Source: Asterias amurensis
Taxonomy: Eukaryota; Echinodermata; Asteroidea; Forcipulatida; Asteriidae
Assembly (NCBI RefSeq): GCF_032118995.1
Contig: NC_092660.1
Coordinates: 7,269,501-7,333,500, forward strand
DNA: 64,000 bases
Direction of reading: 5' to 3'
This document shows positions 1-64,000 of this stretch, in pieces. The notes under the pieces are model-generated. The model did not search any database and was not told the origin of the DNA. It saw only the letters and a list, made by a program, of their open reading frames with translations. The translations under genes were made by a program, and so were the position numbers. Position 1 is the first letter of the stretch, and every line of letters begins with the position of its first letter.

Positions 1-80
1 GATGAAGGCCCTCGCCTTCGGCTCGGGCCTTTATCACATGGCCGCCGCCGGCCATTGAAGAACTCGTCGCTAACCTTTTA
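1..80. repeat. GC-rich edge of a repeat cut by the window start
   Basis: The first 60-80 bases are far more GC-rich than what follows and contain CTCGCCTTCGGCTCGGGCC, a phrase of the kind found at the middle of palindromic MITEs. The other half would lie outside the window. Identity is a guess. Confidence 0.3.
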
Positions 81-295
81 TTCCCTTATTAATGACTCAA
101 AAATGGCGGCCTGTGACTCGTTGTAAATCTTCCCTAATACTAGACATGTCAGAGACTTGAATACAGTCATGACTAGTGGTCGATTACACAACTGTGTACG
201 TGCCATGCACATAATTAATTTAAAATTTAACCTGTCAGTTTCCCTTGCGGTTTTAAAAGTTTTTATTATTGAACACTTTTGCGTTTTGCACTAAC

Positions 296-374
296 CTGTT
301 TGTTTTGTTTATCCAGTTGAGGGCCAGTAGGTGCACAGATGCTGAAAGTTGTCAACCAGTTATCATCGGTTAGA
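296..374 (-). CDS. Candidate exon F of the unrecognised gene
   Basis: 79 nt on the minus strand: acceptor ACTCCCAG, donor CAG/GTTAGT. The first base completes the codon left open by the 1948-1780 exon; the rest gives 26 codons beginning LTDDNWLTTFSICAP, ending in phase 0. The pyrimidine tract is weak, so this is the least certain of the four linked exons. Confidence 0.45.
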
Positions 375-3300
375 CTGGGAGTAGGATCTTTGGAGAAGTG
401 TTTCTCATTCCTAAACAAGGATAGATAGATAATTCAGACTAGTTTTATTATCAGTTTTCATTCGGCCATTTCACAAAGTACAATAACAATATTTGCCAAC
501 AAAAGTTCAGCTCAGGAAAACAATTTAATAAATATGTATAAAACTACCTGTAGGCATACAGGGAGTCTTTAAAAAAAAAACTATACACTTTGGAAATGGC
601 TACCAAATAAAAAATATATGATTCTGGGGAAAAAGGTTTATATGTATGGATAGCTTATGGACTCAACTTTCATAGGACACAAAAAAGTCAAAATAAATTC
701 ATGATTGGGTGAGCACTGCTCACTTTTGTAAAGGGTTTGAAGAAAATAGGTTGCACAGTAATTAGCTTTCCAATTTGTGAGAGGCAAGTCCTTTGGAGCT
801 CACCCAAGCATTAATTATTTTTGGATATTTTTGTGTCATATGAAAGTTGAATCCAAAGCTATCCACACATCTAAACCTTTTCCCCAGAATCATATATTTT
901 CTTATCGGCAGCCATTTCAAAAGTGTATATTTTTTTTAGACACACGGTACAGGCTAAAAGCAACTAAAGCACTGGTCCTGAATGAAGATGACAGCAAGGT
1001 TTGATGAAGCATTTACAATCCTACAGCCACAGGCAGTCCACAAGTATGATTACAACATGTTGTTAAAAAACAAACATGTACAAGACTGGATGAGGAATAC
1101 AAATAAATAAAACTATCAATAAACAACACTACAGTAAAAACATGAAAAAAAGTATGAAACCTGAGAAATAGTAAAAACCATGATCCACAATTCATTAGGT
1201 ATTAAGCAAATCAATAAAATTAGGAATTAGGCTATTTTGAAAAAAGATTGGTTAATTTTAACTTATTTTGAAAAGTTGTATTTGTGACCAACAAAATACT
1301 TTCACTTAATACACACACTATACAAAACACATGATGGATGAAATCATAATGATGTCGTCCGTTTTTTCATGCCAGAAAAATTCATTTGCAGTGTCAAACA
1401 AGTGCGTTTACCTGAAAAAAAGTTTCACGATTGGCGGAATCTGAAGCGTGGGCCTTGGACAATACTGTTTACCGAAAGTGTCCAATGGCTTTAACATGGT
1501 ATATAATCGGCTAATTTTTAATAACTTTAATAAAAGGGACATAAGGGCTTTTAGAAAAGTTACAGGTAAAGTCGATACAATTTTAGGGAATGAAAGAAGA
1601 ACATTAAAAAACAAAGCTTGAAGATTACAAAAGCTAATAATAATGATACAAATAATAAAAATAAAAACAATATTGACAAAAACAATACCTAGTTCCTACA
1701 GTAGGTCGGACTTGGTACAGCTAATAAACATAAGCCCCCAAAACACACAACTTTTTTTTTTTAAATAAAATATTCTTACCAAAATATGGACATCTCATCG
1801 TAATGAGAGCCTGAAGAATTAACAAAAGGATCACTGAGCACTTTGGAAGTCAAATGACGACACAAACATACCATCTGTGGATGTTGCTGAGATACCAAGT
1901 TATTCAAGACGTTCACTGATAAGATGCTTTCACAATAAAGGTCATTAGCTGTGACAAAGAGAAAAATACATTGACTGTAAAGGGAAAGTTTCCATTATCA
2001 CAGAGATTTTAAAATGTGTTGAGCAGATTAGCTTATTTTCAGGGAAATTTCTACAGTTGGCAGCTCTGCAATACCCAACAAGGAATTCAGCATGAGTCAA
2101 AAAGACCACATTCCATTTTGTTTAATTATACACCAAACCAATGCGCCGTATTTTTTACCGTGTGAGGGCCCTCTCATATTCGTATCACTTGCAGGGGTAT
2201 ACCTGATTCGTCCTGCACGGTTTTAATAGGCGCTCTGTCACTTTTGTTGGGCCGTAGTTTTGAGTTGCTTTAGAGGTGGATTATATGGTCCTTTAAATGT
2301 CTTGTCCATGCTGGATATGTCTGTGGTGGTATTAGTATACCGCAGAGAGCCAACCGCAGAGACAGCAAGGGTCTGTCACGCCGATCTCCTGTGTCTGCAT
2401 GCTACAGCCTCACGCCACATGTGGTCAATTTCGCTAGGCCGGCCAAGTTGGTGGGCCCAGGATGATCGAGGGCGGCCTCTAGGTCTAATCCAGCCAGGAG
2501 TTGGTGCTAGGCCTCCCCTTGAGTTGATGGCGATGCTTAGAGCTCTCACGCGGTAAAAAATACAGCGCATTGTCAAGGTAATTGCTTAACAGCTTTTATG
2601 CAGCATCCTGTTGGGCCTTCATCACCTACATACACAATCATGCTTTGAATTTCAATGTGATTTATTCATCACAAGCAACATTCACAATGCTAAATGACAA
2701 TTGTAAACTATATAGTAAGGTTTGCCGTAACACTAAGTAATGACTATCTCTAAATGAGTTGGGGGTGGTTCTGAAAAGAACCATTGGTTTCAACTCGACG
2801 TTTGGATCAGTATGCACTGATCGTCTTCTGGAGAAAGCTGGACTCTGACGCTGCATACTGCCTAAGTTCTGGTGATGCGGGTTAGCTAGGTGATGCGCTT
2901 GGTGGTGCACAATGGTAAACTTTTAAGAAATGAACTTTAGTTTTAGTATCCTTACCAGAGTAGAAGTTTCTGTCGGCTGTGAATACAGCTTTTCTCTTCT
3001 TGGTTATATCTTGCTTGACATGACAGTGATCGGTTTGCTCTTTAGGTGTGGAATCTACGTCTGAGCTGGGTAGAATCTCATACATCTCTCCATCATGATG
3101 GACAAAATCAACATCTCTGCTCAAAAAATAACATTCAAAGTTTCAATGTTTTAGTAAAAGATTGCAGATCAAAGAACATTGACTTTAAGGTAATTAGAAA
3201 ATTGTCAGAGAACATTGGTACACATCATGTAAGGGCCAAGCTAACACTAACAGAGTTTTTGTTAATTTGCTAAAATTAATTTGACAAAATTGAAAGACAA

Positions 3301-3839
3301 AAAGATGCAGACAACAAAGGTTTATTATTCATGCATTGAAGGTCATTCATGCATTTGTTACTTCTTGCCTTGACAATGGCAATGCTCTTCTCTACAGTCT
3401 TCCTAACAACCAGATTTCCCGTCTTCAACGCCTTCAAAATACTGCTGCCCGCATTGTGACACTGTCTAAGAAATCCTGTTCCATCACCCCCATTCTGAAA
3501 CAACTACACTGGCTCCCTATCTCTCAACGAATCATCTTCAAGCTGATGCTCATTGTCCACAAAGCACTTAATGGCAAGGCTCCCCACTATATTTCTGAAC
3601 TTCTTCAAGTTTACACTCCATCAAGAAATCTTCGATAAAGTTCCATGCTTCTTCTCATTGAACCCAAGTCTCGACACTCATGGGGAGACAGGTCTATTTC
3701 TTCAGCTGCACCACGCATCTGGAACTCTCTACCACTTAATCTTAGATGTCTTTGTACCACAACATTCAAATCTCTTCTCAAAACTTATCTTATGTCACAG
3801 GTTTTCAAGGACTAATTTTGTTGTGTCTGTTTTTTTATT

Positions 3840-3934
<95 letters not shown>

Positions 3935-6900
3935 ATTATTATTCTTGTTATTGGACAATTTATAAATTCAAATTGAAACTTCAATTGTTTTTGTATGCCT
4001 TTCTTACCTTTCATTTTTTGCAGAAAGGTGGTCCACATCAGAAGTGATTCCACATGTCAGGTAGCTTAGGAGTGACAGGATATCTTCATTTCCAGTGTTT
4101 ATAAATCTGGTTGTAACTGCAAACAAGAACAAATCACTATGAATAAAATGAAGTGAAGAACATTTAAATATATTATGAAGACTAAAAATAAAAAACATTA
4201 AAATACGAGAAAGAATTAAACATCAGAAGAACACAGAAGAAAAAAAATGAGTATAAAAGCCCGGTTACACAGGCCCTGATAACAAGAACGAAAACGAGAC
4301 TGATAAAAATGCAGGCCCTCGATTGGTTGAAATGCTTCACGCAGAATACGCCCACGCTTATTCAACCAATCAAGGGCATGCATTTTAGAAGTTCTCGTTT
4401 TCGTTATCGGGGCTTGTGTGACCGGGCCAACCCTCCAATAAGTTTAGCAAATTTTTGAACAAATAATGCAAAGACAGCGGAACTGAAAAATGAAAGTAGG
4501 GCTCCCCAAGGAAAACAAGATTTGTACTAGAGCACTAAAGTTGAAGACACTGGACACCTTTGGTAATTGTCAAAAGCCAGTCTTTTCACTTGGCACAAAA
4601 TAACAAACCTGTGAAATATTTAACTCAATTGGTCATTGAAGTTGCAACATAATGATGGAAGAAAAAACAACCTTTGCACACCAAGTTGTGTGCTTTTAAA
4701 TGCTTGATTTCTAGACCTCAAGTGGAAATTTAGGGCCATTCTCTGAAATGTGAAACTTTTTTTGAAAAAAATGAAGTTGCTGATATTAACTTTTTTGTCG
4801 TTTTTTTTTTAATAAAGCACTACCTGAAGTTTCTTGAACAACATTTGTTTAAACTTTTTTTTAAGAGCGGCCATCCCTAATTTGCATAAATTAACATAAA
4901 GTTTATTTTAATTTTGAATTTTATTTTTTTTATCCCTAAACTGACTGGAGAATTATTGGCATTCAGTCTGTTATCAAATAAACATTTATCTGGTTTGCTG
5001 AGTGCCTTTGACTTGAATTAGATCAATTTTAAACCAAATGTGAATTTTTTCTATCAGAATTAGTCAGTAATTAACGAAGAATTTAGCGACTTTCCATGTC
5101 ACACACGTAACTGAAATATGGATGAAGTTTGTACTACAAATTAAGCACTGCTTTAATAATGTTCAGACTTTATAGTTTTGCCAGGCCTATCTGAATACAA
5201 AACGTAATGCACAATAAATTCACACACTTTTAAATAATGGCCTTAATTAATGTGTCACACACCTAACTAGTTGCATGTGTGACCTCTTTGTTACGTGTGT
5301 GACAGCATGCTAACATGCATGTCCCTCAATACACAAGGTATGCGCTGTGATGCACACCCAGGTGAATAAGCCGTGTGTCACTTTGGGCCACATTTTTTTA
5401 CCTACACTTGAGAGAGGGGTATAATAAAGGCCTAGCCAACATTTTTTGACAAAGGGGGAGGGACAAAACCAAAAGTGGATTTAAATTTTTCTCTCTTTCT
5501 CTCTGACATTGGTATTGCCATTGCGTTTGTGTACATTTTTGTTTGTAATGCTTGTTTTTTTTTAATTTAAATTGTTCCAAACAAAAATATAATGTTGTTT
5601 CAATACAGTTGTTTGAATCCATTTATATTATTCATTAATTTACACACAAATCATTTCATTGTTGATTTACTTGATTGTCGATTGCCTCAGTGCATTAAAG
5701 CATAGGGCGTCACACACGTAACGAACCATAATGTCACACACGTAACCCAACCTAATCACAGAAAATTATTATTTAAAATGTTTAGATATGATTGACCTTA
5801 AAATTGATTGTTTCATTATACTGACTGGGATTGAAAGTCCCCCCACAAGAAGTATGAGTCTTCCAGCAATTTCAAACTAACAGAGTTTTTAGAAAGAAAA
5901 TTTTGGTACAAAAACCTGCTTTTGTCTGACGTCACACATGTAACTAACCTTTATTTGACCTCTGACCCAAAATGAAAAAGTAAAACAATTTTATTTTTCG
6001 TTTTTAACTAGGGTCAGTTAATAAATGTTATTTGGTCTGACAAATACGCAGACACAAGAATTTTTTGTTGTAGTGAACTCTGCCAGGAGTTAATTTATTC
6101 CGTACTCTGAATTCAGTGGTAAAGCGCCAATTAAATTGCAATATTTATTCAAAATATTTCCCATCCAGTGATATCCACTCATAAAGAAGTATACCAATTC
6201 CAATTATAAATACACTTTGTGACCAATCCGCAAAGGTTCCCAATTCCACACATTGCTAACGTAAAATTCCAATCCGCAAAGGTTCCCACTTCTCAGCGAT
6301 TTGCTTAAGAAGGTACCAAACCATTTACAATTATTATGTAAATTCCTGCACTCATTGGCTGGAGAAATTCCGGGTCAATGAGGTTCCCACTTCCAGCGAG
6401 TTGCCAAGAAGGTACCAATTTAATTTACTTCTTTATATACAATCATATCACTTTATTACCACTTTCCTCACAGGCTTCCACGCCCATTAACTTGTTTATA
6501 CAGGAAAAGCCTAAACTTACTGCTTTAAATTAATAAAGTCTCCAAGTTGTAAGATTATTAGTCAACTCAATCTGTATTAGTGCTGGGCGAATAGTGAAAT
6601 TTTGTTATTCGGATACCGCTGGCCAACTATCCGAAATTAACCGGATATTCGAATAGTTTTTTTCGCCGCTAGAGGGCGCTATAAAAAAAATAAAAATAAA
6701 AAAATATTTAGAATTTTTTTTTTTTGTCGCTAGAGGGCGCTGTTCGTTCGTGAATGAGATCTTCTGGGCGGATTGATATTAGTTTTAGACAGTGTCACTC
6801 GGTTCATTCATAAAAATGACCGGATCTAATTTAAAGATGGCGATTTGCTTTTTCTTTTGATCGTGGATGACTCTACGTGAAGGAAAACTTTTGTAATCTT

Positions 6901-9900
6901 TGAACAAATTACGTCAGAAATGTCATTGTTTTGACTCTTCACGGAGGTGAGCATAGTTAAATACTTAATTTATGCTGTTTTATGCTGTCTTAATAGAAGT
7001 TTCATTAGGATTCAGACAAAACATTCATGTCAGTTGTCGCCCGACGTCCGCGGATATTCGGATATTAAAGAATATCCGGTTACTTGGTTGTAATTACAGA
7101 ACTATCCGGTTTATAAATAGCTATTCGCGCCCTATGCGGATATCCGGTTAAGAAAAAAAAGGCATTCGCGGTTACGGATAGGAAAACCTATTCGCCATTA
7201 ACCGGATATTCGAATTATTCGCCCAGGCCTAATCTGTATCACCTACATTGTAATACCCTGGCCCTTACGTTAAACCCCAGGGAGGGAGGGAGGGAATTTT
7301 GCGAAACTACAATCTATCTTAACTCCTTGGTGGCAGAATATTCAATGACGTTTCCAAGAAAGACGAGCACCCCAACCCCGAAATGCCTTGCTTTGGTTGG
7401 TTGAAAAGAACAATGGAAACACGTCTGAATGCACCCTGACAATCACATTTGCTTAGCCCGACTGCAAAAATGCCAAGTTCAGAGGCCAGCTATGTGTGAG
7501 ATTTTTCGAAACCTACCAGCATCTGAGCCTAAGCATCTGAACACACACCACACAACTTCGTGTGAAAAGGGTGTTTTTTCTTTCGTTATTATCTCGCAAC
7601 TTCGACGACCAATTGAGCTCAAATTTTCACAGGTTTGTTATATTATGCATACAGTAGGTTGAGATACAGCAAGTGAGAAGTGGTCTTTGACAATTACCAA
7701 CAGTGTCCAGTGTCTTTAACAAGTAGGTTTTTATGCTAACAATTATTTTGAGTAATTACCAAGAGTGTCCACTGCCTTAAGCGTGGTTGACAGCATTTCG
7801 ATTCAGCTAAGCACAAATCACTTTGAGCTAATAACTCTAGTCCAGCTATGTGTGAGATTTTTCGAAGCCTACCAGCATCTGAGCTTAAGCATCTGAACAC
7901 ACACAACTTCGTGTGAAAAGGGTGTTTTTCTTTCGTTATTATCTCGCAACTTCGACGACCAATTGAGCTCAAATTTTCACAGGTTTGTTATATTATGCAT
8001 ATGTTGAGATACAGCAAGTGAGAAGTGGTCTTTGACAATTACCAACAGTGTCCAGTGTCTTTAACAAGTAGGTTTTTATGCTAACAATTATTTTGAGTAA
8101 TTACCAATAGTGTCCACTGCCTTAAGCGTGGTTGACAGCATTTCCATTCAGCTAAGCACAAATCAGTTTGAGCTAATAACTCTAGTCCACAGTTTGGTTG
8201 ACTCACCTCTAGTCCAAACACTATTTTCAAGCATTCCATGATGTTTATATGAGGGCAAGCCTTCCTCATCATCAGACAGAACAGCAAGTTGTAGCATTCC
8301 AATGTCAATACTCTCATGCTGCTGTATCTGTAACATGGCACAAAATTCTTCACGACTGTGTTTACATGTAATAGATATTAAATTTGAATCAGTGATATTG
8401 GTGATATTTTACATAGTTTTTAACGATTCCTGTAAGTGGCGGCTTTCCGCTGTTGGATGTCAATAAATAAATAAAATAAAAAAAAAAAATAAAAAAAATA
8501 ATATTAATTTTGCTTTTTACCCATACACCGATGTGTGTTTATAGCACTGTATCCTCGGTACTTTCCAGAGTCCTGTAAAAAGTATCACAGGCATATTACT
8601 CGGGTTGGATTCGAACCCACGACCCTTGCTATTCTAGAGCAGTTTCTTACCAACTAGACTACCGAGATTGCCCGGTAGCTAGAGGCAGTTCGAATCCTAT
8701 GTTTTGGCAGAGGGTACAGCAACATACTTCAAATTTTCACAGGTTTGTTATTTTATGCATATGGCATCTTCTTTGAAATATGGACAATTTTACAACCTCA
8801 AATGTCATTTTTCAAATTTTTTTTTTGACCTTTTCAGTTATTTCAAATAATTGTATACATATTAAGGTTTACTAAAATGTTCATATAAGGATAGTTCAGT
8901 TAATTTTAATCGTGTAGTGTTCATTTTTAAAATGTAGAGTCTGCAGCAGTGAAACCTGTGGTTATATATATATTTAATTCAAAACTAGCTTAAAGATGCT
9001 ATGTCAGATTTTTGGCAGATTTTACCCCAAATTTTAGTTTAAAATTCAATAGGTATTTTGATGGGGGTCGAGAAAGTTACAAGCTTTCATTTAAGCCATT
9101 GCTCAAAAAAGTCCACCAATTATTAGTAGCAGTGAAATAAAGTGCTCAAAATTAGTTTTTGTCGGGATCCGACAATATATCACATGACCAATTCTTATGT
9201 GTTTTATAAGAATTGTTTAAATTTTTGTCATGGTTCCTGACCATTAAAAGAAAAAGTTAAACTTGCTTTCGTTAGAGCGGTTGATACTCTTTGAAATACC
9301 ATTCACTCAAAAAAATCTTTTTTTTAATTTTGGGGCCAAAACTCTGACATAGCATCTTAAAAGGCAGTGTGGACACTATTGGTAATTACTCAAAATAATT
9401 ATCATCATAAAACCTTTCTTGATTACGAGTAATGGGGAGAGGTTGATAGTATAAAACATTGTGAGAAACAGCTCCCTCTGAAGTGACGTAGTTTTCGAGA
9501 AAGAAGTAATTTTCCTCGAATTTGACTTCGAGACCTCAAGTTTAGAACTTGAGGTCTCGAAATCAAGCATCAGAAAGCACACAACTTTGTGTGACAAGGG
9601 TGTTTTTTCTTTCATTATTATTGCGCAACTTCTGCGACCGATTGAGCTCAAATTTTCACAGGTTTGTTATTTTATGCATATGTTGAGATGCACCAAGTGA
9701 GAAGACTGGTCTTTGACAATTACCAATAGTGTCCACTATCTTTTTAAGTAAATCACTAAGGAACATTCACTGTTTACTATAATGAGGCCCAACAGATTTG
9801 CTTTCAAATAAAATCAGTAAAAAATCAACAAAACACCAAACACAGAAAATATAAGCCTGACAGAGGAGGGCAAAAGGTTGACAGAAAAACAAAGCAAATA

Positions 9901-11304
9901 TTGTCTGTAATTATTTTTTTTTCTGGCACAAGACTACTGTAATTTCTCTGATTAATGCAGCTTCTCATACCTAATATTTATCAAAATTAAAAACTTTGTC
10001 AAGTGTTAGGTAAAAAGCGTCAGTTTCGAACGTAATTTTTGACAGATTTTAAGTGACGCCAAACAATGACAGATTTTCATGACGTTCCAGAAAATAGACA
10101 GACTTTACTGCAAAATGACGTTCCAGACTTTATTACCTTCGCGCAATCAACATCAAACGTATCTGAACGGAAGTTGATTTAGTTTCCAAAAACTAGCGTT
10201 CGGCAGAAAGTATTTCCGTTGTAAATCATCTGAAAGACGTTTTGGTTTTTCGTCTGTCCTATGGATTGTCGAACGTAAGTAAATGCTGACGTTGTTTTCT
10301 TGACAGATTTATTTTATACGAGTATAAGATCGCGCAAAAAAACATGGGCTGATTACGCGTTCCGTGAAAACACTGAGGGTGCCTGACTACAAGCAGACAT
10401 TAGAGGGGGTATGTCTCGTGTCAACGGTCAACACTTACAGGCCGATCGGAAAATTCATGAACGTCGCGCGGAAGTAAGTGACAGACAAGGAAAAATTACA
10501 TCGCTGGAGATTTGAAACACCGATTACTCTGATAGTTGACCAGGTATCGCAGCAATCATTGTCACAAAATAATTATTATTTAAACGTGTTTTCATTGTAT
10601 TTTTTTTTCAAACTTTTTGAATGTCTTAAAAACTGGTTAATTCACGTGTTTCTTATTGTTGATATTTTGACGGAAAAAAAAGACGAACGGAAAATTACAG
10701 ATTTTTTTATTTTTTTAAATTTTTTTATTGTCGGACTTTGATTGTCTTTTGCTGTTAAATTATTTGTCAACATCCCCCAACACCTGCGCATTCAAAAGAT
10801 AAATAAATGCCCTGCAAATATAAACTTTTGATCATTTAAATACCTCAATTATCTAACAGGTTGTTGAGGTTTGTCAAAAATGCTTACGTCAGGGACTCAA
10901 AATCTTCTACCTTTTAATTTATTTGAAAGGCATGGGCTGTCAAAATTGTGTATGATATCTTGCTAGGTACCTCTTAGTTTATTACAATGTATAAATAAAC
11001 AAAACAGCTTTCACTTATATGAAAATATCAGGGTCCGAATTTCAGACTTACAAATGGTCCATATAATAAGGAAGATGCCATATGTTGAGATACACCAAGT
11101 GAGAAGACTGGTCTTTGACAATTACTAAAGGTGCCCAGTGTCTTTCAGTTCAATTGCATCAATAACATGTAATAGAAAATATTAAATATAGCAACCATGT
11201 TTAAAAACAAAACAAAAATCATGTCATGAATGAAATTACAATGACTTACATGTAAAACATAGTCTTCCATCAGGTTTGGAATCATTCTTCACCTTGCAAG
11301 GCTC
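296..11304 (-). CDS. Unrecognised multi-exon host gene (partial; six candidate exons)
   Basis: I do not recognise the protein. On the minus strand there is a chain of candidate exons with proper AG acceptors and GT donors: 11304-11250, 8355-8207, 4116-4008, 3116-2956, 1948-1780 and 374-296. The last four are phase-compatible with each other and have one open frame each (about 170 residues together), which is hard to get by chance. The encoded stretch is mixed helical and polar, with an acidic, Ser/Asp-rich middle (SSDVDSTPKEQ) and a basic patch (KKRK). No signal peptide, membrane segment or familiar catalytic motif is visible. The 8355-8207 exon is open in two frames: one joins in phase to 11304-11250, the other in phase to 4116-4008, so either an exon is missing between them or one call is wrong. 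Neither the start codon nor the stop is inside the window as far as I can tell. Introns are full of transposons. Confidence 0.55.
545..965. mobile_element. Palindromic MITE
   Basis: Bases about 570-735 are repeated in inverted orientation at about 778-940 (for example CATATATTTTCTTATC-type and GATTCTGGGGAAAA blocks in opposite order), with a short AT-rich centre around GTGAGCACTGCTCAC. The small ORF at 777-1004 is a by-product of the right arm. Family unknown; no clean target duplication seen. Confidence 0.6.
966..1779. other. Non-coding, AT-rich; nothing definite
   Basis: No splice-bounded open frame on either strand convinces me. Around 1430-1500 a fragment with CATTGGACACTTTCGG resembles the end of the TTAA-flanked palindromes common elsewhere in the window. 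Confidence 0.4.
1780..1948 (-). CDS. Candidate exon E of the unrecognised gene
   Basis: 169 nt with acceptor TTTGTCACAG and donor TTTTG/GTAAGA. The first two bases complete the codon opened by the 3116-2956 exon; 55 codons follow (NDLYCESILSVNVLNNLVSQ...), leaving two bases that the 374-296 exon completes. The other two frames contain stops. It looks alpha-helical. Confidence 0.6.
2139..2572. mobile_element. MITE with CAATGCGC terminal inverted repeats
   Basis: Left end CAATGCGCCGTATTTTTTAC and right end, read inverted, CAATGCGCTGTATTTTTTAC, followed by (C/T)GTGAG. About 430 bp. The overlapping ORFs on both strands here (2260-2576) are by-products; no transposase domain. Confidence 0.65.
2956..3116 (-). 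CDS. Candidate exon D of the unrecognised gene
   Basis: 161 nt with acceptor TTTTTTGAGCAG and donor TACTCTG/GTAAGG. One base completes the AG left by the 4116-4008 exon (Arg), then 53 codons (DVDFVHHDGEMYEILPSSDV...), leaving G for the next exon. Acidic with a KKRK patch near its end; looks like a flexible linker. Confidence 0.65.
3330..3832 (+). mobile_element. 3' fragment of a CR1/L2-type LINE (broken RT tail)
   Basis: The frame at 3336-3638 ends in the conserved C-terminal tail of CR1/L2-group reverse transcriptases: FVTSCLDNGNALLYSLPNNQ, then RLQNTAARIV, LHWLPI, KALNGKAPHYISELL and YTPSRNLR. The reading continues in a second frame (after 3640) with SSAAPRIWNSLP-type sequence, so there is at least one frameshift. 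5' end and catalytic core missing. It lies in an intron of the unrecognised gene, in the opposite orientation. Confidence 0.75.
3841..3932. repeat. (TGC)n trinucleotide microsatellite
   Basis: About 30 uninterrupted TGC units followed by a short ATT run. It sits right after the LINE tail and next to exon C. Homopolymer-coding ORFs (poly-Cys, poly-Ala) across it are artefacts. Confidence 0.95.
4008..4116 (-). CDS. Candidate exon C of the unrecognised gene
   Basis: 109 nt with acceptor TTCTTGTTTGCAG and donor GAAAG/GTAAGA. Two bases complete an incoming codon, 35 codons follow (TTRFINTGNEDILSLLSYL...), then AG, completed in phase by exon D. Only this frame is open. Good acceptor and donor consensus. 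Confidence 0.65.
4257..4431. mobile_element. Small MITE with ~40 bp inverted repeats
   Basis: Left end GCCCGGTTACACAGGCCC and right end, inverted, GGCCCGGTCACACAAGCCCC, both followed by GATAAC(AAG)AACGAAAACGAGA-type sequence. Two further inverted blocks (ATTGGTTGAA/TTCAACCAAT) make it almost fully palindromic. About 175 bp. Confidence 0.7.
4537..4735. mobile_element. Truncated Kolobok/T2-like palindrome copy
   Basis: Begins GACACTGGACACCTTTGGTA and runs through the usual family landmarks (CTCAATTGGTCAT, AAGTTGTGTGCTTT, GACCTCAAG). It stops mid-element where GGGCCATTCTC starts. Same family as the full copy at 9357-9747. Confidence 0.7.
4736..6080. repeat. AT-rich stretch with recurring GTCACACACGTAAC motif
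   Basis: A near-palindromic word of the form GTCACACACGTAAC or its complement recurs at about 5098, 5253, 5290, 5709, 5731 and 5931. The stretch begins GGGCCATTCTC, similar to the GGGC ends of three other motif-array elements in this window, but I could not find a matching right end. No gene. Confidence 0.5.
6081..6569. repeat. Short local repeats, no gene
   Basis: Phrases such as AATCCGCAAAGGTTCCCA and GAAGGTACCAA recur two or three times between 6220 and 6420, suggesting a small decayed tandem repeat. Nothing coding seen. Confidence 0.4.
6578..7231. mobile_element. Non-autonomous hAT element with 8-bp target duplication
   Basis: Ends are TAGTGCTGGGCGAATA and, inverted, TAGGCCTGGGCGAATA, the TAG-N-GNTGGGC type typical of hAT elements. 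The 8-bp ATCTGTAT occurs directly before (6570-6577) and after (7232-7239). Inside are many ATCCGGTTA/GGATATTCG blocks in both orientations. 654 bp, no transposase. Confidence 0.85.
7486..8190. repeat. ~350-bp tandem duplication of Kolobok-like fragments
   Basis: The block from CCAGCTATGTGTGAG (7486) through the right end of the Kolobok-like family and GTGGTTGACAGCATTTC is repeated from 7842, and the phrase AACAAGTAGGTTTTTATGC occurs at 7718 and 8063. Copies differ by a few bases and one 11-base gap. ORFs across it (7429-7662, 7736-7972) are by-products. Confidence 0.8.
8207..8355 (-). CDS. Candidate exon B of the unrecognised gene (frame ambiguous)
   Basis: 149 nt with acceptor GTAAACACAG and donor CTAGAG/GTGAGT. 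Two frames are open. One (VKNFVPCYRYSSMRVLTLEC..., hydrophobic helix) fits the exon at 11304-11250. The other (REEFCAMLQIQQHESIDIG..., polar) fits the exon at 4116-4008. Without homologues I cannot choose, and an unseen exon between 8207 and 4116 could reconcile the first. Confidence 0.45.
8490..8720 (-). mobile_element. tRNA-derived SINE
   Basis: On the minus strand, from about 8675, there is a tRNA-like head with an A box (TAGTCTAGTTGG) and a perfect B box (GGTTCGAATCC), about 38 bases apart. An unrelated body (ACAGGACTCTGGAAAGTACC) follows and it ends in an A/T-rich tail near 8500. The acceptor stem does not pair, so this is a SINE and not a functional tRNA gene. Confidence 0.75.
8721..9356. 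other. No gene; one repeat fragment
   Basis: 8728-8762 is a fragment of the Kolobok-like family (ATTTTCACAGGTTTGTTATT). The rest is AT-rich. The phrases GATGCTATGTCAGATTTT (8996) and CTCTGACATAGCATCTTAA (9342-9360) are inverted copies, so 8994-9360 is probably another small palindromic MITE. Confidence 0.45.
9357..9747. mobile_element. Full-length Kolobok/T2-like palindromic MITE
   Basis: Flanked on both sides by TTAA. Left end AAGGCAGTGTGGACACTATT, right end inverted AAAGATAGTGGACACTATTG. Two long arms meet at GAGACCTCAAGTTTAGAACT and its complement. TTAA duplication plus AAGG-type ends is the signature of Kolobok/T2 MITEs (described in Xenopus as TTAAAGGRR). The antisense ORF at 9376-9651 is a by-product. 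Other copies or pieces lie at 4537, 7486, 11075, 24627, 31087, 31743, 52341 and 62360. Confidence 0.75.
9748..11061. other. No recognised gene; TGACAGATTT-rich stretch
   Basis: Between 10000 and 10500 the words TGACAGATTT and ACGTTCCAGA/TCGAACGTAA recur several times, suggesting a decayed element with subrepeats. An 87-residue ORF at 10478-10741 is low-complexity and unlike any protein I know. 10742-11061 is plain AT-rich DNA. Confidence 0.4.
11075..11145. mobile_element. End fragment of Kolobok-like MITE
   Basis: CATATGTTGAGATACACCAA through GGTGCCCAGTGTCTTT matches the right end of the family at 9357-9747. The inner part is missing. Confidence 0.7.
11250..11304 (-). CDS. Candidate exon A of the unrecognised gene
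   Basis: 55 nt with acceptor TTAACTTACAG and donor TACAT/GTAAGT. Only one frame is open (EPCKVKNDSKPDGRLCFT plus one base), and it joins in phase to one of the two frames of exon B. Its Cys spacing suggests nothing specific. It could be a chance short ORF between splice-like sites. Confidence 0.4.
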
Positions 11305-11890
11305 CTGTAAGTTAACAATACATGTTGTATTATTAAAGTAAGTAATTACAATTGTATCCTTGAATAAAAAAGACACATAAACATACAACAATGACTTGTA
11401 ACTGTATACTAAATTCTATTTAACTAAGAAAGGTATTTGGGGTAATATTAAGTTATCAACGACTTACGAATGAAAAAAAAAAATGAAAAAATCAGTGAAT
11501 CCATGTTTCATTATTGAGTTTCAAAGGAGTGTCTATAAATACTGATTGTTTTTAGTGAACTTAGCACCCTGTAGATGCTGGGCTGGCCCGCGCTTTAGGC
11601 AAGCCTGATGGGCCTGCTGGGCATGGCCTTTTTCTTGTCTTGCAGTATCCCATGAACAAAAAATGCCTATTTAGTAGGCCTATTACCTAATGATTGTAGC
11701 CCAATGTTAATCTAGACATCACCATCAGTTTACCAATAGCAAAGAATATCCTGATAACAGGAAAATTGTGCACAATCAAAAACTAAATGATTTTTTTAAA
11801 AATCGTTTATCCAACCATTTTACAATGACACTTGCACTTCATCATGTGTTGAAATCTTAAATGTTTTGATTTTCTATTGCACAAGATAAT
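11305..11890. other. No gene seen
   Basis: AT-rich non-coding DNA. I see no repeat landmark, splice-bounded frame or RNA gene. Confidence 0.4.
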
Positions 11891-12042
11891 CCACTATTTA
11901 CAGTGCCAATGCATGTACGACATTGGAGCGACGCCATAAATTATGTTTTCAAACCTTTCATTGGTTGGTATTTTAATTGAATAGTCAGAAGCTAGTAATA
12001 GTATGGCGTGCAAAATAAATCACTAATCTCGTTCAATTGCTG

Positions 12043-12805
12043 TTAAAGTCACCTGGAAGTGGTATTTTGTCAAAATAAAGCTTTTGTCACAAAAAAAGTG
12101 TTTTGATGAGTGGAATATGAATAAAAATTTAACTACGAGGTTTAAAAAACTTAGTTTCCATGTTATTTACAAATTTGAAAACAAGCCCGACCCAAGAGGG
12201 CGCTGTTCGTGACATCAATCGAGGCGCAATGAATCGCATGCAGTGCCAACACAAGATAGTGACGCTTGGCGCAAGCTAAAAATATGTCCTCAAAGTTGAA
12301 ACAATACCTGATTTTTTTTCACGTTAGGCAAATGCTCCTTTAGGTTCGTTACGTCTTTCAGGTACCTTCTTCGACTTCCCCACTAGCTGGAAAAATTGTT
12401 GGGATGGCGTCATGTTTTAGAAAAGAACTTTTCTCTTCATGTCAAAATGTGTAGTGAACTCCGGATTCTCGAAGCACGACAGCTTGAAGTGTTTGCTGCA
12501 CAGCGCTGGAAAAGATGTCGGACCGGACCTCTTTGCAAACTGGCCCCATCTTTAGCTGTTTTGCTGCATCCAGCAGCAATACACCTGGTTGACATTGCCG
12601 GGAAAATGCAAGAAAACAACTTTTTCGAAACGTACAAACTCACGACTAGGACTTGAATGTACTTGCACGTAAAGTCTGCCGCACACAACTTTATTTATTT
12701 TTTTTTCCATATAAATCATTAAAAACAATTCCACAAAAAATTATTTTATTGTTAAATTACTCTAATGTTTGAAGACAAACAAATTCTATTTCCAGGTGAC
12801 TTTAA
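12043..12805 (-). mobile_element. Kolobok-type element, TTAA duplication, with THAP remnant
   Basis: TTAA at 12043-12046 and 12802-12805 bracket inverted repeats AGTCACCTGGAA and, inverted, AGTCACCTGGAA. Inside, on the minus strand, is a THAP zinc-finger fragment. TTAA duplications together with a THAP domain point to the Kolobok superfamily. At about 755 bp it is a deletion derivative. Confidence 0.75.
12358..12595 (-). pseudogene. Broken THAP-domain gene fragment of a DNA transposon
   Basis: From the ATG at 12595 the minus strand reads MSTRCIAAGCSKTAKDGASL, the start of a THAP domain (C-x4-C). After an internal loss and a frame change it resumes as FPALCSKHFKLSCFENPEF, giving the second C-x2-H pair, and after another frame change as LKHDAIPTIFPASGEVEEGT, the LKPxAVPTIF stretch that often follows THAP domains. 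The AVPTIF-type end and the TTAA-flanked element around it suggest a transposase N-terminus and not a host THAP gene. At least two frameshifts and a deletion inside the domain: not functional. Confidence 0.7.
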
Positions 12806-13000
12806 ACAAATTTAATTACATTTTTGTCCCAAGACATGGCTACAAGTTGGTTAGAATCCGGAGCTATCATGATGACAGTAAAACACCCAAATCCCCTTAA
12901 ATTGAAGCACAAACACTTTTAAAAAAACACTTCGTTTTCCCCCATTTCATCATAGAGTTAGACCTTATTTTATTTTTTACGGTCATAATATATATGGGGA

Positions 13001-13981
13001 GCCAATAAGTAGGTGGCCCCCTGCTGCAGCATATCCCTTCCAAAAAGCATGACCAACGATGTGCAACAAATTGGAGAAAACAACACCCAATTGTTTGAGT
13101 ATTGTTATAATAGATGTTAAATTTGCATCGGGGATAAAGAATATTAATTTTGGTTTTTTGAGTATTGTTGTTGTAAACTTGTATCGTAGGAGGTCCTGTT
13201 TTCAAGGTGTCCCTAAAATCGTGGCAAATCTTTTACTTCTCTGTGCGTGATGTAATCAGTCCCTAGATAAAAAAAATTTGGTTTTATTTGCCAAAGAGTC
13301 TCTTCTCCCTTGACCAAAACTTAGAAACACGTAAGGCTCCACTGGTTATTTGCACTTGTAAATGCAAAAAGTTTGGTATTTTAGGCATTTCTACAAGGTA
13401 CAAAAATATGTCATAATGTTGAGGTCATTTAAAAAAAAGTTGCCCACCGAAAAAGTTTCATCAAACATTATTTCAATTCACAATTCACGAAGATCAAATC
13501 ATGTGACTAAACATTTTGCTGAGCATTCTGAAAAACCCCCACACAGGCTTAAACAAGCCATGTGCCTTATATTATTTTCTAATATTTTGTGAGATTTTTT
13601 TTTTTACCCTCATATCAATATTATTATAAATATTAAAATTTAAACATCGGCTTGGTGATTCAATTATCACTTTTTATATATACGCTTTATTATAAATATT
13701 ATGGGGAAAAAATATATGAAAAAAATTAAACAAAAATCAGATTTGAAAGCCAATAATTATTCACACTTTATTTAATTTTGTATTTGTTTTATTTTTTGCA
13801 AATTACCATGGTAATTTTTCAAATGTAATAAAAAAATATTTTGAATAAAATGAAGGCAACTGCTGGCTGTCATACACAGAGTCTCACAGAACACTTGTAG
13901 TCACTGCAGATGTTTCTTCCACGTATGGCTTCACCGGAAAACCATTTTCTTGTTTACATTGAAAATGGGAAACAAAATGGG
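13001..13981. other. AT-rich, no gene recognised
   Basis: Contains GATGTTAAATTTGCATC (13110), a short phrase shared with 35528, probably a repeat piece. Small ORFs at 13059, 12897-13205 (minus) and 13362-13592 show no domain. Around 13600-13860 the DNA is very AT-rich with TATTATAAATATTA-type words. Confidence 0.4.
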
Positions 13982-15348
13982 GGGCCAAAGCCAAAAGTGG
14001 TCATCCTGAGCTATAAATTTTCAAGTCTTTCTTTTGGGTGAAATAAGTATGTAGCTATGTAGAGTAATATCTAAAGTTACAGGATTAAAAAAAGAAAATG
14101 AGATAGTCTCCTATAATGCTAATTATGAAGTGATTTTAACGAGAAACGAGCGCTTAGAGTGTGACAGGACGGAATGACTAATTAAAACTATAATAACTTA
14201 ATTAACAGATTTATCAGTTTTTTTATTTTGTATATAGACTAGCTGGTCATGGAGCACATGTATCTAAACCAAATACTTTAAATAATTTTTTTAATTTATG
14301 CGAACATGCAAATCTTAAGTATCAATTCCATCCTGTCGCATTTTTTAATCTATTAATTAATATTCAAATGCTTAATTTTGTATTTATTTGTATGAATTCT
14401 TCCAAATTATCAATGACTAGTGTGTTTGACACTTTAAGCATATTTGCTTTCAATTAATTCCTCTAATTAACTTAATGAGGCAATCCGTAGTGTTCAAAAC
14501 AGGACAAAAACAAGTGCGACAGGATGGAAATAGGTGCGACAGGACGGAAAACAAGTGCGACAGGACAGAATTATTTAGTCAGTTTCCCATTTAATGTTTT
14601 GTTTTTATATGGTTATTTATACACTGGCTTAAAATATATTAAAATCATTTAATTAGACCCATTTTTATAATGGTTATAGTTTATTAAAACCATGTGAACG
14701 AAATTCCGTCCTGTCGCATGTATATCATAATAAATCCTCCAGTAATTGAAAGAAAGAAACATGCAAAAATTATTCTTTGTTTGAGTATATGAGGGTACAC
14801 TTGATAAAAAAAAAAAGTGTATTTAAGTGCTTTAAATTTGATAAAAATCTAAAAGCTAATTGAATGTTTCAAACACGTTTCTATCGATTTGTTTTCTATC
14901 GAATAAATTTGTGTTACTATGGTAACAAACTAAATACTGTAGCGTCGACCGTGGGTTGCGTTGTACACAGTTTAATGACACAATTGAGGTACAATTAACT
15001 GCCTTTTCTGTCCGTTTCTTTGGAGGTTTATTCACACACGACAAGTCATGAACTTACACGAAGCAGAAACCTAAGCCAGAGAGCGCCCTCTCCAGCGAGC
15101 AGACACGATCGGCTGGTCTGGGCCACAAGCGTTGCTCCGAAGGGGAGTCGTGCTGGCGCCCCCTACCGGTCGATCGGCACCGCCGCTACAATACTATTCA
15201 ATTTTTTTGGGAGCTTGCTTGGGTCAGTTGGTTCCTTGTTTACACACCATAAATTAATTTCTGTTTTTATAGTTCTATTATTAAATGTACTGAAAATACT
15301 GCATCAAATTCCGTCCTGTCACACAAACGATACTTTTGGCTTTGGCCC
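13982..15348. mobile_element. GGGC-ended DNA element with GCGACAGGACGGAA motif array
   Basis: Ends GGGCCAAAGCCAAAAGT and, inverted, GGGCCAAAGCCAAAAGT. TGGG lies on both sides (13978-13981, 15349-15352), a 4-bp target duplication. The word GYGACAGGAYGGAA, in both orientations, recurs near 14160, 14330, 14516, 14536, 14556, 14706 and 15310. 1367 bp. A GC-rich block at 15050-15190 stands out. No transposase seen, so probably non-autonomous. Confidence 0.75.
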
Positions 15349-15516
15349 TGGGACCAGTTGAAGTCATCGAAGATCGGTGTGTGGTGTGAAAATTTTAATA
15401 CCCATCAAGTTTTAATTTATGTCTGCATACTTCATATAAACAAATGAAGATAATTAGGGCATCGGTTGATATGATGGCATCATTATTTTTTTCCCCAATT
15501 CAAAGAAAAAGGCTTA

Positions 15517-17104
15517 TCGTAGCGTCATATGTTATCGACCCTCATATGTTTTCGAACCCCAACTTTGATTCCCCTTTACCGCGAAATTGTGCAAGCTGCA
15601 CCAGTGACAGAAGCTATGCAGTTTACTCACGGTCTGTATTTTCATCAGGCTTAATCATGCTGAGAATAAAGTTTCCCGTTGTTGGTTATGCTCAAACATT
15701 TATAAAATGATCGATTTTTGGTACTAATCACTAGTGCATTATTATGCCAACATTTAAATGAGTCAAAGAAACATCATCCAACCTCGAAAGTTCAAAACAA
15801 AATCACTATCTGCTAGATTGAGTTTCATTCTGCTGTAGTCACTAGATGGATCATCACGTGAGGTGGTTACTATTTGGGATTGCCAATATGGGGAAAAAAT
15901 TTTAAAAAATTAAGTGAAAATGACAAAAACAAATTTTGTTATTAACTGCATGTGCTGTAATAAATTCCGATAATCGTAATAAATATTATGTCTACATTAA
16001 AGAGAAAATATCATAGATTGGTTTCTTATCTCCTGAAACCAAACATTACTGTTCTGAAATGGGGGAAAACAGATTGTTATGAAGTGTGTGTGCTTCAAGG
16101 GTGGGGAGGGGTGTTTTACTTTCATGCCTTATGATATCTCTGGATTCTAATATAGTAGCCATAATGCCGTTGGACAAAAATGTAATTGAATTTGTTTAGT
16201 AGTAATTTAATAATATTTTTGATTTATTTTGCCCCCATACTAGCTTCTGAATATTAAATAAAATACCAACCAATGAAACGTGTGAAAACATGCTCCAATG
16301 TCGTGCATGCATTATAAGTATCGTAGCGTCATACGTTATCGACCCTCATATGTTTTCGGTCCCCAACTTTGATTCCCGTTTACCGCGAAATTGTGCAAGC
16401 TGCACCGGTGACAGAAGCTATGCAGTTTACTCACAGTCTGTATTTTCATCAGGCTTAATCATGCTGAGAATAAAGTTTCCTGTCGTTGGTTATGCTCAAA
16501 CATTCATGCAAAATGATTGATTTTTTGTACTAATCACTAGTGCATTATTACGCCAACATTCAAATGAGTCAAAGAAACATCATCCAACCTCGAAAGTTCA
16601 AAACAAAATTACTATCTACTAGATTGAGTTTCATTCTGCTTTAGTCACTAGATGGATCACATGAGGTGGTTAGTATTTGGGATTCTATGGTGTGCAAATG
16701 TGGGGAAAATATTACAATTTTTTTAAATTTATTTACTGCATACTGTAATAAATTCCGATAAGCGTAATAAATATTAAGTCTACATTAAAGAGAAAATATC
16801 ATAGATTGGTTTCTTATCTCCTGAAACCAAACATTACTGGTCTGAAATGGGGGAAAACGGATTGTTATGAAGTGTGAGTGCATCAAGGGGGGGGGGGGGC
16901 GGTGTTTTACTTTCATGCCTTATGATATCTCTGGACATATCTCTAATGCCTTAGGACAAAAATGTAATTAAATTTGTTAAGTAGTAATTGAATAATATTT
17001 TTGATTTATTTTGCACGCCATACTAGCTTCTGAATATTCAATATACCAACCAATGAAAGGTGTGAAAACATGACGTTGCTCCAATAATGTCGTGCATGCA
17101 TTTA
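15517..17104 (+). repeat. ~800-bp tandem duplication
   Basis: Unit 1 (about 15517-16319) and unit 2 (16320-17104) begin alike with ATCGTAGCGTCATA and stay alignable to the end: TTTACCGCGAAATTGTGCAA, GTTGGTTATGCTCAAACATT, CCAACCTCGAAAGTTCAAAA, ACCAACCAATGAAA, GTCGTGCATGCATT. By eye they differ by single bases and small gaps, including a longer G run at 16885-16899 in unit 2. Short ORFs at 15444 and 16290 share IVASYVIDPHMF and LPRNCASCT; I know no such protein. Confidence 0.85.
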
Positions 17105-17108
17105 GCAC

Positions 17109-17490
17109 TTAATGGCGGACTGTCTCTCGCAACGTAAAACCAAAACTTTAAAAATTTCAACACACCATGAAGTGAAAGTGTTATGTTAAACAATTGGATA
17201 GATGATTTGAACAAAAAATATTTAGTTTTTGATTGTGAACAATTTTCCTGTTAGTTATCCTACTGAAAACACATGACACCATGTACTGTTTTTAGTGTTA
17301 AGTTAATGGCGGACTGTCTCTCGCAACGTAAAACCAAAACTTTAAAAATGTCCACACACGATGAAGTGTAAGTGTAATTGTTAAAAAATTGGATAGATGA
17401 TTTGGAGAAAATAACATTTCGTTTTTGATTGTGAACAATTTTCCTGTTATCCTACTGAAAACACATGACACCAGGATAAAATACCGTGAA
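17109..17490 (+). repeat. ~194-bp tandem duplication
   Basis: TTAATGGCGGACTGTCTCTC starts at about 17109 and again at 17303. Both continue with AACGTAAAACCAAAACTTTA, a GTTAAA(C/A)AATTGGATAGATG block and CTACTGAAAACACATGACAC. It abuts the 800-bp duplication. Confidence 0.85.
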
Positions 17491-17499
17491 AACTGGTAC

Positions 17500-17850
17500 A
17501 CTAGTGGTATGAGGAGGATAAAACCCAAAGTAAATTCCTTTTTTTGTGGATGAGTGAGTGAATGCTTAAATTGGGTTAAACCCTGGAGGAAAGGGGTTCG
17601 GCATCAACCATGTTCAACGTTACCTTCAAACCTGACAGTCGGGAGAGTGAACAGAGCAGGGAAGGATCGTCGAGACTTCCGATGCTCTCTCTGGCTAGCT
17701 GGCTGCCGGCCCTGCCATCACCATCTCTGGCGGATATAATATGCATGCTGCGCGCATTCGCAAAATAAGTTTTCCGGGGGGAGGGGAGACGCGATCCGCT
17801 GTTCCGTCGTCCCAACTTGAGTGTGGACGCAGTTGGGACGGTAGATGTTA
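17500..17850. other. No gene; GC content rises
   Basis: ORFs on both strands at 17554-17815 overlap each other, have no recognisable domain and are probably chance products of the higher GC content. Confidence 0.35.
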
Positions 17851-17987
17851 CGTCCGTGTCCGAAACGACGACTTCGGCTACAGCTACGTCTAGATCAGCG
17901 CGTCTACCAGTGTTGAAGAATAGGCAGACGCGCGCGATCTAGCCGTAGCTAGCTGTAGCCGAAGTCGCCGTTTCGCGGACACGGCCA
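17851..17987. mobile_element. GC-rich palindromic MITE
   Basis: CGTCCGTGTCCGAAACGACG, CTTCGGCTACAGCTACG and GCGCGTCT on the left are mirrored by AGACGCGCGCGATCTAGCCG, GTAGCCGAAG and CGGACACGG on the right, with a loop around 17908-17928. Ends not fully defined. Confidence 0.65.
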
Positions 17988-18044
17988 AACGCCAGGAGTC
18001 GATCGCTACTCGAAAGGATCCGATGTTATCGGTAGTCGTCAAAC

Positions 18045-18939
18045 TATGGTGGCCCCGAAGGGACATCGCATAACCCAAACGTGTGCGCACATGTATGCAA
18101 TGTCGTGAAACAAATCGCGAATATATGCGCACACGTATACAATATCGTGAAACAATTCGCGAATATGTGCGCACACGTATGCAATGTCGTGAAACAATTC
18201 GCGAATATGTGCGCACACGTATCCAATGTCGTGAAACAAATCGCGAATATGTGCGCACACGTATGCAATCTCGTGAACCAAATCGTGAATATGTGCGCAC
18301 ACGTATGCAATTTCGTGAACCAAATCGTGAATATGTGCGCACACGAGTGCGATTTGTTTTGCAATGTCGTGAATTTTATTGCATACCATGTTGCATACCA
18401 TTAGGATGATGTCATAGTTGTGGATAATTTGTTACCGATCTAGGGAGTACTGTGGCGCTACAGCAGGCTCCCTCTGTAAAGCATGTGTATACCCAGGAAC
18501 TTGGCACCAGGCCAAGGACGACCACACGCCTCGCTTGCCTCACAACAAAGACTACTGCTGCAATGACTACCGCTTATCTCACTGTTGGAAAGAAACCCCC
18601 CAGATCATTAGACATTTTATTCAAAGGTATGCAACATGGTATGCAATAAAATTCACGACATCGCAAATAATATTCGCAGACGTGTGCGCACATATTCGCG
18701 AATTGTTTCGCGACATTGTATACGTGTGCGCACATATTCGCGAATTGTTTCACGACATTGCATACGTGTGCGCACATATTTGCGAATTGTTTCACGACAT
18801 TGCATACGTGTGCGCACATACTCGCAAATTGTTTCACGACATTGCATTCGTGTGCGCACATATTTGCGAATTGTTTCACGACATTGCATACGTATGCGCA
18901 CACGTTTGCGATATGCGATGTCCCTTCAGGGCCACCATA
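18045..18939. mobile_element. Fold-back element with 42-bp tandem-repeat arms
   Basis: Ends TATGGTGGCCCCGAAGGGAC and, inverted, TATGGTGGCCCTGAAGGGAC; TA at each edge may be the target duplication. The left arm (about 18075-18345) is six or so 42-bp units built on GTGCGCACACGTATGCAATG. The right arm (about 18680-18905) is the same array in reverse orientation. A spacer (18360-18640) has its own inverted halves (GCATACCATGTTGCATACC). As 42 is a multiple of three, up to three frames per strand stay open, giving false ORFs of 80-190 residues. Confidence 0.85.
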
Positions 18940-19019
18940 TTAAACGGAGCAGTAATACGTAGACTCGCTACCATTCCTTGAGCTTTTTCTCCCTAAGATT
19001 TGTTTGTGTATTTTTGTAT

Positions 19020-19655
19020 GGTAGATATACCGATGTTTTGGAGTTTCGTTCTTTAGTTCAGACATTTATTTTATTTATTTTTATTCACTACCATTATTAT
19101 ACAAAGGGGTCATGTTTTATTGCTGATTTTTAAAGTTTATTTCAAGATTTTTATATTACAACAAAGCAATGCGTAAGCCACAGAATACGAACTCTTCATC
19201 AACTAAAAGTAACGGTTTATCAGTACGGTATCCTTCAAATTAAGCCAATCAAAGACTGCCGTTCCCTATACAAAGGATTCATGTAGCATTACTGATTTTA
19301 TCGTATTTTTATAAAGCTCCATTATATTTATTTCAGATTTTTGAAAATTTAAGACCACGAGTCCCTTTGCAGCAAACTGTGCGCGTGTACAACACTGCTG
19401 TGTGTACAGTTTACGATTTCATCAACGCCACGGGTCGATTTGTAAAACAGTTTATCAATACGGTACCATTCAAATTAGACCAATCAAAGACTGTCCTTAC
19501 CTAAACAAAGCGGTCATGTAGCATTACTGATTTTATCATAATTTTATAAAGCTCCGTTATATTTATTTCAGATTTTTGAAAATTAAAGACCACGAGTCTG
19601 TGCGTGTGTACTACACTGCTGTGCGCACAGTTTAAGATTTCATCAACGCCACGGG
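19020..19655 (+). repeat. ~240-bp tandem repeat, about 2.5 copies
   Basis: The phrase CATGTAGCATTACTGATTTT occurs at about 19278 and 19515, and a more diverged copy starts near 19110. Each carries TTATTTCAGATTTTTGAAAA, ATTTCATCAACGCCACGGG and (in two copies) CAAATTA(A/G)(G/A)CCAATCAAAGACTG. The last copy is cut by the fold-back element at 19656. Confidence 0.75.
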
Positions 19656-20318
19656 TATGGCAAGCCATATGCCCAATAGATCGATAAACACTGTTTATCG
19701 CCGATAAACACTGTTTTTCGAGATAAACATCGTTTATCAATTGATAAACACTGTTTATCGAAAAACTATGTTTATCAAGCGATAAACACAGTTTTTCGAG
19801 GTGATAAACAGAGTTTTTCGATAAACACTGTTTATCGAAAAACTATGTTTATCAAGATAGATAGATAGATAGATAGATAAAAGGTTTATTGACAATAGCC
19901 ATCACAGCATAAAAACTGAATTGCAACTAAGATACAATATTTTAAAAAGATTAAAAGGACATCATTAAGAGAACAACAATTTATATACAAAAATAATTAT
20001 ATAAAATACACAAGCAAAAAGGGGAATAAAATTAAACAGCAACCACACACCTTCGGCAAGACACACACCACACCAGCACACACAAAAAGGAACAAAAACG
20101 CATGTACACACTTGGACTAAACAAAAACAGCATTTTACAAGAACTCTGCAACACAAACAAGACCAAAAGAGCTTTATAAAACGGAATGCAATAAAAAATT
20201 AATTAATATTGTACAAATCGAACCAGGTAACAAAATACAACAAGCCATGAGTCATAAGCACAGGCCGGATAATTATGGGGTCCGGATGGGGAAAAAATCA
20301 TTTGAAAAAAAATCAAAG

Positions 20319-22500
20319 TCAAACAGAACTGTTGTTCCACATATTAGCCATATATATGTGAGGGTTTTTCTGACAGCGAGTTGTTCTACATCTAGGAACG
20401 GACAGTTTGTTTGAATTCCTTAGGTCTCTATTGTGGATGGTACTCTTCTTTGGAGGGACCCAACTATGGAAACGCTCTGATTTCATTAGTGATTTGAAGA
20501 AATTAAGGCAAAGCTGTTCTCGTCTATCAAACAATGTGGATAACTTACAGAGTTCAAGTGCCTCATCATACTGTGTGTACTGATTGCCAAGGATGATCTT
20601 ACAAGCCCTTCTCTGAACTCGTTCCAGTGCAGCGCTCTCCTTGGCAGTAAGACCAGGATGCCACACAGGGGCAGCATATTCTGCCAGGGGACGTACGAAA
20701 CCAGAGAAGATAGTGATAAGATCATCCATTGGCAATTTGAAGCGCTTAAGAAGTTTCAGTAGATACAATCTGCCATTAGCCTTTTTAAGCATTTCTGCAA
20801 TCTGATTATCCCATTTTAAATCAGACCGTATGTGAACACCTAGAATTTTTGCAACTTCCACAGTCTGTAAAGTAACGTTGGCAATTTTGGGAGATTGTTG
20901 AACGGGGCTGTGTTTCATGAAAGATACTTGCATGGAAGCACATTTCTCAGGATTAAGTTTCATATGGTTCACTGCGGCCCAGTTCTCAAGTTCATCAAGA
21001 TGATCTTGCATGACAGATGGTTCTTTATGCGCTCTTGTCTCAATCAATGTTAGATCATCAACGTACTTCAGGGATGTAAGGGAGGTATCAGAGGCTGCAT
21101 CATTCACCATGGTTACAAAACCAAGTGGGCCATGCGAGTGCCTTGGGGTACTCCACCATTTAACTTGATCCAATCGCTGGTTTCACCTTGGTAGCGAACA
21201 CATTGTTCTCTTTCGGTGAGAAAACTGGCAACCCACGTAACAACCGATGGCCGAACGTCGAGGGAGATGAGTTTTCTCAGGAGAACATTATGGTCAACTA
21301 GATCGAAGGCCTTGCTAAAATCAGTGATAACAACAGAGCTTACGTGACCAGCCCCCGATTTCATGAAACTCATCGCAAGTTGCGACGCATCGTAGGGTTT
21401 GCGATGCGTCGCAGACCTATTAGACATGTCGCGGCTGCGACGAGTTCGCAACTTACGACGTGTAACCGGTCGCAACTTGCAATTGTGACACGTCGCAGTG
21501 CTTCGTGAAATTGGGGGCTGGCTTATCAGAATTCATGAGCAAAGTGTCCATAAGTTTCGCCAGGTAATGAGTGGTAGAGACTCCCCTACAATTACCGTAC
21601 TGGTTGGGGTCAATAGATTTATCCAAGTCCTTGCGCAGCCACTTAGCCATGAAGCCTTCCGCAACTTTCGCAAAGTGGTCAGTCAGGGATATTGGTCTTA
21701 ACTTGTCCCAAGTCTCTGGTTTAGATTTGGGAATAGGGACGACCACAGCTCTCTTCCATCGAGGTGGGACAATACCTTCATGGTAGGATTGATTGAGGAT
21801 GCTAGTGAGGGGTTTGCTAAGTTCGTACGCGAACTCTCTGATTAACCGTGCAGATATACCATCAGGTCCAGGGGCTTTCCCTGGCTTTGTCTTCCTCAAC
21901 ATGTCGTAAACTTCGTAGTCCTGAACAATGGGACAGGGATGTTGATCAGGTCGATACACAGGGAGTTGAGAAGTGTCGAGGGCTTCCAGATCTGAAGCAA
22001 AGGTGTCGTTAATACCGCTTGCAATGGCTTGAAAATCTTGGGAGTCAACGCCTGGAGGAGGTTGTATACATGATTGAGAGTTGTTCAAGTTAGCCATGAG
22101 CTTAATCTGCTTATACCACTCTGCTGGGTTAGCTTTTTTGTGTCGTTGGACTCTCGTTTTGAAATGTTCTTCTTTGGCCTTGGCGATTTCACGACGGACC
22201 TTGTTTCGTAGTCGTTTCCATTTGCAAGAACGATGCTCGTGGTGGAAAACGTGTTGGCACTTCCGGATAAGACGTTTGACGTAGGTGGTCATCCAAGGTT
22301 TGTCGGTTCTATGGAGTGTCATGGTTTTTGTAGGGAAGTAGTAGTCTATTTTGGATTGCAAGGTGTCATAAAACGCATCACATTTCTCGATAGCACTTGT
22401 TTGTTCATGAACTTCTGGCCAGTCATGATCCACAATCCAAACTCCAAACGCTCTGATGTCTGAGTCTCTCATAGGTCGTACAACTCGAGATCGCGTTGTG
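20319..22500 (-). pseudogene. LINE ORF2 reverse transcriptase, broken
   Basis: Read 3' to 5' on the plus strand in three pieces. 22472-21530: linker, then KPGKAPGPDGISARLI and PIPKSKPETWDKLRPISLT (RT blocks 0-2). 21470-21130: VITDFSKAFDLVDHNVLLRK (block with the catalytic Asp) and GGVPQGT. 21130-20319: LKYVDDLTLIE (the YxDD catalytic block), HMKLNPEKC, LGVHI, and the tail AALERVQRRACKIILG typical of CR1/Jockey-group LINEs, ending in a stop at 20319. A 174-bp MITE sits between the first and second pieces, and a short deletion with a frame change lies between GGVPQGT and the YVDD block. Non-functional. Confidence 0.85.
21348..21521. mobile_element. 174-bp MITE inside the LINE
   Basis: CCAGCCCCCGATTTCATGAA at the left and, inverted, CCAGCCCCCAATTTCACGAA at the right. 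Between them are CGCAACTTGCGACG-like words in both orientations. It interrupts the LINE reading frame upstream of the VITDFSKAFD block, so it landed after the LINE did. Confidence 0.8.
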
Positions 22501-22780
22501 TTGATCTTTGTGAGGTTGCTGTTCAGAGGTTGCTGTTCAGTTTATCAAGCGATAAACAGAGTTTTTCGAGGTGATAAACAGAGTTTTTCGATAAACACTG
22601 TTTATCAAGTGATAAACACTGTTTATCAAAAAACAGTGTTTATCGATAAACACATTTTCGGCGATAAACAGAGTTTTTCGATAAACAGTGTTTATCACTT
22701 GATAAACAGTGTTTATCACTTGATAAACACTGTTTATCAAATTATTGAGCATCTGGCGTCGGCGTAAAACTGTGTTTATC

Positions 22781-23914
22781 AGTCGATAAACAGAGTTTTT
22801 CAATAAACAGTGTTTATCACTTGATAAACACTGTTTATCGACATATTGGGCATCTGGCGTCAGCGTAAAACTGTGTTTATCGTCAATAAACAGTTTTTAT
22901 CACTTGATAAACACTGTTGATCACTTGATAAACACTGTTTATCACTTGATAAACACTGTTTATTGAATTATTGGGCATCTGGCGTCGGCATGAAACTGTG
23001 TTTATCAGTTGATAAACACAGTTTTTCTCGATAAACAGTGTTTATCAACTGGGCATCTGGCGTCCGCGTAAAACTGTGTTTATCGACCGATAAACACTGT
23101 TTTTTGATAAACCGTGTTTATCACTTGATAAACTGTGTTTATTGAAAAACTCTGTTTTTAACACCTCGAAAAGCTTGATACACATAGTTTTTCGATAAAC
23201 AGTGTTTATCAGTTGATAAACAGTGTTTATCGAAAAACTCTGTTAATCACCTCGAAAAACTGTGTTTATCGCTTGATAAACATAGTTTTCGATAAACAGT
23301 GTTTATCAATTGATAAACACTGTTTATCTCGAAAAACAGTGTTTATCAGTCGATAAACAGAGTTTTTCAATAAACAGTGTTTATCACTTGATAAACACTG
23401 TTTATCGACATATTGGGCATCTGGCGTCGGCGTAAAACTGTGTTTATCGTCAATAAACAGTTTTTATCACTTGATAAACACTGTTGATCACTTGATAAAC
23501 ACTGTTTATCACTTGATAAACACTGTTTATTGAATTATTGGGCATCTGGCGTCGGCATGAAACTGTGTTTATCAGTTGATAAACACAGTTTTTCTCGATA
23601 AACAGTGTTTATCAACTGGGCATCTGGCGTCCGCGTAAAACTGTGTTTATCGACCGATAAACACTGTTTTTTGATAAACCGTGTTTATCACTTGATAAAC
23701 TGTGTTTATTGAAAAACTCTGTTTTTAACACCTCGAAAAGCTTGATACACATAGTTTTTCGATAAACAGTGTTTATCAGTTGATAAACAGTGTTTATCGA
23801 AAAACTCTGTTAATCACCTCGAAAAACTGTGTTTATCGCTTGATAAACATAGTTTTCGATAAACAGTGTTTATCAATTGATAAACACTGTTTATCTCGAA
23901 AAACAGTGTTTATC
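22781..23914 (+). repeat. 567-bp higher-order duplication in the satellite
   Basis: AGTCGATAAACAGAGTTTTT begins at 22781 and at 23348. The two 567-bp blocks appear identical apart from one base (GGCGTCAGCG at 22855 versus GGCGTCGGCG in the second block). Confidence 0.9.
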
Positions 23915-24020
23915 AATTGATAAACACTGTTTATCTCGAAAAACAGTGTTTATCGGTCGAAAAATTGTTTATCGGCGATAAACAGTGTTTATCGAATTAT
24001 TGGGCATATGGCTTGCCATA

Positions 24021-24622
24021 GGAGGGGCAAAGGGGGGGGGGGTAGAGCGATCGGGTGTGAAGGATGTATTCTTTATTTCAAACACAGGTCTATCAACTTC
24101 GAGGGGCTACACAGGTTAAAGGCCTAAGTACTTTTAATTGTAACAACAAAAAATGTAGCAAAATAGGCATTGGTTTTATCAAACCATAATATGAATGGAA
24201 ACGAATTGACCCTAATTTATGATTCCTGCATGGATGATTTTTCCATGGAGGAATGTTCCTATTCCTCTATGAATTTTCTCAACTAAGAAGAAAGAATTAA
24301 CAACAGCACAGAACAATACATTTATAAAAGTTGTTTGTATCAAATATTTATTATGGAAAATACAGGATGTTTTCTTGATATGAGGGGGTTTGTTTACCTG
24401 TAATTAAATATGTTGTCTGGGATCCTTCTTCAAAAAGGCCACACCCTAAGAGCTACTAAAGCTGATACTGAAAAACATAATTTCTATCCAAAACTTATTA
24501 CTCAATCAAGTTATGTTTGTTAGTAAGAAAAGCTCTCAAGTCATTATGATTTATTTATGAATATGCGGCGCGATGTCCATCTACCATCTGAAATTCCAAG
24601 ACAATAAGCAAATGTCTTGATT
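24021..24622. other. No gene seen
   Basis: A G run (24031-24042) then AT-rich DNA. CCATGGAGGAATG and CATTCCTC-like words near 24240 form a weak hairpin. Nothing coding. Confidence 0.4.
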
Positions 24623-24912
24623 TTAAAGGCACTGGACACATTGGTAATTACTCAAAATAATTGTCAGCATAAAAACTTTCTTGGTAACGAGCAATGGGGT
24701 TAGATAGAAGTAATTTCTCACTAAAATATTTGAATTGAATTCAAGAACCATCAGCTGAGGTCTCAAATTCAAGCATCTCAAAGCACACAGCTTGTGCAGC
24801 AAATGCGTTTTTTCTACCATTATTCTCTTGCAAACTTCGACGACCAGTTGAGCTCAAATTTTCACAGGTTTGTTATTTTATGCATATGTTGAGATACACC
24901 AAGTGAGAAATT
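24623..24912. mobile_element. Kolobok/T2-like MITE, internally shortened
   Basis: TTAA, then AAGGCACTGGACACATTGGT, the middle GAGGTCTCAAATTCAAG, and the right-hand landmarks CAAATTTTCACAGGTTTGTT and GAGATACACCAAGTGAGAA. The outer right end is missing. Confidence 0.75.
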
Positions 24913-25119
24913 AATAAAATAACATTGTATGTGTAAACATGTGACACCATGGTAATAATTGTGACATCCAGTATAAATTGACACTAACTTGAAGTATGTT
25001 CTTTTTAAGTCATTCCTCCAACATATGATAAATTATAAATTTTTAAGTAATTTGACTGACAATATTTCATTTTATCAACTAAATGATCAAATGCTTTATA
25101 CAATAGCCACATATGTAGT

Positions 25120-26545
25120 GGGAATAGGGTTTTATCACAAGTTGAATGGCCATGCGGATCCTACTCGGGAATTTCTAGTGTCAAAGCTTTTGAAGGGTTG
25201 TAGCCATGATCGCAGGCATCAAGACAGCCGCTTACCCATTACAATTCCAATACTCAGGCACATTTTGCTTTCTCTCCCGCATGTCTGTTCATCTCAGTAT
25301 GATCAGTTGTTCCATGCTGCAATATTAGGGGCATTTTTTGGTTTCATGAGGGTGGGGGAGTTTGCGGTCGATTCCAATAATAGGGTTCAAGAATCGATTT
25401 TACGATTCTCTGATATATCATTTAGCTCACTGGGTGCTGGCTGTGGGTCGGTGCTTATTTCATTCCGTAGTAGTAAAAATAATCAGTCAGGCAGTCCGCA
25501 AGTCATTCGTTTGGCGTCGGCAAGGGATGCAGGCATATGTCCGGTAACAGCTTTACGGCAATATGTTGGGGTTCGTCCACAGGGCCCGGGGGTTTTGTTT
25601 TGTCATTACAGTGGCGCCCCCCTCACTCGATATCAGTTTAATGTCACTCTAAAGAGAGCACTCGCTTTTTGCGGGCTCGGGGAACAATGCATATGAGCTC
25701 ACTCCTTTCGGATTGGTGCAGCTACGGTAGCCTTGCTCAAGGCAGTCGCATTATTCGCTCCGAAAAGACGCTGCTGTAAACCCACCCGTATACCCTGTGC
25801 ATGGTGTGTGCGATCACACCGAATGACCCACCCGTATACACACTGTCACATCGTACGAATACTGTTCACACAAGTCATCGCACTCGTACCACTAACCGCA
25901 TGCGGAGGCCGTCAGGCCGACAGCCTTGTCGGGTCTGTATCTTCCCGTTTTAATGTGTTGTATTGAAAAAATTCCAATAGTGGACGAAATTGGGGGGGCT
26001 CTCGGATATGCTAGTATGCAGCCATGAATATGTATATCTTTCGTCAGACCTATCAGACAACACAGGATGTGAGGCAAATGAATTATTCATTTTGACGTCC
26101 AATCATGCACTTCCCTTATCACAACCTTTGGACCCTATTATGCTCGTGTGTGATGTAAACATGTCTCGTCTTTCGCGGGCATTATGGTAATGAGCTGACC
26201 GTGGGAACTCTTCGCTTATTATAGTAATGAGGTCAGTGGCTTCAACACAGACCCTACAAGGCTGTCGGCCTGACGGCCTCCGCATGCGGATAGTGTACAG
26301 GGGCATCGTGTCGTGCGATGTTACGCACAGTGAATACGGGTGGGTTTTTATACAGCGGCGGTCTTTTTTCGGAGTGAATAATTCGACTGCCTTGAGCAAG
26401 GCTACAGCTACGGTGGCTTTTGGGTTGGGGGTCCCCTTTCCAGTTATACTGCAGATGGGGCGTTGGCGGTCCGATGCTGCGCGGGCTTACATTAGACCAG
26501 TGGCATTGTGTGCTTTGCCAGGTACAAGCCTAGATGGCTAATTGT
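25120..26545 (+). pseudogene. Tyrosine recombinase part of Ngaro-type fossil, copy 1
   Basis: Contains the recognisable core of a tyrosine recombinase (phage-integrase fold): PITIPILRHILLSLP, then GFMRVGEFAV with the first catalytic Arg, VLFCHYSGAPLTRYQFN, the HSFR box and a MGRWRSD...AYIRP end carrying the Tyr. In YR retroelements this enzyme integrates the circular DNA copy in place of a DDE integrase. Interrupted by the 677-bp insertion at 25728-26404. Fossil. Confidence 0.75.
25728..26404. mobile_element. Fold-back DNA element with 9-bp target duplication
   Basis: Ends TAGCCTTGCTCAAGGCAGTC on both sides (inverted), continuing as long arms (CTCCGAAAA, ACCCACCCGTAT, GCATGCGGAGGCCGTCAGGC). 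CAGCTACGG lies directly before (25719-25727) and after (26405-26413). The uninterrupted site is seen in copy 2 at 49980. 677 bp, no transposase. Length of duplication and long arms suggest a Mutator-like origin. Confidence 0.85.
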
Positions 26546-27702
26546 TTTATTAGTGTCTCCCTGTTTTTTCCCCTATGCACGTCCGATCTGGGTTGTGGGG
26601 GACTCTTGTGCGTTGGGCTAGGCAGCCTTTACCGATTCCAGCTTCGGTTGTATGGTTGGGTAGGAGTGGGGCAAAATTGGCTGATATTTGGTCAATCTGA
26701 CATTAGTGTCGGCTAATTCTCCCCCGCCTTCTATTATCTTGATCCACTTGGGTACCAATGATTTGGTTACATGTTTTTTCCATTCGGCAGAGTATTTTTA
26801 ATTTTATGGAGGAGGTGCGTGTGCCAGGGTCATATGGTCGGACCATGGAGGAAGGAAGAGAAGGAGCTCGAATGAAGGGACTTCAAAAGTCGAACCCGTG
26901 GTACCGCGGTTTTTTAACGATACCTGGTAATCACCCACATACCTTATACAGACAATGGGCGACCTGGCGTATGTGAGTTTGCGCGTGCGCACTTGGTTCT
27001 TCACTCAATTATGGTGTTGTATGTCGTATGGATATAATACAGAAAAACAACTTTTTTAAGACCTGATAAAATTTGTGTACACTTGTGCCCACCAAATCGA
27101 AAAACACAATTGAATACCAACCACCCTCGTGTGCTAATACCCAGTGACCGGAAAGTCACAAAAAATGTAAAAATATGCCACAATGTTTCAGTGAAACACC
27201 ACAAACGGTAAATGAAAATGTGTATATTCACAATTCTTGTCTCCAATGATTCAACTTTACACGAAGGCAACGGTGCAGAGCAGCGGTACCGCACGTTCTG
27301 TACAAAGAGATCTAATCCTGCTCGTTAATCGGCCGTCCAGCTGGAGGTCTCCTATCTTTTTCCACTGGTCAGACAGGGGCATTGTCAGGGTATTCTTTTG
27401 TTACTCTGCGGTTATGCGGGTCGTTCAAGCTCCTCTTCCTTCCTTCATGGTCAGACATACTTCCTCGGGTTTTTTATTTTGGGGCCCAGTGGCAGAAAAG
27501 CATGGAACGTCAGCGGAAGGCTTTCAATCGGGCTGCTCGGGCTCATGCGGACAAAATTGGGTGTGGGTTTCTTCATCATCCCCAGTTCACATGGACAGAT
27601 TTGTCACTGTTTAGGTTTGATGGGATTCATTTGTCAGTGGCGGGCAACAGAGCCTTTTGTCAGGATTCGACCAATTGCATTAAGGGGTGTGGGTCGGTTT
27701 AA
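26534..27702 (+). pseudogene. SGNH-hydrolase part of Ngaro-type fossil, copy 1
   Basis: Same module as at 50150-50683 in copy 2: a GDS-type block, LIHLGTND-like block and DGIHLSVAGN block, the signatures of SGNH/GDSL esterases. Interrupted by a ~590-bp insertion. Fossil; overlapping ORFs in other frames are by-products. Confidence 0.6.
26856..27446. mobile_element. Second DNA element inserted in Ngaro copy 1
   Basis: Copy 2 runs GGTCATATGGTCGGACATACT without a break. Copy 1 has about 590 extra bases between ATGGTCGGA and ATGGTCAGACATAC. The insert's ends are inverted repeats (GGAGGAAGGAAGAGAAGGAG and, inverted, GAAGGAAGGAAGAGGAGC-like). The ATGGTC(G/A)GA on either side is a likely 8-9 bp target duplication with one mismatch. 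Confidence 0.7.
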
Positions 27703-27949
27703 AGTTTTAAGGTGTGGCCTGGGATTTTTCCTCGGCACAAGTAGTGGTTTGGTATTTTGTGTTAGGCGTTAGGATTTGCAGTTGTTCACCTGTCTTTTTC
27801 TTTGGGGCGTGCTTTGCACGTTTGAAATTTTTTGGCTTAAAATGACAGGAATATCAGTGATGGGGGGTAATAGGCTGTCGGGGAAAGTTACTTGTCATTC
27901 TAATCATAAACCGAATATTATAATATTCATTGTTAATAGTGCCTTTCAG

Positions 27950-28240
27950 TTCCCAAAGGCTATTTTACATTTCCCCTCGGGCGTTCCAACATGGGGAACT
28001 AGAATTATGCCATGGGTACAATACAGTAGGTAATTCATCAGTTGGCATTTTATTAGTAAATAGTGCCTTTCGTTTTTGTTAGGGCTAGTTTATCCCCTCG
28101 GGCGTTCCAACGTGGGGAAACTTTTAATTGTTAACTTTGTATAGTTAATAGGGGTGTAATTTGTACCAACTTACAATGTAGATTAATAATAAGTCAAGTT
28201 TATCCCCTCAGGCGTTCCACTTTGGAGGAATTTAGGGTAT
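27950..28240 (+). repeat. Repeated CCCCTCGGGCGTTCCA hairpins in the 3' region of copy 1
   Basis: TCCCCTCGGGCGTTCCAAC followed by RTGGGGA appears about three times at 110-130 bp spacing (27975, 28093, 28203), each able to fold (CCCC...GGGG). The same three occur in copy 2. They are part of the element's 3' untranslated/terminal region. Confidence 0.75.
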
Positions 28241-28825
28241 ACATGTATATATATTTGAGTTGTTTGTTGGTAATTTTAGGCAAGGTGCGTTATGTGTGTG
28301 TTGTTTTCTGTGGAGGTCATGTAATGTTCAGTCTAATATGGTCATGTGACCTATCGTGGTATGTTTTAATTGTTAATGGGATATGGAAAATTAAATCCAT
28401 ATTGGAAGGACAAGGTTTGTTCTTTGGATGGCCACAATTTATGGTGGTTGGATGGGCGAAGGCATCCATTTTAAATGTGAAAAGTTGTATTTTAGGTTAT
28501 GTTTTTGTTCCACATGCAGGTGGTTGTGTGTATGTTTAGTCGGTTTGCCCTGTGTTTGACATCCGGCTCCTTGCACAATAATATGTTTAATGACAATCTT
28601 TTTGACTGGCAATAAACCCAGCTTTAAGCTGTGACCGAAATCTCAGTAATGGTGTCTGTAGCAAATTGTGTCTGAGTATAGTGATTTATAAAACAATCTA
28701 TTAACATGGATGAACCCATTTTATCAAATTTTCAAACTAAGAGATTAAACTTAATTAAAAGCACCATATAGTATTTGTCAATGTACTTCATGATGAAATA
28801 CAGTATCAAATAGTATACTAATAAT

Positions 28826-28985
28826 GAATGTTTGAGAATGCAATGGTGCGAATATTTTCATGAGTTGAAAGATGGAATGTTCTATTCAATGAGGCGGAGC
28901 CGAGTTGAATGGAACATTCCAGCTTTCAAGAATGAAAATATTTGCACTATTGCACGAATGAAAAACATTCACTATTTGTTTATAT
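28826..28985. mobile_element. Palindromic MITE
   Basis: GAATGTTTGAGAATGCAATG, GAATATTTTCATGAGTTGAAAG and GGAATGTTCTATTCAA on the left are mirrored on the right (TTGAATGGAACATTCC, CTTTCAAGAATGAAAATATT, ATTGCACGAATGAAAAACATTC) around GAGGCGGAGCCGA. About 160 bp. Confidence 0.7.
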
Positions 28986-29504
28986 AACATCAAAGTAGAT
29001 CTTTGTCATTTTGATTAGAAGATACAATTTTCAAAACAAACAAAGCGTAGACCTACAATTTTTAATTGTGAAATTACACCCGTTTCTTTTGGGTCGGCCT
29101 GTTTGGTTTAACAGTGACAATGTGTGTTATGTACAGCTATTATGAGACACGCAGACGCCAAAAATTTGTACCTTGGTATTATATCATATATCTATGCTTG
29201 CAGTAACATTGCTGCGTTACCAAAGACACGCGCACGCAGTGATGTTTTTACTCTGGATGGATCGAAAAATAAATGGTGAACGGAACGAAAAATGCTATCA
29301 CGTGACGGAAAAGGCAAGGATCTGATTAGGTGTTATATAATAAAGAACATCAAATTTGTTATATAATTATTGACATAAATCTAGTTGAATGATTTTCTTC
29401 AAACGATAAAAGGTATTAAAATTAAATTGAGAAACTTACTTAGATTTTCCTACTAAGTCAAATGTCTTATAATCTTACATAATCCTTAACCAAATAAAAT
29501 TATA
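28986..29504. other. 3' flank of CTNS, no other gene
   Basis: AT-rich DNA downstream of the CTNS stop codon. It should contain the CTNS 3' UTR; AATAAA-like words occur (for example the complement of TTTATT near 29500), but I cannot fix the polyadenylation site. Confidence 0.4.
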
Positions 29505-29701
29505 TTAATTTGAATTATTTACACCCTTCACAAGATTTTCTTTCTCAGTACCCTTGTCTTTATCATCTTCAGATTCTTCAGAATAAGGAGTGTTGCCTCG
29601 ATACAGAATGTAGTGTTGAACAATGAATAGCACGTCAAACAGAATGGAAAAGAAGCCCAAGCCAAACTTTGTAGGATCACCAAAAATAGAACTCCAGTCA
29701 T
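29505..29701 (-). CDS. CTNS: CTNS exon 8 (last coding exon)
   Basis: Acceptor TTTCTTTGATAG. Two bases complete an Asn codon, then [20 protein letters not shown] and the last membrane span ([14 protein letters not shown]), followed by a charged tail ([19 protein letters not shown]) to TAA. Human cystinosin ends soon after this span with GYDQL; here EKENLV is the nearest to an acidic di-leucine signal. Confidence 0.93.
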
Positions 29702-32700
29702 CTATCAAAGAAATGAAAGGCAGTAGAAGTTCTGAAATACTAGTTTATGCTAAAAGAACACCAAATCCCTTTGGACAATGAAGGTTGGGCAGAAGCCCAA
29801 TAATAATAATAATAACTAGACTTCAAGTGTTTGTGAACAAACACAGAGCTGTTCCGTTTTTAATTTTCAATGTTCAAGAGGTCTATAATTGAAAAGAAAC
29901 TGAAGATCGGTTGCATGGTTCTTGAGATATGGTCCCACTTCCGGTTGACCCGGAAGTAAAGGTTAACATGGGGTCACGGTTTTCAAAGTTAATATTTGAT
30001 GCATAAGGAGTCTTTAACTGAAAAAAGTTTGAAAATCGGTTGTGTAGTTCTTGAGAAATGGTCCTACTTCCGGTTGACCCGCAAGAAGAGGTCAAAATGG
30101 GGTCACAGATTTTCCCCAACAAAATTTGATGACTATAAGGAGTCTATAACTAAAAAAAAAAAAATTGGTTGTGTAACTCTTGAGATATGGTCCCACTTCC
30201 GGTTGACCCGGAAGTAGAGGTCAAATCGGGGTCACGCCTACCCGAGGCATATCTCCTATGCCTAAGGAGTCTATTACTGAAAAAAACTTTGAAATCGGCC
30301 GTACACTTTTTGAGATATAGTGCTGCAAAGAAAAACTCATTAAAGCTTCTAATTAGCATAAATTAACATGTGATGACGTCACAGTCTTAAAATTGTGTTT
30401 TTCGTACTAATAAATTTCAGAAGGTACACGATGGTATGTAACTTACCCCATTCCAATGCCTTTTACAAAAACCCAATTTTGTATTGCATTAACCATGGGG
30501 AAGGTATTGTTATTGCATGGGAACTGACTGCATACAATTTGATGAAGTATCACGTTGTACCCATGATGCCAAGATTTTCAATCAATCGTTAATTAAAAAC
30601 GTACCTTGATTGCTTTTAATGGACTGAAACCACTCTTATTAGAATCAGTTAATTTTTCAACACAGAATATGAAAGTTTGAAAACGAACAGACAAATTATT
30701 TTGAAGTTATTGTCAGTTAATGTGTTTTTGACTTGTAAAACGTTTCCACTTTTAGTGCCATATGTTTTGTACATAAAAAATAAAACGCGCAAACGTATGA
30801 CGTCATGATGACGTAACTGAAATTGTTAGGCAGGAAGTCTTATCTACACTTCAAGACAAGTCCATAACCGAAAATCTAAAAATTAAGTTAGGCCGTATGC
30901 TTTCATATGGTATATGATTTGTCTCTTTCTGATAATTCTAATTTGACATTTTAATAATTTGAAAAGTCAAGTGTTAAGTCAAATACGATTTTGAGGAAAG
31001 AAAGTATAATAAAAAATTAAAAAAATTAAAAATCTGGACGATTTCAATAGCTGTTCCGACTGAAATGTCAGAACAGCTAATAATTATGAAACAGCTCCCT
31101 CTGAAGTTACGTAGTTTTGAGGTAGAAGTAATTTCTCACTAAAATATTTGAACTTGATTTTGAGACCTCAGAGTTTGATTTCAAGGTCTCAAAATTCAAG
31201 TATATGAAAAGCACACAACTTGCACAGGGTGTTTTTTACTCCATTGTTCTCTTGCAATTTCGATGACCAAATGAGCTCAAATTTTCAGAGGTTTGTTATT
31301 TTTAAACATGTTGAGATACACCAAGTGAGAAGACTCATATTTGACAAATACCAATAGTGTCCAGTGTCTTTAACTCATGTGCACATTCAGTTTGGCATGG
31401 AATAATATTGACTTACTGTTGTTGTAGGCCAACAAAAACATCTGCACCAGGCTGAAGGAACCACCAGTGAAGTCTAGTAACACATTACCTATACTCCAGC
31501 CATAAGTGCTTTTTCTTTTATAGTTCATCCATGCCTGTAGGAAATCGAGATAAACATGGTTGTCATCATAAGCAGGAACTATTTTCCCCCATTTTATCTT
31601 GTCTGGTTGGTGTTTCTGCTATTGCTTGACAATAAGGGGCCTTAGTTTTATACAGTGGTTCTTGTATATATCGTTTCGTGTATTGCTTTTACTTGCAATC
31701 TTTTGTTTTAATTTTCACTACACTATTAGATTTCTGTGTTAAAGGCACTGTACATGTTTGGTAATTGTCAAAGACCAGTGCTCTCACTTGGTGTATCCCA
31801 TCATAACCATAAAATAACAAGCCTGTGAAATTTGGGGCTCAATTGGTCATCGAATTTGCGAGAAAATCATGAAAGCAAAAAAACACTCTCGTTGGACGAA
31901 TCTGTGTGCTTTCAGATAGGAATAAAATACTTCTAGCTACACAGAAGTCTTTTATTATTTTTGTGAGAAATTACCTCTTTCTCAAAAACTACATTACTTC
32001 AAAGGGAGCGGTTTCCCACGATGTTTTATACTATCAACAGCTCTCCAATGCTCGTTACCAAGTAAGTTTTTAGGTTAATATTTGTTTTGAGTAATTACCA
32101 AACATGTACCTTCCCTTTAAGTTTAGTATATGAATTGTTACTCTTTTTATGAGCAAGGTCTGAGAGGGTACATCTTTTTATGAAATTTGTTTACTTTTGC
32201 CTTTCCCTGGATGGCCTATAATTATCTGAAGAATTAAAATAAAAAAAATAAAAAAATAGCTTTAATGGCAGGGAAACTTGGATAAAATATCAATTTCGTT
32301 AGTCAGTCACAGAGCCATGCCCATCCACCAATTTTTAACTCATTAAGGATACAAAAAGTTAATTTCTACCTATAATTCATTGCAATATCATCACTTTTTG
32401 ACCAGAGCTGTTTTCATTTTTCATTGTTGAGTAAAACATCCAGACACTTACCTGAGGTACGTATTTGATGATTGAAACAACAAGCTTGATGTAAGAAAAA
32501 TAGTAGAGGAACATCAGCCATGATATGAGCTTTTCACCAGATGCAACTGTGATGATGAGAGTGATGACTGTAAACAACCCTGCCACGGCACATAATACTT
32601 TACACACCACTGACACTCGCTGACCACCTCTCTAAGAAACACAAAAATAATAAACATTTACTTCATCAAGTTTTTTGTTCTTCCTTTACATCCGAGTCAT

Positions 32701-35700
32701 ACAGTATGGACTATAAAGGGGGTTACCCTCAAATTGGCATATATGTACATATATGTACATATAGTATGTACATGAAATTCACATCATTTTTACAAGGCCT
32801 GCCAGCCAGCCAGCCAATGAATGTGCAGGTAATTTGACCATTAAGATCATTTGTATTTTTTGTTTTCCAATGACCAAGAAGGACATTAGTAACATCTATC
32901 CAAAAAGGCCTAACTGTTCTTTGGTGAGTTTAGCTTATGTTGCAGGGCTGGAATTACACAAATGTCATGACCTCAGTTGCCCTGGTCATATTTTAAATTT
33001 TACATTAATTTCATATTTATTTCATGGCCTTGGTGCCCCTTTAAAAAATTTCCATAGACTTTGAACATTTTCCAAAAGAATTCAAGTGCCCTTTGCAAAA
33101 CGCCTCAACCTCTCAAAGCATAAATTTGAAATTTGAAAGCCATAGACAGGTTGTATGTATAAATTAAAATAAGGCCAGGCCCAGCCTGTAGTGAACTGAT
33201 GGACGGCCGGACATATTAGTAAGGAGGGAAATTGTTGAAACCACGGCTTCGGCTCCAGATTTGGCTCAGGCTAGCTTGGCCAAGCTTGGCCCCGTGAGTA
33301 TTTTGACATGAGTGCGTGCTTTGCGTATACGGGCTCAGGGCTTTAGACGAGAGAAAGTAGCCTGAATCCGAATCCAAAGCCGAAGCTGTGGTTTCTAAAA
33401 TGACCATAGGTTCTCTGCATGGCAACTTGCCAAAGAGGGAACACATCAAACTCACATCATAAATAAGGCACTGGAAGATTGTGACCGCTGTTATTGCAAT
33501 GGCATGGAGAGTAAACACAACATCATTCAGTAATACTGGATTCACCCCAAATGGTTTTTTTCTATGGTATTCTTCCTACAAAATAAAACAAAGAAAATAG
33601 TACACTTAAAATTAGTCACCATACAATGTGAAAAATAAATGAAGTATAGGAAATAAAATTAATGTTTGTTAAATATGTTTAGCTAGAGGAGTGTCCTCAC
33701 CACGTAACAATAATAATTGATTTTTGTATAGCACTTTATCACAGCCCGAGGGGCATCTCAAAGCGCTTCCAACATTACCCCTGGTCACTGGGCCTTAATT
33801 CATTCCTTAAACCATCTCAGCTCCCTGTGGATTATACAGCCTTAGCCCACCTTGTTGAGCTGTTAATGGCTCCGCTTTTAACATCGGTCTCATCACTGTC
33901 ACCATTACAGCCCACCTTCGATACATGTCTAAAACGCTAAGTTTTCAAAGGTCGCAAAATGCGTGGTAGTTTGATTGCAAATTTCTCCCATTTAAAAAAG
34001 TCCAATACTACTCCAACATACCTCATTTTATTCCTTACATCTGTGGAATTACTATGACACATAACAGGGCTTACTAAATGATGACTTTGTCCAGATGTGA
34101 TGATTTGAAAATTGGTCCAAAAAAACGTGTACAAAAATTACATTTAAGGTGACATGTTCTTGGGCGCCGCAAGTCTTGCAAGTCATGAATATCCATAAGG
34201 TGACGTCATGATCGTTAGGCTTATGTGCGTGTACAGTAAAAACTGAAAATGTATAAGGTGACGTAGCGCTGCGCTGTATCTGGAAACTACAACCACGCAA
34301 TGTCACCTCATACATATTCATATTTACTTTGTACACCACGCAAATTGATAAATCAGCGTAGCCATACCACGTCACGTGACATGACCTCTTGGATATTCAT
34401 GACTTGTATGATTTGCCTGGTGCCCTGACTTCTCACGTCCAACAAGAGGAGAATCATTAAAACATGGCGGCGCCCAAGAACATGTCACGTTAAATGTAAT
34501 TTTTGTACACACTTTTTTGGACCAATTTTCAAATCATCACATCTGGACAAAGTCATCATTTAGTAAGCCCTGTTATGTGTCATAGTAATTCCACAAATGT
34601 AAGGAATAAAATGAGGTATGTTGGAGTAGTATTGGACTTTTTTAAATGGGAGAAATTTGCAATCAAACTACCACGCATTTTGCGACCTTTGAAAACTTAG
34701 CGCTTAAGACATGTATCGAAGGTGGGCTGTAGTGGTGACAGTGATGAGACCGATGTTAAAAGCGGAGCCATTAACAGCTCAACAAGGTGGGCTAGTACAG
34801 CCTGTGCTGCGAGTTACTGCGCTCAAAGTTAATTATTCACATAAACCATCTCTGCCCTCACAGGTACCCATTTTAACCCTGAGTGGAGAAAAGCAATGGT
34901 TAAGTGTCTTGCTCAGGGACACAAGTGTCACGACCGGGGTTCGAACCCACATCATGATGAGCCACCTGTAGCATCGATCTAACCCCCTCTATCAACTAAT
35001 GAACTTTCCTTAACCATTCACGTCAGTATTCAAATTTCTTTGTTGTGCCTCTGCATGGAATTATTTTGTTAACTTATCAGAGATCAAAGTAATTTATTAT
35101 TTTTTTATGCCGAATACAACAAGCTCACTTAGGGGCTCTTCAAAGAATATGACATGGAGAGGGGATCAGAGACCACCTAAACATGAAATCTTGATAATAA
35201 CAGTGAGGATACGTACATGTACATGGATACAAAGAAAATGGACCAGTTTGGAGGGAGGGGTCTCCAAAAGAAGTACTCTCTGAGCAACGTGAAAAACTTG
35301 AAAACCTTGGACAAACCTTAAGTGACCATTGAAAAAGATTAAAAAAGCCTTTTTACACATGTGTATAATGTAAAAGGATTTGGAAAACATACCTTAACTT
35401 GTGGGATCCAAAACATCCCAACATTGAAGATGCCATATGCAGTGAAGCCAATAAGGTTGTATGTCAAAAAATCAAAATTGAGCCCTTTTACACTGAAAGA
35501 AAAGAACACATTTATTGTATATATAAAAGATGTTAAATTTGCATCACGCATACAGAATATTAATTTCGCTTTTTTTTTACCTAGTGGTTTAAACCCGCCG
35601 AGGCCTGGTTCTTTATAATTTTACCGAGACGAAGTCGAGGTAAATTATCAAGGACCAGGCCTTCTTCTTCAAGAACGAAGCCGACTTGGCTTCTTCTTCC

Positions 35701-38700
35701 CACATAGCACTCATCATATTTGGCTAATACTTGGCTTCTTCTTCCCACGTAACACTCATCAAATTTACTTCCACGTAACACTCATCAAATTTGGCCAATA
35801 CTGGGCTTCTTCTTCCCACATAACACTCATCAAATTTGGCCAGTACTTGGCTTCTTCTTCCCACGTAACACTCATCAGATATAGCCAATACTTGGCTTCT
35901 TCTTCCCACATACACTCATCAAATTTGGCCAGTACTTGGCTTCTTCTTCCCACGTAACACTCATCAAATTTGGCCAATACTGGGCTTCTTCTTCCCACAT
36001 AACACTCATCAAATTTGGCCAGTACTTGGCTTCTTCTTCCCACGTAACACTCATCAGATATAGCCAATACTTGGCTTCTTCTTCCCACATACACTCATCA
36101 AATTTGGCCAGTACTTGGCTTCTTCTTCCCACGTAACACTCATCAAATTTGGCCAGTACTTGGCTTCTTCTTCCCATGAACAGGTGACTTCAACCGTTAC
36201 TGGGCACCACGCCCGAAATAATTAATTGGCAAACAATTGCCACACCACAACAAAATTGGCCATTACCTGGCTTCTTCTACACCATTATCCACGCGACACA
36301 ACCAACCATCAATGGGCACCACGCCCATACATATTAAATGCCACAATTACCACCTTGGGCAACACACCTAAAATATTGAATTGGCACCTGGCCAAACATT
36401 TATCTGTGTGCACACCTGACTCCAACCATGCGGGCACACAGGCAATGAAACCATTATTGAGAATAGTCATACCTGAAATTTATACAATGAGTTAAGTTAT
36501 GCAATTCCACCTTGGCACAATGTGGTCAGAACTAGCCCCTGTGGAAACTTCAGAGTGCTAACACAACGTATTGTTACAATATTGGATATCTATACTATAG
36601 TAGCGCTTAAATCGCATGGGCGCTGCCATTGTTGTTTGGGCGCCGCCATGTTGTTTTCACGTCAAGTGGTGCCCGCACCCTGCTAAAATGATGCGTCCTG
36701 GGGTAAATTTCGGGGTACCCGTGGGTTGGGGGCATGTGTTGTTTGTGACGTCACAGTCAAAGCGCGAGCGTGTAGTGACCTTTGGGATTGAGGGTTCCTT
36801 TGTGATGTCACAGTCACAGCGCGAGCGTCCAGTAATTCTGTTGGTGGGAAATTAATAACATTTTGTGAACAGAAAAACAAATTGCCCGTTCACGTTGAAA
36901 GGCAGTGACTAACTGTAAACCCGAACAACATTTGTGTATACAGAGGACTGTGACTGCCCGCGAAAACATAATTACCTAAGTTGCTAAACATTAATGCACC
37001 TGAACTGCAACCCCTCATGGTAAATACGTATCCCCTAGCTGGCATGAATTTATATGTCATGGGCAGCATACATACATGAAGCATGCGAGTAGCCACATAA
37101 ACAAGTACGCCCTGTGTATAAAGCATTTTATCTTTGATTGATAAAATGTGGTAATCTGTAGTTAGTCAACTTACCTTTTTCTTTTGTGATTAAGAAGTAC
37201 TTGAGGGTAGAAGGAGACAGTCCATGCAGCAAAATAAATCCATCCGACAACAATGATAACAACATTAAGGGCAAGGCTGTCAACCACCTGTATCCGTACA
37301 AACACACTAGACAAACTGGAAAATAAAATAAAATATTTTATTTAAAAGGACACATTGCATCGGGCGAGTTGATCTTTTGAAAAGCGTTTGAAACTGTCTG
37401 TAATGAAATGCATTATGGTTAGATAGATAATTTAAAATTAGAATATAATTATCCACAAAAACATGCCTCGAAATTGCATGGTTTTCCTTTTACGCCGCAA
37501 ACTATCATGGTCAGCCATTTTATGGAGTCAAGTGTCCCTAAATAATAGTAGCAGTAACACAATCTTATCAAGCCAAATTTCTAATAACAAATTACTCAAG
37601 GCGTTAGTGAAAAGAAGTACAAAATGCTTTCTGCAAATAACACCAATACCACTGGGTGGAAAAAAGCAATGGAAAAGTGTCTTGCTCAAGGACACAAGTG
37701 TCACGATCGGGATTGGAACCCACTCTCTACTGAACAGAAACACAAGAGCATGAGTTCGGTGCTGTTATCCGATCAGCCTTGACATCGTGTTGACAGACAA
37801 ACCAATTAATTAGATTTTGATACAAACATGTAGCAGCTGCCTGTGGCTGCTACATGTATATACATTACAATGTGTTTAATGCACGGAACTTACTTTCCAA
37901 GTTGTGTAGTTGTAGAGTTCAAAGTGATTATAGCCTTTCCTACTTGTGAGCTTGAATTAGTGAGAACGTTTACTCTGACTTTAGTAGATGTGTCATTTGG
38001 TGGTAACTCGACCTGTGATAAAAACAAATTTGCATCAAAACCATGAGGTAAGCTTATAAAAAGCAAAAGCAGGCGACTGAAAAGTAAAACCATTTGTCTA
38101 CTCTGAGGAAAGTAACATCACAAAAACAGACTAGGCAGTTATTGACATCTGCTTTGTAACCCATGACTTGGCCATGTCTTTTCATTCAAGTAAATAGTAT
38201 GCTCCACTTCACATTTAACCTTCATGGCAGGGGACAGTGTTGTAACCAAGTCTTTTTTTTTTCAAGTCAAGTCAATTCGCAATTGCTCAAGTCAAGTTGC
38301 AAGTCGGAATTGCTCAAGTCAAGTCACAAGTCATTTTTGCTCAAGTCAAGTCTCAAGTCAAATTTTTGCAAGTCACGAAGTCACATAATGTCCCAAAATA
38401 AGTCCACTCTCATTAAGTTGTGACAAACCTCAAGTAAAATCAAATCTTTTTGTCGACTACCTTTGTTTCGCATGAACACAACATATACACCTTATTTGTT
38501 TTTGTTGTGATGTCATTTTGTGATGGGACACGTTGCCTTGGATGGGCGAGTTGGTCTATGAAAAGTGTTTGAAACCGCTTGTTATGAAATGCATATGGGC
38601 TATTCCATGGTCAGTCGCATTACACTTTTCTGTGTCATTTCTTGATCTTGGTGCTAGTAGTTCTATGTGAGATATTATTTCCACTAAGTTTATAGGCTGA

Positions 38701-40783
38701 TTAGTACTTGACACCCAAGGCTTTGAAGTGATGATATTAGAAATGTTGTGGGCTTTGTGGACTTACATACATTTTAACATTATTGTCCCTGAAAATTCAA
38801 AGTTTGGGTTATTGTTAAAAAGTGGTCTGTGAATTTAAAATGGCCTGGTTGGTTATCACAGTTTCCTAAATGCAAAAAAAACAATTTGTTTTGTGATCTA
38901 AAAGTGTATTACAACACAAACAACTTCTTGATCACCCATCTCCTTGACTTTGCCTGGATAAATTTCACTGCATGTTACACCACACACCACTGACCATGCA
39001 TTGCTACCCTTGCATTGCTACCCTGATTTGTAAGGCAGCATTTTGTATTAATCATGTTTCTTCTTTCTGAAGGAAAATGGTGGCAAAGAGGACATCAGCT
39101 TTTTGCTTTTGTTTGCTCTTTTTGGAGATTTTTTTCTGTGCTCTTCTTGAAACCCTTGTATTTCAACATAACATTCTGCTTTTTCAGCCTAGGCAGTGGT
39201 ACAACATGTATACATGTCCACAATTTGTGGAGAGTAAATTAGTTCCATTACTTCACTTTTCTACTCAAAATTCTCAGAAATGTTGCTTTTCTTTATTTTA
39301 TTTCATGTGTTAACATTAAGACTCTGTACAAATGATGAAACTAGACGTTACAGATTGGAATGGCACATGTACAACACGTGTTATAGTTTACAGCATGTGC
39401 TTTGGAAAAATGCATTGTGGGTAGGGCATGAGTGGCATCTGCAGAGCCCCAGAGCTATTAATTCACGTAATAAGTCATAACCAAGATATCCAGCTTTGCT
39501 GACCTCTTAGCGTCCTCCTCTTGAAAAAAGATTGCATTGCATTGCATGGTCAGTCACATTACCGGTTAGTCACATTACACTTTTTGATGACTCGTTATTA
39601 AAATGCACAATTTAGAATGTTGATTTCTTTACTCATTTCAGACTTGGAAATAAGGGTAGAAGCATATTTTGAATTGCCATGAAGATAGTCAGTGGATTTT
39701 TCTTGCAATTGAAATAACTTCATCTCTCGGTCAGTCGCATTACACCCTGTTGAAGCTCCCACAAGTACACTCACATATTGCTTAAATGAGAAACATGAAT
39801 TAAGATTCATTCTGGATTTTAAAAAGTTGTACCTGCTGCTAATCACAAATATTAAAGTTTTGCTGGAAGAATCCATGTGGGGGGAAAATATTTAACTTTG
39901 AAGAAACCACCTTAATGTTCTCACTTTTTAGGGTTCGTTCACAGCTTGTGCAAACATGAGCTGAATTTGTACAAAATGGTACAGAATGTGTTAACAAAGT
40001 TATTGTCTGTTTTCTTTCATATGTTAGCTATAACTTTTAAGTGGAAAGAAAGTTGTGACACAAATTATATTTTTTGGTGTCATGTCCATGTTTGCTTGGA
40101 ATTGCCCATAATGGTTAGAAAGATGTTTTAAAAGTAGAATATAATGATCCACAAAAATGCCTTGAAATTGGATGGTTCCCCTTTTATTTTGCGAGCTAAC
40201 ATGGTCAGCCATTTTGTGGAGTCACAAAATTGACTCCACAAAATGGCATTCCATGGTTAGTTCACAACGAAAGAGGTAAACAAAGCAATTTTGGAAGCAT
40301 TTTCGTGTTGATCTTCATGTTCTACTTTTAAAACATCTCTATGCATTTTAAAACAAACGGTTTTCAAACGTTTTCATGGACAAAGGACAAACTCGTCTGA
40401 TCCAAGGCAACTAACTTACAATTGAGGTCAAGAGTCTGTCCCAAGTTAGTGTGTTCTGTTACATTAGCTGCGGCATAATATAATGAAGTTATTTTTGTAC
40501 TAATAAAATGATTTGCATATTATGTCAAAGTACATACTTGTTCTTCAGGAGCTGCAATAAAATAGTTTGTACTGTAAAGGTTGACGAGTGCCGTTTCATT
40601 CAAGTTAATGTTTGACCTCAGAAAGAATTCATCTGGTGTGCCATGTTCAATAGTCATTTCTTGAGGTGATACAGTCAGGTTAACACTATTGGCAGCTAAC
40701 GACGGCACACATAAGCTCACTGTCAATGTGACCATACAGACAACTGAAAAGCGCAGTGGGATGAATCTGTCTTTCTTTTCCAT
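29505..40783 (-). CDS. CTNS: Cystinosin, lysosomal cystine/H+ symporter
   Basis: Eight coding exons (40783-40538, 38012-37894, 37315-37175, 35492-35393, 33575-33456, 32631-32452, 31534-31417, 29701-29505) have consensus splice sites and matching phases and give 406 residues (human: 367). Order: signal peptide, N-glycosylated lumenal domain (NLT, NET, NDT, NSS, NST sites), then seven membrane spans. Two PQ-loop motifs are clear: [14 protein letters not shown] near residue 157 and [19 protein letters not shown] near residue 299. The proton/cystine-coupling aspartates are present in [10 protein letters not shown] and LLDFTGGSF (about 220 and 323). [14 protein letters not shown] near the C-terminus is almost identical to human cystinosin. 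The family exports cystine from lysosomes using the proton gradient. The C-terminal tail is longer than in mammals and lacks a plain GYDQL lysosomal signal. I chose the ATG at 40783 because it begins a good signal peptide; a 5' UTR exon may lie upstream. Confidence 0.95.
29820..30370. repeat. ~130-bp tandem repeat in CTNS intron 7
   Basis: Three to four units, each with GAGATATGGTCCCACTTCCG, GTTGACCCGGAAGTA(G/A)AGGT, GGGGTCAC and AAGGAGTCTATAACT at roughly 130-bp spacing (29925, 30055, 30185, then a decayed one). The ORFs at 29883-30359 are products of the repeat. Confidence 0.85.
31040..31376. mobile_element. Kolobok/T2-like MITE piece in CTNS intron 7
   Basis: From AACAGCTCCCTCTGAAGTTA to AATAGTGTCCAGTGTCTTTA, i.e. 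the inner part and the right end of the family; the left end is missing or replaced. Confidence 0.75.
31417..31534 (-). CDS. CTNS: CTNS exon 7
   Basis: Acceptor TTCCTACAG, donor AACA/GTAAGT. Encodes [20 protein letters not shown] then [19 protein letters not shown]: the second half of the second PQ-loop and the following membrane span with the conserved Asp. Confidence 0.95.
31739..32120. mobile_element. Full-length Kolobok/T2-like MITE in CTNS intron 6
   Basis: TTAA at both ends; AAGGCACTGTACATGTTTGG left, inverted AAGGGAAGGTACATGTTTGG right. The end sequence TACATGTTTGG differs from the usual GGACACTATTGG, so this is a subfamily. 374 bp between the TTAA copies. Confidence 0.8.
32452..32631 (-). 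CDS. CTNS: CTNS exon 6
   Basis: Acceptor TTTCTTAG, donor CCTCAG/GTAAGT, exactly 60 codons. RGGQRVS matches human cystinosin; two membrane spans follow, then [16 protein letters not shown], the start of the second PQ-loop. Confidence 0.95.
33239..33400. mobile_element. Palindromic MITE in CTNS intron 5
   Basis: GAAACCACGGCTTCGGCTCC on the left and, inverted, GAAACCACAGCTTCGGCTTT on the right, with further mirrored TGGCTCAGGCT/AGCCTGAATCC. It ends about 55 bases from the exon 5 donor. Confidence 0.75.
33456..33575 (-). CDS. CTNS: CTNS exon 5
   Basis: Acceptor TTTATTTTGTAG, donor TATGAT/GTGAGT, exactly 40 codons. [20 protein letters not shown] corresponds to human [20 protein letters not shown], with the functional Asp in ND. 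Confidence 0.95.
33712..34990. repeat. Dispersed deuterostome-type repeat, split by a fold-back element
   Basis: 33712-33842 holds TGTATAGCACTTTATCACAG, CCCGAGGGGCATCTCAAAGC; 34795-34990 holds AAAGCAATGGTTAAGTGTCT, TGCTCAGGGACACAAGTGTC and GGGGTTCGAACCC. These belong to one widespread repeat, whose two halves are separated by the 952-bp element at 33843-34794. The tail resembles the copy at 37640-37770. The GGTTCGAACCC is B-box-like, but no A box fits. Confidence 0.65.
33843..34794. mobile_element. 952-bp fold-back element (TAGCCCACC family), 9-bp duplication
   Basis: Ends TAGCCCACCTTGTTGAGCTG on both sides (inverted), arms more than 300 bp long and nearly identical (each codes the same 65-residue ORF by mirror), and a CG-rich centre (GGCGGCGCCCAAGAA). 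Flanks ATACAGCCT (33834-33842) and GTACAGCCT (34795-34803) are a 9-bp duplication with one mismatch. Mutator-like by duplication length and arm length; no transposase. A 255-bp relative is at 52014-52268. Confidence 0.85.
35393..35492 (-). CDS. CTNS: CTNS exon 4
   Basis: Acceptor TTTTCTTTCAG, donor GTTAAG/GTATGT. One base completes Ser, then [20 protein letters not shown] and [13 protein letters not shown], parallel to human [20 protein letters not shown]. Confidence 0.95.
35580..35680. mobile_element. Palindromic MITE fragment
   Basis: CTAGTGGTTTAAACCCGCCG then GGCCTGGTTCTTTATAATTT and its inverted copy around GAGACGAAGTCGAGG. Same family as the complete palindrome at 42931-43026; the right end is replaced by the minisatellite. 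Confidence 0.7.
35680..36175. repeat. ~45-bp minisatellite in CTNS intron 3
   Basis: Eleven or so units built on TTGGCTTCTTCTTCCCACGT followed by AACACTCATCAAATTTGGCC. Mostly 45 bp, with a few 44-bp and shorter ones, so ORFs on the minus strand ([15 protein letters not shown] repeats) are spurious. The phrase decays further to about 36380. Confidence 0.9.
36380..37174. other. CTNS intron 3, remainder
   Basis: Contains a short direct repeat (GTGACGTCACAGTCAAAGCG at 36747 and GTGATGTCACAGTCACAGCG at 36802, both followed by CGAGCGT). No gene. Confidence 0.45.
37175..37315 (-). CDS. CTNS: CTNS exon 3
   Basis: Acceptor ATTTTCCAG, donor AAAAG/GTAAGT. Encodes the end of the lumenal domain and first membrane span: [20 protein letters not shown] then QVLLNHKRK, the first PQ-loop. 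Confidence 0.95.
37347..37531. mobile_element. Left half of TTAA/AGGAACAC-family palindrome
   Basis: AAAGGACACATTGCATCGGG, GAAAAGCGTTTGAAACTG, ATGCCTCGAAATTGCATGG and CAGCCATTTTATGGAGTC follow the order of the complete copy at 57915-58304. The mirrored half is missing. Confidence 0.75.
37640..37790. repeat. Dispersed repeat fragment
   Basis: CACTGGGTGGAAAAAAGCAA, GTGTCTTGCTCAAGGACACA and GATTGGAACCCA match the right part of the repeat at 34860-34950. Confidence 0.65.
37894..38012 (-). CDS. CTNS: CTNS exon 2
   Basis: Acceptor TTTTTATCACAG, donor GGAAA/GTAAGT, ends with two bases of a split codon. Encodes lumenal [20 protein letters not shown] then [19 protein letters not shown] with three N-glycosylation sites; human [20 protein letters not shown] is the counterpart. 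Confidence 0.92.
38245..38375. repeat. AAGTC-based minisatellite in CTNS intron 1
   Basis: CTCAAGTCAAGTCACAAGTC-like units of about 30 bp, four or five copies, separated by AATTGCT or ATTTTTGCT. Confidence 0.85.
38515..40425. mobile_element. TTAA/AGGAACAC-family palindrome, interrupted
   Basis: The left end (GGGACACGTTGCCTTGGATG, then GAAATGCATATGG) breaks at 38596 and resumes at 40108 with AATGGTTAGAAAGATGTTTT. It continues through the palindrome centre (TGTGGAGTCACAAAATTGAC) to the right end ATCCAAGGCAACTAAC at about 40418. The 1.5 kb in between is a separate element. Confidence 0.75.
38597..40107. mobile_element. GGGC-ended DNA element with GGTCAGTCRCATTACAC motif array
   Basis: Ends GGGCTATTCCATGG and, inverted, GGGCAATTCCAAGC. 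Flanks ATAT and ATAA suggest a 4-bp duplication with one mismatch. The word GGTCAGTC(G/A)CATTACAC recurs inside, near 38620, 39550, 39565 and 39730. 1511 bp, no transposase domain; ORFs at 39054-39876 show nothing recognisable. Confidence 0.65.
40538..40783 (-). CDS. CTNS: CTNS exon 1 (first coding exon)
   Basis: ATG at 40783, donor [32 protein letters not shown] then [13 protein letters not shown] is a classic signal peptide (basic start, hydrophobic core, small residues at cleavage), followed by lumenal [19 protein letters not shown]. The frame stays open upstream to 40834, but a plausible acceptor (TTCTATTTTAG) lies at about 40811, which suggests a separate 5' UTR exon. Confidence 0.92.
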
Positions 40784-40834
40784 TATGGTAGCTGCTCTGA
40801 TGGAGTTACTAAAATAGAAGCAAAACACTACCAT

Positions 40835-41200
40835 TAAAAATAATGTTAGACATTGAGGGACATTGAGGGACTAGGAAACTACCAGTACAGAGAAACTGTT
40901 CGTCTGGATAGGGAGAAAATGTGGATAAGGCGCCTACAGACTAGACTATTTAATGCCATAGTCTGAACATCCAATTGAATTGAAGGAGATGACCAACAAT
41001 TTGTATTGTCTTTGCCGTCTTCTTTTTCGATAGAAATTCCCCTTTTTAGTCTGCCACATTCACTAATTACCTGTCTACCACCCCTTTTTCCACCTATATA
41101 AATATAGTTTTGTCTTTTATGTTTCCTCCTTTTTTTTCATTTTCACTTAAAATATTTAATTTTTCTCCCCATATTATTGGCACGCCATAGAATCTCAGAT
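40835..41200. other. Upstream region of CTNS, no gene
   Basis: Contains a short tandem duplication GACATTGAGGGA (40852-40871). No CpG-rich promoter stands out. Confidence 0.4.
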
Positions 41201-42200
41201 AGCAACCATATCATGTGATCTACATCTGTTCCACACCAACTTGACGATCGTACCAATCGTACCAACTCTAGTTGAGACTGGTCCCAACTTGAGTGTTAGA
41301 GTTGGGGCCGCACAGCTATAGTTGGGACAGTAATGCAGGGTACCAGCGCGTTGCAGTGGTACCAGGGTTGTTTTTTGCTGCTGTGTACTGGTTGTGTGTG
41401 CTCAGATAAAACAGTGTAGGCATGCGCATGAGACTACATGTACCTCAATGGTGTGAGCCAGTCTTGAAATCAAGTCGGAAATTGTTTAGCAGTGTAGTTA
41501 CAGGAACAGGCAGCGCTTATTCTAGGTGTGAGCTAGCATTGCTTTTGTGGCTGGAGCGCGGCGGGGTGTAGTAGAAAGGTTTGAGTGGGTACATAATTAT
41601 TCTCAAGTACTTCTTTATATAGTTTTGTATAAAAAATTAGCGTGTATACGCGTCCGAGCCTACAAAAACATGCCTAGAGGCCAAGTCAACAAGCAAAGTC
41701 AATAGAAATAGTATTTCTACAGTTGGGACTGTCCCAACTAGAGTAGTGACTGTCGCGACAGTAATGACTGTCGCAACTATAGTTGACACCATCCCTACCA
41801 GATAAAATATTGTAAAATAAATTTCTTTGGTCTATCCCCACTACAGTTGGGACAGTCATTACTACAGTTGGGACTGGGGGTCCCAACTAGAGTATTGACT
41901 GTCCCAACTGTACCAATGACTGTCCCAACTATAGTTTAGACCATCCCTATCAGATAAAATATTATATAATAAATTTGGTCTATCCCCACCATGCCCACTG
42001 CAGTTGGGACTGTCATTACTACAGTTGGGACTAGGGGTCCCAACTAGAGTAATGACTGTCCCAACTGTACCAATGAATGTCCAAACTATAGTTGAGAAAA
42101 TATTATAAAATAAATTTGGTCTATCCCCACTGCAATTGGGACAGTCATTACTCTAGTTGGGACTGGGGGTCCCAACTAGAGTAACGACTGTCCCATCTAC
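41200..42200. repeat. AGTTGGGACT palindromic complex repeat
   Basis: The palindromic pair AGTTGGGAC and GTCCCAACT occurs more than a dozen times, mostly as GTCCCAACTAGAGTAATGAC and its relatives. From 41740 the arrangement becomes a tandem repeat with spacing of about 130-155 bp (GGGGTCCCAACTAGAG at 41877, 42034 and 42166), each unit with CATCCCTATCAGATAAAAT and TTTGGTCTATCCCCA. No gene. Confidence 0.85.
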
Positions 42201-42930
42201 ATTTAACAAATAACATTGTTCAGAGTCATAAAAAAATAATATTACAGTTTTTAATTATACTGAATGTTTTTTAATGTTAATTTTTTAATAAATATTAACT
42301 TTATTGATGTTAAGTTTTAAAATGTATTGATGTGCCTGACCATTCATGAATTGCGCGAAACATAAACAGATGGCGGGAAACTTGGAAGAGCCTAGTAAAA
42401 TAACTAATTTAGTAACTTTGCTCCTTGCCTTGGCTGAAGTAGTTGGATAACAAATTTTGTTATGTAGACGAGTATTTCATATTAAAGCAGGGAACCTAAG
42501 TAAATATTGTGACAACTTTGGCAGGAGTAGGCCGGTCTGTCCAAAGCTTTGGGAAAGAACCGTGGTTTGAAACTTGAGATATGGCTACTAACTATTAAAT
42601 ATCAGTGATATAAAATAATTAATTTTGGTTGCACCTGTTCTTGTAAGACAGTTTCTTCATTCCTATTGGTCGAGAGCAATGGCTGAAACAGTTATGCCAC
42701 ATCACGCGATACGCGCGACGCGTACAGCATTCCCTTACAAGGAGTTGTTTACCCGTGGGCGGCGGAGGGCTAAATACCAGTTCATAGCTAGAGGGGTGTT
42801 GTGTTGAAAGAAATCATTGAACAATTATAATTTTTGCATTTATTTTACTTTTTGACCAAAAAGTGTTGATGTTTTTGACCGAAAAGGTATTTATGAATGG
42901 GAATCAAAGTGTGTTGAATCAGTTTTCAAC
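42201..42930. other. No gene recognised
   Basis: AT-rich DNA. ORF 42625-42807 (60 codons) has no domain. GTACAACAATAA-type motifs absent; nothing further seen. Confidence 0.35.
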
Positions 42931-43026
42931 TAGTGGTTTAAGCCCGCCTGGTTCTTGATAATTTACCTCGACTTCGTCTCAGTAAAATTATCAAGAACCA
43001 GGCCTCGTTGGGATTAAACCACTAGT
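42931..43026. mobile_element. ~96-bp perfect-type palindromic MITE
   Basis: ACTAGTGGTTTAAGCCCGCC at the left; inverted ACTAGTGGTTTAATCCCAAC at the right; CCTGGTTCTTGATAATTTAC mirrored around CGACTTCGTCTC. Relative of the fragment at 35580. Confidence 0.8.
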
Positions 43027-43470
43027 TGTAAACCTTTTCACCACACATTGATTCCCTTATTATATAAATATAATAATAATTAAAAAAAATATGGAAAAAA
43101 CCCAAGTTTTTAACAAAATCTATTAAAAGAACTAATCAATGTTCAGAAATAATTTGAAAAAAGAAATTTATTACAATTAAAACTTAATGTAAACCCAGAA
43201 TATAATTATGTAGCTTAAAAACATGAATAAATAAACCTTTAACCACGACGCTATTCTCACGTGTAGTGTTAGCTCCGCCCCCAAACACCACCCCTCCTCG
43301 ACCCCATCCCCAACCAGCCCAACTATCCTAAAACAACAATAAAGATGTTTTATTTTACCCTCAGACCACATAAGCTGAGTAGCATTGACAGTATTTCACC
43401 TTGTTTTCAACGTAGCTTCAATTGTTCTACTTTTACACTGGAAGTTGCATTATTGCGCTACTGGTTGCAC
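43027..43470. other. No gene recognised
   Basis: AT-rich up to 43180, then ordinary DNA. The open frames at 43177-43371 (minus) and 43345-43581 show no domain; the second runs into the start of the Ngaro-type element. Confidence 0.35.
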
Positions 43471-44458
43471 AATAATTCATTTTATCAACTAAATGATCAA
43501 ATGCCTTATACTCAGCATAAGGCTGGGTGGTGCATGTTGTTGTTCATAAATGGTGGGGTGACTGCTGGCCAGTCTATGTGAGTTTAAAGCAATGCTGAGC
43601 ATTATAACAGGTCATGTGACTGGTTGGATGGCCTCTGAGGGCTGTTCGCATGGATACAAGGGATCCACCAGTGTGGGTTGTTAACCAATCAGCAAGCAGC
43701 TTTGGTCAGAATCAGGTTTTTGATTGGGTAAGGGCATTGGCCAATCATAGGTTTAAATTTCAACTTCTAACCAATGGGGTTACATTATCTAAGGGGGTCT
43801 TTTTGGAGGGAAAACGTTAAACATCACTTTTGTCACAGTTTTTGTTGGGGATGCAACAAATATTTTTTAGTTACAGGCGCTGATGATAAAGTTAATTTAC
43901 CTAATAAAAAAATAGTGGGTTCAACAGACGTCTGTGCGGAGGCAAGGAGCATTTGATTTTGAGGTCTTTCCTACAAGTGTTCTTCAGCGGACGTGTATGT
44001 CTACATTTGCGAGGTTCTCTCTACACCACTGTGTGTGCGCCAGCGATTGCTGCCAGCCTTTTTGAAGTTCCTCGTCGTGCACGAGTTCGAGTATCAAGGA
44101 AAAGAGAGTAGAGGATACCACATCCAACCAACTGTCGGCGCTTGAGCTACGCGGGGCCGGACATCGGGTTCAACTTTAGGAATCATCTAAATACTAACTT
44201 TGTGGGACTCAGGAAGATATTTTCTTTCTTATTTTACCGCGTAGGCGAGACTTTTATTTATATTAATTAGCCTAGTAGATCGGGACGGAGTTAAGACATT
44301 CTTCCTGTCGCCGATTTGAACTTTTTTGTTGGCATTATGCCACGACCAAGGAGGGCCAGCCGTTTACCGGCGCGCTTCGCAGCGGAGACCACCAGCTCGC
44401 TCGCACCATTAGCGCCCCCCCCCCCGCCAGCCACCGGCTGTTCGGCCTCCTGCCACCG

Positions 44459-45842
44459 GAAATGAAGGGCCACCGGCGGCTAAGAGAGCTAGAGGTCAGC
44501 AACGTGACGAGCAGCAACCAACTGATGACGGCAATGGCAGGAATGTGCAAGGTCAACATGGTCAAGGGGTGCAGTTGGGTGAGTCCGGACAGCATCTTGG
44601 TGATATTTTGCAAGGGCAATTCGGGGGGCAGTCGCGGGACATTAATTTGCCCAATTTCAATGGTAGTAGTAGTGACAGTCAGGGTAGGCCTATTGGTAAT
44701 ATTAATAATCATAGCAGTGGCAGTAGTGATGTTCGTACAAGTTCAGGTACAAGTGCCAGTATCATGGGTATGGGTAACGGTGTTGCAGATAATAATAATG
44801 CCACAGTCCTATTGAATAATGCTTTGTCGGCTAACGTTGGCAGTAGTGCCGGTGGCCATGGTAGCAGTGCCAGTAGTGGGGGCAATCTTGATGGTATGGC
44901 TGTTGCAAATTTCTGTGGTCAACCCTTCCCTAGCACAGCCCCAGCTATGGTTCCTAGCTTTAGGGGGAACACTCATGGGTTGGGGTTATCAGTACCCATG
45001 TCCATAAAACAAAAAATTTGGGACGGGGCATTTGTCGATTTCTCACAATTGCTAACTGACAACTCGATCAAGTAGCTGGCGACCTGCCAGCAACAGCAAT
45101 CAGAGTTTACACTTGCGGTGGAAGGGGAGAGGATTGTGTTCAAGCAACCTTCCTTGAAAAGGAAAATTGATAGTTTTGACAAATGGCTCTCGGCATTTCA
45201 TGTATTTATGTCAATATATCTTGAGCGGCATGCAGCTCGTGCAGCAGAGCTGTTAAAATATGCCGAAACCATTAGATTAGCTTCAGTACAGTTTTCTGGG
45301 TTTGGGTGGAGGACTTACGACGAACAGTTTCGTCTGAGGCACGCTGTTAATCCAGCCAGTAGTTGGGGAATCATGGATATCGAGCTGTGGGTAACCGTAG
45401 CAGCAGCGGCATCAATTGGTAGCGCAACCCCTAGCCCTCAGCCCAATACTAACCGTTACAGCACTTTTGGTCCTACAGCGGGCGGCCGTGGCCTCGCTCC
45501 CTAGGCTCTGGTGGTGTGTGTTATGCATTCAACAGGGCCCAGGGTTGCCGGTTTGCGCCGTGCAAATTTGTGCACAAATGTAGTATATGTTTGCGCGCAA
45601 ACCACAATGCGCTAAGTTGCCGGGCACGATTTGGCTCCCAGCCAGCAGCAGGCGCTGGTAATGGGTCGCGCAACGTGAGGCGCGTTGATAGCGGGCGGGC
45701 ACCAGTGGCAGAGGCGGGTCAAAGGGCACTGCCAGCAGTAGTGCGTTCACCAGCTGTCAAGGGGACGGGAGCTGCAGCAGCTCCAGCTACTGCTGCTGCG
45801 GGTAAGCTCAATAACAATTTTCGTGCCTCCTACCCCAATTAA
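44459..45842 (+). pseudogene. Gag-like part of the Ngaro-type fossil
   Basis: An Asn/Ser/Gly-rich stretch (44545-45075) is followed by a helical region typical of YR-retroelement gag proteins (KIDSFDKWLSAFHVFMSIYL, FGWRTYDEQFRLRHAVNPAS, WGIMDIELW) and by Cys/His knuckles (CYAFNRAQGCRFAPCKFVHKC type, then CSICLRANHNALSC). The gag protein would package the element RNA. Present as several separate reading frames; fossil. Confidence 0.65.
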
Positions 45843-45929
45843 GTTGTTTGTTTTGAGGGAGTGGTTTGAACAGTATCCAAATAGGCATGCCACCATGACT
45901 TTGATGGATGGTTTTAGGTATGCTTTAGT

Positions 45930-47446
45930 TTGCATTACGTAGGACCTAGGGTGCAACGGGATTCTAATTGCTTGCCATCCGCTCATCAGCGTCCACAGGT
46001 TGTGCGTGAGAAATTGGCGAAAGAGATTAGCCTAGGCCGCGTTGCTGGTCCTTTTTTGTCCCGACCGCTACCACAGCTGCAGTGTTCGCCGATTGGGCTT
46101 GTACCAAAGAGTGAGCCAAATACATTTCGTCTTATTCACCATTTATCCTTTCCTACCGGTGAGTCTATTAATGATTTCATTGAGCAGGAAAAGTGTGTTG
46201 TGCATTATGCCTCATTTGATCATGCAGTCAACTTGGTTATGCAGGCTGGTGATGATGGCGCTTGGTTGGCGAAATCGGATATTAAATCTGCTTTTAGGTT
46301 ACTTCCAGTGCACCCTAGGGACTATCAATTGTTAGGTTTCATGTTTGATGGATTGTATTATTATGATAAGTGCTTGCCTATGGGCTGTTCAATTTCATGT
46401 TCGCTGTTTGAGATGTTTAGCACGTTTTTAGACTTTCGTATTCAGCAAGTTACGGGTTCCTCTTTAATAACTCATTACTTAGATGATTTTTTGTTTGTTG
46501 GCACATCAGTGGAGGCATGTGCGCATTCATTGACAGCATTTACTGCCATCTGTCATGGGCTAGGTGTGCCCATTGCGCAAGAAAAGACTCAAGGGCCAGT
46601 GCAGGTTTTTAAGGGTCTAAAAAGTCAGATAAGACGCGTCTTATCCGCAGGAAAATACGGTACTTATTTGGGCCTAGAAATCGACGCAGTAGTTGGGCAG
46701 ATTCGCGTGCCAGCACCTAAAGTGTTAGCACTGTGTAGTAAAATCCAAGAGGCTTTGAGTAAGCGAGAATTAACTTTGGTGGAAGTGCAATCTTTGATTG
46801 GATCTTTGAATTTTGTATGTAAAGCAATTTCCCTTTGTCGGGCATTTTGCAGGCGACTCATTGCTTTGACTCAAGGTTTAAGGAAACCGCATCACAGGGT
46901 GACACTTTCTCATGGAGCTAGGCTTGATTTATTGATGTGGCTGGAGTTCTTGGCCCACTTTAATGGGATTTCACCATTTTTAGATTGTAATTGGGACAAT
47001 GCCTTGAATTGTTTATGGATGCTGCTGCATCTGTGGGTTTTGGTGGGTGTTTTCAAGGCAAGTGGTTTCAAGGACGTTGGCAACAGTGTATTATTGCTGA
47101 CCCTCCATCAATTGCATTTTTTGATTTTTTTCCAGTTGTAGTGGCGGTGTTGTGCTGGGGGCCTTTGTTGGCAAGCCGTCAGGTGCTTTTTCGAACAGAT
47201 AACTTGGCGGTTGTGCATATCATCAATGGTCAGACTTCACGGTGTACACGCATCATGCATTTAGTGCGTCTGTTTGTGTTACATTGCCTTCGTTTTCGCA
47301 TTGTATTTAGGGACAAGCACATTTCGGGCTTCACTAATGTTTTGGCGGATGCTTTGTCTCGTTTCCAGATGGAGCGTTTGCGAGCAGCGGCTGCTGACGC
47401 AGATGCGAACATGACCCCCCTTCCGGAACTTCCCATGATATGGTAG
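45930..47446 (+). pseudogene. Reverse transcriptase and RNase H part of the Ngaro-type fossil
   Basis: RT blocks are clear: SPIGLVPKSEPNTFRLIHHL, WLAKSDIKSAFRLLPVHP with a catalytic Asp, DKCLPMGCSISCSLFE, THYLDDFLFVG (the YxDD core) and a LGLEI block. An RNase H domain follows with LFMDAAASVGFGGCF, FRTDNLAVV and DALSRF. The YLDD core and the way RNase H ends in ADALSR are typical of DIRS/Ngaro elements. Fossil. Confidence 0.8.
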
Positions 47447-50115
47447 CAGGTGAGGTTTCACGGCTATTGTCATTGGCTTTTTCCCAGAATTCGCCCCGAA
47501 CTTATTCCACTGGTTGGAATGCTTTCTGTCAGTTTAGGGGTCAAATGTCAGGCGGTGTTATCATGCCAGTTGCTCCTTCAAGTGTTAGGGATTTCATTGC
47601 TTGGCTTTCCCTCAGGGGCGATTCCGCGGTAACACGCGTTACGCTTTTGAGGGTCCTTCATCATTCTCCATTCTCTGGCTGCAAGACTACTTTGATTTAG
47701 GTGTTCATCTTTTGTATTTTAAAACCTGAATATCTAGGCTAGATCCCCATGTTCACAAAAGTGAGAGATCAACTGGTTTAGCTGAGAGAGCTAAAATCGG
47801 TAACACGCGTTACGCTGAATGGAAAGACCCAAAAAATACTGAACTTCATTTCAACTTTGTCCTAAAACTAACCAGTCTACTACAAAAAAAAATCTATTGT
47901 CATCAAGTACTAAGCTAAGGTTTATTATACCAGAATAATAACAATAGTCCAAGTGTAACTTTTTTAGTAAATTGCAAAATAGTCGGTAACACGCGTTACG
48001 GTAACACACGTTACAATTTTTCCAAGCTACATGTTTATTATGTTATTTCAGTTGCTGAGTTACAAATTCTCAAAAAATATCAACAAATATCAGTTGCGCA
48101 TCATATTTAAAGAGCAAAAAATTAAATAGACCATTTTCTTAACGTTTTGCTCTACATATCACAAAATTTAAAGTAACACGCGTTACGGTAACACGTGTTA
48201 CAGTTTGTCTTGCTACATTATTGATGTTATTTCAATTGTTGAGTTACAGTTTCTCAAATTTATCAACCAATATCAGTTGCACATCATAATTGAAGAGCAA
48301 AACAGTAGCTATAGACCTTTTTATTTATTTATTTTTTTAGTTGCTCTACATTGCCCCAAAATTTGTAGTGCATGCGATTGTTTACTATCACGGGTTCTCC
48401 AGTTTCCTAATAATATGATTCCTAAAATAAAATGTTTTGTCATCTTTAGGACTTGCCAACTTCTAATTCCTTCAAGCAGGGGGCAACCCTAAAACACTGA
48501 AGTCATTTTTATCACTTACTTGCATTACTTCACCACGAAAATTATCCCAATTAAAAATAACTCCCCACGCTTAGAATCATTAATTTGACCCCCCAATTCC
48601 ATCGCAGGTCCTTTGCTATGGGATGTTGAAAAGTAATTCCACCTCATTCACGTTGTGCTTGCCTACCAGGCCATGGAACATGGTAGGAATATTTTAGTTT
48701 TTTACTGTGTGCTGTGCCCATCTGACCCTTGTATACAGTGTATTGGGCTTGGTAACACGTGTTACATTGGTAGCACGCGTTACATGGTAGCACGCGTTAC
48801 ATGGTAACACGCGTTACACTGTTCAGAGGCTCATTGTGAAGCGGTGGTTAAGAATTCATCTAAGTTTTTACATGAGCCCTTATTAGTAGGAGGAAAATTA
48901 AAAGTTGCAGCATTTGAAACCAGGTTGTTTAGTAATTATATTTAAAAGGGTGTGTTTGGTAACACGCGTTACGCTCTCTGAGAGTACCTAAAACCTAGTG
49001 TTCACACAAGTGTACATGAGTTGTATTGAAATTTTACATATTTTTTTTGAAAGAATACTGCCCATACTTGCCCTCATTTATACTTTTTTAAAGAAAATTG
49101 ATACCGACTATAAAAATAGGTCAAATTGTTAAAACCATAAAAAACATTACTTTTTTTCCCACCAAAGTGCACTATTGGAAGGAAAAAAAATTCCACAGTT
49201 AACAATATCCAAACAGAATATAAAAAAATCTCCTGACACTTGGACATGTTTGGAACGATATAAAGATAAAAATTCAATTCTGTGAGCAATTTCATTTTTC
49301 TAAGAAAATTCCACCTTTTCATGGAATCGCCCATAGAGGTTTAGCCCCATCAACAATAGCCACATATGTAGTGGAAATAGGGTTTTATCACAAGTTGAAT
49401 GGCCATGCGGATCCTACTCGGGAATTTCTAGTGTCAAAGCTTTTGGAGGGTTGTAGGCGTGATCGCAAGCATCAAGACAGCCGCTTACCCATTACAATTC
49501 CAATACTCAGGCACATTTTGCTTTCTCTCCCGCATGTCTGTTCATCTCAGTATGAACAGTTGTTGTTCCATGCTGCAATGTTAGGGGCATTTTTTGGTTT
49601 CATGAGGGTGGGGGAGTTTGCGGTCGATTCCAATAATAGGGTTCAAGAATCGATTTTACGATTCTCTGATATATCATTTAGCTCACTGGGTGCTGGCTGT
49701 GGGTCGGTGCTTATTTCATTCCGTAGTAGTAAAAATAATCAGTCAGGCAATCCGCAAGTCATTCGTTTGGCGTCGGCAAGGGATGCAGGCATACATGTAT
49801 GTCCGGTAACAGCTTTACGGCAATATGTTGGGGTTCGTCCACAGGGCCCGGGGGTTTTGTTTTGTCATTACAGTGGCGCCCCCCTCACTCGATATCAGTT
49901 TAATGTCACTCTAAAGAGAGCACTCGCTTTTTGCGGGCTCGGGGAACAATGCATATGAGCTCACTCCTTTCGGATTGGTGCAGCTACAGTGGCTTTTGGG
50001 TTGGGGGTCCCCTTTCCAGTTATACTGCAGATGGGGCGTTGGCGGTCCGATGCTGCGCGGGCTTACATTAGACCAGTGGCATTGTGTGCTTTGCCAGGTA
50101 TAAGCCTAGATGGCT
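47440..50115 (+). pseudogene. Tyrosine recombinase part of the Ngaro-type fossil, interrupted
   Basis: The N-terminal part (SQNSPRTYSTGWNAFCQF, PSSVRDFIAWLSLRG) and the C-terminal part (YVVEIGFYHKLNGHADPTRE, PITIPILRHILLSLP, GFMRVGEFAV, HSFR box, MGRWRSD) are separated by the 1.7-kb DNA element at 47616-49332. Fossil; same enzyme as in copy 1. Confidence 0.75.
47616..49332. mobile_element. GGGC-ended DNA element with GTAACACGCGTTAC motif array
   Basis: Ends GGGCGATTCCGCGG and, inverted, GGGCGATTCCATGA, inserted in the recombinase part of the retroelement. The 14-bp perfect palindrome GTAACACGCGTTAC or a one-base variant occurs about eleven times: near 47628, 47800, 47982, 47999, 48173, 48189, 48750, 48767-48815 (three) and 48958. 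Some are directly adjacent. 1717 bp, no transposase. Flanks TCAG and ATAG give at best a partial 4-bp duplication. Confidence 0.75.
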
Positions 50116-50149
50116 AATTGTTTTATTAGTGTCTCCCTGTTTTTTCCCC

Positions 50150-50683
50150 TACGCAGGTCCGATCTGGGTTGTGGGGGACTCTTGTGCGTTGGGCTAGGCA
50201 GCCTTTACCGATTCCAGCTTCGGTTGTATGGTTGGGTAGGAGTGGGGCAAAATTGGCTGATATTTGGTCAATCTGACATCAGTGTCGGCTAATTCTCCCC
50301 CGCCTTCTATTATCTTGATCCACTTGGGTACCAATGATTTGGTTACATATGATGTTTTTTCCATTCGGCAGAGCATTTTTATTTTTATGGAGGAGATGCG
50401 TGTACACTATCCTTATGCCAGGGTCATATGGTCGGACATACTTCCTCGGGTTTTTTATTTTGGGGCCTGGTCGCAGAAAAGCATGGAACGTCAGCGGAAG
50501 GCTATCAATCGGGCTGCTCGGGCTCATGCGGAAAAAATTGGGTGTGGGGTTCTTCATCATCCCCAGTTCACATGGACAGATTTGTCACTGTTTAGGTTTG
50601 ATGGGATTCATTTGTCAGTGGCGGGCAACAGAGCCTTTTGTCAGGATTTGACCAATTGTTTTAAGGGGTGTGGGTCGGTTTAA
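50150..50683 (+). pseudogene. SGNH-hydrolase part of the Ngaro-type fossil
   Basis: A GDS-type block (around IWVVGDSC), then SIILIHLGTNDLVTYD (the GTND block), IWSDILPR, and LFRFDGIHLSVAGNRAF (the D-x-x-H block) are the hallmark blocks of SGNH/GDSL hydrolases, spaced over about 180 residues. Esterase-like domains of this kind have been reported in some tyrosine-recombinase retroelements; their role there is not established. Both copies in this window carry it. Fossil. Confidence 0.7.
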
Positions 50684-50929
50684 AGTTTTTAATGTGTGGC
50701 CTGGGATTTTTCCTCGGCACAAGTAGGGGTTTGGTATTTTGTGGAAGGCGTTAGGATTTGCAGTTGTTCACCTGTCTTTTTCTTTGGGGCGCTCTTTGCG
50801 CGTTTGGAATTTTTTGGCTGAAAAATGACAGGAATATCAGTGATGGGGGGTAAATAGGCTGTCGGGGAAAGTTACTTGTCATTCTAATCATAAACCAAAT
50901 ATTATAATATTCATTATTAATAGTGCCTT

Positions 50930-51230
50930 TCAGTTCCCAAAGGCTATTTTACATTTCCCCTCGGGCGTTCCAACTTGGGGAATTAGAATTATGCCATGGG
51001 TACAATACAGTAGGTAATTCATCAATTGGGATTTTATCAGTAAATAGCGCCTTTCGTTTTTGTTAGGGCTAGTTTATCCCCTCGGGCGTTCCAACGTGGG
51101 GAAACTTTTAATTGTTAACTTTGTATAGTTAAGGGGTGTAATCTGTACCAACTTACATGTAGATTAATAATAAGTCAAGTGTATCCCCTCAGGCGTTCCA
51201 CTTTGGGGGAATTTAGGGTATATATATATT
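50930..51230 (+). repeat. Repeated CCCCTCGGGCGTTCCA hairpins, copy 2
   Basis: TTCCCCTCGGGCGTTCCAAC at 50957, 51076 and (CAGGCGTTCCAC form) 51184, each closing with GGGGA. Same arrangement and spacing as in copy 1. Confidence 0.75.
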
Positions 51231-51655
51231 TGAATTGTTTGTTGGTAATTTTAGGCAAGGTGCGTTATGTGTGTGTTGTTTTCTGTGGAGGTCATGTAAT
51301 GTTCAGTCTAATATGGTCATGTGACCTATCGTGGTATGTTTTGTTAAATGGGATATGGAAAATTAAATCCATATTGGAAGGACAAGGTTTGTTCTTTGGA
51401 TGACCACAATTTATGGTGGTTGGATGGGCGAAGGCGTCCATTTTAAATGTGAAAAGTTGTATTTTATGTATGTTTTGTTTGTCCACGTGCAGGTGGTTGT
51501 GTGTATGTTTAGTCGATTTGCCCTGTGTTTGGCATCCGGCTCCTTGCCAAATAATACGTTTTATGACAATCTTTTTGACTGGCAATAAACCCAGCTTTAA
51601 GCTGTGACCGAAATCTCAGTAATGGTGTCTGTAGCAAATTGTGTCCGAGTATAAT

Positions 51656-51850
51656 GCAACGTTGCATTATTTGCATTTTGCGCGGACTGAAGGAGAATAA
51701 AACCTAATCTACATGTAGCAGATGATAATTTGTTTGGAGCTTTCAAGGTTGGATGTTGTTTCTTTGACTCATTTGATTGCTGGTACAACAATGCATGGCC
51801 TACACTACAGTGATTTCTACCTCCCTGTTTATAAACCGTTTATAGGCCTA
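51656..51850. other. Flank of the retroelement, no gene
   Basis: Starts with the hairpin GCAACGTTGC. GGTTGGATGTTGTTTCTTTG (51748) is the complement of a phrase in the 15.5-17.1 kb duplication, so a piece of that repeat is present here. Confidence 0.5.
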
Positions 51851-52278
51851 ATAGACCTTGAATGCACATGACGTCATTTCAGTACGGCGCCCTCGCCTTG
51901 AGGTCAAAAGGAGGTTGTTCATTGGCCAATCTATGTGCGTTTCGATTGTTTCGTCACCGTTTGACCTCAAAGATGGCGCCTGGATGACGTCAAGTCAATG
52001 CATAAGGTCTATTTAGCCCACCTTGTTGAGCTGTTAATGGCTCCGCTTTTAACATCGGTCTCATCACTGTCACCATTACAGCCCACCTTCAATTACATGT
52101 CTTAAACGCTAAGTTTTCAAAGGTCGCAAAATGCGAGGTAGTTTGATTGCAAATTTCTCCCATTTAAAAAAGTCCAATACTACTCCAACATACCTCATTT
52201 TATTCCTTACATTTGTGGAATTACTATGACACATAACAGGGCTTACTAAATGATGACAAGGTGGGCTAAAGGTCTATT
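51850..52278. mobile_element. MITE with AATAGACCTT ends, containing a second MITE at its edge
   Basis: AATAGACCTTGAATGCACAT and GACGTCATTTCAGTACGGCG at the left are mirrored by GGCGCCTGGATGACGTCAAG and AATGCATAAGGTCTATT at the right (to 52013). The right terminal AAGGTCTATT occurs again at 52269-52278, because another MITE has inserted exactly there. Confidence 0.75.
52014..52268. mobile_element. 255-bp TAGCCCACC-family MITE with 10-bp duplication
   Basis: Starts TAGCCCACCTTGTTGAGCTG and ends ACAAGGTGGGCTA; AAGGTCTATT is duplicated on both sides (52004-52013 and 52269-52278). Its sequence is the left arm of the 952-bp fold-back at 33843-34794, cut short and closed with a minimal right end. 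Confidence 0.85.
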
Positions 52279-52338
52279 AAATACTTTTTATCACGTTTAT
52301 TATATTATTTATAGCAAAGTTTGTAATAATTTTATTTT

Positions 52339-53610
52339 AAAGGCAGTGGACACTATCGGTAATTGTCAAAGACTAGCCTTCACAGTTGGTGTATCTCAAC
52401 ATATGTATAAAATAACAAAACTGTGAACATTTGAGCTCAATCGATCATCGAACTTAACTTGCAAGACAATGAGGCAGTTTCAGTGAAATTAAATGCAGGC
52501 GATTTTTTCTCTGACAAGATGTGGTCTGTTAAGGTGTATTATAAGGAGTAAAAATAAATTTAAAATTTTGAAATCGGATGTTTGGTTGCAGAGATATACC
52601 GTTTTTAATGAGCGTGGATCGTGCAAAAAACGTACCTGTGTTCAAGTTCAATTCTTATGTTTTTCTTTATATCGGCCACGGCCAAGTTTAACGCACAGCC
52701 TATGGCAAAAGAGGGCGCACTATATGACGAGCGCCCTCTACCAATTGGGAGGTTTGCAGACTGTGCGACGTCATGTACATTCGTGCGTATTTAGGACAAC
52801 TTTGCAAGAAATGGTTGAACAAAACCTCTCGGAGGGAGAAGAATCCATAATCAAATTACACCAAATTTTCACAAGTTAATCTTAAAAGTATGGGAATTAG
52901 CACTGACAAAGTCGCATTCAATTTTGATAATTATCTCTGGAAGAAATCTTGATTCAAAAAACGGAAAACGCTGACAAAAATAGGTTTTCATGGTAAAAGC
53001 TATGCGACTAGATGTACCATGTGCGGAATTTTATCGGCTACACGATGATGTAATCGTTATCTCATTTTGTGTAAACATGTGCTCCCTCATCGCAAAAAAA
53101 CGTCTTCGGGCTTCTTCGGCGCCTTCCGAAGATTTCCGAAATCCGTTGTCCACGGGGTTCAAAGGTGATGTCATGCACAAACGAATGGGCGCTACACGCG
53201 AGGCCAAGCATCCGGTTTCTGTCGTTGCTCTCTATTTTTTACAATATCTTCGAAACTATTCATCCGAGTTCAAATTTTTTTGAAATGTAAGCACGAGGAG
53301 AGAATGCTTTTGCCTGCTGTCAAGTCTCATAGTTGTGAGTTGTACAAAATGTGAGTTATGATTTAATACATTTCGTTCTTTTTTTTCGGGGCTGTGTGTG
53401 TGTGTGTTTTGGTACACGTGAAATCAACTTGATGAAACTGCCTAAGACAATAATGAAAGAAAAAAACACCCTTGTCACACAAAGTTGTGTACGTTTAGAT
53501 GGTTGATTTCGAGACCTCAAGTTCTAAATCTGAGGTCTCGAAATCAAATTCGTGGAAAATTACTTCTTTCTCGAAAACTATGGCACTTCAGAGGGAGCCG
53601 TTTCTCACAA
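52339..53610. mobile_element. Kolobok/T2-like MITE with an inserted element
   Basis: TTAAAGGCAGTGGACACTAT, GTGTATCTCAACATATG and CAAGACAATG on the left. The family resumes after 53444 with AGACAATAATGAAAG, CCCTTGTCACACAAAG, GAGACCTCAAG and CACTTCAGAGGGAGC-GTTTCTCACAA. The outer right end is lost at the hairpin that follows. Confidence 0.8.
52471..53443. mobile_element. hAT-like non-autonomous element, 8-bp duplication
   Basis: AAGACAAT is repeated directly at 52463-52470 and 53444-53451. Ends GAGGCAGTTTCA and, inverted, AGGCAGTTTCATC. 973 bp. The ORFs inside (52493-52879, 52990-53283) show no transposase domain. Confidence 0.75.
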
Positions 53611-53631
53611 AAATACAAAATACAGACTGTC

Positions 53632-53720
53632 TACTCCTAGAACTATTTCGGTTTCGTCCGGCTATTGTCTCCCGTTACGGGAGACGATAGCCGGACGAAA
53701 CCGAAATAGTTCTAGGAGTA
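53632..53720. mobile_element. 89-bp near-perfect hairpin with direct flanking repeat
   Basis: Two 43-bp arms (53632-53674 and 53678-53720) are complementary with one mismatch by eye and are separated by only TTA. They start TACTCCTAGAACTATTTCGG. CAGACTGTC (53623-53631) and CAGACCGTC (53721-53729) flank it directly, like a 9-bp target duplication. Could be a tiny MITE or a source of hairpin RNA. Confidence 0.75.
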
Positions 53721-53861
53721 CAGACCGTCGACTAAATAGCAGAGCTCCCCTCACCGGTAGAGCATGCACAGTCCTGCGGTAAATGGGAATCAATTCATTG
53801 ATTGAAGTAGGAGGTCAAAAAACCTTATTTTATAGATAACTATCGAAAACATTTGAGCTGA

Positions 53862-54550
53862 TGGGGTGCCGATACGGGTACCGGTCAACTCGGTCCCAAG
53901 CCAACTCGGTCCCAGTCAACTCGGTCCCAAGTCATCTCGGTCCCAAGTCAACTCGGTCCCAAGTCAACTCGGTCCCAAGACAACTCGGTCCCAAGGCAGG
54001 GAAGCTTGCACGGGCGGGCGGGAGGATGGGGAGGGACCGCAGCCCAAGTTATAATTGAACAATATTATATTTGTTATTTATTTTCGACCAAACACTATTT
54101 TTCTTAATAGTTTTCGTTTTTTAATTTAAGTAAAAGTAATAGTAGATTTTGGTTTTTATTTAATTTTTAAATGTAAGTTACTTGAAAAGAAATCAAAGAG
54201 GATTCAATTGTTAATGTTTGTCAATTAATGAATTGTTGAGAGCCATACAGACTGGTTAAAAGCAAAGAGACATTTTGAAGATCTTTTTTTTGAAACAAAT
54301 GGGTCGCTATTGAAAAAATTGAAGGCATCGAATATTGGTGCACACTTATCCCATTTTATGTACAAAGTCAAAGGACAGTAGGTTTTTTTTTCCAATTCAA
54401 TTATTTCTCGTCAACCATACGGACCGAGTTGACTTGGGACCGAGTTGACTTGGGACCGAGTTGACCTGGGACCGAGTTGACTTGGGACCGAGTTGACTGG
54501 GACCGAGTTGACTTGGGACCGAGTTGACTCATAAGCGCCGATACATACCC
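53862..54550. mobile_element. Fold-back element with 16-bp tandem-repeat arms
   Basis: Left arm (53882-53997): seven or so units of CAACTCGGTCCCAAGT. Right arm (54419-54528): the same unit inverted (ACCGAGTTGACTTGGG), about seven copies. AT-rich centre. GCCGATAC occurs just outside each arm (53869, 54537), a possible target duplication. No coding capacity. Confidence 0.7.
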
Positions 54551-55100
54551 GTACAGAACAGTCAATTTCGACTCAAACCGTCCGCAACGACGCAGTCACA
54601 GCCGGATGAGAACTATACCGTTCTATCATATAGGACAGGAGTTTATTATTACAGAGTAGAGTCTTGACTTCGGTCTGAGGATCGGAGAGGGTGTGAGACG
54701 ATCACGAGTTAGTGTTTACTACACTGCTGAGTGAGAGATAACAATAATATCTGGGACAGACACAAAACATGCATGATAATCTTTGATGACACGTGACACA
54801 CACCTTGACACTAGTTTGACACGTACCATCGATAGAGGGCGCTCGAACCAATTTTAGTTTTTTTGTAAGATCATTATTTTTTAGTTGGCCGGGGGTACGT
54901 GCAGCATGCACACTGATCAGATCGGATCGGCTGCCCATTGCCAGCTAGCCTAGCCCGGCCCGGGTGCTAGCTATAGCATCGGTCGTCAGTCACGCCGTCG
55001 CGACGTGTCGGTCCCCCTCTCCCTTTCCCATTCCCAGCGAAACGTGCGCAATGATTACCAAGTGTCAGACAAAGGCTGAATTTACGGCTCGATGATTTTC
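54551..55100. other. No gene recognised
   Basis: Moderately GC-rich non-coding DNA. ORF 54702-54938 (minus) has Cys-rich sequence but no domain I know. Confidence 0.35.
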
Positions 55101-55333
55101 GTTCCGATTTTAACATTGATCTCCATTATACTAACTGGATAGGACATCGCGTCTAAACGCAGGCCGCGCGCGTATTTTTTCAAACCAAACGGGTGAAGAC
55201 CGTTCGTCACACGAAATGCGCTGTACCCTTTTAAACGGAGTTGCTGCAAGCAGAGAGAAGTTTTCGTCCTTTTAACTGCCATTTGGGGAGAAATACAATT
55301 GGAATCGGATCAAACAAACTAAAAATGCTGATG

Positions 55334-55410
55334 GTGAAGTCGTGCGCGGCTGTCAATCACTGGAGGAGGGAAAACTGAGTCGGCAAAGGGATTGTCTTTC
55401 CATAAGTAGG
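55334..55410 (+). pseudogene. Possible first exon of a THAP domain
   Basis: MVKSCAAVNHWRREN, a stop, then VGKGIVF: the order resembles the start of THAP domains (C-x4-C, then K-G-I-x-F). The second Cys has become His-like (NH for NC) and a stop interrupts. Followed by a G/TAGG donor-like site. A weak call; it would make the surrounding element a THAP-transposase type. Confidence 0.35.
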
Positions 55411-55569
55411 TAGGCCTTTGCATTTTTTTAGCGATTCATATTATTATTATTATATCTAACGTTACAAATATAAGCCGGAAATTTAAACTATCTTTCATAA
55501 AATAATTATTATAGGCCAAGTATTTGTTATTTTTACCGAGCAATACTATTTTTGTTTTCGCTCCGTTAC

Positions 55570-55824
55570 AGATGGTTGTCTGGAATCGACGAGGACGGGA
55601 AGCCCGGATTTCAACAGATGTTTGTCATAGCATCAATAATTAAAAGGTTCGGGAAAGCGACAAGTATATGCGAATTATGTACAGACGATACAAGTTCGTT
55701 GAGAGGATCAGTCATCTCGGAAATAGCCGACTTCGTTATTTGTGACCAAAATAAAAATATTTATTTCTGGCGGAACAGTAAAACGGTTATGGAAGTTTTG
55801 CTGTTGGGATTGTTTTTCAATTAA
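55570..55824 (+). CDS. Unrecognised ORF/exon inside the TIR element
   Basis: After an acceptor-like CTCCGTTACAG at 55570 a frame runs 84 codons to TAA: WLSGIDEDGKPGFQQMFVIA, SIIKRFGKATSICELCTDDT, SVISEIADFVIC. It looks protein-like with a C-x2-C pair, but I know no such family. It may be the second exon of the element's own gene. Confidence 0.3.
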   Translation, partial: RWLSGIDEDGKPGFQQMFVIASIIKRFGKATSICELCTDDTSSLRGSVISEIADFVICDQNKNIYFWRNSKTVMEVLLLGLFFN

Positions 55825-56439
55825 CATGATGAATAGAAGCTTAACAATAAAAAGTTTCAATTTGTTAATGGAGTCAACTCTCAATTATCACATTATATTT
55901 TGTTTTCATCTTTCTTGTTCTTTTCCCTCGATTTTAGCAAGTAAGTAGTTCTCACTCTAGTGCCTACTCGAATTGTTTATTGTAGGAGCGACTCTTGTTT
56001 TGTCTTTATATGGTTTATTGCCATTTTCTCAATGAACTGAAAGAATAAAAAAAAACATGTACCTGAATCCCAATACAGTTTCTCGGCCGAGTGTTTGTTT
56101 AGAAATTTAAATATCATTATCATATACTAATAGGGCATTTGATAGAAACAAATGTAAAGTTAGTTTGCTTTATTGCATTTCAATCAGAAACTTTTTCATA
56201 CTTCAAACTATCGATCGTCATGTTTTCCCCACATTTCTATTCTCAATTTACAACTTCAACTGACAGACTCAAACCCGACCAAGTGCACATTAATTTACCC
56301 GTTTGAAGGAATTGCGCCGCCATTGTTGGGCCGCGTGTTTATGCACGCAGCATAGCGCAATGTCCTATCCAGTCAGTATAATGGAGATCAATGGATTTTA
56401 ACCTTTGACGGCTGTTGACGTCCTTTGTATGAGACTTTA

Positions 56440-57005
56440 TGTCTTATATATATGGGTGCACATGTCTTATATATATGAAACTACGTCCAATATAGAGGGC
56501 GCTGTTAAACATATTTGTGTTTGTCATTTATATTTGAGGTTTTTGGTCCTTTATATATATTTGCCGTTGATCCTCTATATATTTTCGGTGGTCTTCTATA
56601 TATTTGTTTTGATCATTATATATTTATTATTTTGCTCTTAAAAATATTGGTTTGCTCTTATATAGGTTTGCTCTTATATATATGGGTTTGCTCCTTTATA
56701 TATGGGTTTGCTCTTATATATATGGGTTTGCTCTTATATTTATGGGTTTGCTCTTATATATATGGGTTTGCTCTTATATATATATGGTTTTGCTCTTATA
56801 TATATGGGTTTGCTCCTATACATATGGGTTTGCTCTTATATATTTGGTTTTGCTCCTATATATATGGGTTTGTTCCTATATATATATGGTTTTGCTCCTT
56901 TATATATAGTTTTGCTCTTATATATATGGGTTTGCTCTTATATATATATGGGTTTGCTCTTATATATATGGGTTTGCTCTTATATATATGGGTTTGCTCA
57001 TTTAG
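56440..57005. repeat. ~21-bp TATATATGGGTTTGCTCT minisatellite
   Basis: From about 56640 some 17 units of GGGTTTGCTCTTATATATAT, 20-23 bp long. Looser TTATATATA-bearing phrases from 56440 lead into it. Long ORFs across it (56515-57055) are repeat products. Confidence 0.9.
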
Positions 57006-57914
57006 TCATAAACGGCCCCTCATACATACGCATTACTTGTGATCGGTACTTCTGAGGAACAACAACTTGCTCGAAGACGTCATCATGTTCAACATTTGGA
57101 GCCTGGAATCGCCTGAACAACAATCCATTTCGATAGAAGAAAATTTACGTTGCCTGACTTCGACTAACCTTCTCCAACTGGTTTTCTGCAAGTTCTCTGG
57201 GTCGATGGAGACTAACATCTTCTTCTTGGGCTTTCTGTAGACTCTCAGATGTCACTATGTCATTCATCGGCTTTGGCACCTTCAGTGGATGAAACGGCTT
57301 CTCAAAAGACTTTGTTTTGGCTCGAGTTTGGACGGCACAGACAGGGGCTGTAGTACGAGTCCAAGATTCATCTGGATCATCTGGAGAGCGTGCACCTGTA
57401 ACATTTCCTATTCAACACCAGTGTTTATTTATGTTTGGTTCAAAGGGTTGGACTGTCTTGAGTTGGTGAATCCGGTGTGATTTTCCATGCTTGTGGTGTG
57501 TGTCATCACCCTTGCGAAGCTTATGTTGTGTGGTTTAAAATTTAATATTTGTTAATAAAGGTAAAATAATGGATGAATAATTAATTATGTGTTATATAAT
57601 GAATTATATGTAAATAATTGCGTTTAATAAAAAATTTACATTTGGCGCCCCATAGAGTCGCGACCCCAAAACTATGGTTATAATGACGTCACTTGGAAAA
57701 GCACAACCGTGGTCGACGTGAACGAGGTCCACGTTCGCTCGAATCTAAAGGTCCCTAATGCAGGGGCCTTATTCATGAAGCCCTCGTAAATCGGTCACTA
57801 ACGTGGCTCTAAGTAAGACTTTAGTAAGACTTTAGTAAGCCCTTACGTGTTATTCACGAAGCATTCTTACCGCTTTACTACCGCGTTACTTACTAAACCT
57901 CTCGTAACGCCTTC
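57006..57914. other. No gene recognised
   Basis: ORFs at 57033-57218 (minus) and 57289-57480 have no known domain. The stretch at 57690-57910 (GTGAACGAGGTCCACGTTCG, TTAGTAAGACTTTAGTAAG) has local repeats, probably decayed MITEs. Confidence 0.4.
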
Positions 57915-58304
57915 TTAAAGGAACACATTGCCTTGGATCGGTCGAGTTGGTCTTTGAAAAGCGTTTGTAACCGTTTTTTATAAAATGCATATGGGTAGAA
58001 AGATGTTGCAAAAGTAGAATACATTGATCCACACAAACATGCCTCGAAATTGCGTGGTTTTCCTTTTACCTCGTCGACTAACACGTCGGCCATTTATGGG
58101 GGTCAAAATTTTTACTCCCATAAATGGCCGACCGTGTTAGTTCGCACAGTAGAAGGAAAACCACGCAATTTCGAGGCAAACTTGTGTGGATCATTGTATT
58201 CTACTTTTGAAACATCTTTCCAACCATATGCATTTTATAAAAAACGGTTACAAACGCTTTTGTTTTGACCAACTCGTCCGATCCAAGGCAACGTGTTCCT
58301 TTAA
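57915..58304. mobile_element. Complete TTAA-flanked palindrome (AGGAACAC family)
   Basis: TTAA-AGGAACACATTGCC at the left and, inverted, TTAA-AGGAACACGTTGCC at the right. The arms mirror for almost their full length around ATTTATGGGGGTCAAAAT. AAGGRR ends and TTAA duplication match T2/Kolobok MITEs. The two ORFs (57893-58093 minus, 58050-58268 plus) are the same arm read twice. Confidence 0.85.
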
Positions 58305-58479
58305 GCGGGAACGCGCTTGAGCTGAACAGTCATGGATTTGTTATGTAATTCATTGTCCAGAATCTCATTGTCCAGAACGGGTATTTATACAGGGTGCGTT
58401 CGATTAGCTTCCCCGGGTCGACCCCGGTTTGTGGCGTTCTTTTTCCAACCCCATACTTCCAACCGCCAGTCTATAGCCC

Positions 58480-59785
58480 TTTTCACGCTACAGGTATTTC
58501 CCGGGAAATTCCCGGGAAATGTTAGTCGATCTGTTCACACTACAAAACATTTCCCGGGAAATAACATTTTCCCGGGAAATAATTTACCCAGTTAAAGGGT
58601 AGGGTTAAAGGAGTTAACCCCGGGAAAAAACGTTTTTCCCGGGAAAAGCAGCTAGTGAGAACGAAAGCGGGTTAAACTTACCCCACCTTTTGCTTCCACT
58701 GTGTTGAGACGTCACTAATCTCGAAAGGTCACAGACGTCAAAAATAGCGCGCCAAATAATTCGCGTGGTAACAATAGCCCTTTTTTGTTTTCTCCTTCTG
58801 AAAGTGTTTACGTTTAGGTACGAAATAAAGTGAATTACATCAGTAATTTACAAATAAATATATGAATTAAAAAAATTGACCACGTGAATGGAATAGGAAT
58901 AGAATAAAAATAGTTAGCGTGAACAAGCTTCCTACTCGTACACACGCCATGTGAGTATGGTATTTCTTATTTACATGTACTTGGCCGTTGGTGGACTTTT
59001 GTTGTCCAGAGTCAGATTGGAGTTCTCCGATCGACATTGCTGTCTACCACCTGACAGTAAATATTTTAGTTCAATTTGTTGCTCAATTTCTTACGATGGG
59101 TAGAAGTGACCGATGGAGTGATGATGAAATTTTGAAACTAGTTGCATTTTTGGCCGACGATGCAGTCCAAAAAAAGCTAGATGGGATAGGCCTACAAGAA
59201 ACGGGAAAGTTTTTTCAAAATTGACTGACTGACTGCCTGCGTGAAGCTGGATATGAACGGACCCCTGCCCATTGCAGAAAAAAACTGAAAACCTAGGTAG
59301 GATAATAGTTTTGTTTTTCAAGGCCTAAATATTTCCTATTGCATAAGTGTTCTCCTGCAAAAACTTTTTTCTTTAGAAGAAACATTTAAAAGTCTTTATG
59401 AAGCCATGAAAAAATGCTAGCCAATATAGGGTTAAAGCCTATTCCGTGTTCTTTCTTTGCACAATACGGAAAACAGCACTGCTGATGTTGGAAGGGAAGA
59501 TTGCTTCTTTTCCTTTCTACTTCTATTGTCAGATTGTGCAAAATCGACCACATGCGGTATTTTTTTTATAAAACCTTTAACTATCTTGGCCCTAACATCA
59601 TGGACATTATTATGCAATTCTTCGAAAATGCCATTCAGAAAATTTCTAGGCCTTACCCCAGGGTTGATTCCCTTAACCCTGCCCCTGAGCAGGGTTAAAT
59701 ATTTCCTGGGAAAACGTCATTTCCCGGGAAATTCCCGGGAGTATTTTTGTAGTGTGAACACTATAGTGTGAACAGGCAAAAATTG
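58480..59785 (+). mobile_element. Degraded Harbinger-type DNA element
   Basis: Both ends carry clusters of TTCCCGGGAAAT and a TGTTCACACTACAAAA / TTTTTGTAGTGTGAACA pair in inverted order (58530 and 59735). Between them lies a Myb/SANT-like ORF typical of Harbinger elements. Further CCCGGGA words at 60330-60350 suggest a second copy or a longer end. Confidence 0.6.
59096..59293 (+). pseudogene. Myb/SANT-like protein fragment of a Harbinger element
   Basis: From the ATG at 59096: MGRSDRWSDDEILKLVAFLA, DDAVQKKLDGIG, KFFQN, a TGA at 59222, then LTDCLREAGYERTPAHCRKKLKT. This is the trihelix/Myb-like DNA-binding domain of Harbinger ORF1 proteins (W-x-D-E-E start, LREAGYxRTxxHCRxKLKxL end). One in-frame stop interrupts it. 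The DDE nuclease gene is absent. Confidence 0.65.
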
Positions 59786-60430
59786 ATATGAACGCCAACA
59801 CAAAACCTCTGGGTAAAACACGGACACAAAAGTCCATTCAATTACAGTTCTCAAAAGAAAAAAAAGCTGTCGCAAAGTAGAAAGCTCCCTTTCGCTTTTT
59901 CTAATAGCAACTTGCTCCCACCAGTGGCCAATCTTCATGGTAGACCAGATTGACCTTTGACCAATACTTCCAGCAAGTGCCATGAAACCCGTCAATCGCA
60001 CGACAAATTCCATCCGATTGTTATACCGCATGTCTTTAAAACACTGTCACAGCAATCGTCTTCTCCTGACAAGACGTCAGGGACGTCTTCCCCGCACTGC
60101 AAGACTTCTTCTCCGCCGTAATCACACAATACATTGGTATAACAACACGCAAATACACAATTAATGTGCAGCCATTTTGGGTCGCATGTGGCAAGGATTT
60201 TGCAGCCGGCCGCGTGGCATTGTGGGAACGGACTTTCGTCCACAAACATTGTAACTTCCGCATGGGCTGACCTGTTTACCACATTTCCTGGGGTTTGATC
60301 GTAAGTGTGAAACGACCGTGCATATTCCTAGGAAATAGTACTCCCGGGAGTTACCAAATTGGGATGGTGAGAACGGTTGCTGGGGTGGCACATGCCCCCA
60401 CCCCCGATTGACGCCCATGGTAATGGGTAT
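59786..60430. other. No host gene recognised
   Basis: ORFs on both strands at 59982-60418 overlap and have no known domain. GGCAAAAATTGATATGAACGCC and the CCCGGGAG word at 60345 tie the region loosely to the Harbinger-type element before it. Confidence 0.4.
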
Positions 60431-60790
60431 ATAGCCTAAATCATGGAGGTAGAATTGTTTTTTTCTGTTTTTATTAACAACGGTAATGGGTAAATGGCTT
60501 TGCTGTTACCTTTTGAAGATCTCAAAAGGGTAAACGGTAAACGGGTTTCTTTTCCATTTTGTTGTTAAAGATTTTAAATTTGGTCAAGGAAACCGGGTTT
60601 TTTTTTCTTTAAAAGATTCAAAAACGACAACAGGTAAATGGCTTGTTTCCCCCTTCTTTTTTAAACGTAAAACTGGTAATCAATAGGATCGTCCCCCCAC
60701 CATTGAAGATTAACAAACGATAAGGGGAATGGGGTTGTTTTTCCTTTTGAGATTTTTGAACGAAGAGTGAGGGAGTTGTTTTTCCTTTAC
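60431..60790. repeat. Decayed GGTAAAYGGG/TTTTCCTTT repeats
   Basis: Words such as GGTAATGGGTAAATGGC, GGTAAACGGG and GTTTTTCCTTTT recur irregularly at about 60 bp. An old tandem repeat; no gene. Confidence 0.5.
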
Positions 60791-60794
60791 AGAT

Positions 60795-61178
60795 TTAAAG
60801 GAACATTACAGAATTGGTTTTTGCTAACAAAACAGTTGTAGGCAGTGTAAGCACTTTATGTAATCCACCATATACATAAACTGACAAACCTGAAGAAGTT
60901 TGAGATCGATCGGCCATCTGGGTCAAGAGAATAGTGAAAAACCGATTACAAATTTTGCATTGCATCGATGCCAAAATAAAAATGAATAAAACGCTCACTG
61001 AGCGAGTAACTCCAAACGCAAAGTTAGATTATTAATTTCTCATCAAATATGACATTTCAGACAGAAATATTTCAAGGGATGTTTTCAACTATCATCATCA
61101 TCATTAGACCGTGTAAGTTTTATGTAAATCTGTGATCTTCACGATGTTTTCCTCACCAATTCTGTAACGTCCCTTTAA
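60795..61178. mobile_element. TTAA-flanked MITE (AGGAACATTACAG family)
   Basis: TTAA-AGGAACATTACAGAATTGG left, inverted TTAA-AGGGACGTTACAGAATTGG right. Not palindromic inside. AGGRAC ends and TTAA again fit Kolobok/T2. Confidence 0.8.
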
Positions 61179-62278
61179 GATTGGTAAAAGGTTAATTTTT
61201 CCTATTTCTTTCTACAATTTTAAAACGGTAACTGATTGGATGTTATGTAGTACTTGGATCCTCTGACAATAGTTAAGACTTATTTTTTTAGAAGCAGATT
61301 ACTTGTCAGTTGTTATACCGCCCTCTATTGATCATGTTATAGTTAGTTTCTATTATAATCTAAGGTGGCTGATTAGTGAGAATAACCAAATAATGAAGCA
61401 TACAAATCGGTCTTGTCCATTGTCTCAGAGGTTAAGCCTAAATGCCACAAAGACTTGGACAGGACAGAAACATCCCGGACCACATGACTGTTTTCCTTTC
61501 TCTCTTGAAATTCTACAAAGTTGACACTTCATTATCAATTATTTGATTTTGCCCAATCACTACTCATAACCAGTATCATCAAAAGAAAGTAGGCCCTATT
61601 GAACAAATTTTCACGCAATGAGAAGAGCAGAAAATACTTTTTTGTTTTCTGGAAGACTCCAAAAACAAACAAATTTATTAGAGCAAACTTTAACTGGAAT
61701 TCCTATTCCCATTTTGAGAAACAACATTTATATGTACATCTGTTTCCCCACATTTACAAAGTCTCTTAACAAGATACATTCTATTAAAACGAAAATAGGA
61801 AAAACTAAAATGAACAAATCGGCCAGTATAACAACTGAAAACACAACAGAATATATAATAATATTTAACTTATCATGCATCAAACACTGTACACCTAGTT
61901 GAACAACTACATTTAAACATTGTCTTACTAATGGACTTCTGTAAACAGCAAAATTACAAGCGATAAACATTTCATTTTAATTACCAAATTCAATTGACCT
62001 ATGGGCTGGGCACAATTTCTGACAAATTAAATTATTGTAAAATGTTCTCACAAAATATTTGTATATTTACATCAAATAGCACAGACAATTTAAAGAATAG
62101 CTTAAAGTTGTAATATTATTACAAATAGTATTATTTTACAAAGTGATTTTTAACTTACATATATTCTTTCAGAAATGATTGTGTATCAAAATTGACTAGT
62201 ATGACTCACTTATTATGATAGTGATGTCTCTGATGTGTACTGTAAATGGTGTTTGAAGCTTTGCATGGTGTTCAGAAT
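61179..62278. other. No gene recognised
   Basis: AT-rich DNA. ORFs 61303-61524, 61618-61902 and 61728-61970 (minus) overlap or lack any domain and have no convincing splice signals. Confidence 0.35.
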
Positions 62279-62693
62279 AAGAAGTAACTATAAATACTAA
62301 ATAGTAAACTTGCGGGTCCAACCATGTATAATATCTCTTTTGAGGGAGTGTTAGCATTCTCCTGAAGACTATTGGTAATCACTCAAAATAATTGTTAGCA
62401 TCAAAATTTACTTGTTAATGGAGAACTGTTGATAGTGTAAAACATTATGAGAAATGGCTCCCTCTGAAGTAAAATATTTTTTGAGAGAGAAGTAATTTCT
62501 CACTAAAATATTTGAATTTGCTTTCGAGACCTCAGAATTTGATTTTGAGGTCTCAAAAATCAACTTGTTGCGACAAGGAAGCTAAATTTGCCACAGGTTT
62601 GTTATTTTATGCATATGTTGAGGTACATCAAGTGAGATATTATACATGGTTGTACCTGCAAGTTTACTATTAAGTATTTATAGTTACTTCTGA
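62279..62693. mobile_element. Kolobok-like MITE core framed by a 57-bp inverted repeat
   Basis: AAGTAACTATAAATACTAAA, TAGTAAACTTGCGGGT and CAACCATGTATAATATCTC at 62280-62337 are mirrored at 62637-62693. Between them is a Kolobok-like core (TATTGGTAATCACTC to GAGGTACATCAAGTGAG). The outer repeat is not part of the other copies. Confidence 0.7.
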
Positions 62694-63294
62694 TATGATT
62701 TGAGATGCTCTTCAAATCAAAACCCAAAGCAACCAACCTGTTTTAAATGAGTAGGTTTTGAATGTGGAAGCATAGTGAAAATATAGTTCAACGATGCAGG
62801 CTAAATAATGTACAACATGAAACCTTGTTTTAAAAGTTGGAATCCATAGGCGAGGTCAGTGTTGGTCTGACATATTTGTCCCTGAACAGTACATTGGTAA
62901 TTTGAGCTGGACTCTTAACATAAGTATTATTTTTCTGGCAATCGATTTGTAACCCAGCTCGTTCTCACAAAAAAAATTGCAATGAAAGTGCATAGCTTGT
63001 GATGCAAAAAATCTCAAAGGAGAAAGTTTGTCCTCATTTTAGTATGAAATATCAAAATTAATCTTCATAGTTTCTTTTAAAGATTATCCACATGTACCAA
63101 GGGTTTAAATGAAATCATGACCCTCAACATTCTTGAGCACACACCTCAACCAATACATAAATACATGGTGACAAATGCCCAATTTCCACCCCAATACAAG
63201 AAACGGCAAGCAACTCTTCAAGGAATTCGAGAATTTTGAACATGCCAAAGTGCACAATTTGAAAACTCCTACATTTACTAGTTATAAATAAACA
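62694..63294. other. No gene recognised
   Basis: AT-rich. The ORF at 63124-63348 (minus) extends into the satellite and is not convincing. Confidence 0.35.
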
Positions 63295-64000
63295 TGTAAT
63301 AAGGTTCCCTCCAAGAGTTCCCCAGTTCAGATTAAGGGTTCCCTCCAAGGGTTCCCCGGTTCAGATCAAGGGTTCCCTCCAAGGGTTCCCCGGTTCAGAT
63401 GAAGGGTTCCCTCCGAGGGTTCCCCAGTTCAGATTAAGGGTTCCCTCCAAGGGTTCCCCGGTTCAGATTAAGGGTTCCCTCCAAGGGTTCCCCGGTTCAG
63501 ATTAAGGGTTCCTTCCAAAGGTTCCCCGGTCCAGATTAAGGGTTCCCTCCAAGGGTTCCCCGGTTCAGATTAAGGGTTCCCTCCAAGGGTTCCACAGTTA
63601 GATTAAGGGTTCCCTCCAAGGGTTCCCCGGTTCAGATTAAGGGTTCCCTCCAAGAGTTCCCCGGTTCAGATTAAGGGTTCCCTCCAAGGGTTCCCCGGTT
63701 CAGATTAAGGGTTCCCTCCAAGGATTCCCTGGTTCAGATTAAGGGTTCCTTCCAAAGGTTCCCGGTTCAGATTAAGGGTTCCCTCCAAGGGTTCCCCGGT
63801 TCAGATTAAGGGTTCCCTCCAAGAGTTCCCCGGTTCAGATTAAGGGTTCCCTCCAAAGGTTCCCTGGTTCAGATTAAGGGTTTCCCTCCAAGGGTTCCCC
63901 GGTTCAGATTAAGGGTTCCTTCCAAAGGTTCCCCGGTTCAGATTAAGGGTTCCCTCCAAAGGTTCCCCGGTTCAGATTAAGGGTTTCCCTCCAAGGGTTC
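63295..64000 (+). repeat. 34-bp tandem satellite running out of the window
   Basis: About twenty units of AGATTAAGGGTTCCCTCCAA followed by GGGTTCCCCGGTTC; unit length 34 with a few 33- and 35-bp variants. Inside each unit GGGTTCCC occurs twice. The right end lies beyond the window. Confidence 0.97.

Follow-up and report, generated by a model that had tools for sequence, protein, structure and literature searches.

The element at 13982-15348 of the window (the whole 64,000-nucleotide stretch of Asterias amurensis DNA analysed here) repeats one short word many times and carries no gene. The initial annotation had grouped it with two other elements of the window, each with GGGC-type ends and a short word of its own, as one unnamed superfamily, in which the word may be the binding site of the transposase. 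The sequence identifies the element as a non-autonomous cut-and-paste DNA transposon, the window member of what is here called family I. Its terminal inverted repeats, GGGCCAAAGCCAAAAGT at 13982-13998 (forward) and its counterpart at 15332-15348 (reverse), are 17 nt long and 100% complementary, and 4-bp TGGG target duplications lie at 13978-13981 and 15349-15352; the ends, position and duplication first reported for it are therefore correct. A related repeat in locus L012 represents the empty site, with a single TGGG at the point where TGGG-element-TGGG stands in the window.

At up to two mismatches the repeated word, GYGACAGGACGGAA, occurs seven times in the window, on both strands and always inside 13982-15348, compared with a mean of 0.30 in shuffled windows, of which 0/100 reached seven. 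The word scan placed these copies at 14161-14174 (GTGACAGGACGGAA, forward), 14326-14339 (reverse, one mismatch), in a forward triple at 14516-14529 (one mismatch), 14536-14549 (GCGACAGGACGGAA) and 14557-14570 (one mismatch), and on the reverse strand at 14704-14717 and 15309-15322. Comparison with the spacing described below identifies the copy at 14704-14717 as the surviving word of a 'pair' position, and the one at 15309-15322, beside the right end, as the word at position 27 from the end. Family I elements are ~1.1 kb long, and the window copy measures 1367 bp because a 251-bp repeat foreign to the family (GTAGCG...CGCTAC, with AATACT on either side) is nested at 14939-15189. Many other genomic copies of this nested repeat exist, 86-98% identical; an Rfam scan of 14900-15230 and a tRNA scan of 13900-15450 gave no match. 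A further short element of the window, at 6578-7231, has inverted ends TAGTGCTGGGCGAATA/TATTCGCCCAGGCCTA and ATCTGTAT on either side (8 bp, hAT-like by length).

In the genome (491.5 Mb in 23 contigs searched), GYGACAGGACGGAA has 74 exact copies and the reversed word one. Assigned by coordinates, 65 of the 74 lie in family I loci and five in the family A elements introduced below; the other four, at C4:3185909, C8:7005638, C9:12847809 and C12:12580676, are outside recognised elements. Half of the two-ended family I copies (6/12) span 1101-1147 bp, the remainder being longer or shorter, and the mean mutual identity of eight copies is 94.2%. Exact 4-bp duplications flank six of the 12 (TGGG, ATAT, AGAT, TGCT, TTTA and ATGG), while four show a duplication with one mismatch, judged by eye, and two show none; this count leaves out L018, whose apparent start has four mismatches, and scores L008 and L010 as misses. 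Several candidates for autonomous elements were rejected. L009 has exact ends and a length of 2977 bp, and its 255-aa frame looks, by eye, like a piece of a nested retrotransposon. L010, L013, L014, L015, L058 and L059 were put down to insertions, microsatellites or fragments. Sequences such as GGGCCAACGCCAAAAGC, which come close to the end of family I, occur at 119 places versus 39 for the reversed pattern and, among the 100 listed, look single-sided.

The second family is represented in the window by an internally deleted element of 1511 bp at 38597-40107 (forward strand, word GGTYAGTCGCATTAC, ends GGGCTATTCCATGG / GGGCAATTCCAAGC), and the third by an element at 47616-49332 (forward strand, word GGTAACACGCGTTAC, ends GGGCGATTCCGCGG / GGGCGATTCCATGA), beside which a frame at 47300-47615 looks by eye like part of a retroelement polyprotein. 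The word arrays reported for both were recovered: GGTCAGTCRCATTACAC has four matches in the window versus 0.25 expected, and GTAACACGCGTTAC, which is near-palindromic, has 26 hits, counted per strand, versus 3.4 expected, 4/26 coming from a separate array at 5.1-5.7 kb. A fourth word array of the window, (AT)GTCACACACGTAAC and variants in about six copies on both strands with TTAGCGACTTTCCATG ahead (5096-5944), resembles the words of II and III. The words had been described as unrelated, which does not apply to these two families: their left ends give an ungapped alignment (GGGCGATTCCATGGTTAGTCGCATTAC / GGGCGATTCCGCGGTAACACGCGTTAC), and intermediates exist elsewhere in the genome. A looser II/III end pattern is found at 101 genomic places (control 0), including the end types GGGCAATTCCACGGTAACTCGCGTTAC and GGGCAATTCCACGGTTACTCACGTTAC, and because of such intermediates the words of II, III and the further end types make up one graded series.

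Both families have many genomic copies. Family II ends at up to one mismatch number 120 on the left and 119 on the right (controls 0). Pairing, which drew on 100 of the 120 left and 100 of the 119 right ends, left 43 of those left ends unpaired and gave 57 pairs, 30 of 0.26-0.67 kb and 27 of 1.5-3.4 kb (18 of the latter at 1.98-2.09 kb); none of the 57, at 259-3444 bp, is a long autonomous copy. The range of 1.4-1.7 kb initially given for all three elements is right for the window copies (1367 bp, 1511 bp and 47616-49332), but not for family I without its nested insert or for family II with its two size classes. Target duplications were scanned at 16 loci of each family, with both ends at up to four mismatches in 9/16 loci of II and 12/16 of III. 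An exact 4-bp duplication was present in 7/9 and 8/12 of these, respectively, L030 and L034 of family II being one duplicated site that contributes two of the seven. The duplications are mostly AT-rich (ATAA, ATAT, ATAG, TTGT). The window copies of II (ATAT/ATAA) and III (TCAG/ATAG) have no exact duplication, and the length is known from other copies. Duplication length had been proposed as a test of the common origin, and together with the 6/12 of family I the two-ended loci give the same answer, 4 bp, for all three families. Near a truncated family III end, L059 also contains a foldback-like long inverted repeat with arms of ~857 bp (3679-4534 and 5622-6476), which is present in L020 as well.

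A decayed transposase with the motif string DFSENY...WSDG..QFKS...SHGKG.VDG.GG accompanies these ends. In L060 a decayed reading frame lies beside a right end of the II/III kind, and its 152-aa C-terminal piece has 16 matches at 12 genomic loci (E <= 0.001). All 12 are at such elements: six have GGGTCAGATCCAAAAC ends, four have GGGCAATTCCACGG ends and two are in family III copies, the latter two matches being weak (E 7e-4 and 1e-3). Four of the loci adjoin all four GGGCAATTCCACGGTAACTCGCGTTAC-type right ends among 100 of the 101 places with the looser pattern. In addition, of the 16 family III loci retrieved, 13 are matched at E <= 0.01 by one or other piece of the transposase, copies of one family not being independent. 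The window copy of family III is among those with decayed pieces, at 48359-48758 on the reverse strand (..SDGHSTQ.., ..WNYFSTSHSKG.., ..FRGEVMQVSDKNDFSV.. and IVNNRMHYKF), with E 0.006-0.007 in a small local database and values down to 2.5e-6 for other copies. The statement that the elements lack genes consequently needs qualifying for III; inside families I and II no coding remnant was found.

The catalytic region is present in L061, the C3 locus, where it reads VDFSENYS / WSDGCAAQFKSK / SHHGKGPVDGIGG and is followed by the C-terminal region VGDWVIVEYDSQMYPGEV...YWKWP; in this gene a partial internal duplication accompanies at least one frameshift and one stop. A candidate acidic triad, its residues assigned by eye, is formed by VDFSENY / WSDG / SHGKG.VDG.GG in L061; III shares the last two of these motifs, and L012, which holds a remnant of the same transposase, the last one. 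No Pfam or NCBIfam profile reached its family cut-off in scans of the transposase pieces. Other open frames of the genome, of 865 aa (C15:11807429), 527 aa (C13:7381173) and 455 aa (C14:7112366), are 27-31% identical to the transposase. The catalytic piece found no relatives in plasmid records and viral contigs, and the C-terminal piece had 12 matches in phage records, all at E 0.3 or worse; a PDB match at E 0.032, to a 'Kinase domain protein', was taken as chance. None of the copies read combines an intact transposase with two ends and a target duplication. L060, with 7987 bp between facing ends, was rejected as a single complete element as its flanks have no matching duplication, as was L012 475-7587, where the flanks of the facing ends do not match. 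The latter segment of 7.1 kb runs between GGGCCATTCC and GGGCATTTCC ends and contains a nested family I copy; its words differ by end (CGTCACTCGCATTTC left, GGTTAGTTACGTTAC right). The window (25726-26404) and L060 (6720-7467) share, at 88% identity, an element of 0.7 kb whose inverted ends are weak; in L060 it separates the transposase remnant from the right end.

Family I is tied to this transposase by family A, the elements with GGGTCAGATCCAAAACY ends at 6 of the 12 transposase loci. By coordinates, 5/6 have facing ends 2650-2679 bp apart, and C3 shows one end; a genome search with the catalytic core gave no match in the 2.65-kb copies, which are known by coordinates. The 3' flank of the C3 gene (L062) contains four words like those of family I (mean of shuffles 0.01, with 0/200 reaching four), and other family A copies, on C2 (three times) and C6, have GTGACAGGACGGAA exactly. 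Over 42 bp, the C3 end GGGTCAGATCCAAAACTACCTCTTTGTGACGCGACGGAA and the family I end GGGCCAAAGCCAAAAGTATCGTTTGTGTGACAGGACGGAA align with a score of 34, compared with 24 for the best of 2000 shuffles. Global alignment of the last 405 bp gave 271/366 identical positions between family I and C3 (z 9.6). When the words and the last 20 bp were cut out, z was 1.8 and 38/1000 shuffles were as good, or z 0.9 and 181/1000 when the single copy L002 was compared with C3. As the interior without words and end is not clearly alignable, the link between I and C3 rests on ends, word and spacing.

The spacing of the words was the most striking feature. Counted from the element end beyond the transposase stop (the gene-3' end), six lineages with different words have a word at 13-27, another at ~175-195 and a tandem pair near 365-391. 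The positions are 27, 195, 391 and 407 in family I (L002); 26, 175, 374 and 390 in C3; 14, 192, 379 and 394 in L060 (that at 192 with two mismatches); 13, 184, 365 and 380 at the right end of L012 (up to three mismatches to a word taken from L012 itself); 13, 192, 378 and 393 in family II (L030); and 14, 192, 378 and 393 in family III (L040). The offset from the first word to the pair is 364-365 bp in L002, L030, L040 and L060 and varies in other copies, and tandem words are spaced 15-21 bp. All ten family I copies compared have the word at 27, nine have the second at 192-199 and eight have one or two at 383-413; the window copy is without the second site. Of 14 family II loci with a left end, 11 place the second word at 191-192 and begin the pair at 364-380; L029 (198/385) and L031 (110/297) are off the pattern, and the deleted window copy keeps the first word only. 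For family III, 12 of 13 rows have the second word at 185-192 and 12 a pair starting at 367-385, with that of L048 at 340; this family has an extra pair near 556-579. The left end of L012 has words at 13 and 188, and the pair near 380 is absent.

Between the words, the DNA of I/C3 and that of II/III cannot be aligned (z 0-1.6), L060 versus I/C3 reaches at most z 3.2, and the GGGCNATTCC types are partly alignable among themselves (z up to 4.9). By a crude uniform model, which ignores shared ancestry and multiple looks, the chance of the second and third positions of family I agreeing this well is ~0.001, or 0.007 with a looser margin. At the far end, by arithmetic on the positions, L002 of family I carries two single words, at 181 and 349, plus a triple at 539-580; L030 of family II has a single word at 363 and a triple at 528-566, and L040 of family III a single word at 358 and five words at 523-593. 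One word lies at 356 in a C6 copy of the GGGTCAGATCC group. Word orientation near this end in family I is unlike that in II and III.

Taken together, families I, II and III likely constitute one superfamily, mobilised in trans by related forms of one DDE/D-type transposase that is probably of the Sola type, with the words acting as its binding sites. The superfamily claimed by the initial annotation is supported by 4-bp duplications in each family and by a transposase lineage at 12/12 matching loci. Different transposases, which the annotation had set as the counter-finding, were not what the families revealed: III holds pieces of the transposase, and I shares word, end layout and spacing with elements that bear it. 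For family II the agreement is partial, its ends, word and spacing being on the plan of III and its interior yielding no coding remnant.

The shared spacing strengthens the reading of the words as transposase-binding sites, and a mechanism can be proposed on this basis. The DNA-binding part of the transposase would bind the word of its own family, and the ladder would set several bound units in a fixed geometry from which the catalytic domains could reach the terminal GGGC and cut. Loading may be asymmetric, one terminal repeat containing or adjoining a word and the other end having clusters further in. The complex would bring the GGG ends close to each other, cut them and join them to the target, where staggered strand transfer would leave the 4-bp duplication. 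Between families, the DNA-binding part and the word would have changed together while the spacing stayed.

The words might instead be sites for a host factor, or promoter or enhancer sites of the transposase gene, kept for transcription. Their location at both ends, in subterminal DNA, would suit such a role, as would a spacing of ~180 bp, close to the nucleosome repeat length. A host factor would be expected to use one word for all families, whereas each family has its own. The words also persist in gene-less copies that have multiplied (family I and the short family II copies L055 and L057), and in II, III, L060 and L012 the terminal repeat abuts the first word or overlaps with it. We consider a transcriptional or host role unlikely.

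Less likely still is that II, III and the GGGCNATTCC types are one superfamily and family I a separate one that is similar by convergence, GGG ends and 4-bp duplications being common and word arrays arising often. Five of the 11 outermost bases of I are different in II/III, the DNA between words is unalignable (I versus II/III, z 0.5-1.2), and the interior of family I, free of coding remnants, fits this possibility as well. Family A argues against it, however: of the 74 places in the genome where the family I word occurs exactly, five are in family A, whose end, as measured on the C3 copy, is alignable with that of family I and whose transposase lineage is that of III and L060. The word spacing of family I, moreover, agrees with that of the other lineages. 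That the words are functionless by-products of slippage or local duplication is very improbable: although tandem copies 15-21 bp apart and a 186-bp duplication seen by eye in the family III consensus look like local copying, and although the word is no better kept than the rest of the element among eight family I copies (0.934 versus 0.951), lineages with different words and unalignable DNA between them have a like ladder, and family I words are found on both strands.

Returning to the words as transposase-binding sites, the superfamily may work as a ruler, in which word and DNA-binding part change together while the build of the transpososome, possibly with nucleosome-length DNA wrapped, fixes the geometry (a word at the end, one ~180 bp in and a pair ~365 bp from the first); we propose this tentatively, at somewhat less than even odds. 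Fixed spacing combined with changing words amounts to a natural set of word variants of one DNA-protein machine, and specificity and geometry could therefore be tested apart. Gene-less transposons are usually filed by the letters of their ends. The Repbase rule for this asks for the same duplication length and the first 11 bp with at most one mismatch (PMC4455052); it places II with III (0-1 mismatch) and separates I from II/III (five mismatches) and from family A (three). The rule serves to file elements without genes and leaves room for distant kinship; going by 11 bases, it would separate families that transposase, duplication length and spacing bring together. A 4-bp duplication, a word at the end, one at ~190 and a pair at ~380 offer a practical signature for finding further families.

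Among known systems, the CACTA/EnSpm elements (maize Spm-like) have arrays of a short family-specific subterminal word that is bound by an element-coded protein. Family-specific subterminal arrays are likewise present here, the ends being GGGC, whereas the CMCT clade is described as having mostly 5'-CA..TG-3' ends and 2-5 bp duplications (PMC12730594). Since 2-4 bp is the length given for CMC (PMC4482050), duplication length alone does not bar this clade. At one end of the hAT element Hermes, several units of the transposase make contact with subterminal repeats (PMC10368747), but hAT duplications are 5-8 bp (PMC4482050), compared with 4 bp, other ends and a sparse ladder in ~180-bp steps here. 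Galileo, of the P superfamily, has several THAP-domain binding sites in its long terminal repeats (PMC3688188), similar to the multiple words seen here, and P duplications are 7-8 bp (PMC5199201) versus our 4 bp; no THAP domain was matched in the scanned pieces, which may lack the N-terminus. PIF/Harbinger and the other PHIS groups appear disfavoured: the duplications of the groups are 3 bp or other (3 bp for Harbinger, Pangu and Nuwa, PMC4482050), although lengths of 0-4 bp are allowed when PHIS is taken together (PMC10045372), and no Pfam domain of that kind was matched in the four pieces of the L061 gene, which are decayed. Ginger duplications are 4-5 bp (PMC4482050). That length fits, but the Pfam scans gave no integrase (rve) match. 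Academ elements make duplications of 3-4 bp. A value of 3 bp is given for them in PMC5199201.

The closest named group is probably Sola (Sola1, Sola2 and Sola3 in Repbase), a name that rests on the 4-bp duplication and the likely DDD triad, and the same two features make it doubtful that the superfamily is an unnamed one. We know of no word ladder in Sola. Among the papers found by literature searches, as judged by titles and the beginnings of abstracts, none describes a fixed ladder of this kind, which is weak evidence of absence. Sola elements, set beside ours by description, are reported to have 4-bp duplications, a DDD transposase, lengths of mostly 2-9 kb and very variable ends (PMC10741241), and Sola2 of slime moulds has AT-rich duplications of the form AWWT, with ATAT, AAAT and ATTT as instances (PMC3627910). 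Several family I duplications (TGGG, TGCT, ATGG) are not AT-rich and differ in this from Sola2, whereas the ATAA, ATAT and ATAG of families II and III are like those of Sola2, and the third acid of the candidate triad looks like D (SHGKG.VDG.GG), as in a DDD transposase.
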